Of a stretch of DNA of 45,816 nt, positions 1 to 45,816 are shown in pieces. The stretch's first letter is position 1. The number at the start of each line of letters is the position of its first letter. The DNA is from Candidatus Hebobacteria bacterium. GTDB taxonomy: Bacteria > Armatimonadota > Hebobacteria > Hebobacterales > Hebobacteraceae. The DNA lies in assembly GCA_029821885.1 (NCBI GenBank), contig JALGXV010000001.1, positions 1 through 45,816 on the forward strand. The letters run 5' to 3'. The translations under genes and the position numbers were made by a program. The notes under the pieces are model-generated. The model ran no database searches, was not told the origin of the DNA, and worked only from the letters and a program-made list of their open reading frames with translations.

Positions 1-658
1 AACGACGACGGTGCGGGTGGGGCCGGAGATCACGCAGCCGGTCGGGTCGATGGTGTATATGGGGATGGATGAGGTGCAGCGGCTTTTCGCGAACCGGCTG
101 GGCTATCCGTTGAACGCAGTGAGCGCGGCGCTTATCCAGACGAAAGATGGGCAGACGGGATGGCTTCGCGAGCGGTTGGAGCGCATGCCGACCGTGGCCT
201 CGGTGCAGACCCAGACGCAGACACACGAGCAGATCCAAGAGATGCTCAAGTTCACTCAGGCCTTCATGGGGGTCATCGCGTTCTTCGGGGTGGGACTGGC
301 GTTCGCGGTGGTGTTCACCTCGGTCAGCATCAGCGTGCTGGAGCGAACGCGGGAGCTGGCGACACTGCGGACGCTTGGGTATGGGCTGCGGAGGATCGCC
401 TGGTTCATCACGGTTGAGAATCTGCTGATTGCGGCGGTGGGGATCGCGGCCGGGATACCTCTGGGGCGGTGGCTGGATTTCGCGTTGGTCCGTGCCTCGC
501 AGACGGAGTCCTTCACCATGGAGCCTGTGATATTCGCTCGAACGTACGTGATCGCCATCATCGGCGTCCTCTTGCTCACTCTGCTCGCCCAGCTCCCCAG
601 CTTCGTTTACGTGCGTAGGCTCAATCTGGCCGCGGCGACGAAGGAGCTGGGGGGATAG
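1..658 (+). CDS. ABC transporter permease, FtsX/MacB-like C-terminal part (truncated at left window edge)
   Basis: ORF open to the window edge; C-terminal FtsX pattern (TM segments, 'SISVLERTRELATLRTLGYGLRRIAWFITVENLLIAAVGIAAGIPLG'). Confidence 0.8.
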   Translation, partial: TTTVRVGPEITQPVGSMVYMGMDEVQRLFANRLGYPLNAVSAALIQTKDGQTGWLRERLERMPTVASVQTQTQTHEQIQEMLKFTQAFMGVIAFFGVGLAFAVVFTSVSISVLERTRELATLRTLGYGLRRIAWFITVENLLIAAVGIAAGIPLGRWLDFALVRASQTESFTMEPVIFARTYVIAIIGVLLLTLLAQLPSFVYVRRLNLAAATKELGG

Positions 659-758
659 AGAGAAGAGGTGTCGAGTTGGGACGGAGAGGCAGTACTGGGC
701 CTGCTTTCCTTCTGGTTCGGCGGGGGTCCCGAAGGGGAGAGACAGATCGGGGCGGGTG

Positions 759-1964
759 TCAGGGCTGTGGATCGAGCTGGCCCCGCGCGCGGCGCCAGCC
801 AATGACGGCGACGAGGGCAGAGATGAGCCACAGGCCGAGGGGGATGAGGAACACCGGCCTGGGGCCGAGCCACTCGCTCAGCGCGGCGCCAATGAAAGGG
901 CCGGGGATACCGCGGACGGCCTGCAGAAAGGCGAACATGCCCGCGTAGTACGTGACGGCCTCGCGCCGGCCGAAGCGCATAGCGGCGTTGACATAGCCCA
1001 ACTCGCCTGCCGCCATCGCCATGCCCTGTGCGGCAGCGGCGATCAGCAGCGGCGGCAGCGAGTGTGACAGAAAGTACGTAAGCGGGGTCACTGCCGCGAA
1101 GCCGAGCATGCCGAGCAAGAGGCGGAACGGCCCGCTCCGATCCAGGAGCCGACCCCAGACGATGAACCCAACCATGCTGGCTCCGGCGGCGACGGTCGCC
1201 AGGTATCCCACCCAGCGGTTTGATATGTGAAGAATGTCCCACTGAAAGACCGGGAAGACCGGGATGAGGATGATGTTGCCGAACCCCCAGAGGAAGAAAG
1301 ATGCCGCGTAGAGCCGGAAGAGGCGGTCGGTGAGCAGCACCCTGAAGGCCTCGAACACGTCGGTGCGCCGGGCTTCGGATTCGTCCGGCGCGGCCGGCAC
1401 GCCGATGCGGGCGAAGGCGGCGACCCCGGCGATGGCGATGACCGCGAGCACTGGAAAGACCCAGCGGTAGCTGAACCGCTCAAGGAGGAAGCCGCCGGCG
1501 AGGGCGCCGATCATGGCGCCGGCCACCCACACCACCCGCACGACACCCATGAGGAATCCGCGGCGCTCAACTGGATAGGCATCGCGGATGACGGCCGCGT
1601 AGGCGGGGGTTGCGAGGGCGCCGATGGCCGCGGCCAGGACGGCGATGCCTGCGAAGACAGGGGCGGTCACCGCGAAAGGCATGAACAGATAGAGGACGCG
1701 GCTGATGATGGGGGGCCAGACAGCATAGGGGAGCTTGACGCGGCCGCGGAGGTGATAGGCCATGAGGGGATTGAAGAGATTGCCGAGTGACCAGGAGGCG
1801 CCGAGCATGGCAATGAGGAAGGCGGAGGCCCCCAGGTCGCGGCGGAGGATAACACCGAGGAAGGGGAACATGGCGCCCACGCTCAGCCCGCCAACAGCGG
1901 CCGAGATTGAGTCCCACTTGAGAGCGTGACGAACCGGCTTGGATAGGTCAGGGAAGAGGATCAT
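759..1964 (-). CDS. Major facilitator superfamily transporter
   Basis: 401 aa, about 12 hydrophobic segments, MFS-like pattern. Confidence 0.75.
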   Translation of the reverse strand: MILFPDLSKPVRHALKWDSISAAVGGLSVGAMFPFLGVILRRDLGASAFLIAMLGASWSLGNLFNPLMAYHLRGRVKLPYAVWPPIISRVLYLFMPFAVTAPVFAGIAVLAAAIGALATPAYAAVIRDAYPVERRGFLMGVVRVVWVAGAMIGALAGGFLLERFSYRWVFPVLAVIAIAGVAAFARIGVPAAPDESEARRTDVFEAFRVLLTDRLFRLYAASFFLWGFGNIILIPVFPVFQWDILHISNRWVGYLATVAAGASMVGFIVWGRLLDRSGPFRLLLGMLGFAAVTPLTYFLSHSLPPLLIAAAAQGMAMAAGELGYVNAAMRFGRREAVTYYAGMFAFLQAVRGIPGPFIGAALSEWLGPRPVFLIPLGLWLISALVAVIGWRRARGQLDPQP

Positions 1965-2068
1965 GGCGCCATGCGATCACGCATTCCCCGGCGGCTTCTG
2001 CGCCCTAGCCAAGCGCTCCTGCCGCACAGGCGAGCGCGGCACTGCAGGCGGCCGGCGCGGGGACGCGG

Positions 2069-3040
<972 letters not shown>

Positions 3041-3188
3041 CAGTGCTCTCCTTGGAGTTACCTGGCACAGCACTTCGTTCGGTTCGGCGTCGCCCTCGCC
3101 CTGCTCTCCGAGAAGACAGGACCCCGCTCTCCGTGTGCCATTCTCCCGACCCGTGCCGTCTGGGAGCCCGTGATCGCCCTCACCACCG

Positions 3189-3218
3189 TTGTTTCCGAGC
3201 CAGCCATTGCGGTATAAT
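3189..3218 (+). promoter_or_regulatory. Putative sigma70-type promoter (TTGTTT - 18 nt - TATAAT)
   Basis: TTGTTT 3189-3194 and perfect TATAAT 3213-3218, directly upstream of the transglycosylase ATG at 3228. Confidence 0.5.
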
Positions 3219-3227
3219 GTCCCTGCG

Positions 3228-4247
3228 ATGGTCGGCTCGCCGTCAACTCGATACGAAGCGGTCAAATCGGCGACGTGGACTGCGCTGGCCGTAGGCATCC
3301 TGCTTTCCGGGGCGCTATCGCATCCCGCCTTCGGGAGCTCCGAGGCCGAATACGAGAAGAGCATCGCCCGACTCCGGCCCATTGAGGTCGTGAGCGGCCC
3401 CCAGGTGAAGCAGGCGCGCCGAGCGGAATCCGGGCGCGCCCTGGAGGTCTCCGGCATCATCCAGGGGATATTCGCCAGCGGGGACGAGCGCATGATCCTG
3501 CTGCAGCTGGTGGACGAGACCACAGTGGAGATCGAGTGCGACGGCTCTCCCGAGGAGGCGCACCCCCGCGCTCGGGTCCGGTGCCTGGTCGAGCCAGCTG
3601 AGCCCCACCCAACGGCACGACTGCGTCTCGTCGACATAACCTGGGACAAGACACCCATCGAGTTGCTCCGGGAGGCCGCCAGGGCCGCCCTCAAGTTTCC
3701 CCCGACCGATCCCAAGGAGATCGCCCGCTCGGCGGCCGAGCTGAGACGCTCTCATCCCATGCCGGGCCAGGCGGGCGATCCCTCGATCGTGTGCAAGCTG
3801 GCCATAGCACATCTCAACCCGAGGCTCGGGCCGCGCGAGGTCGACAATATCGCCGACAGCATCATCAAGTACTCGGCGAAGTATAGCCTCGATCCCTACC
3901 TCGTCGTCGCTGTCATCGCGGCCGAATCCCGGTTCAACCCGAAGGCTCGGTCCTACAAGGGGGCCATGGGCCTGGGGCAGCTCATGCCAGCGACTGCGGC
4001 CGCTCACAATGTAGATGCCTACGACCCAATCGCGAATCTCCATGTCGCTGTCCGGATTCTCCGCCGCAACTTGGACAAGTATCACAACGACTGGAACAAA
4101 GCGCTCGCCGCCTACAACGCGGGTGTCGGGGCCGTGGACAGACACAAGGGAGTCCCTCCCTACCGTGAGACGCGGGAGTACCTCTGGAGGATCTACGAAT
4201 ACTGGTGTTGGCTCAAGGGGACCACGCCTGACCCGCGGCCGCGATAG
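3228..4247 (+). CDS. Secreted lytic transglycosylase (SLT domain)
   Basis: Signal peptide-like '[25 protein letters not shown]'; SLT motifs '[31 protein letters not shown]', '[28 protein letters not shown]'. Start chosen at ATG 3228. Confidence 0.88.
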
Positions 4248-4351
4248 GGCCCTCTAGCCGAAGGTGGACTCGAGGCACGCGCCGCAGAAGCATCGGTGCA
4301 GCGCGCGTTCGACAGCAACTCCAGGCAGCCCTCGCACAGCCGAGACAGAGC

Positions 4352-4783
4352 ATGATCGTTGCCGTCCACGCACTTCTTGGATCCACCATCGCTCGGCTCT
4401 GCCGGACGCGAGTCCAGGCAGCCCTCGCTGGCGCTGCGTCTCACGCTCTCGCCGACATGCTTCCCCATCGGGATCTCGACATCCCGGAGGAGGCCCTCCT
4501 GCTGGCCGGGGCGCTCAGCCTGGTTGTGGCGGCCCGCGGCGTGGACTCGCGTGAGTTCGCCGGCGCACTCGGCGCATCCCTGCCCGATCTCGAGAACCTG
4601 ATCGGCCGCCTCGCGGCCATACCGGACGAACGGCTTGTCTTGCCCACGCACCGCAGCCATCACGGGCGAAGGACGACCGGCTTTGAGGGGCAGCTCGCGA
4701 TGGCGACGCTCGGCGTCATCTCGCTGCTCATCCCCGGCTGCGATAGCGAGGACACAGGGCAACGTGGTAATGCCTTAGCATGA
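4352..4783 (+). CDS. Small membrane protein resembling YdjM/DUF457 metal-dependent hydrolase family
   Basis: His-rich motifs 'ASHALADMLPHRD' and 'LPTHRSHHGR'; overlaps the next gene by ATGA. Confidence 0.5.
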   Translation: MIVAVHALLGSTIARLCRTRVQAALAGAASHALADMLPHRDLDIPEEALLLAGALSLVVAARGVDSREFAGALGASLPDLENLIGRLAAIPDERLVLPTHRSHHGRRTTGFEGQLAMATLGVISLLIPGCDSEDTGQRGNALA

Positions 4784-5691
4784 ACGTCAGCTCGCGGCAG
4801 GGCCCCAGACTACCGAGTCCGTTCGGCGAGGCGATGGAAGCATTCCTCGACACTTTGGCCGTCGAGAAGGGCCTGTCGCCAAATACGATCAGTTCCTACC
4901 GGCGCGACGTGCGCGACCATCTGGCCTTCCTGAGTTCTCAGAACGTCGAATCCCTGCAGGCCGTGGAGGAATCGCACCTCATCGTCTACCTCGGACGGCT
5001 CCGTCGCGCGGGAGCGGCCCCATCGACGGTCTCCCGCAGGCTCTCGGCGATCCGCTCCTTCTACCGGCACCTGGCCCGGGAGGAGCGCATCGCGAGCGAT
5101 CCCAGCGCGAACGTGCCGAGCTCCAGGCTGCAACGACAGCTCCCCACAGTGCTGTCCGTTGAGGAGGTGAAGCGGCTGATCGAGCAGCCGAACACGGGCA
5201 CACCTCGCGGCCTCCGCGATCGCGCCATGCTGGAGCTCGTCTACGCGGCAGGGCTGCGCGTGTCGGAGCTTGTCGGCCTCAGCCGCGGGGATGTCAATCT
5301 CGACCTCGGGCTGGTGAGGTGCCTCGGCAAGGGCTCGAAGGAGCGCATCTCTCCCGTCGGCCGCCCGGCCATTGAGGCGGTGCGGGCATATCTTGCGGCG
5401 CGCACAGATGCGTCTCCCTTCTTGTGTCTTGGCAACAAGGGCAGGGCGCTGACGCGGGTAGCGTTCTGGCGCATCGTGCGACGGTATGCCCGCCAGGCCG
5501 GTATCCGCAGGAAGATCTCTCCCCATACCTTCCGGCACTCGTTCGCCACTCACATGCTCGATGGCGGCGCTGACCTCCGCGCGATTCAGGAGCTACTCTT
5601 TTTTAATGATACGGCGACCACCGAGATCTACACCCACGTGTCGACCGACCGGCTCAGGGAAGTCTATCAGGCCTGCCACCCCCGTGCCTGA
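4780..5691 (+). CDS. Tyrosine site-specific recombinase XerC/XerD-like (internal segment corrupted by sequencing adapter)
   Basis: Phage integrase fold: 'GLRVSELVGLSRGDV', 'HTFRHSFATHMLDGGADLRAIQELL...TTEIYTHVS'. Segment FFNDTA replaces the usual GHxSxx. Confidence 0.9.
   Translation: MNVSSRQGPRLPSPFGEAMEAFLDTLAVEKGLSPNTISSYRRDVRDHLAFLSSQNVESLQAVEESHLIVYLGRLRRAGAAPSTVSRRLSAIRSFYRHLAREERIASDPSANVPSSRLQRQLPTVLSVEEVKRLIEQPNTGTPRGLRDRAMLELVYAAGLRVSELVGLSRGDVNLDLGLVRCLGKGSKERISPVGRPAIEAVRAYLAARTDASPFLCLGNKGRALTRVAFWRIVRRYARQAGIRRKISPHTFRHSFATHMLDGGADLRAIQELLFFNDTATTEIYTHVSTDRLREVYQACHPRA
5599..5633 (+). other. Illumina P5 oligo (AATGATACGGCGACCACCGAGATCTACAC) preceded by a T6 run; assembly contaminant
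   Basis: Exact 29/29 match at 5605-5633 with TTTTTT at 5599-5604; translation FFNDTATTEIYT. Confidence 0.95.
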
Positions 5692-5760
5692 TAGGAGCGC
5701 GGGCAGAGGTCCCTCCAATCGCCGCTGCAGGACCCGGGGCAGCGGCCGAGAATCACTTCC

Positions 5761-7476
5761 GTGAGTCGCGTGGGGCGAACCGTGAGCCCGAGACAGACAA
5801 CCCTCCTACTATTTCCGCTGGCATTCGTCCTCGCCGTCATGTTGGTGTGTGGCAGCGTGACTCCAGCGCGGGCGACGCCGGTCCGCGAGTACCTCGATGA
5901 AGCGCAGGCCACAACGATCCGCATCGAGCTCGCCGGCGATCAGTCTGCGGCACTGGGGCTGATTGCGCGAACGCTTGCGGACCTCGACCCGCGGGCCGCA
6001 CTGGACGTCATCGCGAGAACCCGTAGGCCCTCTGATGCGGCTCGCTCACTTGGCGCCACGGCCGTGGCTCTTGCGCCCTCGGACAGCGACGCAGCCGCTG
6101 ACGCCGCGCAGGCCGCAGGCCGCCTGCTGATGCGGATTGCGGAGGCCGAGCAGCGGGCCTTGGAGCAGGAGTTGCTCCTCTGGGAGATCGCCGTTCTCGG
6201 CGAAGACGCTCTCTCGGCGGCACCCGAGCTCAGGACCGGCGAGGCGCAGCTCGCGGTCGTGCTCGGCCTGACCGAATCTGACCCGGCCGCCGCGCTGGCC
6301 CTGGTGGAGACATGGCAGCTCGCGGGGGGCCCCCGCGACGAGGCAGTTGCCGCGGTCGCCAGGCAACTCGCGCCCACAGATCCGGACCAAGCGCTCGAGC
6401 TCGTGACATCGATAGCATCTGCTCGAATGCGAGACTTCACGCTCTGGCGGATGGCGGAGAAGAGACCTGCTGAGGAATCCACCAACATCGCGCTTCGCAT
6501 CTTCGACCCTCTCGTGCGATCCAGCCTCACGGCCAGCGCGGCCGCGCGGGAGGCGGGTGACGATCCCGATGCCGCGCAGGCGGCAGCACTGGGCGTCAGC
6601 GTGGCAGGGGATTCGGCTGTCGCCCAGCTCGCCGTCGCCACCGCGGAGACAGACATCGAGCGGGCCTTGAGCATGGCGCGGGGCCTGCCGGAGCGGCCCC
6701 GTGCGTGGGGGCTCGCGCGCATCGCCCTGCTCACCGCGCGGGAGACACCGGCGCTCGCGGAGAGTCTGCTGTCAGAGATCGAGGCCGATGCCGAGACAGT
6801 CCGTGTCGTTCTCTCCCGCCTGGCCGAGGCTGAACCGGCACGCGCTCTGCGGCTGGCGCGGTCCTTGCCTGCCGGCCCACAGCGGGACGCGGCTCTCGCC
6901 GCGGTGGTGCGCGCCCTTGCTCCGAGCGATCCCGAACTGGCCGAGCAACTGGTCTGGGAGATGGAATCGCCCCGCTGGCGTGCCCGGGCTGTGCGGCCCC
7001 TGGCAGGCAGCCTGGCCGCCACCGATTGCGACGCGGCCACGGCACTGCTGGGACTCGTGCTCGACCCGGGCGCGGCCGGCCGCATCCGAGCTGACATAGC
7101 CGCAGTCGCTGCCGCCGACGACCCGGGACTCTCGGCCCGTCTGCTGACGTCTCTTCCCCCAAGCGACTACCGCAACGACGCGGCCCTCGAGGCCGCCGCC
7201 GTCGTCCTCCGCGAGGGCGGCCCGGCTGAGACGGCGGCGCAGCTAGCCGCCGTCGGGCTGTCGCGTGACATCGCAATGCGATGGCTTCTGCCGGAGCTAG
7301 CGCGGGCCCAGACGCGCAGCCCCATCAACCTGGCGGAGTATATCGCAGAGGCATTCCCGCGAGCTATTGCCCTGGTGGATGTCGCAAGGGAGATGCTTGA
7401 AGTGAAGTCCACAGCTCGGCCGGCACCCGACAGGGCCCGCCAGATACGTCCCATCGTGGAGTGGGAGGGCCGCTGA
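5761..7476 (+). CDS. Secreted alpha-helical repeat protein (HEAT/TPR-like solenoid, ~31-residue repeat)
   Basis: N-terminal hydrophobic signal 'LLLFPLAFVLAVMLVCGSVTPARA'; recurring 'AAVxRxLAPxDPxxAxxLV' units. Confidence 0.6.
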   Translation: MSRVGRTVSPRQTTLLLFPLAFVLAVMLVCGSVTPARATPVREYLDEAQATTIRIELAGDQSAALGLIARTLADLDPRAALDVIARTRRPSDAARSLGATAVALAPSDSDAAADAAQAAGRLLMRIAEAEQRALEQELLLWEIAVLGEDALSAAPELRTGEAQLAVVLGLTESDPAAALALVETWQLAGGPRDEAVAAVARQLAPTDPDQALELVTSIASARMRDFTLWRMAEKRPAEESTNIALRIFDPLVRSSLTASAAAREAGDDPDAAQAAALGVSVAGDSAVAQLAVATAETDIERALSMARGLPERPRAWGLARIALLTARETPALAESLLSEIEADAETVRVVLSRLAEAEPARALRLARSLPAGPQRDAALAAVVRALAPSDPELAEQLVWEMESPRWRARAVRPLAGSLAATDCDAATALLGLVLDPGAAGRIRADIAAVAAADDPGLSARLLTSLPPSDYRNDAALEAAAVVLREGGPAETAAQLAAVGLSRDIAMRWLLPELARAQTRSPINLAEYIAEAFPRAIALVDVAREMLEVKSTARPAPDRARQIRPIVEWEGR

Positions 7477-7477
7477 C

Positions 7478-9214
7478 ATGCGTCGCCCAGCCACGGCAAC
7501 GCTGGCGGCCCTTGCGCTGGCAGCCACATCTCCTGCCTGGGCCCTGGGCCTCAGTGTGGCCCAGCGGACGCCACATGCGGTGACGGTCCGCATTATCGAC
7601 ACGCAGTCGAGCCGGCAGTCGGACGAGCTCTTCCGAGTCACCTACGACGACGGCCGACACCGCTTCGTGTGGGAGAATCTCCAGCCCGACCCCACGGGCC
7701 TCTTGTGGCTGAAGGACGATAGGCACCTTCGTCCCGAGTACCGACTTCGGTGTGAACCGCGCACCCACATAGCAGACCCGGTGGTCTTCGATGATCTCCA
7801 CAAGGGCGCCGTGGCCGGCAAGAAGCGATACCCGTTCGGAGTGCCTGTGAGCACGTTCGGCGGCCCGGGATACTTGGTCCCCGGTCTCTCTGACCTGAAG
7901 CAAGACGACTTCGGGAATCTCTGGCTCTATCTCGACCACGCGCCGCACGCGATCCTCAAGTACTCGCCAGACCTCGCATATCGGTTCGCCCTCCTGCTGC
8001 CGGAGGCGCCCGTCGCCCATGACCTCGACGCTGACGGCAATCTCTATGTCCTCCACCCGGGCAATTGGGTCTCCAAGCACGGGCCGCTTGGAGAGCAGCT
8101 TGGGGCGTGGGAGCTTCCGAGGGGACGCGAGTCGGGTGAGTTCATCGCCGCCTCGGGGATGGCCATCGACAGGGACGGGGGCTGGATCTACCTCGCGGAC
8201 GAGAAGCTCGGGCGCGTTCAGCGCTTCGACCTGGCCCTCAACCACGATCCGCTGCCTGTGACGGTGTGGGGCTGGCTAGGCAGAGCAGACCTGGCCTACA
8301 CTCGCCCCGGCAAGTATGCGGAGAGGCTCACGTACTACCAACTCGACCGGCCGCGGCAAGTGCTCCTCGACGGGAAGGGCCATCTCTTCGTGAGCTGCGA
8401 GCACTGGATAAGCAAGTTCGACCTGGCAACCGGACGTCAGCTTCCATTTGGACCGAACCCTGTCCTGGGTTGGGGCGGGACCTTCAGCGACTCCCCGTTC
8501 TCCTCCTCCGCCGCTCTCGACGGTCACTGGCAGCGGCACTGGTTGGCCGGGGTCGACGGTGCCGGGAACATCTACGTGGCGGACCGGAAGAACGAGTTCG
8601 TCGTCAACCCACGTCTCCAGGTGTTCGACGCCGATGGCGTTGTGGTGCGTTGCTGCCACATTGAAGATACCGTGGTGGACGCGTCCGGCGAGAGGGTCTA
8701 CATCGTGGCGGTGAAGGGCCTGGCCTCCGACGGGGAGAGTCTCTCCCTCGTCGACGCTGCTGGGCGGATCTACCGCACGCCTCGCGGCGAGGGCCTGAGG
8801 AGTGGAGGACAGCTCTTCCTCGGGCCGGGCGCAGCCGGCCGCCAGTTCGATCTCTCCCGCGTCGAGGAAGCCCACTTCCAGGTGGAGGTCCAGGCCTCCT
8901 ACGCCAAGCGTCGCTCGGAGGGGAGAGTGCTCGGGCCGAAACCCGGTGAGTACGGAACGGACAACTGCGAACTGGAGGGATCCTCCCGGCTCAGACACAG
9001 GGAGCGCTCCCTCTGGGCCCCGGCCCGCATAGGCGAACCGTTCCGGGTCTCTCTCTTCGACCGGGAGGGACAGGTCATGCCGCCCGGTGACTACCTGGTA
9101 GAAGTCGAGGACAGGCCCGGGCTCTTCGGCACGCAGTACGACTTCTTCAGGGTGACCAATCGGAGTGGGCAGACCTGGCAGGGCGTGACCTTCGTGGCGG
9201 AAAGCCTGCGGTAG
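7478..9214 (+). CDS. Secreted NHL/beta-propeller-like protein
   Basis: Signal peptide-like N-terminus; repeated 'DxxGNLWLYLDHAPHAILKYSPD', 'DADGNLYVLHPGNWVSKHGP', 'DGAGNIYVADRKNE' blades. Confidence 0.65.
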   Translation: MRRPATATLAALALAATSPAWALGLSVAQRTPHAVTVRIIDTQSSRQSDELFRVTYDDGRHRFVWENLQPDPTGLLWLKDDRHLRPEYRLRCEPRTHIADPVVFDDLHKGAVAGKKRYPFGVPVSTFGGPGYLVPGLSDLKQDDFGNLWLYLDHAPHAILKYSPDLAYRFALLLPEAPVAHDLDADGNLYVLHPGNWVSKHGPLGEQLGAWELPRGRESGEFIAASGMAIDRDGGWIYLADEKLGRVQRFDLALNHDPLPVTVWGWLGRADLAYTRPGKYAERLTYYQLDRPRQVLLDGKGHLFVSCEHWISKFDLATGRQLPFGPNPVLGWGGTFSDSPFSSSAALDGHWQRHWLAGVDGAGNIYVADRKNEFVVNPRLQVFDADGVVVRCCHIEDTVVDASGERVYIVAVKGLASDGESLSLVDAAGRIYRTPRGEGLRSGGQLFLGPGAAGRQFDLSRVEEAHFQVEVQASYAKRRSEGRVLGPKPGEYGTDNCELEGSSRLRHRERSLWAPARIGEPFRVSLFDREGQVMPPGDYLVEVEDRPGLFGTQYDFFRVTNRSGQTWQGVTFVAESLR

Positions 9215-9304
9215 AGTCGCGGCACACTGTGCTGGGGGCGAGCGAGACAGGGGTCGCCTCGGCGAAATGGAAGAGTTCGGCGGACTGCGAGGAGGAACAG
9301 CACA

Positions 9305-10180
9305 ATGAAGGTGGCGGTCTTCACGGATGAAGTCTCCCAGGAGCTGGACGCAGCCCTGAAGCTGGCCGTCCGCTACCGGCTGGACGGTGTCGAGCTTCGG
9401 ACGGTATGGAGCAAGCCGGTGCAGCACCTCTCGCAAGAGGAAGTCGACCGCGTACGGTCCTCTCTTCAGGATCACGAACTCAGTTGCGCTGCCATTGCCT
9501 CTCCGGTCTTCAAGTGCGAGCTGGACGACGAGGCGGCCCAGCGCGACCATCTGGACTATCTCCGGAGCTGCATCCGGGTCGCGAAGCGGCTGGGCACGGG
9601 TATTATACGCGTGTTCACCTTTTGGAAGCGCGGCCCGTCCGAACCGGTATGGGAGCGCGTGAAGCGGCAGTTCCGGCCGGCCATCCCGATTGCGCAGCAG
9701 GAGGGGGTCACCCTCGGAATTGAGAACGAGCATTCGACCTATGTGGCCACTGCGGCGGAGATGAAGCGGTTTGTCGCAGAGATGGACTCCCCGGCCGTCC
9801 GCGTCGTGTGGGACCCATGCAACGAGATCCACGCGGAAGGGGGAATCACTCCCTACCCCGACGCCTACGAGCTGGTGCGGCCGGCCACGGTCCACGTACA
9901 CGTGAAGGACGCGGTGAAGGACGCGGCGACAGGGCAACCGCGCCTCACGCCCGTGGGCGAGGGCATGGTCGACTGGAAGGGTCAGTTGCTGGACCTTCTG
10001 CGAGCAGGCTACGAGGGCTACATCTCGCTCGAGACGCACTGGCGGCCGCAAGCTCTCCCCGAGAACGCGCTCAATCAGCCCGGGGGAGAGGGATTCTCCG
10101 ATGTCGGGGAGTACGCGAGCGACGTCTGCCTGTCCAACCTGATGGAGATACTGGCCGACGCGCGCCGCGAGGAGAACTAG
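9305..10180 (+). CDS. Sugar phosphate isomerase/epimerase (AP endonuclease 2-like TIM barrel)
   Basis: 'VAVFTDEVSQELDAALKLAVRYRLDGVELRTVW', 'LGIENEHSTYVATAAEM', 'VRVVWDPCNEIHAEGG', 'HVHVKDAV', 'YISLETHW'. Confidence 0.85.
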   Translation: MKVAVFTDEVSQELDAALKLAVRYRLDGVELRTVWSKPVQHLSQEEVDRVRSSLQDHELSCAAIASPVFKCELDDEAAQRDHLDYLRSCIRVAKRLGTGIIRVFTFWKRGPSEPVWERVKRQFRPAIPIAQQEGVTLGIENEHSTYVATAAEMKRFVAEMDSPAVRVVWDPCNEIHAEGGITPYPDAYELVRPATVHVHVKDAVKDAATGQPRLTPVGEGMVDWKGQLLDLLRAGYEGYISLETHWRPQALPENALNQPGGEGFSDVGEYASDVCLSNLMEILADARREEN

Positions 10181-11142
10181 ACCCCAAGCTTGTGTCCCTG
10201 CTCCTCGATGAGCTCGTCCTCGCGCGGGTAGTCGAAGGGACCGTCGATCCCCGGCCAGGACCAATCCTCAGGCCTCGGTTTCTGGCAGAGCCATGCCAGT
10301 GTCAACTCCAGTCCATCCCGCGGTATCATCCGGTCTCGGTAGCGGAGTTGTGCCCTCGCCTTGCGAAGGTCGAAGAAGCACGTGTGGTCATACGGCGTCC
10401 GCCAGAGATTGCCGGGAACCGAGTAGATCTCCCATTCGTGATCCAGCGCGCGCGCCACGCCGCGGACGAGCTGGGCCAGCGTATGGAGCTTCTCTTCCCC
10501 GAGGTTGTAGACCGGTCCCCGCGAGCGGGCGGACAGGAGAGCCTGGGTCACCCCTCTCGACATGTTCTGGACGAAGCCGCGGTGGCAGATGTGGAGCCCC
10601 GCGTCCGGCACTGCAATCCTCGTCCTTCCATCCATCGCTCGCTTGGCAAAGAACCACTCCGCACACCTCGGGTCCCTCGGCCCGTAAAGCGCCGCCAGCC
10701 GGATAATGACAGCAGGAGCACCATCCTCCACCGCGTGCAGCACAGTCTGATCGGCCCCGATCTGGGCGGCCACCTGCGGGGGAGAGTTCTCGGCTGGGGC
10801 GAGCTCTGTTTCCTCGTCCACCGGACACATCGGGGCCGATCCGTAAACAGCGGCAGAGCTGAGGTGGACGGAGCGCTCGACACGTCCCTTGCAGGCGGCG
10901 ATCACGGTCTCCGCCTGCTCCGGCCGATCGTGCAGCATGTCCACAACTCCATCGGCACCCCACTCGTCGATCGCGTCGGCGAGCGCACCTTCAGTGCGCG
11001 AGCTGCCGCGGACAGATGTGACCCCCTCGCCGAAGTTGTGTGAGGCGTTGGCGAGGGCGGCCACCTCGCATCCGCGCTCGAGGAAGTCACGCGCGACGAA
11101 CGGCGCGAAGAACTCGGTTGCCCCTATCAGCAGCACTCTCAC
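10177..11142 (-). CDS. NAD-dependent epimerase/dehydratase family protein
   Basis: N-terminal 'MRVLLIGATEFFAPFVARDFLERGCEV', 'VHLSSAAVYG' SDR-extended pattern. Confidence 0.8.
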   Translation of the reverse strand: MRVLLIGATEFFAPFVARDFLERGCEVAALANASHNFGEGVTSVRGSSRTEGALADAIDEWGADGVVDMLHDRPEQAETVIAACKGRVERSVHLSSAAVYGSAPMCPVDEETELAPAENSPPQVAAQIGADQTVLHAVEDGAPAVIIRLAALYGPRDPRCAEWFFAKRAMDGRTRIAVPDAGLHICHRGFVQNMSRGVTQALLSARSRGPVYNLGEEKLHTLAQLVRGVARALDHEWEIYSVPGNLWRTPYDHTCFFDLRKARAQLRYRDRMIPRDGLELTLAWLCQKPRPEDWSWPGIDGPFDYPREDELIEEQGHKLGV

Positions 11143-11172
11143 CGGCGCGCCTCCCGAGCCATCAGCCTCCGC

Positions 11173-12237
11173 TCATTCGGGAAAGCTGCCGAGCCCGACG
11201 ACCTCGGCAATCCGCCTGGGGACATCCGTGTTGTCGATCTGACCTGTGAAGCGTTGGGCACGGGGGCCGAAGGCGAGAACGCGCACAGGGGTGTCAGTGT
11301 GGCCGCCCGTCGTGAACTTGCCTTCTGGTGTCAAGCCCCCTGTCTCGTGGTCGGCCGTCACTACCACCAGGGTCGAACCGTCGTCGCGAGCGAAATCGAG
11401 CGCGGTCACAACAGCGGCGTCGAGCAGCCCCACTCGCTCGATGGCCGCCTCCAGCTTGTGGTCGTGGCACTCCCAGTCGATCCGCGCTTCCTCTACGACG
11501 AGGAAGAAGCCCTTCGGGTTCTTGCCCAGACGAGCGAGGGCGGCGGACACCATCTCGGCAGGCGTTGGCCCCGTGTCGTCCTCGAAGAGGCCCACGATCC
11601 TGTTGCCCTTCGCCTGTCGCAGCTCGTCCCCGGTGAAGACGACTTCGTAGCCTGCTCCGCGCATCTCGGCGACCAGGTCGCGTCCGTCCTCCCGCTCCCC
11701 GCCAGCTGACTTGGGAAGGAACCATCCCTTCCAGAAGCCCAGCATCACGTCCACGCCGGAGGCGGCGATCTGGGCTGCGATCTTCTCCCGCTCGCCCCTG
11801 CTCTCGACGTGAGCGGCGAAGCTTGCGGGGGTTGCGCCATGCAGGGCGTCGGTCGTGATGATCCCCGTACTCCTTCCGGCCGCCCGAGCGCGCTCCAGTA
11901 TCGTCTCCAGATGACGGCCGTCAGGCGCGACGCCAACCATGCCGTTGTTCGTCTTGCGGCCGGTCGCCAGGGCGGTTCCGGCGGCGGCCGAGTCTGTCAC
12001 GTCGCTGTCGGCGGAGTGGGTCGTCAGCGTGCCGGAGAACGGCGTGCGCTCCATTGCAAGCGGTTCGCCTCCGCTCGCCTTCCGTGCGAGGTGTATCTGC
12101 AGCGGTCCCATGCCATCACCGATCAGCAGGATTGCGCTGTCCGCCGCCTTCTCGCCAGATACCGGGACGGCGCATGCGACACACAGCAGCCCCGCACACA
12201 GCAGAATACATGCCAAACGAGTACCTCGTAAGCGCAT
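11173..12237 (-). CDS. Alkaline phosphatase (PhoA superfamily), exported
   Basis: Signal/lipobox-like N-terminus; 'ILLIGDGMGP', 'SDSDVTDSAAAGTALATGRKTNNG', 'VVVTADHETGGLTPEGKFTTGGHTDTPVRVLAFGP' metal/active-site motifs. Confidence 0.92.
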   Translation of the reverse strand: MRLRGTRLACILLCAGLLCVACAVPVSGEKAADSAILLIGDGMGPLQIHLARKASGGEPLAMERTPFSGTLTTHSADSDVTDSAAAGTALATGRKTNNGMVGVAPDGRHLETILERARAAGRSTGIITTDALHGATPASFAAHVESRGEREKIAAQIAASGVDVMLGFWKGWFLPKSAGGEREDGRDLVAEMRGAGYEVVFTGDELRQAKGNRIVGLFEDDTGPTPAEMVSAALARLGKNPKGFFLVVEEARIDWECHDHKLEAAIERVGLLDAAVVTALDFARDDGSTLVVVTADHETGGLTPEGKFTTGGHTDTPVRVLAFGPRAQRFTGQIDNTDVPRRIAEVVGLGSFPE

Positions 12238-12371
12238 CAGACTATTCCTCCAAGGATTCCCTCTGCAACAATACCCGACGTTCGCCGAGTAGGGCTCGCA
12301 TCCTCCCTTTGGCTAGAAGGCAGAAGCTTGATTGAGGACGCTCATTCGTCGTGTCGGCATCCGAACGTTTC

Positions 12372-12380
12372 TGCTATAAT
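12372..12380 (+). promoter_or_regulatory. Putative extended -10 promoter (TGCTATAAT)
   Basis: TG-C-TATAAT upstream of AGGAGG (12401) and ATG 12417. Confidence 0.45.
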
Positions 12381-12416
12381 CCATACCCACATCAACTGCG
12401 AGGAGGACCGAACTTA

Positions 12417-13487
12417 ATGGCTCATACTGTAACCCTCGTGCCCGGCGACGGCGTCGGGCCGGAGCTGACCGCGGCCGCGCGGCGCGTGTTGGATGCCAGT
12501 GGCGCCAGTATCGAGTGGGAGGTGCAAGAGGCTGGCCTGGCAGTCATGGAGGAGGAGGGCACGCCGCTGCCGGAGCGCGTCTTGGAGTCCATTCGCCGCA
12601 ACAAGGTGGCCCTGAAGGGGCCCATCACGACGCCCCGGGGAGGGGGGTTCCGCTCCGTCAACGTCGCTCTGCGAAAAGCTCTCGATCTGTACGCGTGCCT
12701 CCGCCCGTGTAAGCACTATCCTGGTGTGAGAACACGCTTCGAGGATGTGGATCTAGTCGTCGTTCGGGAGAACACCGAGGACCTCTACGCGGGAGTCGAG
12801 TTCGAGGAGGGCACCAAGGAGGCCGCTCAGGTCATCAGTCTCTCCGATGATCGGATTCGACACGACGCCGCCATCTCCATCAAGCCAATCTCAGCCTTTG
12901 CCTCCGAGCGCATCGTCGACTTCGCCTTCCGTTATGCCCGAGACAACGGCCGGCGCAAAGTCACCGCCGTCGCCAAGGACAACATCATGAAGGCGACGGA
13001 CGGCCTTTTCTATCGCACGGCCCGCGAGGTGGCGAAGCGTTATGAGGGCCAGGTCGAATATCACGAGTGGCTGGTAGACGCGATGTGCATGCAGCTCGTT
13101 CAGAAGCCAGAGCTGTACGATGTGCTCGTCATGCCCAACCTCTATGGGGACATCCTCTCCGACTTGTGCGCCGGCCTCGTGGGGGGACTTGGCGTTGCGC
13201 CCGGGGCAAACTTGGGTGACGACATTGCAGTCTTCGAGCCCATTCACGGCTCGGCGCCGAAGTACGCGGGGCAGAACAAAGTCAACCCGACCGCGCTCAT
13301 CTTGTCGGGCGTCCTGATGCTTCGGCATCTGGGCGAGAGGGAGGCGGCCGATCGGGTCGAGAACGCCGCCGCCGCGGTAATCGCTGAAGGGAAAGACGTG
13401 ACCTATGACCTGAAGCCGACGCGCGACGACCCGACCGCGGTTGGCACCAGTGAGATGGCCGACGCAATCATCGCCAGGATGGGGTGA
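12417..13487 (+). CDS. Isocitrate/isopropylmalate dehydrogenase family, most like NAD-dependent isocitrate dehydrogenase
   Basis: '[13 protein letters not shown]', '[15 protein letters not shown]', '[27 protein letters not shown]', '[25 protein letters not shown]'. ATG 12417 with SD AGGAGG. Confidence 0.88.
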
Positions 13488-13490
13488 TGT

Positions 13491-13511
13491 GGCAGGAGGC
13501 AAGCTCCTGCC
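13491..13511. repeat. Perfect 8-bp inverted repeat (GGCAGGAG-GCAAG-CTCCTGCC), intercistronic hairpin
   Basis: Read directly; lies between the ICDH stop and the DUF362 start. Confidence 0.8.
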
Positions 13512-13526
13512 GAACAGGATGGTGAG

Positions 13527-14735
13527 ATGCAGGTCTCTATCGTCCGGGCACAAGCGCCGATCAATCATGCTACTGTAGGTGAGGCCGTGGCCCGAGCGGT
13601 CTCGCTCGTCTGCCGTCCGCGTGACCTCATCACGCCGGGGGCAACGGTGGTGCTCAAGCCCAACGTGTTCGCGCCTCGCCCGGCGCCGACGACGACTGAC
13701 CCCCGCGTGGTGGTGGCGGTCGGGGAGCTGTGCCGGGAGGCTGGAGCCGGCCGCGTCATCGTCGCCGAGGGTCGTAGCATCTCAACCGCGCGCTATCGGA
13801 AAGGCGCCAGCACCACGAGGGGGTGCTTTGAGGCCGTGGGCATGGATCGGGCCGTCTCGGAGGCCGGCTTCGACATCGTGTACCTCGAGGAGGATGAGTC
13901 CCGCGAGATCGAGGTGCCCGGCGGCCAGGTGCTTCGCCGGGCGAGCGTTCCGAGGACCATCCTCGAGGCCGACATCTTCATCAACATACCGGTGATGAAG
14001 ATACACAGCTTGACCCTGGTGACGCTTGCCATCAAGAACCTCCACGGCATCGTCTCCGACTACGACAAACTCTATCAGCACTGCTATCGCGAACTCGCGC
14101 TGGCACGAAAGCTGACCGATATCCTGGGAATACGCCGCGTCGACTTGAACGTGATGGACGCCCTGCTAGGGCAGGAGGCGGACCACGCAGCAGACGGCCG
14201 GCCCGTGGAGATGGGGCTCATCCTCGCCAGCCGCGACGCGGTGGCGTTGGACGCCATCGCGGGCCTGATCATGGGCATCGACCCCGCCGAAGTGGACACC
14301 ACACGACTTGCCGCGGAGGCCGGCCTCGGGGAGGCCGGCCCCGAGCGCATCGAAGTCATGGGCGAGCCGGTGGCGGCCGTGAAGCGCCCGTTCGAACGAC
14401 CTGACGTCGAACTCTCAGAAGCGAAGTTCCCCGGGCTGCGCCTGTACGCAGGCGACCACTGCCTGTCCTGCACCTACTACATCCGCCGGGGACTGGACAG
14501 GCTGAGGCAGGAGGGCCTGCTCGACGAACGCCATCCCTTGGCCGTCGTTGTGGGGAAGGACCCTGACGTTCCCGGTGACCTCGCGTGTCCGGTGGCCATT
14601 CTCGGCGACTGCGCCCTTGGCTCGGAGAGCGTGAAGCCGCTTCGTGACCGGCTCCTGCTGCGCGGCAAGCTGAACGCTATCTACGCGTGCCCGCCCATGG
14701 AGTTCCGGATTCGGGCCGCCGACATGCTCGACTAG
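13527..14735 (+). CDS. DUF362 domain protein
   Basis: 'GATVVLKPNVFAP', 'TTTDPRVVVAVGELCREAGAGRVIVAEG', 'ADIFINIPVMKIHSLTLVTLAIKNLHGIV'. Confidence 0.8.
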   Translation: MQVSIVRAQAPINHATVGEAVARAVSLVCRPRDLITPGATVVLKPNVFAPRPAPTTTDPRVVVAVGELCREAGAGRVIVAEGRSISTARYRKGASTTRGCFEAVGMDRAVSEAGFDIVYLEEDESREIEVPGGQVLRRASVPRTILEADIFINIPVMKIHSLTLVTLAIKNLHGIVSDYDKLYQHCYRELALARKLTDILGIRRVDLNVMDALLGQEADHAADGRPVEMGLILASRDAVALDAIAGLIMGIDPAEVDTTRLAAEAGLGEAGPERIEVMGEPVAAVKRPFERPDVELSEAKFPGLRLYAGDHCLSCTYYIRRGLDRLRQEGLLDERHPLAVVVGKDPDVPGDLACPVAILGDCALGSESVKPLRDRLLLRGKLNAIYACPPMEFRIRAADMLD

Positions 14736-14918
14736 CTGCGCCGCACGGCGCCGTCACGGCCAGTGCGGCCGCGGATCATGGGGGCGGCCGCCGAGCACAG
14801 GACTGCTGCGCGCGCCGAGGGAAGCCTTACCACGGCGCTCGCGGAGAGTGCCGCGAGGCGCTCGCGTGTTCCGCCCCAGTCGCGAGCGGCAACACCGCCC
14901 TCGCCCGGAGGTACGTCG

Positions 14919-16862
14919 GTGGCCAGGCTCGACCTCGCTCTGTGCCTGCACAATCATCAGCCGGTGGGCAACTTCGAGCACACCATAGAGAACGCCTATC
15001 GGCAGGCTTACCGGCCGTTGTTGGAGGCTGTCGCGCGGGCGCCGCACGTCAAGCTCGTGCTGCACTACTCCGGCTTCCTGCTTGCCTGGCTGAAGGACAA
15101 TCATCCCGAGACCTTCGACCAGATTGGTGATCTCGTCCACGGCGGCCGCGCCGAGCTTCTCACCGGGGGACTCTACGAGCCGATTCTCCCACTCATCCCC
15201 GATCGGGACAGACACGGCCAGATTGGGGCACTTACCTCCTACATAGAGCGCCACTTCGGAACCAGGCCCAACGGAATGTGGCTGGCCGAGCGCGTCTGGC
15301 AACCGGATCTCGTTGGGCCGCTCCAGAGGGCCGGGGTCCGCTACACGATCATCGACGACAACAACTTCGAGGCAGTGGGTATTGAGGAGAGGGACACGCT
15401 CGGCCATTTCACGGTCTCGGGTCCAAGTGGAGAGCGCGTCCAGGTCTTCCCAATCAACCGCACCCTCCGCCAGGCCGTCCCGTTCCAGAGTCCGGAGATC
15501 GTGGTCGAGCACCTCGGCGAGCTGGCCGGAGACGGCCACCGACTGGCGCTGTTCGCCGACGACGGCGAGAAGTTCGGCGAGTGGCCCGGCACTCATAAGC
15601 TCCTCTACGTGGAGGGGTGGCTGGAGCGTTTCCTGGAGCTCGTTGGTGAAAACAGCGAATGGCTGCACATCACGACCGTGGGCGATTTCCTCGAGGCCGT
15701 GCCGCCGAAAGGTGAGATCGAACTGCCGCCCGGCTCCTACGCAGAGATGATGGAGTGGTCCGGCGGCTCCTGGTGGGGCTTCCTGTCTCGCTACCCGGAG
15801 AGCAATCTCATGTATCGCAAGATGCTTGCCGTCAGCGACGCGGTGGCCGCGCTGCCCGAGGATCGGACCAACACCAAGGAGGCCCGCGACCGCCTCTACC
15901 GGGGCCAGTCGAACGATCCGTACTGGCACGGGGCGTTCGGCGGCCTCTATCTGCTTCACCTGCGGGCCGGCAACTACCGCAGCTTGCTGCGGGCCGAGAA
16001 CATCGCGCGACCGGGTCGCACACTGAGAACTGACGAAGTGGACTTCGACGGGGACGGCAACAAGGAGACCCTCATCACGTCGCCGCAGATGAACTGCTAT
16101 CTTCATCAGGTGGGCGGGCAGATCTTCGAGCTAGACTATCGCCCATTCGTCTGGAATCTCCTGGCCACCCTCGCCCGCAGGCCCGAGCCCTATCACGAGG
16201 AGCAGGACAGCGCTGAGTATGATTGGTACCCGCGGCGTGCTCTCGTCGATCACTTCTTCCGGGACGACGTGACCATTGACGCCTTCGCGGCCTGCCGATA
16301 CGGGGAGCAGGGAGACTTCGTCGATCAGCCATATGAAGTCGAGGTCGAAGAGGGCGACGGAGCGATGGCCGTCGCCCTCCGCCGCGAGGGGGGTGTGTGG
16401 GTCGGAGATGAGTTTCTGCCCGTGACGGTCAGCAAGCGCCTTTCCTTCGATCCCCAGGCGCCGAGAGTCGATGTGGCGTACGCGGTGGAGCACACAGGCG
16501 GCGATCCCCTCCCCCTGTGGTTCGCCTGTGAACTCAACCTGCTCCTCTCCTCCGCCAGTGGCGAAGGCCGGTACTGTGAGGTCGACGGCGCGCGCAGACC
16601 TGTTTCGTCCCGAAGTGAGAGCTACTCAGGCCTTGGGGCCCTTGCACTCGTGGACGAATGGATTGGCTTTCGTGTCAAGCTTGAGTTTGAGGAGGCCTGC
16701 GACATCTGGGTGTTTCCGATCGAAACACTCTCTCACGGACTCGAGGGCCTCAGTCGTTCTTACCAAGGCACCTGCGTTACTCCGCACTGGCGCATCGCTC
16801 CGGCCGCCGGGCGTCCCTGGTCGGGGCGATTCACCCTGGGGCTGTGTCCAGCTGAGGGCTAG
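14919..16862 (+). CDS. Glycoside hydrolase family 57 (alpha-amylase/4-alpha-glucanotransferase-like)
   Basis: 'LALCLHNHQPVGNFEHTIENAYRQAYRPLL', 'GMWLAERVWQPDLVGPLQRAGVRYTIIDDNNF', C-terminal glucanotransferase-like beta domain. GTG 14919 with GGAGGT upstream. Confidence 0.88.
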   Translation: MARLDLALCLHNHQPVGNFEHTIENAYRQAYRPLLEAVARAPHVKLVLHYSGFLLAWLKDNHPETFDQIGDLVHGGRAELLTGGLYEPILPLIPDRDRHGQIGALTSYIERHFGTRPNGMWLAERVWQPDLVGPLQRAGVRYTIIDDNNFEAVGIEERDTLGHFTVSGPSGERVQVFPINRTLRQAVPFQSPEIVVEHLGELAGDGHRLALFADDGEKFGEWPGTHKLLYVEGWLERFLELVGENSEWLHITTVGDFLEAVPPKGEIELPPGSYAEMMEWSGGSWWGFLSRYPESNLMYRKMLAVSDAVAALPEDRTNTKEARDRLYRGQSNDPYWHGAFGGLYLLHLRAGNYRSLLRAENIARPGRTLRTDEVDFDGDGNKETLITSPQMNCYLHQVGGQIFELDYRPFVWNLLATLARRPEPYHEEQDSAEYDWYPRRALVDHFFRDDVTIDAFAACRYGEQGDFVDQPYEVEVEEGDGAMAVALRREGGVWVGDEFLPVTVSKRLSFDPQAPRVDVAYAVEHTGGDPLPLWFACELNLLLSSASGEGRYCEVDGARRPVSSRSESYSGLGALALVDEWIGFRVKLEFEEACDIWVFPIETLSHGLEGLSRSYQGTCVTPHWRIAPAAGRPWSGRFTLGLCPAEG

Positions 16863-16897
16863 CCTGCTGGCAGCACCTGCCGCGTAGCCGCCAAGAG

Positions 16898-18409
16898 CTA
16901 CTTCCTGCTCACCTCTACCTCAAGCCGATCCGGATTCGTGCCCGCCTGCGTCAGCGGAACGCGCCATGTCATCAGGTCATGTCGTGGGTAGTCTCCGCCG
17001 GCCTGAGCGAAACGAGCAGTCCACTCTCCGAAGTCGTAGACGAGATGGTCGCCATCGCCTATCAGCTCCTCGAAGGCCTCGCGAAGCGTCGAGAGCATCG
17101 GCCCGGCGCAGAAGCACTCGTGATGCAGACGGTAGAACTCAGGCACCACGAGCCACTGCCCTGGACCATCCTCGACTCGGGTCACCTCCTCAACCTTGTC
17201 CAGCCCTGAGTCAGCGGGCGCGAGGCGTGGCGGGAGGACGCACATCGCGCCTTCCTTCACACATCGCCGAACGGCCGCCATGGTTTCATCGCTGATCATC
17301 GCGCCGGTCAAGAAGATGAGCCGCAGCCCGGACAGTGTCTCATACTCGACCTCGTGGTCGTAGACGGCGACGTTCTCCACAGGGACGAAGAGGGTCCGGC
17401 AGCCGAAGCGCCGCGCTTCCCATTGATGGGAGACCGAATCGGTTCGGACGAAGCCGTGAGAGAGAAGGCTCCAGATGCTGAGCCATTCCGTGTTCTCCGG
17501 CCCCGCAGGCACGTGTCCATAGAGCGGACCCGGATACTCGCCGAGATACCTCTGCCGTTCGTCGAAGCACGTGTCGTCGAAGCGTATGATCGCCGTCTTG
17601 GGCCGGAAATCCCGCCACGAGTACGCCCTCGGGTGATCGGGGACGTAGTTCTGCAAGAAGTCCGCATAGGCGGCTTCGATCTCTTGGCCAACCGGATGGT
17701 TGTTCGACCGCCCGGCCCCGCCCTCCACGTAGATCTGACTTGCTCCGGACCAGTAGGCCAGGAGGAGGGCGGAGCGGAAGCGCTCGGCCGAGTGGCCGAT
17801 GGTCTCGTTGTGCCACCAGTAGTCCACATCGACCCAGAAGTCGACATCGTACTGCCGCGCCGCGCCCATCGCAACCGCCAACATCGCCGGCCCGCAGGTT
17901 TCCTTCAGGATCTTCGGGCTGACGGTGAGCCCGGCGAGCGCGGAAGTGTGCATCATCACCGGGAAGAGGAACTCCACAGCCGCCGGCTGGCCGGCCGCGG
18001 TGCAGGCCCCGTTCCTCTGGTGCAGAGCAGAGAGCACAGCTTCCCGCGCGGCGACCAGGCCAAGTCCCTCCGTCTCGGCGAGGAAGTGCTTCTCCCTATA
18101 GCCGTAGTACGCGATGACCGGCCAGTGCGCGTTGATCTGCATATGGTCGGCTTCATCAAGCATGAAGCCGAGGAAGCCTGAGCGCGCGGCCAGGTCCTGC
18201 TTGAGCTCCTCGGGCGGCACCCAGCCGAGGGGCGCGCCCTCGAAGTTGAGCACATACTGCACACCGCTCGAGTCGCAAGTGTCAAGCACCGATGGCAGCA
18301 GCTCGACCCTGTCTCGGAAGTGCAGGTCGACGAAGTCCACACCGAACCGCTTCGCCCTTTCGACAGCGTCCTCGGTGCCGGCAGTCAATCCGAACAATGG
18401 CTGGGTCAT
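16898..18409 (-). CDS. Uncharacterised protein, possible TIM-barrel glycosidase-like
   Basis: About 503 aa from MTQPLFGLTAGTEDAVERAKRFGVDFVDLHF; acidic motifs 'GFLGFMLDEADHMQINAHWP', 'DVDFWVDVDYWW'. The upstream ORF extension to 18820 overlaps the GH18 gene and is rejected. Confidence 0.5.
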   Translation of the reverse strand: MTQPLFGLTAGTEDAVERAKRFGVDFVDLHFRDRVELLPSVLDTCDSSGVQYVLNFEGAPLGWVPPEELKQDLAARSGFLGFMLDEADHMQINAHWPVIAYYGYREKHFLAETEGLGLVAAREAVLSALHQRNGACTAAGQPAAVEFLFPVMMHTSALAGLTVSPKILKETCGPAMLAVAMGAARQYDVDFWVDVDYWWHNETIGHSAERFRSALLLAYWSGASQIYVEGGAGRSNNHPVGQEIEAAYADFLQNYVPDHPRAYSWRDFRPKTAIIRFDDTCFDERQRYLGEYPGPLYGHVPAGPENTEWLSIWSLLSHGFVRTDSVSHQWEARRFGCRTLFVPVENVAVYDHEVEYETLSGLRLIFLTGAMISDETMAAVRRCVKEGAMCVLPPRLAPADSGLDKVEEVTRVEDGPGQWLVVPEFYRLHHECFCAGPMLSTLREAFEELIGDGDHLVYDFGEWTARFAQAGGDYPRHDLMTWRVPLTQAGTNPDRLEVEVSRK

Positions 18410-18570
18410 CCTGGGGCCTCCTCCCTGCCCCCGGTCCTGGATGCAGCGCACGCCGCGCCCAAACCGGGAAGCTTGCACGACGATGATGGAATCGGTATCC
18501 TGCGCGGCCGGCGGGTTCCCTTCCGCGAGCAGGAGCAGTGCGCTCCGGCTCTCGCACCATGAAGCCGCGC

Positions 18571-19572
18571 TTACCGCCGGCCGAAGTACTGCCGCACGCA
18601 CTCCCAGATGGCGGGGTCCTCCCCCATCATCACCCAGAAGCAGAGTCCTGCGAGGTCGAGCGAATCCACGGTCTCCAAGTGGCTCTGGGTGCTCTTCGCG
18701 TCTGTCACATAGAGCAAGTGGATGTGTTCCTCGGCATCCTGGTAGCGAATGAGACCCACATCCCAGTGCGGCAGCCAGGCGCGGCCGATCTCCGATTCCT
18801 TCTCCCGCTCGGCGATCCACTCGTAGTCGTAGATCTGACGCGACTTGGTGGGGTCCGTTATGTCCCAGTCAACCGAGTAGGTCGGCAGGCCCATCACGAT
18901 CTTGTGTCGCGGGACCTGGGCGCTCAGGCACTCCATGCGCTCCCTCGCCCACGGGGCCGTTGAAGTCGGCCCGAGGACAGGTGTCGAGGGGTAGAAGAAG
19001 TCGTAGTTCATCGGCCGCATGTGGTCCACATAGCGTCCGATGACCGACCAATCGAGGAAGGGAAGTGAGCCATCTCTCGCATATGCACGAGACGGTGCGC
19101 CCGTGCATATGCTCAGCATCTTGTTCCCAGCGTGGAGCGCCTCCGAGAGTTTGCGGATGAAGTCAGCGAATGCGAAGCGCTCCTGCGGCGCCAGGTGCTC
19201 GAAGTCGATGTCTACGCCGTCCGCTCCCGTGTCCTCGCACTCGACGACCATGTTGCCGATAAGCGCCTCGATGGCCGCGGGCGACTTGCTGAGCTCGGCC
19301 CACGTTTCCCTGAGGCCGCTGTAGTCGTTCAGAACCGACACGCCGAGCTCGCGGCACCTCTCGGTCAACTCCTTGCGCTCACGCGCGGGCCACTCTGTCG
19401 GGAGAGAACCATCTGCCTGCGCGTGATGGCACATGAAGATGACTTGGTCGAAGATGTCCTGGAACTCGGTGACGACTTCGAGCGCGTGCTCCGCGTGCTC
19501 CTGAAGCACCCAAGCGGACACGAGACGCCGGCTCTTAGGCGGCCTGAAGACTGGGCTCGTATCGGCGGCCAC
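18571..19572 (-). CDS. Glycoside hydrolase family 18-like protein
   Basis: DxxDxDxE motif 'GADGVDIDFEHL', 'HMRPMNYDFFYP', 'IVMGLPTYSVDWD'. GTG start at 19572 with GGAGAG. Confidence 0.8.
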   Translation of the reverse strand: MAADTSPVFRPPKSRRLVSAWVLQEHAEHALEVVTEFQDIFDQVIFMCHHAQADGSLPTEWPARERKELTERCRELGVSVLNDYSGLRETWAELSKSPAAIEALIGNMVVECEDTGADGVDIDFEHLAPQERFAFADFIRKLSEALHAGNKMLSICTGAPSRAYARDGSLPFLDWSVIGRYVDHMRPMNYDFFYPSTPVLGPTSTAPWARERMECLSAQVPRHKIVMGLPTYSVDWDITDPTKSRQIYDYEWIAEREKESEIGRAWLPHWDVGLIRYQDAEEHIHLLYVTDAKSTQSHLETVDSLDLAGLCFWVMMGEDPAIWECVRQYFGRR

Positions 19573-19839
19573 TGGCTTCTCTCCTTCCTCTCACGCGTCG
19601 ATGCAGTGGATTCAGATACAGGGCCCGAGTGGGCAGTTCCTGCCAACCTGGCGTGCGCGCTGTCGGCCCCGCCGGGCACACCCTCTTCGCTTGGCCGCAG
19701 TGCAGTGCCTTGCGACGATGCCTGTTGCGTGCGCCCGGGACGGGAACGGCCGAAGGTTCTCATCGGTGCAACTCGTATCGTTTAACCATCCTGCCAAGGT
19801 GCGGACCCTCAGGCCCGCACGACGATCGGAGGCTGTTGC

Positions 19840-20685
19840 ATGGAGAGCGTTGGGCTCATTGGTCTCGGCAATGTCGGCAGCGGATTCGCACAGAAACTAG
19901 CGGAGGCCGGATATCGGCTGACCGTCCTCGACAAGGACTGCAGCCGGATGGAGGCCGCCACGAGCGCTGGCGCCCACGCCGCTTCCACGCCCGGCGAGGT
20001 GGCGAAGGACTCTGACATCGTGCTGCTCTCGCTGCCGGGAAGCCATGTCGTCGAGGCGGTTATGGAAGGGGACGATGGCGTCCTCGCGCACTTGCGCGAG
20101 GGCCATCTTGTCGTGGACACCGGCACCAGCCGTCCCCAGACTGCCATCCGTTACGACAAGTTGTGCCGCGAGCGAGGCGCCGGATTCATCGACGCTCCCA
20201 TAACCGGCCGTGGCGCGGGCTGGATCATGATGGTCGGCGGCGCCGAAGAGAACTTCGAGAAGGGACGCGAGGTTCTCACCTGTCTCAGCTACAAGCTCGA
20301 GCACATCGGGCCCATCGGCCACGGACAGCTTCTCAAGCTCGCGAACCAGCTTGTACTCGCCGGGCAGTGGGCTGTGTGGGGTGAAGCCATCGAGTTCAGC
20401 CGCAAGGTCGGGCTCGAGCCGAGACTACTGAGCGAGTGCCTCGACTTCTCGGTCCCCGAGGTGATGTACGGCGATGACTTCAGCGCCGGAGGCCACCTCG
20501 CTCTACACTACAAGGATCTGGGGTACATACTCGAGGTCGCCCACGATGCGGAGGCCAGCATACCGCTGACCGGCTTCGTGCATGAGGCGTTCAAGGAGGC
20601 GAAGGTGGCGGGAGAGCCAAACTGGGGGCAAGCAGGGGTCATCACATACTGGCGAAGGCTGAACGCCCACCCGCCTTCGGACTGA
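19840..20685 (+). CDS. NAD(P)-dependent 3-hydroxyisobutyrate dehydrogenase family protein
   Basis: 'VGLIGLGNVGSGFAQKLAEAGYRLTVLDKD', 'FIDAPITGRG', 'GPIGHGQLLKLANQLV'. Confidence 0.88.
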   Translation: MESVGLIGLGNVGSGFAQKLAEAGYRLTVLDKDCSRMEAATSAGAHAASTPGEVAKDSDIVLLSLPGSHVVEAVMEGDDGVLAHLREGHLVVDTGTSRPQTAIRYDKLCRERGAGFIDAPITGRGAGWIMMVGGAEENFEKGREVLTCLSYKLEHIGPIGHGQLLKLANQLVLAGQWAVWGEAIEFSRKVGLEPRLLSECLDFSVPEVMYGDDFSAGGHLALHYKDLGYILEVAHDAEASIPLTGFVHEAFKEAKVAGEPNWGQAGVITYWRRLNAHPPSD

Positions 20686-20829
20686 GGCCTCGGCCCAGCA
20701 GGTGTGCCCGGCTTCCGACAAGACGGGAGGGAGTGCCGCCCCGGTTCGGAGCATTCTTAGTCGCGGAATCTGACTCCGCAGACATCTGCCGTTCGACCGT
20801 CTGCCTTCGGCAAGAAAGGGAGCAGCAGC

Positions 20830-21153
20830 GTGGCCAAGCCCGTGGACCTGAGTGCTGAGAACTTCGAAGAGGAGGCGCTCAAGAGCGAGACGCCCGTGCT
20901 CGTGGACTTCTGGTCGCCCTCTTGCCCTCACTGTCTCCGACTCGGCCCTGACTTCGACGAGGCGGCAGAAGGGGCCGAGGGACGTGTGAAATTCGCGAAG
21001 GTATCGGTTCAGGACGCACGGCCGCTGTTTGCCCAGCATCTGGTCAACGCGGTCCCGACGCTGGTCTTGTTCCGCGACGGCAAGGAGGTCGCGCGCCAGG
21101 AGGGCGCGCGCACGCCAGACGAGATCCTCTCCTGGGTAGACGAGAACGTGTAA
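20830..21153 (+). CDS. Thioredoxin-like protein with CPHC active site
   Basis: Thioredoxin fold 'PVLVDFWSPSCPHCLRLGPDFDEAA', cis-Pro loop 'NAVPTLVLFRDGKEV'. GTG start. Confidence 0.88.
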   Translation: MAKPVDLSAENFEEEALKSETPVLVDFWSPSCPHCLRLGPDFDEAAEGAEGRVKFAKVSVQDARPLFAQHLVNAVPTLVLFRDGKEVARQEGARTPDEILSWVDENV

Positions 21154-21184
21154 TTCCCTCAGCGGCACGCGAGGGGGTATGTGT

Positions 21185-21550
21185 CTACTCGATGAGCTCG
21201 ATCGGGTTTCCGTCGGGATCCCGGAAGAAGGCGCATCGAATCCCCTGCACGTCCTGGGGCTCGACGTGGAACTCGTACCCGAGCTCCTTCAAGCGCTTGT
21301 ACTCAGTCTCCACGCTGTCCACCTTAAGGGCAATGTGCGTGTAGCCTACTTCTCCCCTGTCCTCGCCACCCGGCCGTCCCCCGCCAAACAGCTCCACGAT
21401 CGAGTCGCCGGCCTTGACCTGAACGAGGTAAGAGCCGTCCTCGAAGGTGAGCCGCATCTCCTCTCGGAAGCCGAGCACGTCTGTATAGAACTTCACCCCG
21501 TTCTCGATGTCTGCGACCCTCACCGCGACATGATGCAGTCCTTCTACCAC
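21185..21550 (-). CDS. VOC/glyoxalase family protein
   Basis: 'GLHHVAVRVADIENGVKFYTDVLGF', 'THIALKVDSVETEYKRLKELGYEF', 'AFFRDPDGNPIELIE'. GTG 21550 preceded by AGGAGG. Confidence 0.82.
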   Translation of the reverse strand: MVEGLHHVAVRVADIENGVKFYTDVLGFREEMRLTFEDGSYLVQVKAGDSIVELFGGGRPGGEDRGEVGYTHIALKVDSVETEYKRLKELGYEFHVEPQDVQGIRCAFFRDPDGNPIELIE

Positions 21551-21741
21551 GCTGTACCTCCTGCGTTGTCTGTCGACAGACCCCTGGTTGGCCTTCGACG
21601 ACGTGCAATCCTTCTCCACGAGTCGCGGGACCTGACGACGTGACTCCAGACGGGCCCAAGCATTGTGGGAGAGCTGGGATGTGTGGACCTCAGCCGGCGC
21701 AGGAGGTCTTGCCGGTCCATGGGATGAACAACTGAACGGCA

Positions 21742-23709
21742 ATGGTGCAGGGATTCGAGCAGCAGACAAGAGCCGGAGGCGTGACCGGCCGCGCGGTCCT
21801 CATCGCGCTTGCCCTGCTCGTCGTGCTGACGCCGCTGGCCTTCTACATAGAGATCGCCTGGAATACGACGAACATGTTCGTCGGCGTCCCGTCGATGACG
21901 CCGGTGGTGACGCTCTTCCTCCTGACCGGCCTGATGAGCCTACCGTTCTTCCGCCGAGCTGGCCTGTCTCGACGGGAGCTGCTCGTGATCTACTCCGTTC
22001 TCCTGGTCGCGGGCCCGCTCATCGGCCGAACGACAACGGCCTGGATGCTCTGCGGCAGCATTCACTATCATTACATGTCTAGGATTCACCAGATCTGGCA
22101 GACGACGTTCCTGCACCAAGTGCCGACCTGGTTCGCGCCCACTGACCCGATCGCCACCGAGGGATTCTTCCAGGGCCAGTCAACGGTGCCGTGGGCCCTT
22201 TGGGCCAGCCCGCTGAGCGCCTGGGCGGCATTCATGCTCGCCCTCTTCTTGTGCTCCCTGTGCATCATCGTGCTGCTCCAACGCCAATGGATCACGCACG
22301 AGCGGCTTGCCTTCCCACTCGCGCAGGTCCCTCTGGAGATGGTCAGCGAGTCTCGGCGCGGGGAGCTGGGTGAGCGTCCCGGCTTGCCGGGAGCCTGGCC
22401 CTTCTGGCTTGGGGTGGCGATCTCTGCCGGGCTGACCCTGGTGAACGAGCTGGCGCGCCGGTGGCCCTCGATCCCCGCCATCCCGCTCGGCCCCTTGCCA
22501 CTCATGCGTGAGCAGCGGGTAGGACCACTGGGTGGGATCGGCGAGATCACCCTGGTGCTGTGGCCCTGGATGATCGCCATCGCCTATCTCATCCCCAAGG
22601 AGCTCTCCTTCTCGGCCTGGTTCTTCTGGTGGTTGCTGGTGGCGGCAAACGTGGCTGCCGTATTCGCTGGGGCCGAGCCGAGGGATCCCTCCATGATCTG
22701 GGACAGCCAGTTCCCCGCGCCGCGCTTCCAAGGCGGAGGCGCGCTGGTCGCAATAGGTATATGGGCCTTCTGGATAGCCCGCCCCCACCTTGTTCGCGTG
22801 CTCCGCATGGTCTTTGCCGGAGGGGCCGGGGAGGGAAGCGCCGACGAGCCGCTCTCATACCGCCTCGCGGTGGCCGGAGTGGTCGTCACCTTCACAGCAA
22901 TGGTCTACTTCGCATGGGTGGCAGGATGCCGCTGGTTCGTGGGTGCGGCCATCGTCCTCGCGATACTCGGCTACTACGTCGTGTGGGCCCGCTTACGTGC
23001 TGAGACCGGCCTCGGCTTCTCCATGTTCCCGCTGGAGCTCGAGTTCCTCGTCAACACTCCGCTCGGGCCGTCCTTCTTCAAGCTGCGGGAGACGATCACG
23101 ATCATGTCGCTGCGCTGGACGTACGGGCAGGGGTTTGGCACCATCTACGAAGTGATCTCGGGAAACGCCCTGGAGACATTCAAGATTGCCGACTCGGCCG
23201 CCATCGACAAGCGCAAGTTGACCGGCGCCCTCGTCATCGGTTTCCTGGTCACGCTCGGCGTCGGGCTCTTCACCATCCTCACCGGGATCTATCACTACGG
23301 CTGGTTTGGCCTGGACGGTCTCCAGTCCGGGTGGCTCGGACCACAGAGCGTCGGTGACGGCGGCCGTATCATCTGGCGACTTCTGTACCACCCTCCCGGC
23401 TCAGATGTGAATGGGCTGATCGCGATGGGCGTAGGGGCCGCGATCGCCGTCGTCCTGGGAGTGATGCGGCTGCGATTCTGGTGGTGGCCGTTCCACCCCG
23501 TGGGGTACATGGCCGGCATGTGCTGGGGCCTGAACTGGTACTGGGCGCCGTTTCTCATTGGTTGGGCCTGCAAGACACTCGTTGTGCGCTACGGTGGTCT
23601 GCGCCTCTACCGCAGCACCGTCCCCGTCGCCACCGGCTTCATCGTGGGCGACCTGCTCAACAGCGGACTCTGGGGGCTGGTCGCTCTAATCACGCGCGGC
23701 AGTCTCTAA
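21742..23709 (+). CDS. Large polytopic membrane protein, DUF6784/DUF6785-like (copy 1)
   Basis: About 12+ TM segments; shares C-terminal 'RLRFWWWPFHPxGY' and 'RYGGLRLYRxTVPxAxGxIVGD' with the ORF at 43469-45493. Confidence 0.7.
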   Translation: MVQGFEQQTRAGGVTGRAVLIALALLVVLTPLAFYIEIAWNTTNMFVGVPSMTPVVTLFLLTGLMSLPFFRRAGLSRRELLVIYSVLLVAGPLIGRTTTAWMLCGSIHYHYMSRIHQIWQTTFLHQVPTWFAPTDPIATEGFFQGQSTVPWALWASPLSAWAAFMLALFLCSLCIIVLLQRQWITHERLAFPLAQVPLEMVSESRRGELGERPGLPGAWPFWLGVAISAGLTLVNELARRWPSIPAIPLGPLPLMREQRVGPLGGIGEITLVLWPWMIAIAYLIPKELSFSAWFFWWLLVAANVAAVFAGAEPRDPSMIWDSQFPAPRFQGGGALVAIGIWAFWIARPHLVRVLRMVFAGGAGEGSADEPLSYRLAVAGVVVTFTAMVYFAWVAGCRWFVGAAIVLAILGYYVVWARLRAETGLGFSMFPLELEFLVNTPLGPSFFKLRETITIMSLRWTYGQGFGTIYEVISGNALETFKIADSAAIDKRKLTGALVIGFLVTLGVGLFTILTGIYHYGWFGLDGLQSGWLGPQSVGDGGRIIWRLLYHPPGSDVNGLIAMGVGAAIAVVLGVMRLRFWWWPFHPVGYMAGMCWGLNWYWAPFLIGWACKTLVVRYGGLRLYRSTVPVATGFIVGDLLNSGLWGLVALITRGSL

Positions 23710-23795
23710 CGCCCATGAGGCTGAGCGGCGCGCGGGAGGTAGTGGGGCAGTCGCGAAGAAGGCTACGACTCAGGCCGTAACGGCAATGGAAGGAG

Positions 23796-24512
23796 ATGGG
23801 CATGACTGATCAGGATCTGTTGACACGGGTCCGCGCCTGCCGCTTGGCGGACCTCTCGGACGGGATGGACGCGATAGGGCTGGTCAACACGGGCACCATG
23901 TCGAGACGGATGCGCCCCCTGCGTCCGGGCTTCAAGATGTCGGGCATCGCTTACACCGTCAAGCTCGTACCCGCGCAGGAGGACGTCAAGGTCTGCGAGA
24001 CCATTGACGAATACATGAAGGAGCTCGGCGAGTGGTGTGACGACGCCTACGCTTTCACCCAGGGGCTGACCGACGGGAAGGGCAAGGACAAAGTCGTCGT
24101 CATCGACATGGATGGATACCCCGGTGGCATCTGGGGCTCCGAGATCGGCATGAACGCGCTGAAATGGGGAGTCACCGGCGTGGTCATCGACGGCGCCTGC
24201 CGAGACTCCTATGAGTGCAACCTGGAGAAGCTGAAGGTGTGGTGCACGACGCGCACTTTCAACCACGTCTACGGCCGTCTGCGGAACGGAGGTGTCGAGG
24301 TCCCGATACAGTGCGCGGGAGTTGCGGTTCGACCTGGAGACATTGTCTGCGGCGATGATGACGGCGTGCTCGTGATCCCGCGCCAGAAGGCCGACAAGGT
24401 CGTCGAGTTCGCCGAGGCGATCCTGCAGGGAGACCAGAAGGCACGGGCACAGCACTACAAGGACCTCGGCTACGAACCCGACGACACGCTGGGCGAGTTC
24501 GGGAAGGCCTGA
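23796..24512 (+). CDS. RraA-like / HMG aldolase-like family protein
   Basis: 'CRLADLSDGMDAIGL', 'GSEIGMNALKWGVTGVVIDGACRD', 'VRPGDIVCGDDDGVLVIPRQKADKVVEFAE'. Confidence 0.8.
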   Translation: MGMTDQDLLTRVRACRLADLSDGMDAIGLVNTGTMSRRMRPLRPGFKMSGIAYTVKLVPAQEDVKVCETIDEYMKELGEWCDDAYAFTQGLTDGKGKDKVVVIDMDGYPGGIWGSEIGMNALKWGVTGVVIDGACRDSYECNLEKLKVWCTTRTFNHVYGRLRNGGVEVPIQCAGVAVRPGDIVCGDDDGVLVIPRQKADKVVEFAEAILQGDQKARAQHYKDLGYEPDDTLGEFGKA

Positions 24513-24572
24513 CGGGCTAAGCGAGGTCCGGACCGTCGGGGCGACCCCCCGTCGCGGCCGAGGCAGGCACCC

Positions 24573-25973
24573 CTAGGGCGTCGCCGGGGCGCGCAGCCCC
24601 CTCCGATGCAGCAGCACCCGGAACGATGTGCCCGTGTCCTCCTGGCTTTCAAAGGACACCTCGCCGCCGTGTATCTCCGCGATGGCCTTCACGATGGAGA
24701 GCCCGAGGCCCGTGCCGTCCTTGCCGCTCTCCCGGGCGTTCGTGGCGCGGTAGAATTCCTCGAAGATCTGGTCCTGCTCGGCGGTGGGTATTCCGATGCC
24801 AGTGTCCGACACACAGAGCGCCAGCGTATCGCCTCGCGCCTCGACCGAGACGCGCACCTCCCCGCCGGCCAGTGTGTATTTCAGAGCATTGGAGACGAGA
24901 TTCTCCAGGAGTTCCCTCAGGGCATCTTCGTCGCCCACGATCTCGACCGGCCCCTCCGGGAGCGACACCGCGAGCGAGACAGATGCCGATCCGGCTTGAG
25001 GTCGGAAGTCGCTCTCCACGTCGCGAGCAATGGAGGCGAAGTCCACCGTGCTCCTGTCCACCATAGGCAGCGCCTCGCGAGTTCTCGACAGGATGAGGAG
25101 GTCACGAGCGAGGTCCAGCACCTCTCTCACGCGCACCCGTGCCCGGTCGAGCATCTCCTCGGCGCGCTCCGGCAAGCGTCCCGTGCGCCCTTCGGAGACA
25201 ACCGCAAGCATCCGTTCGAGTGTCGCCAGAGGAGAGCGGATATGGTGGGCAACCCGGTGCAGGTAGTCGGATCTGGCGCCTTCGAGTTGCCGCAACGCCT
25301 CATAGGCTTGCGTGAGGTCCTCTGTATGCTCTCGCAGGGCGTCAGATAGCCGCACGATCTCTGCCTCCCGGCGACGGAGCCGCGAGGTGATTGTGGTCGC
25401 CATGAAGGCTGCGAAACAGAGCATCGTCCCGATGGCGAAGAGCGTGCCGAACATGTACACAGGGTTTCGGAACACGTGCTCGTCGAGGAATCCCGCGAGA
25501 TGGTAGTGGGGCAGCACGCCACCGGCCTCAAGCAGGGCCATCGCCACGAGCAGTCCGATCGCGAGCGTCACTTGAAGATAGGCGGCAGTACGAGAGAGCA
25601 GGATGCTCGCAATGACGATGTGGAACACGTAGTAGCAGACGAGGGGGTTCTCAATGCCGCCTGAGAAGTGCAGAAGAGCGGTCAGAGCGACGAGGTCCAG
25701 CGCGATCTGAAGGTTCGCGAAGTAGCTTACCGAAGGCCCGCTCGTCGCCCTGGGGACCCACCTTCCTACTGCCCAGAAAGCCAAGTTGTAACCGACCAGG
25801 GCTGCAACGACAACGTACAGTGGGAACCTGTGAAGCTCCACCCCAAACATCCGCGGCGCCACCCAGATCGCCACGAGGACGCCGAGGATCGCCAGCCAGC
25901 GCAGACGGGCAAGCCACGAGATCCGGTCTCGAAGCTCGTCGAGATCGACGTTGGTGTGGACGGCGGATGCCAC
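24573..25973 (-). CDS. Membrane sensor histidine kinase with RegB-like N-terminal membrane domain
   Basis: H-box 'YLHRVAHHIRSPLATLERML', N-box 'ENLVSNALKYT', G-box 'GTGLGLSIVKAIAEIHGG'; about 6 TM segments with 'HFSGGIENPL'. Confidence 0.88.
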   Translation of the reverse strand: MASAVHTNVDLDELRDRISWLARLRWLAILGVLVAIWVAPRMFGVELHRFPLYVVVAALVGYNLAFWAVGRWVPRATSGPSVSYFANLQIALDLVALTALLHFSGGIENPLVCYYVFHIVIASILLSRTAAYLQVTLAIGLLVAMALLEAGGVLPHYHLAGFLDEHVFRNPVYMFGTLFAIGTMLCFAAFMATTITSRLRRREAEIVRLSDALREHTEDLTQAYEALRQLEGARSDYLHRVAHHIRSPLATLERMLAVVSEGRTGRLPERAEEMLDRARVRVREVLDLARDLLILSRTREALPMVDRSTVDFASIARDVESDFRPQAGSASVSLAVSLPEGPVEIVGDEDALRELLENLVSNALKYTLAGGEVRVSVEARGDTLALCVSDTGIGIPTAEQDQIFEEFYRATNARESGKDGTGLGLSIVKAIAEIHGGEVSFESQEDTGTSFRVLLHRRGLRAPATP

Positions 25974-26000
25974 CGCTCACGAGCCCGAAGTCCCATGCGA

Positions 26001-26462
26001 TCAGGACTCGGAGCCCTTCTCCTCTGGGGAAGCTGTGCCGGCCTCGGCCAGCACTTCCTCTACCTTGCTGACGATCTGTTCCGATGACGCTGGCTTGTCC
26101 AGGAAGCCCTGCACGGGCAGGTATTCGCTTGGCTGATATACGGGGTCGTCCTTCTGCGGGTAGAACCTGACCCACGTCTTGTCGTGGATGGCGGTCAATA
26201 CGATGATGGGGATGTTGCGGCACTCCTCGTCTGCGTCCTTGCGGAGTTCCCACACGAAGTGGAAGCCCTCCGTCCCAGAGGGCATCATGATATCGAGGAG
26301 CACGACATCGGGCTTCTCGGCGCGTGCCTTCTGAAGACCTTCCTCCGCACTGGCCGCCCTGCTCACGGAGTAGCCTTCGTCCTCGAGGACGATCTGCAGC
26401 GTCTCCGCCGCGTCGGGATCGTCCTCCACCACCAATACCTTCTTGCCGGAGACCTCCGACAC
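26001..26462 (-). CDS. Receiver-only response regulator
   Basis: 'KVLVVEDDPDAAETL', phosphoacceptor 'DVVLLDIMMP', 'IIVLTA', 'FLDKP'; no output domain. Confidence 0.88.
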   Translation of the reverse strand: MSEVSGKKVLVVEDDPDAAETLQIVLEDEGYSVSRAASAEEGLQKARAEKPDVVLLDIMMPSGTEGFHFVWELRKDADEECRNIPIIVLTAIHDKTWVRFYPQKDDPVYQPSEYLPVQGFLDKPASSEQIVSKVEEVLAEAGTASPEEKGSES

Positions 26463-26603
26463 CGTCTATCTCCTTCCGTAGCGCCACTGCGGCCCCAGCA
26501 CGACTCGTGGAAGCACACTGCCCGGGTCCCGACCCCGCCGCCCCGACACCGGCCGCGCAGTCTGGGCCGCTCGGGCTACAGCGCTGTTATTCGAGGTCCG
26601 GCC

Positions 26604-27134
26604 CTAGACCGCCTCTTGAGCTTGCTCCGGGGACATGGCAAACTCCTCCGGCAGTTTGCCGGACTCGAGGAAGGAGAGGAACTCCTGGCGCGAGTACACG
26701 GGGGCCGCCTGCTTGGGCGCCAGACCGAGCGCGACGGCAACGCCATAGAGTATGGCCTCCGGCCGTGGGGGGCAGCCCGGAACGTAGAAGTCCACGGGCA
26801 GCACCTTGTCGGCCCCGCCCAGTACGCTATAGGTGTCGAACCAGATCCCGCCGCCGGCGGCGCAGGAGCCGATGGCGAACACGAGCTTCGGGGCCGGGAC
26901 CGCCTCCCACAGCCGCTTCACCGCGGGCGCGACTTGCCGGGTGACCGGCCCGCACACGAGCAGGACGTCGGCATGCCGCGGGGAGCCAACGAGCTTTATG
27001 CCGAAGCGCTCTGCATCATAGTAAGGCGTGAGCACGTTTATCACTTCGATGTCACAGCCGTTGCAGGCGCCGGTATTGACATGATAGACCCACAGCGCTT
27101 TCGTGAAAGCCTTTTCGCAGAGTGACTTGAACAC
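26604..27134 (-). CDS. [NiFe]-hydrogenase small subunit, group 4 (NuoB/HycG/HyfI-like)
   Basis: 'VNTGACNGCDIEVI', 'FAIGSCAAGGG', 'FYVPGCPPRPEAILYG'. GTG start with GGGAGG. Confidence 0.87.
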   Translation of the reverse strand: MFKSLCEKAFTKALWVYHVNTGACNGCDIEVINVLTPYYDAERFGIKLVGSPRHADVLLVCGPVTRQVAPAVKRLWEAVPAPKLVFAIGSCAAGGGIWFDTYSVLGGADKVLPVDFYVPGCPPRPEAILYGVAVALGLAPKQAAPVYSRQEFLSFLESGKLPEEFAMSPEQAQEAV

Positions 27135-27165
27135 GAACTGAACCTCCCGTCCGGCTCCCGCCGGG

Positions 27166-28677
27166 CTAGTGACCCAACACGCTCGCAATGCTCAGCGTGG
27201 CCTTGTTGAGTAGTGGATAGGCCAGCTGGGGGTAGACCCCAAGTAGGATGGTGACCGCTGCGAGGGTCGCCATCGCAACATAGAGCGAAGCGGGCGCCTC
27301 TTTCACCGCCTCCACCGAGATGCCTGAGGCCTTGGGCGATCCCCAGAAGACCGCTTGTCCCGCGCGCATCACCACGATGAGCGTGAGTAGGCTGGTGAAT
27401 ATCCCGATGCCAACGGCCGACCACATCCCCGCCTGCGCTCCGGCCAGGAAGATCGTCAGTTTGCTCATGAAGCCTGAGAACGGCGGCAGCCCGGAGATGG
27501 AGAAGGCTCCGATGAAGAAGCAGACGGCAGTCACCGGCATGCGCTTCCCCAGGCCGCCCAGCTGCGACATGGATCGGGCGGAGGCGGCGTAGATCACCGC
27601 GCCGATACAGAGGAAGAGCAGCGCCTTGGCAACCGCGTGATGGAGCAGGTGAAAGAGGCCCCCATAGACGCCGAGGTAGGTGCCGAAGCCAAGACCCATG
27701 ATCACGTACCCCATCTGGGATACCGATGAGTAAGCGAGAAGGCGCTTGAGGTCGTCCTGCACGAGGGCCATGATGCCGCCGAGCAGCATCGTAAACGCTC
27801 CCAGCACGACGACGAATACAGTGAGAGCCGCATAGGCCGGGAAGAAGATCGTGACGGTGCGTGCAAGCGCGTAGGCCGCCATCTTGATCATCACGCCTGA
27901 GAGCAACGCGGAGACCGGAGACGGGGCCTCCGCGTGCGCATCCGGCAGCCATGGATGGAAGGGCGCGATGCCGGCCTTGGTGCCGAACCCCACGACGAAG
28001 AGGGCGACGACAAACACCGCGACGGACCGCGGGATGAGAGCGGCCACTCCCTGCAGCTCGGATATGAGCATCGCGTTCTCGCCCTCCAGGTAGGGCGTCG
28101 CGGACGCGTACAACAGCACCGAGGCGAACAACGCGAAGGTGATGCCGACCGTCAACAGCATGAGGTACTTGTATCCCGCCTCCAGCGCTCGGCGATCCCA
28201 GTAGAACGCCACCAGCAGCCCGGAGAAGATCGTGGTGGCTTCGATGGCCACGTAGAGCATGATGACGTTGTTCGTCACGCAGCCCCAGAGCATGGTGGCG
28301 AGGAAGAGAAGGTACATCCCATAGAAGCCGGGCAGACGCGCCTCCGTAACGTCGTTGCCTTGCGAATCGAGGAGGCGCCGATGCCGCATGTAGCGAATCG
28401 CGAAGAGCGTTGCCGGCAGAGAGACGCCGCTGATCAGCAGTACAAGCAGCGCGGACAGGGCATCGACCCGCAACTCCCGGCCCCAGCCTATCAGGACCGC
28501 GCCGCCAAGCACACGAGACGCCACCACGGCCGAAATCAGGAAGGCGGCCGCCGCGCCGAGCAGGGCGAATGTCTCCGCCAACTCCCGGCGCGCCCGGCCA
28601 GACAGCCATGCGAGCAGCCCGGCCACGGCCGGCGCCAAGAAGACCCACTGTGTCAGAACGGATGCCGACTCTTCCAT
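27166..28677 (-). CDS. Proton-translocating antiporter-like subunit (NuoL/M/N, HyfB/D/F family), copy A
   Basis: 'GTKAGIAPFHPWLPDAHAEAPSPVSALLSGVMIKMAAYAL', 'LKRLLAYSSVSQMGYVIMG', 'FSISGLPPFSGFMSK'. Confidence 0.92.
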   Translation of the reverse strand: MEESASVLTQWVFLAPAVAGLLAWLSGRARRELAETFALLGAAAAFLISAVVASRVLGGAVLIGWGRELRVDALSALLVLLISGVSLPATLFAIRYMRHRRLLDSQGNDVTEARLPGFYGMYLLFLATMLWGCVTNNVIMLYVAIEATTIFSGLLVAFYWDRRALEAGYKYLMLLTVGITFALFASVLLYASATPYLEGENAMLISELQGVAALIPRSVAVFVVALFVVGFGTKAGIAPFHPWLPDAHAEAPSPVSALLSGVMIKMAAYALARTVTIFFPAYAALTVFVVVLGAFTMLLGGIMALVQDDLKRLLAYSSVSQMGYVIMGLGFGTYLGVYGGLFHLLHHAVAKALLFLCIGAVIYAASARSMSQLGGLGKRMPVTAVCFFIGAFSISGLPPFSGFMSKLTIFLAGAQAGMWSAVGIGIFTSLLTLIVVMRAGQAVFWGSPKASGISVEAVKEAPASLYVAMATLAAVTILLGVYPQLAYPLLNKATLSIASVLGH

Positions 28678-28724
28678 GGACCGCCTTCTCCTCTGCCTAT
28701 CAGCACATCAGATGCGGCCGCGCA

Positions 28725-29390
28725 CTACCAGTGCAGCTCGGCCAGCTCGTAGGTGTCAGTAGTACCGATCTTCTCTCGTATGCCAGCGATCACGTAGAGC
28801 AGCAGGTACACGGTGACGACGACCTCGGTTGCGATTCCGATGAGCGCGGTCTCCCTCATGTGAGGCGCCAAGCTGACGAGGCTCAGGTGGACCGCGTTCT
28901 CCAGCAAGCACAGGCCTATGACCGTCTTGATGGCGTCCCGACGGGAGAGAATCGCATAGAGTCCGAGAACGAACACCGTCAGCGCGACCGCGAGATTGGT
29001 GCGAAACACGCCGGCCGCCGCCTCCGGCGTCGGGGCGAGCACGTGCACGTAGGTATGCGTGAGCTTGTAGAAGGCGATGAGGATGACCGAGGCGATGGCG
29101 ACCGATGGGCCGAAGCCTATGATGGCCGGCACTTCCTGCTCCCCCGTCTTCGCGATATAGCGCAGGATGAACCACGGGGTGAGGATGGCCTTTGTGACGA
29201 ACGCAGTGAGCGCCCAGACGTAGAGGGCCGGGTTGCCGGCGGCGAAGGCGAGGATAAGGCCGCAGATCAGCAGTGCCTGCAGGGCGTAGGCAGCCGCCGC
29301 GCGCTTGAGGTTGTGTGACTCGACCGCGGCCACCGAGGTGATTATCATCAGCATGCTCAGCGTCTCAATCAGCCCGACGTTGTATGGCAC
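28725..29390 (-). CDS. Hydrogenase-4 component E-like (HyfE/NuoK-related) membrane subunit
   Basis: 221 aa membrane protein, NuoK-like stretch 'AILSRRDAIKTVIGLCLLENAVHLSLVSL', within the hydrogenase run. Confidence 0.78.
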   Translation of the reverse strand: MPYNVGLIETLSMLMIITSVAAVESHNLKRAAAAYALQALLICGLILAFAAGNPALYVWALTAFVTKAILTPWFILRYIAKTGEQEVPAIIGFGPSVAIASVILIAFYKLTHTYVHVLAPTPEAAAGVFRTNLAVALTVFVLGLYAILSRRDAIKTVIGLCLLENAVHLSLVSLAPHMRETALIGIATEVVVTVYLLLYVIAGIREKIGTTDTYELAELHW

Positions 29391-29437
29391 CTCTTCCTCC
29401 CCTTACTCACACGCTGGCACAGTCGCGTGTCGGCATG

Positions 29438-29887
29438 TCATTCGCCGCTCTCGGGCACCCCTTGAAAGCCGGTTACCATGAGCTTGTCGAGGGCGGTCGA
29501 TGTCTCGAAGCATCGCCCGCACCGCTGACAGGAGCCCATGTATACCTCGGCCTTAATGTGCATGTCTTGCGTGTCGTTGGTGGCGGTTTCGAACTGCTCC
29601 GTCACCGTGATCGCCTCTTCCGGGCATACCTCGGCGCAGCGCGCGCAGTAGGTGCAACGCTCAAGGAAGAACTCCAATACCCGCGTGTCCTGAGACGGGT
29701 CAGTGACGACGATGCACCTGGGAGTGCAGACGTTCGCGCAGCCCCCGCAGCCGATGCACTTCTCGGAGTCCACCTCAACCTTGCCGCGGAAGCCCTCCGC
29801 CGGCGGGTGTGGCGCGAACGGATAGGGGAGAGTAACTCTCCCCGCCCCCAAGCAGATTATGGCTTCCTTGAGCTTGCTCAGTATCAT
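29438..29887 (-). CDS. 4Fe-4S ferredoxin subunit (NuoI/HycF/HyfH-like)
   Basis: 'CIGCGGCANVCTPRC' and 'CTYCARCAEVCPEEA', plus C-terminal 'CQRCGRC'. Confidence 0.88.
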   Translation of the reverse strand: MILSKLKEAIICLGAGRVTLPYPFAPHPPAEGFRGKVEVDSEKCIGCGGCANVCTPRCIVVTDPSQDTRVLEFFLERCTYCARCAEVCPEEAITVTEQFETATNDTQDMHIKAEVYMGSCQRCGRCFETSTALDKLMVTGFQGVPESGE

Positions 29888-29905
29888 CGCTTCTCTCCCG
29901 GGACG

Positions 29906-30814
29906 TCAGGCGCCGATGGAGGCGAACACCAGCCCTGCCACCGCCACGAACACAACGATCCTTGAGAAATACGACATGGACTGGTCTATGCGAAGACGCG
30001 GATTGACGGCGTTGACGAGGCCGACGACGACCACGAGCACGCCGACCAGAGCGAAGTTGACAACCAGATCGACTGGCCACAGGCCCGAGCGCGGAAGCGG
30101 CACGAAGATCTGAACCAAGATCGACCCGAAGATCAACATCTTCGCGTACGAGGCCATTTTGAACAGCGCCAGGCCAGGGCCCGAACGCTCGATGAACGGG
30201 CCCTCCATGATCTCCTGATCGGCCTCGGCGATGTCGAAGGGCAGCTTCCCCACCTGGGCCTGCAGCGCGAGAAGGAAGGCCACGCCGGCGAAGACCATTG
30301 AGACGCTCGGCCCGGCGGCCGCGTAGCTCTCCATCATCTCGGGGAAGCTGAGCGAGCCGGCCTTCACAGCGGCCGTCACCAGCGCGATGGCGACCACCGG
30401 CTCGACGCTGAAGATCATCATCATTTCCCGAGAGGCACCGACGTAGGCGTATGGATTGCCGCTCGCGAAGCCGCCCAGAATGATGGCGACACCCGCCAGC
30501 GCGACGAAGTAGATGAACACAATCGCGTCGCCGGCAAAGGCGAGCGGAGGCGGTGTGCCAAGGGGAGTGAGGAGAGCGGCCATCAGCACCGCACCCAGAC
30601 ACAGCGTCGGGCCGATCTGCCAGACCATCCCCGCCTCCGGAACCAGGTCTTCTTTCGCCAGAAGCTTCATGATGTCGAGGTAGGGCTGGATCAGAGGCGG
30701 GCCCTTGCGAGAATGCACGATGGCGCGAATCCGGCGCATGACGCCCTCCGCCAGCGGCGCCAGCCCAACGATGAGCACCAGGTTGAGGACAGCTAGCCCG
30801 ATCACTTGCGCCAT
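29906..30814 (-). CDS. NuoH/HycD/HyfC-like membrane subunit
   Basis: 'AIVHSRKGPPLIQPYLDIMKLLAKED', 'GKLPFDIAEADQEIMEGPFIERSGPGLALFKMASYAKM'. Confidence 0.92.
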   Translation of the reverse strand: MAQVIGLAVLNLVLIVGLAPLAEGVMRRIRAIVHSRKGPPLIQPYLDIMKLLAKEDLVPEAGMVWQIGPTLCLGAVLMAALLTPLGTPPPLAFAGDAIVFIYFVALAGVAIILGGFASGNPYAYVGASREMMMIFSVEPVVAIALVTAAVKAGSLSFPEMMESYAAAGPSVSMVFAGVAFLLALQAQVGKLPFDIAEADQEIMEGPFIERSGPGLALFKMASYAKMLIFGSILVQIFVPLPRSGLWPVDLVVNFALVGVLVVVVGLVNAVNPRLRIDQSMSYFSRIVVFVAVAGLVFASIGA

Positions 30815-30851
30815 GGACTCGTCCTTTCGTCCTTCGAGGCCGGGAAGTGTA

Positions 30852-32543
30852 TCACCGCTCCGACTTCTCCTGAGAGAGTCGGAGCAGATCTTCCTTGCTG
30901 AGCATGGCCTGCCGACCTGTACGCACGTCTACAGTCTCCACCCGCTCGGTGCAGGAGAAGCAGGGGTCCATGCTGCCGAGGGTTATCGGTACGTCCGCGA
31001 TGGTCTCGTCTTTGATCATGAGCGGCAGTGCCTGGAGGTTCTGATAGGTCGGAGCGCGGACCCGCCATCGGTCCGGCCGGTTGTTCTCCCCGGTGATGAG
31101 GTAGTGAATGGCCTCTCCTCTGGGAGCCTCCACCGTGCAGACGCCCTGCCGGCCCGCTGGGATCTCCTCGGCGAACTCGACCATGAGCGGCCCGTCCGGC
31201 ATGGTCTTGAGCCCCTCCCGCACAAGCCGTATCGACTCGAACAGCTCTTCCAGTCTCACCACGACGCGAGCCCAATTGTCACACCCGTCGTTCGTGATGG
31301 CCCGTGTCTGGAGTTCGTCGTAGGCCGCGTACGGGTGGTCGACTCGGGCGTCGATATCGACGTTCGAGCCGCGAGCCGTCGGGCCGACGACGCACACGCT
31401 CCTGGCGTCTTCCTCGGGCAGTATGCCCACTCCCTTGAGTCGCACAAGCAGCGTCGTGTCTCCCTGCACAGCGTCGACCACCGCCAGGGACTCCTTCTCG
31501 ATCTGCCCGATGCAGTCGAGTATCTCCGGGTGAATGTCGGGCGAGATATCCCAGCGCACTCCACCCACGAGGTTCATCCCGAAGCTCTTCCGGCTCCCCG
31601 TGATCTTCTCACACAGCCACATGATCGGCTCCCGGATCCGCCATGCCTGCATCAGCACCGTATCGAATCCGAGGATGTGACCGGCAATCCCGAGCCACAG
31701 CAGGTGAGAGTGGATCCGCTCCACCTCGAGCATGATCGAGCGAATGTAGCGCGCGCGGCGCGGAGCCTGCACGCCGGCCGCCTGCTCAGCCGCTTCGCAG
31801 TAACAGCTCGAATGGATGAAGCCGCAGATCCCGCAGATGCGTTCGGCCACGAACGGGATCTGATTGTATGTCAGCACGCTGTCGCCGAGCTTCTCGATGC
31901 CTCGGTGGTTGTAGAAGCCGCGGTAGTCGCACCCAACCACCCGCTCGCCGTCGACGAACAGCCGGAGCTGAGCCGGCTCCTCGAGCACCGGGTAGAACGG
32001 ACCGACCACAACTGTCGAGGTGCCCTCCGGCGCCTCCTTGAACTTCACCTCTGCGCCCTCGACCGGCTCCGGATTGGCGTCATAGGGGAAGTCCTTCCGG
32101 AGCGGGTGCACACCTTCCGGCCAATCATCGGGCAACACAAGCCGCCGTGGGTCTGGATGTCCCTTGGCCTTGACGCCGACCAAGTCCTGAATCTCCCTCT
32201 CCGACCAGCCCGCGGCCACGACGTCCGGCGTGATGGCCTCCACCTCCGCGCCGTTCTCCGAGACGTCGGCCCGCAGGCAGACGAACTGCTTTGCCTTGTC
32301 GCGGGAGAAGATATGGGTGACGCTCAGGCAGCCCTCCGTTGCAAGTCGGTCGATGCCAGCGGAGATGACGAATCGGGCGTCGAGCTTATCTTGAAGGTGC
32401 CGACTTGCCGGCCGAATGAGCTCCTTGTCGACGGTTAGGTAAAGAGCGCCGGGAGCTGGCTCCTCGGCCGCGCGCAGGCCCTCGCCGAACTTCTCGCGCA
32501 TCTCCTGTATAACTTGTTGCGTAGTCACAGAACCAGCCTCCAT
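30852..32543 (-). CDS. Group 4 [NiFe]-hydrogenase large subunit (NuoC-NuoD fusion, HycE/HyfG-like)
   Basis: Both Ni-ligand Cys pairs: 'ERICGICGFIHSS' and 'DPCFSCTER', followed by a C-terminal extension. Confidence 0.93.
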   Translation of the reverse strand: MEAGSVTTQQVIQEMREKFGEGLRAAEEPAPGALYLTVDKELIRPASRHLQDKLDARFVISAGIDRLATEGCLSVTHIFSRDKAKQFVCLRADVSENGAEVEAITPDVVAAGWSEREIQDLVGVKAKGHPDPRRLVLPDDWPEGVHPLRKDFPYDANPEPVEGAEVKFKEAPEGTSTVVVGPFYPVLEEPAQLRLFVDGERVVGCDYRGFYNHRGIEKLGDSVLTYNQIPFVAERICGICGFIHSSCYCEAAEQAAGVQAPRRARYIRSIMLEVERIHSHLLWLGIAGHILGFDTVLMQAWRIREPIMWLCEKITGSRKSFGMNLVGGVRWDISPDIHPEILDCIGQIEKESLAVVDAVQGDTTLLVRLKGVGILPEEDARSVCVVGPTARGSNVDIDARVDHPYAAYDELQTRAITNDGCDNWARVVVRLEELFESIRLVREGLKTMPDGPLMVEFAEEIPAGRQGVCTVEAPRGEAIHYLITGENNRPDRWRVRAPTYQNLQALPLMIKDETIADVPITLGSMDPCFSCTERVETVDVRTGRQAMLSKEDLLRLSQEKSER

Positions 32544-32552
32544 CCCCCCAAG

Positions 32553-34592
32553 CTATCTCATCACTGAGAACAGCACTGCCAGAACGAGCACCATCCCCAC
32601 CACCTGCCACACCAGGTACCACTGGGGGATGCCGACGTGAGAGCGAGAGAACCGCTCGGCCACTCGGCTTCCGGCCTTGACCAGAGGTCCGTACAGCCAG
32701 GCATCAACGTCGAATATCTTGGCCAGCGTGGTCGGGTAGGCGGTCTTCGGCGTTCCCGTCGTGACGTACACTCTCTCGAACGCGCGCCGGAACGGCTCGT
32801 AGAACCCATGTGCGTGGAAGTGGCCGAGCCGCTGCGGGAGATCGACGCCGCAGTACCACACCGGCACGACTCGCGAAGGCGCTTGTGCCATGCGCGCGAT
32901 GCCATAGGAGATCGCCATACAGATGCCCAGCGCCACGGTTGATGCCAGCGGATGCCAGACCCCGGCGGCGGCCCCATCTGCTGTGAAGGTCAGCCCCAGC
33001 GCGGAGGTCCCGAGCGCCCCAGAGAGGGTGGTGCCGGAGAGGGCGGTCGTCAGGGGTGTGACCGCCCGGTAGACGGCTGTCAGCGGCAGCATGGGGAACA
33101 GGCCGAACGCGACGCAGCACAGGCCGAGGATCACCTGAGGCACCTGCATACTGGCGGGCACATCATTGCGCTTCTCAGTCAGGTGTGCCACGTGCTGTGA
33201 AGGCTGCCCGAGAAAGGCGGCCCCGAGGTACTTGAACAGAGCGGCGAGGGTCACCAGGGAGATGAACATCGCCGTCAGCCCGAAGAGCAGGAAGAGCGGG
33301 AACCCGATGCCGCCGATGACGGACACCTGGTAAATCAGCCACTTGCTGGAGAAGCCGTTGAAGGGCGGCATGCCGGAAATGGACAGCGCGCCGATACCGG
33401 CCATGAGCGCGGTCACCGGTAGCAGACGCGCGAGCCCGCCCATCATGCCCAGGTCGCCGACGCCCGTTCGGTAGCGAAGCGAACCTGTCGTGAAGAACAG
33501 CAGGGACTTGTAGAACACGCCGTTCATCAAGTGGAAGAGGCCGGCCAGCAGCCCCACCAAGGCCAACGTGGGATTGCTCGACATGAAGTAGGCCCCCATG
33601 CCGATGGCCAGGAAGACATATCCCATCTGGCCGATAATGCAGAACGATATCAGGCGTTTGGCGTTGCCCTGGGACAGCGATGCGAGAGTTGCCACGAAGA
33701 TGGAGCCAGTTCCCAGGAGCGCGATGGCTACCCCCCAGACGGTGGAGAACTGCGAGCCCGGCAGCAGATCGACAAAGATCCGCAACAGGCCGTAGACGCC
33801 GAGGTTTGTCATCGTGCCGGCGAAGGCGGCGCTGGCGCCGCTGGGCGCGGCCGGATACGCGTCCGGCAGCCAATCACCAAAGGGCAGTATGCCTGCCTTG
33901 GTGGCGAACCCAATGAGCCACAGCGCGAGCAGGACATGCAGCGCTATGGGGGTGGTCTCGGCCAGCTTCCCCATGGCCTGCGCGCTGGCGGCAAAGCTGA
34001 AGGAATGAGGCTCTGCCGTGTGCCAGAGCACGACTGCGGCGATGAGGATGAGAATCGTCGCCACATGTGTGACTACGATGTATTTGAAGCCTGCGCGGAG
34101 TACGCTCGGATTCTCCTTGTCATAGATCACCAGGAAGTAAGAGCAGATGGTCATGAACTCCCAGAAGACGAGGAAGAAGAACCAGTCGCGCACCGTGACG
34201 ACACCGATGATCCCGGCGAAGAAGAGGAGCAATATCGGATAGAATCGCGCCGGATGCTCCCGCTGGTAGATGCGCATGTACGAGGTCGAGTAGAGGGTGC
34301 TCAAGAACGCTATCACGCCGATTATGAGCAAGAAGAAGCCGCTGAACCGGTCGACCGCCAACGTGAGGCTGGCGCCGATGCCGCTCACCGCCGCCACCGT
34401 TGCCGGGGCCGGCGCGAGCTCGGAGCTCAGCAGCCTCACAGCCCCTCCCCAGAGGGCCAGTGCGCTGGCCGCTGCGACGAAGAGCAGCGCCAGGTAGGCG
34501 CAGGTGCTGCGGCTGCGCGAGACGACCGCCGTCACAACCGCGCCCAGGACCAGCAGCACAACAGCGTGCATCACAGCTTGAACAGGCGTCAT
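32553..34592 (-). CDS. Antiporter-like subunit (NuoL/M/N, HyfB/D/F family), copy B, divergent
   Basis: 679 aa; 'ATKAGILPFGDWLPDAYPAAPSGASAAFAGTMTNLGVYGL', 'LSISGMPPFNGFSSK'. Confidence 0.9.
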   Translation of the reverse strand: MTPVQAVMHAVVLLVLGAVVTAVVSRSRSTCAYLALLFVAAASALALWGGAVRLLSSELAPAPATVAAVSGIGASLTLAVDRFSGFFLLIIGVIAFLSTLYSTSYMRIYQREHPARFYPILLLFFAGIIGVVTVRDWFFFLVFWEFMTICSYFLVIYDKENPSVLRAGFKYIVVTHVATILILIAAVVLWHTAEPHSFSFAASAQAMGKLAETTPIALHVLLALWLIGFATKAGILPFGDWLPDAYPAAPSGASAAFAGTMTNLGVYGLLRIFVDLLPGSQFSTVWGVAIALLGTGSIFVATLASLSQGNAKRLISFCIIGQMGYVFLAIGMGAYFMSSNPTLALVGLLAGLFHLMNGVFYKSLLFFTTGSLRYRTGVGDLGMMGGLARLLPVTALMAGIGALSISGMPPFNGFSSKWLIYQVSVIGGIGFPLFLLFGLTAMFISLVTLAALFKYLGAAFLGQPSQHVAHLTEKRNDVPASMQVPQVILGLCCVAFGLFPMLPLTAVYRAVTPLTTALSGTTLSGALGTSALGLTFTADGAAAGVWHPLASTVALGICMAISYGIARMAQAPSRVVPVWYCGVDLPQRLGHFHAHGFYEPFRRAFERVYVTTGTPKTAYPTTLAKIFDVDAWLYGPLVKAGSRVAERFSRSHVGIPQWYLVWQVVGMVLVLAVLFSVMR

Positions 34593-34612
34593 CTGCTATC
34601 CCTCGTTCCTAA

Positions 34613-36085
34613 TCAGAAGCCTCCGCCCGGCACCAGGAGCTTGACGATTGGGAGTCCGACATAGGGCGCGACTACGCACAGGACCATGCAGGCGACCAGC
34701 GCGACGCTCATCGGCCAGGGCGGATCGGCGGCCGCGGCCGCAACCTGTGAGGGCCGCCCGAGGAAGACTCTCTGTGCCACCCACATGAGCCAGCCGAACG
34801 ATATCGCGCTCTCGGCGACCAGCAACACGAGCAGGGCCACACCGCCCGGCGATTCCAGCGCGCCGGCGAAGATGAAGAGCTTCGACCAGAAGCACGACAA
34901 TGGTGGAATACCGGTCACCGCCAGCGCGCCCACCATGAAGGTGACGGCCTCGAGTGGCATCTTCCGCGCCAGCCCCGACAGCTGGCTGATCCGGCGCGTG
35001 CCCGCGCCGTAGGCTATGGCACCAACGCACAGGAAGAGAGTGCCCTTGGCGGCCCCGTGACAGAGGATGTGCAGTGCGGCGCCCTGGTAGCCGACCTTCG
35101 ACCCGAAGACGCCGAGTGAGATCCCGATCAGTACATAGGCCAGGTGGACGATGGTCGAGTAAGCCAGCAGCTTCTTCAGATCGTCCTGGCGCAGGTAAGC
35201 GAGGACGCCCATCAGCATCGTGAGCAACGCCATCACCGCCATGACGATGCCGATGTCCTGGGGCACTGCCCAGCCCGATATGACGAGCCGAGCGACCAGG
35301 TAGACGCCGGCCTTCACCATGGCGGCAGCGTGCAGATAAGCGCTCACGGGCGTGGGCGCCTCCATGGCGTCCGGCAGCCAGGTGTGGAACGGTATCTGAG
35401 CCGACTTGGCCCAAGCGGCGACAAGCAGCAGCACGAAGACGGCCACCTTCAGGCCCCCAGGCAGCTCACCGATGGCCGCAAACTCGAAGGAGCCTGCCGC
35501 GGCGAACAGCAGAAGCAGTGCGACCAAGAACCCGAACCCACCGATGTGGGTCATGATGAGAGCCTTGAATCCGGCTCGCGTCGCGGCTGGCTCCTGGGTG
35601 TGAGAGATAAGCGCCCAGGAAGACAGGGTGGTCATCTCCCAGAAGATGAAGAGCTGCAGCAGGTTGGGAGCGAGGGCCACACCCACCATTGAGGTGAAGA
35701 ACAGCATCAGCCAGAAGTAGTAGCGCTGCTGACCGTTCCGGTGGGGATGCTCTGCATTGCGCGCGCTCAGATACTCGGTCGAATAGAGGACGATCAGAAA
35801 GCCGATGACCGTGATGACGAGCACCATGACGGAGCTCAGCGGGTTGAGCGCGAGGCCGAACAGACTCTCGCCGGCCCGGCCCGGAAGCCAGGGCATGCCG
35901 CCGAGCCGAAAATCGGCCCCATGCGGGTAGGCGCGGATGACGGCGGCGACCCCGATCACCATCGCCGCCAGGGAGGCGAGCACTGCGACCACGGGCGCCG
36001 CGCGCGGGCGGGAGATGCCGGCCACGACTGCGCCCGCCGCGGGCACCACAAGCAACGCGAGCATCAGCAGAAGCATCAGGTCCAT
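34613..36085 (-). CDS. Antiporter-like subunit (NuoL/M/N, HyfB/D/F family), copy C
   Basis: 'WAKSAQIPFHTWLPDAMEAPTPVSAYLHAAAMVKAGVYLVAR', 'LKKLLAYSTIVHLAYVLIG'. Confidence 0.91.
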   Translation of the reverse strand: MDLMLLLMLALLVVPAAGAVVAGISRPRAAPVVAVLASLAAMVIGVAAVIRAYPHGADFRLGGMPWLPGRAGESLFGLALNPLSSVMVLVITVIGFLIVLYSTEYLSARNAEHPHRNGQQRYYFWLMLFFTSMVGVALAPNLLQLFIFWEMTTLSSWALISHTQEPAATRAGFKALIMTHIGGFGFLVALLLLFAAAGSFEFAAIGELPGGLKVAVFVLLLVAAWAKSAQIPFHTWLPDAMEAPTPVSAYLHAAAMVKAGVYLVARLVISGWAVPQDIGIVMAVMALLTMLMGVLAYLRQDDLKKLLAYSTIVHLAYVLIGISLGVFGSKVGYQGAALHILCHGAAKGTLFLCVGAIAYGAGTRRISQLSGLARKMPLEAVTFMVGALAVTGIPPLSCFWSKLFIFAGALESPGGVALLVLLVAESAISFGWLMWVAQRVFLGRPSQVAAAAADPPWPMSVALVACMVLCVVAPYVGLPIVKLLVPGGGF

Positions 36086-36630
36086 CGGTGGCTCTGGCCC
36101 CCTTCCTCGTCAGCAGTGCACGCGGCCGCTGCAGCCGAAGCGCAGGACGGTCGCGCTCTGCCATACCGTCGAATCAGCAGGTCCGCGATGGCGTCGACGG
36201 ACTCGCTCACAGCGGCCGAGAGATCGGCGCCGAAGGCGGTAACGCCGGGCTGGATTCCGACCAGAATCAGCTCGGCTCCGCTGATGGTGGACAGGTAGTG
36301 CATCAGAGTCCGCAGTGGAACATCGTGCGTCGTTCCCAGCCTGCTGGAGAGGTCCTCAATCCGGAAGAGCGCGACGTCTCCAGGTGCCCCTCCGAAATTG
36401 ACCGCGTCGAGGAGAATGATCGAGTCCGGCGCGGGCGCAGTTGCCTCACCCAAATGTCGCTCAGGCGCATCCCCGCCGTCGATGCAGGGAATCTCCACTC
36501 GGCCAGACACTCTGTCTATGAGGGCGGGCCCGGCGGCATCATCACCGCACCATCTGTTGCCAATGGCCAGCAGCACCGCCCTGCTGCGGAGCGCTCTATC
36601 CAGCCTCTCTACTCCAGGGGACATCGCCAT
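36076..36630 (-). CDS. Hydrogenase maturation protease (HycI/HyaD family)
   Basis: 'LLAIGNRWCGDDAAGPAL', 'IILLDAVNFGGAPGDVALF', 'TTHDVPLRTLMHYLSTISGAELILVGIQPG'. Confidence 0.87.
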   Translation of the reverse strand: MAMSPGVERLDRALRSRAVLLAIGNRWCGDDAAGPALIDRVSGRVEIPCIDGGDAPERHLGEATAPAPDSIILLDAVNFGGAPGDVALFRIEDLSSRLGTTHDVPLRTLMHYLSTISGAELILVGIQPGVTAFGADLSAAVSESVDAIADLLIRRYGRARPSCASAAAAACTADEEGGQSHRWT

Positions 36631-36633
36631 GTG

Positions 36634-37464
36634 CTAGCCAGGGTCCATCATGGTCTTCATCTGCCGGTAACTGAATACGGGGCCGTCCTTGCAGACGTAC
36701 TTGTCGCCGATCAGGCAGTGGTTGCACTTGCCCACACCGCAGCGCATATGCCGCTCCAGGGTGGTGTATATGTCTTCCTCCGCGAGCCCCATGGACAGCA
36801 GATCCCTCACCACGAAGCGGATCATGATCGGTGGGCCGCATACGAAAGCCACCGTCGCCTGCGGCTCGATATCCGCCTTCGGGAAGAGCGTCCCCACAAC
36901 GCCCACGTTGTCGGTCCAGCTTTCGTCGCCGACATCGACGGTCACCATGAACTCCACGTCATCGCGGGCCCGCCAGCGCTCGAGGTCATCCTTGTAGACC
37001 AAGTCGGCGGGGGCCCGCGCGCCGTAGAGCACAGTGACTTTGCCGAACTCGCCGCGACTGTTGAGCACCTGCCAGATGAGGGGACGCAGAGGCGGCAGGC
37101 CAATGCCTCCCCCGACGAACAGGATGTCACGCCGTTTCACTTCATCAAACGGAAAGCCGTTCCCCAACGGGCCGCGCACGCCGAGCTGGGCCCCAACCTC
37201 TAGGTTGTGAAGCGCATCCGTGACAGACCCTGTGCCGCGCACGGTGATCTCAAACGTATCAGCACCGTCCCGAGCAGAGGCCAGACAGAAGGGCGCCTCG
37301 CCGACGCCGAACAGAGACACCTCCACGAACTGCCCCGGGCGGTACTGGAAGGCCTCCCAGCGGGCCGGCTCGACGAAACGAAGGCCGAAGGTCTTCGTGT
37401 CGTAGGTCTCGTCCCGAATCGCGGCGATCTCGACCACATCAGGCAGGTAGGCATTCTCCATCAT
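36634..37464 (-). CDS. Sulfhydrogenase gamma-subunit-like FAD/NAD(P)-binding, 2Fe-2S protein
   Basis: 'YRPGQFVEVSLFGVGEAPF', 'ILFVGGGIGLPPLRPLIWQ', 'VAFVCGPPIMI', C-terminal 'CGVGKCNHCLIGDKYVCKDGPVFSY'; ATGA overlap with the upstream gene. Confidence 0.9.
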   Translation of the reverse strand: MMENAYLPDVVEIAAIRDETYDTKTFGLRFVEPARWEAFQYRPGQFVEVSLFGVGEAPFCLASARDGADTFEITVRGTGSVTDALHNLEVGAQLGVRGPLGNGFPFDEVKRRDILFVGGGIGLPPLRPLIWQVLNSRGEFGKVTVLYGARAPADLVYKDDLERWRARDDVEFMVTVDVGDESWTDNVGVVGTLFPKADIEPQATVAFVCGPPIMIRFVVRDLLSMGLAEEDIYTTLERHMRCGVGKCNHCLIGDKYVCKDGPVFSYRQMKTMMDPG

Positions 37465-38516
37465 ATCGCTCCGCGCCGAATCCTGGCTGTGACCGTTGGC
37501 ATGTCGTTGCTGCCCAGGCAAGTGGCGATGCAACGGCCACACCCCACACAGCCGTGGGTCTCGAGTTCCTTGGCGAACTGATAGCTCAGCTTGTGGAAGA
37601 AGCGCGCCTTCACGCGGTCTCGACGCTGTGCCCGCGGGTTGTGTCCGCTAGCTTCGAGGGTGTAGCACGAGTAGAGGCAACTATCCCAGAGCCGGTCCCG
37701 ATGTCCCTCGCCTTCGCTCTGCCAGTCGGCTGTGAGGAAGCAGGTGCAGGTGGGACACACGAAGGAGCAGCCGCCACACTCCAGGCAGCGATCGGCCATC
37801 TCCTCCCATAGCTCATCCGGGACGCGGTCGAAGGTCACCTTGCGGAGCGCGGCAGCGAAGTAGGACTTGTGCTCCGCAAAGCGCGCTTCTACCTCCTTCT
37901 CCAGATCGCGGCGTGCCTGGATCAACTCGTCCGGTGCTGGAGCGAAGAGGCCCTCGGCCTGGTTGATGAGCTCCTGGCCCTTCTCTGTGCCCACCTCGAC
38001 GAGGTAGTCGTCAGAGAGAGCGGTCAGCTGGAGGTCAAAGCCGGTCTCGAGGAACGGCCCGGCGTCCGCGCAGACACAGAAGCAGTCCTCGACGGGTTCG
38101 CTGCAGGTAAGGGAGATCAGCGTGCTGTGCTGCCGGCGTGTCATGTAATAGACGTCCTCGGGCTCGCGACTGAAGACTCGATCCAGGAACAGCACGCCTG
38201 ACAGGTCGCACGAGCGAACCGCAAGGAAGATACGGTCCGTCTCATCATATGTTGGCTCGAGCTGTAGGCCGTCGTCGCCCGCTCGCTGCCACCGCAGCAG
38301 TTCATCACCTTGTGGGAAGAGGAAACGCTTCAGCGGATTGATGCTGGTGCTGTAGTCCCAGGCGACCTGGTCCGGGGTCTCCACTATGTCGTAGGCAACA
38401 TCGCCGCCCTGGGCCCTTCGGGGCGCAATGACCTGGGCCCGGCCAATAAGCTTCCCCACCCACTCGGCAAGCCTGGGTCTTGTTATCACATAGGCTGCGG
38501 GTTGGCTCATCAACAT
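37461..38516 (-). CDS. Sulfhydrogenase beta-subunit-like (AsrA-like) 4Fe-4S dicluster protein
   Basis: 'CLECGGCSFVCPTCTCF' and 'CVGCGRCIATC'; adjacent to the gamma-like gene. Confidence 0.88.
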   Translation of the reverse strand: MLMSQPAAYVITRPRLAEWVGKLIGRAQVIAPRRAQGGDVAYDIVETPDQVAWDYSTSINPLKRFLFPQGDELLRWQRAGDDGLQLEPTYDETDRIFLAVRSCDLSGVLFLDRVFSREPEDVYYMTRRQHSTLISLTCSEPVEDCFCVCADAGPFLETGFDLQLTALSDDYLVEVGTEKGQELINQAEGLFAPAPDELIQARRDLEKEVEARFAEHKSYFAAALRKVTFDRVPDELWEEMADRCLECGGCSFVCPTCTCFLTADWQSEGEGHRDRLWDSCLYSCYTLEASGHNPRAQRRDRVKARFFHKLSYQFAKELETHGCVGCGRCIATCLGSNDMPTVTARIRRGAI

Positions 38517-38609
38517 CCTCCAACTGCGGCCGACCTCGCGCCGCAGCAAGCTCTCGCTATGCTCTCTCCATCATGGCAGCGCTGGCTCGTGGGCTCACCG
38601 AAGACGTCC

Positions 38610-40598
38610 TCAGACCTTCTCAACACTCACCGCCACCGGGCGCAACACCGGCACCCCGGTCTCGGAGTCCGCGCCTGGGGGCAGGACCGACGCGGCGGCC
38701 TCCCTCATCACGGCCGACAGCACAACCGCACCGGCATGGACTGCATCGCTCACGTGTACGGCCGCATCCATCTCACCCGTCCGAGCGCGCACGCGGACAC
38801 GGGTGCCCTCCCGCAGCTCGCCCTTCTGGCAGTCCGCTCGGCTCATCCAGAGCTCGGGGAGCTGCTCGCCGCGATCTGCTCCCTGCTGCCGTCTGAGGCC
38901 GACCGCATTGACAACGAGTTTGTCTGCCGCCCACGCACCCAGACTGTGATCTGCGACCAGCACGAAGGGGTACTCCTCATCCACGGTAGGCGCTGCCGGC
39001 TGTGAGACGGATGCTGGTCCCTCCTCTTCCCCCTCGCCGCCGAAACCCGCTCGCTCGGCCGACACGGCGCCGTCGAGCGACCAGCGCACGCCCCAATCTT
39101 CATCCAGCCGCTGGTAGGAGATCTCGGAGTAGATCGGTACCAGCTCAGCGATCTCAGCCATTACCTGCGCGGGCGACGCGTAGTCCATCGGTCGGCCGAG
39201 GCGGCCCGAGAGATCACAGATAATCTCCCAGTCGGCGCGTGCCTCTCCCGGTGGATCCGCGGCTCGTCTGACGCGTTGCACTCGTCGCTCCGTGTTCGTG
39301 AAGGTCCCGTCCTTCTCCGCGAAACTCGCGCCGGGAAGTACGACATGAGCCATCTCTGCCGTTGGCGTGAGGAAGATGTCCTGGACGACCAGGAAATCGG
39401 TGTTGCCGAGGGCCTGGCGGGTCGCGGCCACATCGGGCAAGCTCGACACGGGATCGTCGCCCATCACGAAGAGCGCACGGACCCGTCCCAGCATCTCCCA
39501 CGAGGGAAGACCGGCCTCGCTGGGCAGCGCCGCCCCCCATGCCTCCGCGAACTTGGCGCGAGTGGTCTCCTCACTCACTGGCTGGTACCCGGCCAGGAAG
39601 TACGGAAGGACGCCCATGTCGCGAGCGCCCTGGAAGTTGCAGTAGCTGCTGAGCCACAGCAGGGAGCACCATGAGTCGTCGGCCTCCGACGCCTTGCCGA
39701 AGGCGGACAGGGCCATGAGCGTGTCTGCTCCCTGCGGGCCGAGGCTCGCACCCCTCGTGTAGATCACCAGAGGTTTGTCGGCAGCCGCGAGCGCCTCCCC
39801 TGCTCGTATCACGTCACTCGCGGGCACATCTGTGGCGGCTTCGGTCTGATCCGGGGTGCAGTTGGCCACCGTCGCCGCCAGGCTGTCGCCTTCGGCCGGC
39901 TCTGTCTTTGAGAGCGCAACATGGAGCAGTCCCGCGGCGAGCTGAAGCTCACTTCCCGGCCGCGGTGCGAGGGAGATCTGCGCCAGCTCGCCAAGCTGAC
40001 CCCGGCGAGCCGTGACCTCCACCACAGGCACTCCCGCCTCCGCGGCGCGGAGCACCCGCGCGGCCGCGGCGGGATGTTCCTCGACAGGATCAGTCTGCCA
40101 CAGGAAGACCAGATCGGCTGCCGCGATGTCGTCAAGCCCGGCCGTGCAAAGGCTGAGATGGCGGTACTTCGGGAGGTCGAAGAGGCCGGGGAGCGCATCG
40201 AGCCGGGCGCTGAAGTCTACGTTGTTGGTGCCGAGAGCGGAGCGAGCCAGTTTGGCGAGCAGGTAGTTCTCTTCGTTGGTCGCACGGGCAGACGCCAGCA
40301 CGCCTATGGCGGCGCCGCCGCTCTCCGCCTTAATGGCGGTGAGTCGCTCCCCCACGAGAGAGAGGGCCTCCTCCCAGCTCGCCTGCTGGAGCGACGAGCC
40401 GCGGCGCACGAGCGGGGTGCGCAGCCTTGTCCCGCTGGTGGCTAGCTCGTGGGCATGCCAGCCCTTCGCGCAGAGGCGACCTTGGCCCACCGGGTGACCG
40501 GCGCTGGCCGTCGTCCCCAGCAGCCTGCGGCCCTCTACCTGCAGGTACAGCCCACAGCCACAGCCACAGTAAGGGCAGGTAGTCAGCACATGAGGCAT
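38610..40598 (-). CDS. Molybdopterin oxidoreductase family protein, formate-dehydrogenase-like, apparently lacking the catalytic Cys/Sec
   Basis: N-terminal Fe-S motif 'CPYCGCGCGLYL...LCAKG', FDH-like 'GARDMGVLPYFLAGYQPV', 'MGDDPVSSLPD', 'VVQDIFLTPTAEMAHVVLPGASFAEKDGTFTNTERRVQ'; catalytic-region reading 'NNVDFSARLDALPGLFDL'. Start at MPHVLTTCPYC. Confidence 0.85.
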   Translation of the reverse strand: MPHVLTTCPYCGCGCGLYLQVEGRRLLGTTASAGHPVGQGRLCAKGWHAHELATSGTRLRTPLVRRGSSLQQASWEEALSLVGERLTAIKAESGGAAIGVLASARATNEENYLLAKLARSALGTNNVDFSARLDALPGLFDLPKYRHLSLCTAGLDDIAAADLVFLWQTDPVEEHPAAAARVLRAAEAGVPVVEVTARRGQLGELAQISLAPRPGSELQLAAGLLHVALSKTEPAEGDSLAATVANCTPDQTEAATDVPASDVIRAGEALAAADKPLVIYTRGASLGPQGADTLMALSAFGKASEADDSWCSLLWLSSYCNFQGARDMGVLPYFLAGYQPVSEETTRAKFAEAWGAALPSEAGLPSWEMLGRVRALFVMGDDPVSSLPDVAATRQALGNTDFLVVQDIFLTPTAEMAHVVLPGASFAEKDGTFTNTERRVQRVRRAADPPGEARADWEIICDLSGRLGRPMDYASPAQVMAEIAELVPIYSEISYQRLDEDWGVRWSLDGAVSAERAGFGGEGEEEGPASVSQPAAPTVDEEYPFVLVADHSLGAWAADKLVVNAVGLRRQQGADRGEQLPELWMSRADCQKGELREGTRVRVRARTGEMDAAVHVSDAVHAGAVVLSAVMREAAASVLPPGADSETGVPVLRPVAVSVEKV

Positions 40599-40825
40599 CA
40601 ATTCCCTCGCAACGCGCAACGTTCTATTGTGATCTGCTGCCAAAGACTCGGCTCTGCTGCAGCAGGCACTGCGCTTGGGGCAACTGCCTACGTGTAAACG
40701 AATCCCTGCTGGAAATACTAGTGTGGTGCTGGAACCGCTGTGCGGCTCCTCTCCAATCGCCTCAGGTCAATCGCCTATCCATCTCAGTGTGATCTCAGAC
40801 TCGGCATGAACCGGATTGGCGAGTT

Positions 40826-40841
40826 AGTGATCTTTATCACA
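40826..40841. promoter_or_regulatory. CRP/FNR-family-like palindromic operator (AGTGA-TCTTTA-TCACA)
   Basis: 9/10 positions match TGTGA-N6-TCACA; equally readable as GTGAT-N4-ATCAC. Confidence 0.5.
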
Positions 40842-40853
40842 ATGTCAGCGGCA

Positions 40854-40881
40854 ATGTTACACACTTCTGCTGATTTGTCAA
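40854..40881 (-). promoter_or_regulatory. Putative minus-strand promoter (TTGACA - 16 nt - TAACAT) for the hydrogenase locus
   Basis: Minus-strand TTGACA (40881-40876) and TAACAT (40859-40854). Confidence 0.45.
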
Positions 40882-40961
40882 CCCCCACCTCAGCCGATCT
40901 CCCCGAAGCCGCCGAGGCGACAGGTCACCATCGGCCCTCGTAACGCTTCTTCGAGGTTCCA

Positions 40962-41945
40962 TCACTTCTGCAGCAAGTCCGCTCCCGATTTCACACAGTC
41001 AACTACCTTCGGGAGCTCGGCGCTGTCAGTTTGGACCTGCTCCCCGGCCAACGCAGGCACGAGATCGCCGACCGGCACCCACGTCGTCGCCAGATAGCCG
41101 AGCATCTTCTCCGAGGCATCTCGTCTGGCCACCTCGATCAACCTTCGCACCGCGTCGAGCTCGTTCCAGCCCGCCGGCCACACGCGGAAGCCTCTCTCCT
41201 GGAAGTACGCGATCGAAGGGTAGTCGTCCTGGTCCATCACCTCATAGTGCCAGTCGCACAGGACGATGTCGCGTGCGATCATGTCGATGGCGCCTTCCGT
41301 ATCGTTGTTGCTCCGCTCCCACATGCTGTAGCCGGTGGAGGGCGGCAGGAGTCGATCTCCCCACATCATCATCTCCAGGCCGCGCTTCCTCACCACGTGC
41401 TCATGTAGGTCGTTGACCGCCTTCGCAAACAGCTCTGAATTCGGCGTGCCCTTGCACCGCGGGCACTCGCCAAGCACGAAAACTTCATCCATCCCGACAT
41501 GGAACTGCTCGGCCCCAAAGGCATCCGTCAGCTCATCGATGAGGTCGAAGACTATCTCGTAGACCTCAGGCCGATTTGGGCACCAGCTGTAGAAGTTGTG
41601 GAACTCGAACGCCTCCATGTCCATGTCCGGCGCCTCGTTGAACTCGGGGCGTGCGCGCAGCAAAGCGTGCGGCTTGTCCTTGAACGACTGATGCCCGAGG
41701 CAGTTGTACTCGGGGACGAGCGTGATGCTGTTGTCGCGCGCGAGCTTCGCCAGACGGCGCGCGTCGGCTGCGTCCATCGAGTCCGGCTCGGCCGCCTCCG
41801 GATGGCTCTGGTAGGCGAAGTGGCCGGTGACTCCCAGCACGATCCAGTTGAATCCCAGGCGAGGTGCGATCTCGCCCAGAAGGCGCTCGACCGCAGCTAC
41901 GCCTTCGCGGGAGCGACATCCCACATGGATTCCTCTGCGCTCCAT
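40962..41945 (-). CDS. Glycoside hydrolase family 20-like protein
   Basis: TIM barrel with 'VPEYNCLGHQSF', 'FHVGMDEVFVLGECPRC', 'MMWGDRLL'; start MERRGIHVG. Confidence 0.7.
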   Translation of the reverse strand: MERRGIHVGCRSREGVAAVERLLGEIAPRLGFNWIVLGVTGHFAYQSHPEAAEPDSMDAADARRLAKLARDNSITLVPEYNCLGHQSFKDKPHALLRARPEFNEAPDMDMEAFEFHNFYSWCPNRPEVYEIVFDLIDELTDAFGAEQFHVGMDEVFVLGECPRCKGTPNSELFAKAVNDLHEHVVRKRGLEMMMWGDRLLPPSTGYSMWERSNNDTEGAIDMIARDIVLCDWHYEVMDQDDYPSIAYFQERGFRVWPAGWNELDAVRRLIEVARRDASEKMLGYLATTWVPVGDLVPALAGEQVQTDSAELPKVVDCVKSGADLLQK

Positions 41946-41998
41946 AGTCTGCTCTCCTTCCCATATGCTCCTGCGTCCGCCTTCAGTGCTCGCCGTCC

Positions 41999-43417
41999 TC
42001 AAACAGCTAGATCCCGCTCGGCCTTGGCGTAGATGGCATTCACTTCCCGCAGGCGATCTGATGGCAGGTCGTAGCTGTGCTTGGCCGCCCGCTCCCTCGC
42101 GATCTCCTTGGCGCGATCTCGCACGTCCGGCGCGCCGGCGCCGAGCCATCCCGCCAGCGAGCGGCGCTCGAATGTCCTTGGCAGCCAGTATTCACCCTGG
42201 TACCGGGACAGCGTCGTGTCGAGCGCCAGGAATCCGCGATCCAGGCCGGCTCCCACCTCCATCACGACACCGTCGGGATCGCAGTCGCCGTCGATCCCAC
42301 CGATGAGGCGCTGGGCATGGTCGCGCAACTCGCAGTCGATCACCAACTGCTCCGCGCTGAAGACCTCGTCGAGGGAGAGAGTGCCCGCCCCACCGAACTC
42401 GCAGGCGCCCATGAGCGCGCCGGAGATCATCCCTGCCATCTTCTCCGCGGCCGACTGGGGTCCGGGCAGCTTGGCCTGGCTGCGGATCGCACCGGGAGGC
42501 GGCTCCGGCTCGCCTCCGTGGCAGAACGCGTTGAGCTCCTCGCAGGCGAGTCGGAACAGCATGTCTTCCGGCCCACCGAAGCTCATCGCCATTCCCCGGA
42601 GGTCGAAGGCCATCGCGGCCACCGACCAGCTCACCGGCAGCGCCGTCACCGCCCGCAGCACGATCGCCGAGCCGATGACCTCCGCCACCCCGAGCGCGAG
42701 CGCGTCGGCAATGCGGATCGGCGCCGTTGCACCGACGGACGACATGTTACTGGTGTGGATCCGCTCCAACCGACCGCAAACGCTGAGCACCGACTCCAGC
42801 GACTCGGCGCCGATCGTGAGCGGGCTCACCACGTAGACCGGCAGCGACCGCACCGGCCGCCCCAGCACCTCAGCCATGTCCATGACGTATGGCAGAGACT
42901 CGACCCACTTCGGGTCGACCGCCGCGCTGCCGTGCCGGCAGTACTGCGCCTGGATCTTGTACTGCAGGATCGGTTGCAGGTGGGTAGGTACGTCGCCCGG
43001 GCACCCGGGCACGTGTCCGACAACTCCCTCCTCGTGGAAGCTGTCCACGAGCTTTGCGGCCTCGATCAGTCGGGCTTCCGTGTACGGCACAACCATATCT
43101 GTGTCCAGGTCGTGCACGTGAGTGGGATACTGACATGTGACTAGGCGGAAGGCGGAGCGCTCCTCGAACTGAGTCGCCGGCCCACCCGCGCTCGGGGATC
43201 GTGCTTCCTCCGCGCATTCGGCGATAGCGGCGCGGTCGGGGAAGACGCGCTTCCCCTCGACGCGGAGGCCGGCCCGCTGGGCGGCGTCAAGCGCCCCAGA
43301 GTGAAGGACGCGCAGGCCGTGCTCGGCCAAGATGCGGTATCCGGCCGCACATATCCGCTCGAGTTGCTCGCCTGTCAGGAGCCGGGGTCTGTGGATGCCT
43401 ATCCTGCGCTTGCTCAC
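41999..43417 (-). CDS. Trimethylamine methyltransferase MttB-like protein, no in-frame amber codon
   Basis: 473-codon uninterrupted ORF with MttB-like architecture: 'GYRILAEHGLRVLHSGALDAAQRAGLRVEGKRVFPDRAAI', C-terminal 'LGAGAPDVRDRAKEIARERAAKHSYDLPSDRLREV'. Confidence 0.78.
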   Translation of the reverse strand: MSKRRIGIHRPRLLTGEQLERICAAGYRILAEHGLRVLHSGALDAAQRAGLRVEGKRVFPDRAAIAECAEEARSPSAGGPATQFEERSAFRLVTCQYPTHVHDLDTDMVVPYTEARLIEAAKLVDSFHEEGVVGHVPGCPGDVPTHLQPILQYKIQAQYCRHGSAAVDPKWVESLPYVMDMAEVLGRPVRSLPVYVVSPLTIGAESLESVLSVCGRLERIHTSNMSSVGATAPIRIADALALGVAEVIGSAIVLRAVTALPVSWSVAAMAFDLRGMAMSFGGPEDMLFRLACEELNAFCHGGEPEPPPGAIRSQAKLPGPQSAAEKMAGMISGALMGACEFGGAGTLSLDEVFSAEQLVIDCELRDHAQRLIGGIDGDCDPDGVVMEVGAGLDRGFLALDTTLSRYQGEYWLPRTFERRSLAGWLGAGAPDVRDRAKEIARERAAKHSYDLPSDRLREVNAIYAKAERDLAV

Positions 43418-43468
43418 CTTTGGTCCCTCCTAGTAGAGGAGCGAATGCACCTTGCCGAGATCGCGGCG

Positions 43469-45493
43469 CTACACCTCGCCATGGGTGGCCAATGCCACCA
43501 CCGTCCAGATCCCGACGTTCGTCATGTCCCCCACAATCAGACCGATGGCCAGAGGGACCGTGACTCGATAGAGGCGCAGCCCACCATATCGGATGACGAG
43601 TGACTTCAGCGCCCAGCCGATGAAGAACGGCATGTAGTTCCAGTGCGCTCCCCACGTGTTGGCGGCTATGTATCCCAGCGGGTGGAAGGGCCACCACCAG
43701 AACCGCAGACGCATCATCCCGAGGAAGACCACGACGGCGCCGCCCGCGAAGAAGGCGGCGATGCCGCTTGTGTTCCTGCCGCCGACACCTGGGTCGGACA
43801 GCCAGTTGGCGACCCGGCCGCCCGCGTTGAGCGTCTGCCAGGAGAAGTTGGTGTAGCTCAAGGCGCGGTTGAAGCCCATGAAGCCATGCCGGTACATCAT
43901 TGTCATGGTGAAGTAAGTCGCTGCCAACAGCGCAAGGAGGAAGACGCCGACGATTGCCGCCAGAAGACGTCGGGAGTTGAGGCGGCCGGAGTCAGCAACC
44001 TTGAAGGAGTCCATGACGGTGCCCGGCAGGGCCTCGTACGAGAGGCCCGTCCCGGACTGGAACGACCAATGGGCCGAAACAAGACTCACGAGTTCAGCGC
44101 GTCGGAACGCGTTCGAGCCGATCGTACCCATCAGGAGCTCCTGGAGCTCTATCGGGTAGCAGAGGAATCCCAGCCCGGCTTCCGCCCGCAGGCGGGCCAT
44201 GAGGGTGAAGTAGGCCACCAGGATGCCCATGAACAGGAGGCCGAAAGCGAGGCGGCACCCGGCGAGCCAGCAGAAGTAGAGGAGTCCCGCAAAGGAGATG
44301 ATGAAGGCCGCCAGCGCCCAACGATAGGCGATCGGTTCCTCGGCCAAGTCGTAGGCGCGCTGACGCCCAAGCGCGATGCGTACCACCTGGACCACATAGC
44401 GGCGGGACGTCCACAGAATGAGCGCAAGGAGGGTGAAGGCCGCGCCGCCGCCCTGGAAGTAGGGCGCGGGGAACTCCGGGCCGTACCACTCTGAGGGGAG
44501 CTGCGGCGTGGCGCCGTTGAGAACGGCAAGCACGTGGAGCGCCAGCCGGACGAGCCAGAAGAACCACACCGAGAAGGAGAGCTCGCGCGGCACCAGATAG
44601 GCGATGGCGATCATCCACGGCCAGAGCACCGCCTCGACGCTGCCGAGGCCGGCCCAGGGGCCGACTCTCTGCCAGCGGACGATGGGAACGGGACCGAGGG
44701 GGATAGTCGGAATGGACGGCACTCGCTGCGAGAGGCTATTGACAAAGCTGATCCCCAGGGAGATGGCGACCCCGAGCCAGAAGACCCAACTCAGCGGCAG
44801 TCTTCCGGCCCGCTCCGGCCCGCCTCCCCGCGACTTGTCGACCATCTGGAGGGGAATCTGGGCGAGCGGGAAGCTGAGCCGCTCGTGGGTCACCCACTGC
44901 CGCCGGAAGATGACCATCAGGGAGATCGAAGCGGTGAAGAGGAGCACGATCAGAAGCCAGAGCGCTCCCAGGGCGACCCACCAGGCGGACCATGGAACAC
45001 TGGGCGCTCCCTGGAAGTAGCCGTTGACGACGCCGAAATCGCTCGGCGCAAACCAAGTCGGCACGTACTCGATGAACAGGTGCTCCCAGTGAGGATGTGT
45101 TCGCGCCATGTAGTGGAAGGCGACGTTGCGGGAGAGAGCAATCGGGAAGATGCCATGCCCGATAACGGTGCCGCCCACGAGCACCAGCGAGTAGATCGTC
45201 AGGAGTTCGCGACGTGTTAGTCCGCTCCGCCGGAGCGGCGGCAGCGTCATGAGCGCGGTGAGCAGCAGCAACACCACTACGGGCGCCATTGCTGGAACAC
45301 CTGAAGTCACGTCAGGCAGACGGTACCAGACGATCTCAACGTAGAAAGCGAGGGGCGTGAGAACGACCAGGATGACGTAGGCCAGCAGGACGCTTCGGAG
45401 CGTCACACCACCGGCCCGATCGGTTGTCCCCGCATGGCTCACTGGACCGCCCTGCCCGGCCTGCCTGAGCGCGGGCGCTACCCACTTCAACAC
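43469..45493 (-). CDS. Large polytopic membrane protein, DUF6784/DUF6785-like (copy 2)
   Basis: Collinear similarity to 21742-23709: 'LTPLAFYVEI', 'VPTWFAPSD', 'RQWVTHERLSFPLAQIPLQMV', 'MRLRFWWWPFHPLGY', 'RYGGLRLYRVTVPLAIGLIVGD'. Confidence 0.75.
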   Translation of the reverse strand: MLKWVAPALRQAGQGGPVSHAGTTDRAGGVTLRSVLLAYVILVVLTPLAFYVEIVWYRLPDVTSGVPAMAPVVVLLLLTALMTLPPLRRSGLTRRELLTIYSLVLVGGTVIGHGIFPIALSRNVAFHYMARTHPHWEHLFIEYVPTWFAPSDFGVVNGYFQGAPSVPWSAWWVALGALWLLIVLLFTASISLMVIFRRQWVTHERLSFPLAQIPLQMVDKSRGGGPERAGRLPLSWVFWLGVAISLGISFVNSLSQRVPSIPTIPLGPVPIVRWQRVGPWAGLGSVEAVLWPWMIAIAYLVPRELSFSVWFFWLVRLALHVLAVLNGATPQLPSEWYGPEFPAPYFQGGGAAFTLLALILWTSRRYVVQVVRIALGRQRAYDLAEEPIAYRWALAAFIISFAGLLYFCWLAGCRLAFGLLFMGILVAYFTLMARLRAEAGLGFLCYPIELQELLMGTIGSNAFRRAELVSLVSAHWSFQSGTGLSYEALPGTVMDSFKVADSGRLNSRRLLAAIVGVFLLALLAATYFTMTMMYRHGFMGFNRALSYTNFSWQTLNAGGRVANWLSDPGVGGRNTSGIAAFFAGGAVVVFLGMMRLRFWWWPFHPLGYIAANTWGAHWNYMPFFIGWALKSLVIRYGGLRLYRVTVPLAIGLIVGDMTNVGIWTVVALATHGEV

Positions 45494-45517
45494 GCGCCTT
45501 GACCGGTTCCTTCACGC

Positions 45518-45745
45518 ATGTTCGCGGGGTACGGATGCGAGGAGGACCTGCGTGGGGTCGAGTTCCGCGCCTACGGCGCCGACCCGTTGTGGGACTTGAC
45601 GATATCGGAGAAAGGCATCCGCTTCTTCGAGTTAGGCGGCGAGCTCCCCAGGTTCGCCTACGCACCGGCGAACGTCGCTCCCGGACGATGGGTCCACTCC
45701 TCCTCCCGTGATTGCGGCCGAGAGGGGTCCCATCCATCGAGGTAG
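45518..45745 (+). CDS. Short hypothetical protein, possibly a fragment of a COG3650-like small exported protein
   Basis: 'RAYGADPLWDLTISEKGIRFFELG' is reminiscent of GxEPFWxLxI proteins; no signal peptide and an atypical C-terminus. Confidence 0.25.
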   Translation: MFAGYGCEEDLRGVEFRAYGADPLWDLTISEKGIRFFELGGELPRFAYAPANVAPGRWVHSSSRDCGREGSHPSR

Positions 45746-45816
45746 CAGTCCTCGGTCTGCTCCCGGTCGGTATCAGCCCGACAGAGAGCGGATCAACTCC
45801 AGGTCCAGGTCGCCCT

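Follow-up and report, generated by a model that had tools for sequence, protein, structure and literature searches.

The 35 bases at positions 5599-5633 (+ strand) of the window, by which we mean the whole stretch of 45,816 nucleotides under analysis, are almost certainly not DNA of the organism but a copy of the oligonucleotide grafted on Illumina flow cells, six T's followed by the P5 sequence (TTTTTTAATGATACGGCG). The block lies inside a xerD gene; it is an artefact and holds no biology of the organism.

The P5 block and its host gene

A search of the window returned an exact P5 sequence, AATGATACGGCGACCACCGAGATCTACAC, at positions 5605-5633 (+), with 29 of 29 nucleotides identical and no mismatches, as the preliminary description had reported. 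This site was still the sole match when up to 3 mismatches were allowed, shuffled sequences gave 0 matches, and the number expected by chance in the 45.8-kb window is about 1e-13. Throughout the genome (3.79 Mb in 444 contigs) P5 is present only once, in the window, and a search of the same contigs for P7 found none. Directly 5' of P5, at positions 5599-5604 (+), stands the T6 run that forms the spacer of the grafted oligo, the only T or A homopolymer of at least 6 bases in 45.8 kb of DNA with 65% GC; relatives have GGNCA(C/T) here, the conserved Gly-His codons. The GC content of the 35-nt block is 43%, versus 65% for the host ORF. The last 17 nucleotides of P5 (ACCACCGAGATCTACAC; positions 5617-5633, +), where native and P5 sequences largely coincide, encode TTEIYT in frame and are the presumed priming site. 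Scans of the window for Rfam families, tRNAs and tandem repeats yielded nothing informative.

The host ORF (positions 4780-5691, +) is open throughout, reading ...IQELLFFNDTATTEIYTHV..., and encodes a tyrosine recombinase XerD of 303 amino acids, as assigned by TIGR02225 and by alignments with homologues. Artefact included, the protein scores 335.6 bits against the TIGR02225 model (the NCBI cut-off is 329.6) and matches the Pfam integrase domains PF00589 and PF02899; the earlier suspicion that an annotation pipeline would be blind to the block was therefore correct. In tyrosine recombinases the His of the LLGH motif, which we take to be His270 in the E. coli XerD numbering, is catalytic. Alignments with relatives and with E. 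coli XerD (PDB 1a0p), the latter nearly full length and with no gap at the block, place this conserved residue at codon 275 (positions 5602-5604, +), which as assembled is Phe; E. coli XerD is the same type of gene, but in the window assembly the Gly-His of LLGH reads Phe-Phe. The lost His results from overwriting by the oligo and says nothing about the real gene. The Tyr nucleophile, invariant in the alignment, is kept at codon 284 (positions 5629-5631, +), because it is located where P5 and the native sequence agree.

Native sequence in relatives

The xerD gene of the window was compared, base by base and as protein, with those of its genus and family; the nearest native sequence available for this comparison is that of another species of the same genus. 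The protein of this closest relative is 84% identical to that of the window and has an ordinary GHANIATTQIYTHV at the position of the block, in a gapless alignment. At the DNA level the congeneric gene reads GAGCTGCTC GGCCAC GCGAACATAGCGACGACCCAGATCTACAC TCACGTC, and its counterpart in the window reads GAGCTACTC TTTTTT AATGATACGGCGACCACCGAGATCTACAC CCACGTG; the two align without gaps in the block and its surroundings. These alignments show that the 35 nucleotides of T6 and P5 replaced 35 native bases, base for base, and the proposal that the swap was of equal length and kept the frame is borne out. Only about 20 bases were altered, because the 3' end of the oligo already resembled the native sequence: the native site is identical to the last 17 nucleotides of P5 at 15 of 17 positions in genome G001, and at 16 of 17 in genome G005. 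The DNA on both sides of the block is that of an ordinary native XerD in the same-genus and family alignments. The earlier statement that the sequence upstream of the P5 match is artefactual consequently holds only as far as the T6 run; further upstream the DNA is native.

Recurrence in other genomes and genes

A scan of genome collections for poly-T followed by P5 returned many records. Most of them are at contig ends and continue into a TruSeq or Nextera adapter, which is ordinary contamination; a smaller number lie inside contigs, have native sequence on either side and lack adapter. The block in xerD has in common with the adapter contamination of assemblies, to which most of the P5 copies found belong, the sequence of the oligo, often with poly-T; it differs in being in the middle of a gene with native sequence on both sides, no read-1 adapter, and length preserved. 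In a Rhodobacteraceae MAG (JAPOXR010000028.1) a block of the T6+P5 type is again located in XerD. It had been suggested that the string encoded by the block might be found in unrelated proteins, and indeed this XerD, whose identity to the window protein is only 39%, shares FFNDTATTEIYTHV with it, while the nearest relatives of the two have GHANIATTQIYTHV (window) and GHSDIATTEIYTHV (Rhodobacteraceae).

Other internal P5 blocks were recognized in an RfbA-like gene, in an arginine decarboxylase and in a uracil permease. To these is added T6+P5 at positions 1480-1517 of locus L240 (G153:C227), in a further genome belonging to the window's phylum and apparently outside xer genes. The uracil permease was compared with a relative that shares 95% identity with it beyond the block: T10+P5, 39 nt long, occupies the place of 39 native bases, and the alignment of the block is gapless; a 2-residue gap just upstream of it in the alignment with E. 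coli UraA is absent in the comparison with close relatives. When aligned to solved structures, RfbA and the arginine decarboxylase are gapless over the block. A solved structure was used for the latter as no homologue was present among 20 genomes, and for RfbA the relatives are too distant to display a good priming site. For two further loci, L384 and L129, the phage and E. coli collections offered no relative, apart from the adapter itself in the case of L129. A search of 5,426 complete E. coli genomes, at the sensitivity of megablast, detected no P5, and no viral contig contained P5 continuing into the xer codons CCCACGT.

The clearest case of an exact-length swap is a phage portal gene, and it involves P7. 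Viral contigs contain 4 internal, native-flanked copies of P7, with 10 to 13 T's. In the portal gene of Klebsiella phage Marfa (MN044033.1), which holds one of these copies, T10+P7 (34 nt) replaces exactly 34 native bases, with no gap; in phage Clarke_MM3, which shares 99.0% identity with Marfa beyond the block, the native 34 bases end in CGGCATACGAGAT, a natural copy of the 13-nt 3' end of P7. The same T10+P7 occupies the same place in Klebsiella phage EI (MN106245.1). No portal is annotated at the site in Marfa, and two pieces of it are annotated in EI.

Some other records are of a different nature. Escherichia phage HMD-P3 and Acinetobacter phage TAC1 were considered as members of the same class and rejected, since in both P5 is accompanied by an index and the read-1 adapter, as in ordinary insertions; these sit in genomes deposited as 'complete', where an endonuclease gene is split in one instance and the site falls between two tail fibre CDSs in the other. 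A contig measuring 1.69 Mb or more (L498, G384:C1:1691906) has an internal long T run followed by P5, an 8-nt index and a Nextera adapter: this is plain adapter contamination inside a near-chromosome contig. At positions 3600-3690 of a Protaetiibacter mangrovi scaffold T6+P5 adjoins an NNNNN gap, and an identical stretch of 29 bases is found on either side: scaffolding has made a join across the block.

xer genes as a hot spot

Natural exact copies of the 17-mer at the 3' end of P5 number 5 among 292 genomes from the phylum of the window and 8 among 399 from that of the Rhodobacteraceae MAG (about 690 genomes in total), whereas chance would account for about 0.3 over both sets (assuming 4 Mb per genome). 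All 13 of them are in xer genes, at TTEIYT; the other matches to the 17-mer (L240, L498, L502 and the window) are P5 artefacts or adapters themselves. Since every natural 17-mer is in a xer gene, GC-rich xerC and xerD genes have a built-in near-match to P5 and are a predictable hot spot. The original proposal that the P5 artefact was primed at the conserved TTEIYT codons is supported by the homologues, by the independent copies found in unrelated genomes and by the natural priming sites. Taken together, these observations make it very likely that grafted oligos (T6 or T10 with P5 or P7) give rise in short-read assemblies to a class of swaps of its own, exact in length and often keeping the frame, at natural matches to their 3' end, with xerC/xerD as a systematic hot spot and phantom FFNDTATTEIYTHV recombinases in the databases.

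Origin of the substitution

The T spacer bears on the source of the oligo. When viral contigs were scanned for P5 irrespective of T's, 6 of 6 internal, native-flanked copies proved to have at least 10 T's (10, 10, 10, 10, 11 and 13), and a T6 spacer is present in the window, in the arginine decarboxylase, at L240 and in the P. mangrovi scaffold. The use of T6 on patterned flow cells and of T10 on earlier types would account for both lengths observed. To our knowledge, the soluble P5 primers used for libraries have no poly-T spacer. As the internal copies carry poly-T, the source is therefore the grafted flow-cell oligo, not a library primer; a T10 spacer is documented in published solid-phase amplification primers of the P5/P7 type (PMC11123353). 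The preliminary description had attributed the block to mispriming by P5 with replacement of about 18 native bases: mispriming stands, while the primer becomes a grafted oligo, T spacer included, and the extent a swap of 35 nt with about 20 bases altered.

What is observed, then, is a foreign oligo of exact length, with native flanks, natural similarity at the priming site, and recurrence. As to how it came about, the following course of events is one that, on balance, we consider probable. Because the native TT(E/Q)IYT codons resemble the last ~17 nt of P5, a surface P5 oligo may anneal at these codons inside the insert, during clustering or paired-end turnaround, and be extended. The cluster would then be a mixture of truncated strands (surface, T6, P5, native downstream sequence) and full-length strands. 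A read directed toward the P5 end would traverse the shared native bases and then, from dominant truncated strands, the reverse complement of P5 and six A's; where the truncated strands end at the surface the full-length signal would take over, and native sequence would return at the correct offset. An assembler could take a read with such a length-preserving swap as a same-length bulge. Counting against this scheme, reads with the artefact should be a minority of the coverage, and yet they were assembled, even in the SPAdes contig of the Rhodobacteraceae MAG, whose name indicates 110x.

Among the alternatives, a join made in assembly or scaffolding between poly-T/P5 read ends and upstream native contigs could draw on the fact that adapter tails are common at contig ends, and on the P. 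mangrovi scaffold, where a repeated junction contains P5 together with an adjoining N gap. It would, however, preserve length only by coincidence, and length is exact in every case with an informative homologue (the two XerDs, the uracil permease, RfbA, the arginine decarboxylase and the phage portal); we regard it as highly improbable. Slightly less probable still is mispriming during library PCR, in which a soluble P5 primer would have annealed to xerD and the assembler would have joined the resulting chimeric end to native sequence. This would put P5 exactly at the TTEIYT codons just as well, and library artefacts of this type likewise have their position set by similarity to the 3' end of the primer; but it does not account for the T6 of the window and the longer spacers of the six viral copies, and with a terminal primer the return of native sequence at precisely the right upstream offset would be left without a cause. 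In the substitution by a grafted oligo, instead, a T spacer attaches the primer to the surface, and what results inside the assembly is a replacement of exactly the same length. Finally, that the sequence is real, having entered the organism's xerD through chance, recombination or introduced synthetic DNA, is barely conceivable despite the intact frame and a protein that still scores as XerD, as the chance probability is ~1e-13, the conserved Gly-His with the catalytic His would be lost in the only XerD-like copy (>35% identity) of the genome, and strings of 35-39 nt of this kind recur across unrelated genes, phyla and phages.

Implications and additional observations

In the xerD of the window the artefact removes a conserved Gly-His, inclusive of a catalytic residue, from a core chromosome-dimer recombinase; as frame and family cut-offs are left intact, it can pass in comparative work as a natural variant or an inactive XerD. 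The same class of artefact broke a phage portal gene in public records. No description of exact-length substitution by grafted oligos was found in the open-access literature searched, an absence that carries little weight. What can be reused from this study is the recognition of a class of exact-length, frame-keeping artefacts that is invisible to annotation, has a predictable hot spot, and is worth screening for: in DNA as five or more T's followed by P5 or P7 with native flanks, and in proteins as FFNDTATTEIYT or its reverse-frame form VDLGGRRIIKK.

With respect to other recombinases in the genome of the window, no clear XerC partner was seen at >35% identity to the window protein. The genome also contains three related copies of a second tyrosine recombinase with a TTARYLHS motif, on contigs C39, C418 and C78; their DNA identity is 80-84%, and they may belong to a mobile-element family.
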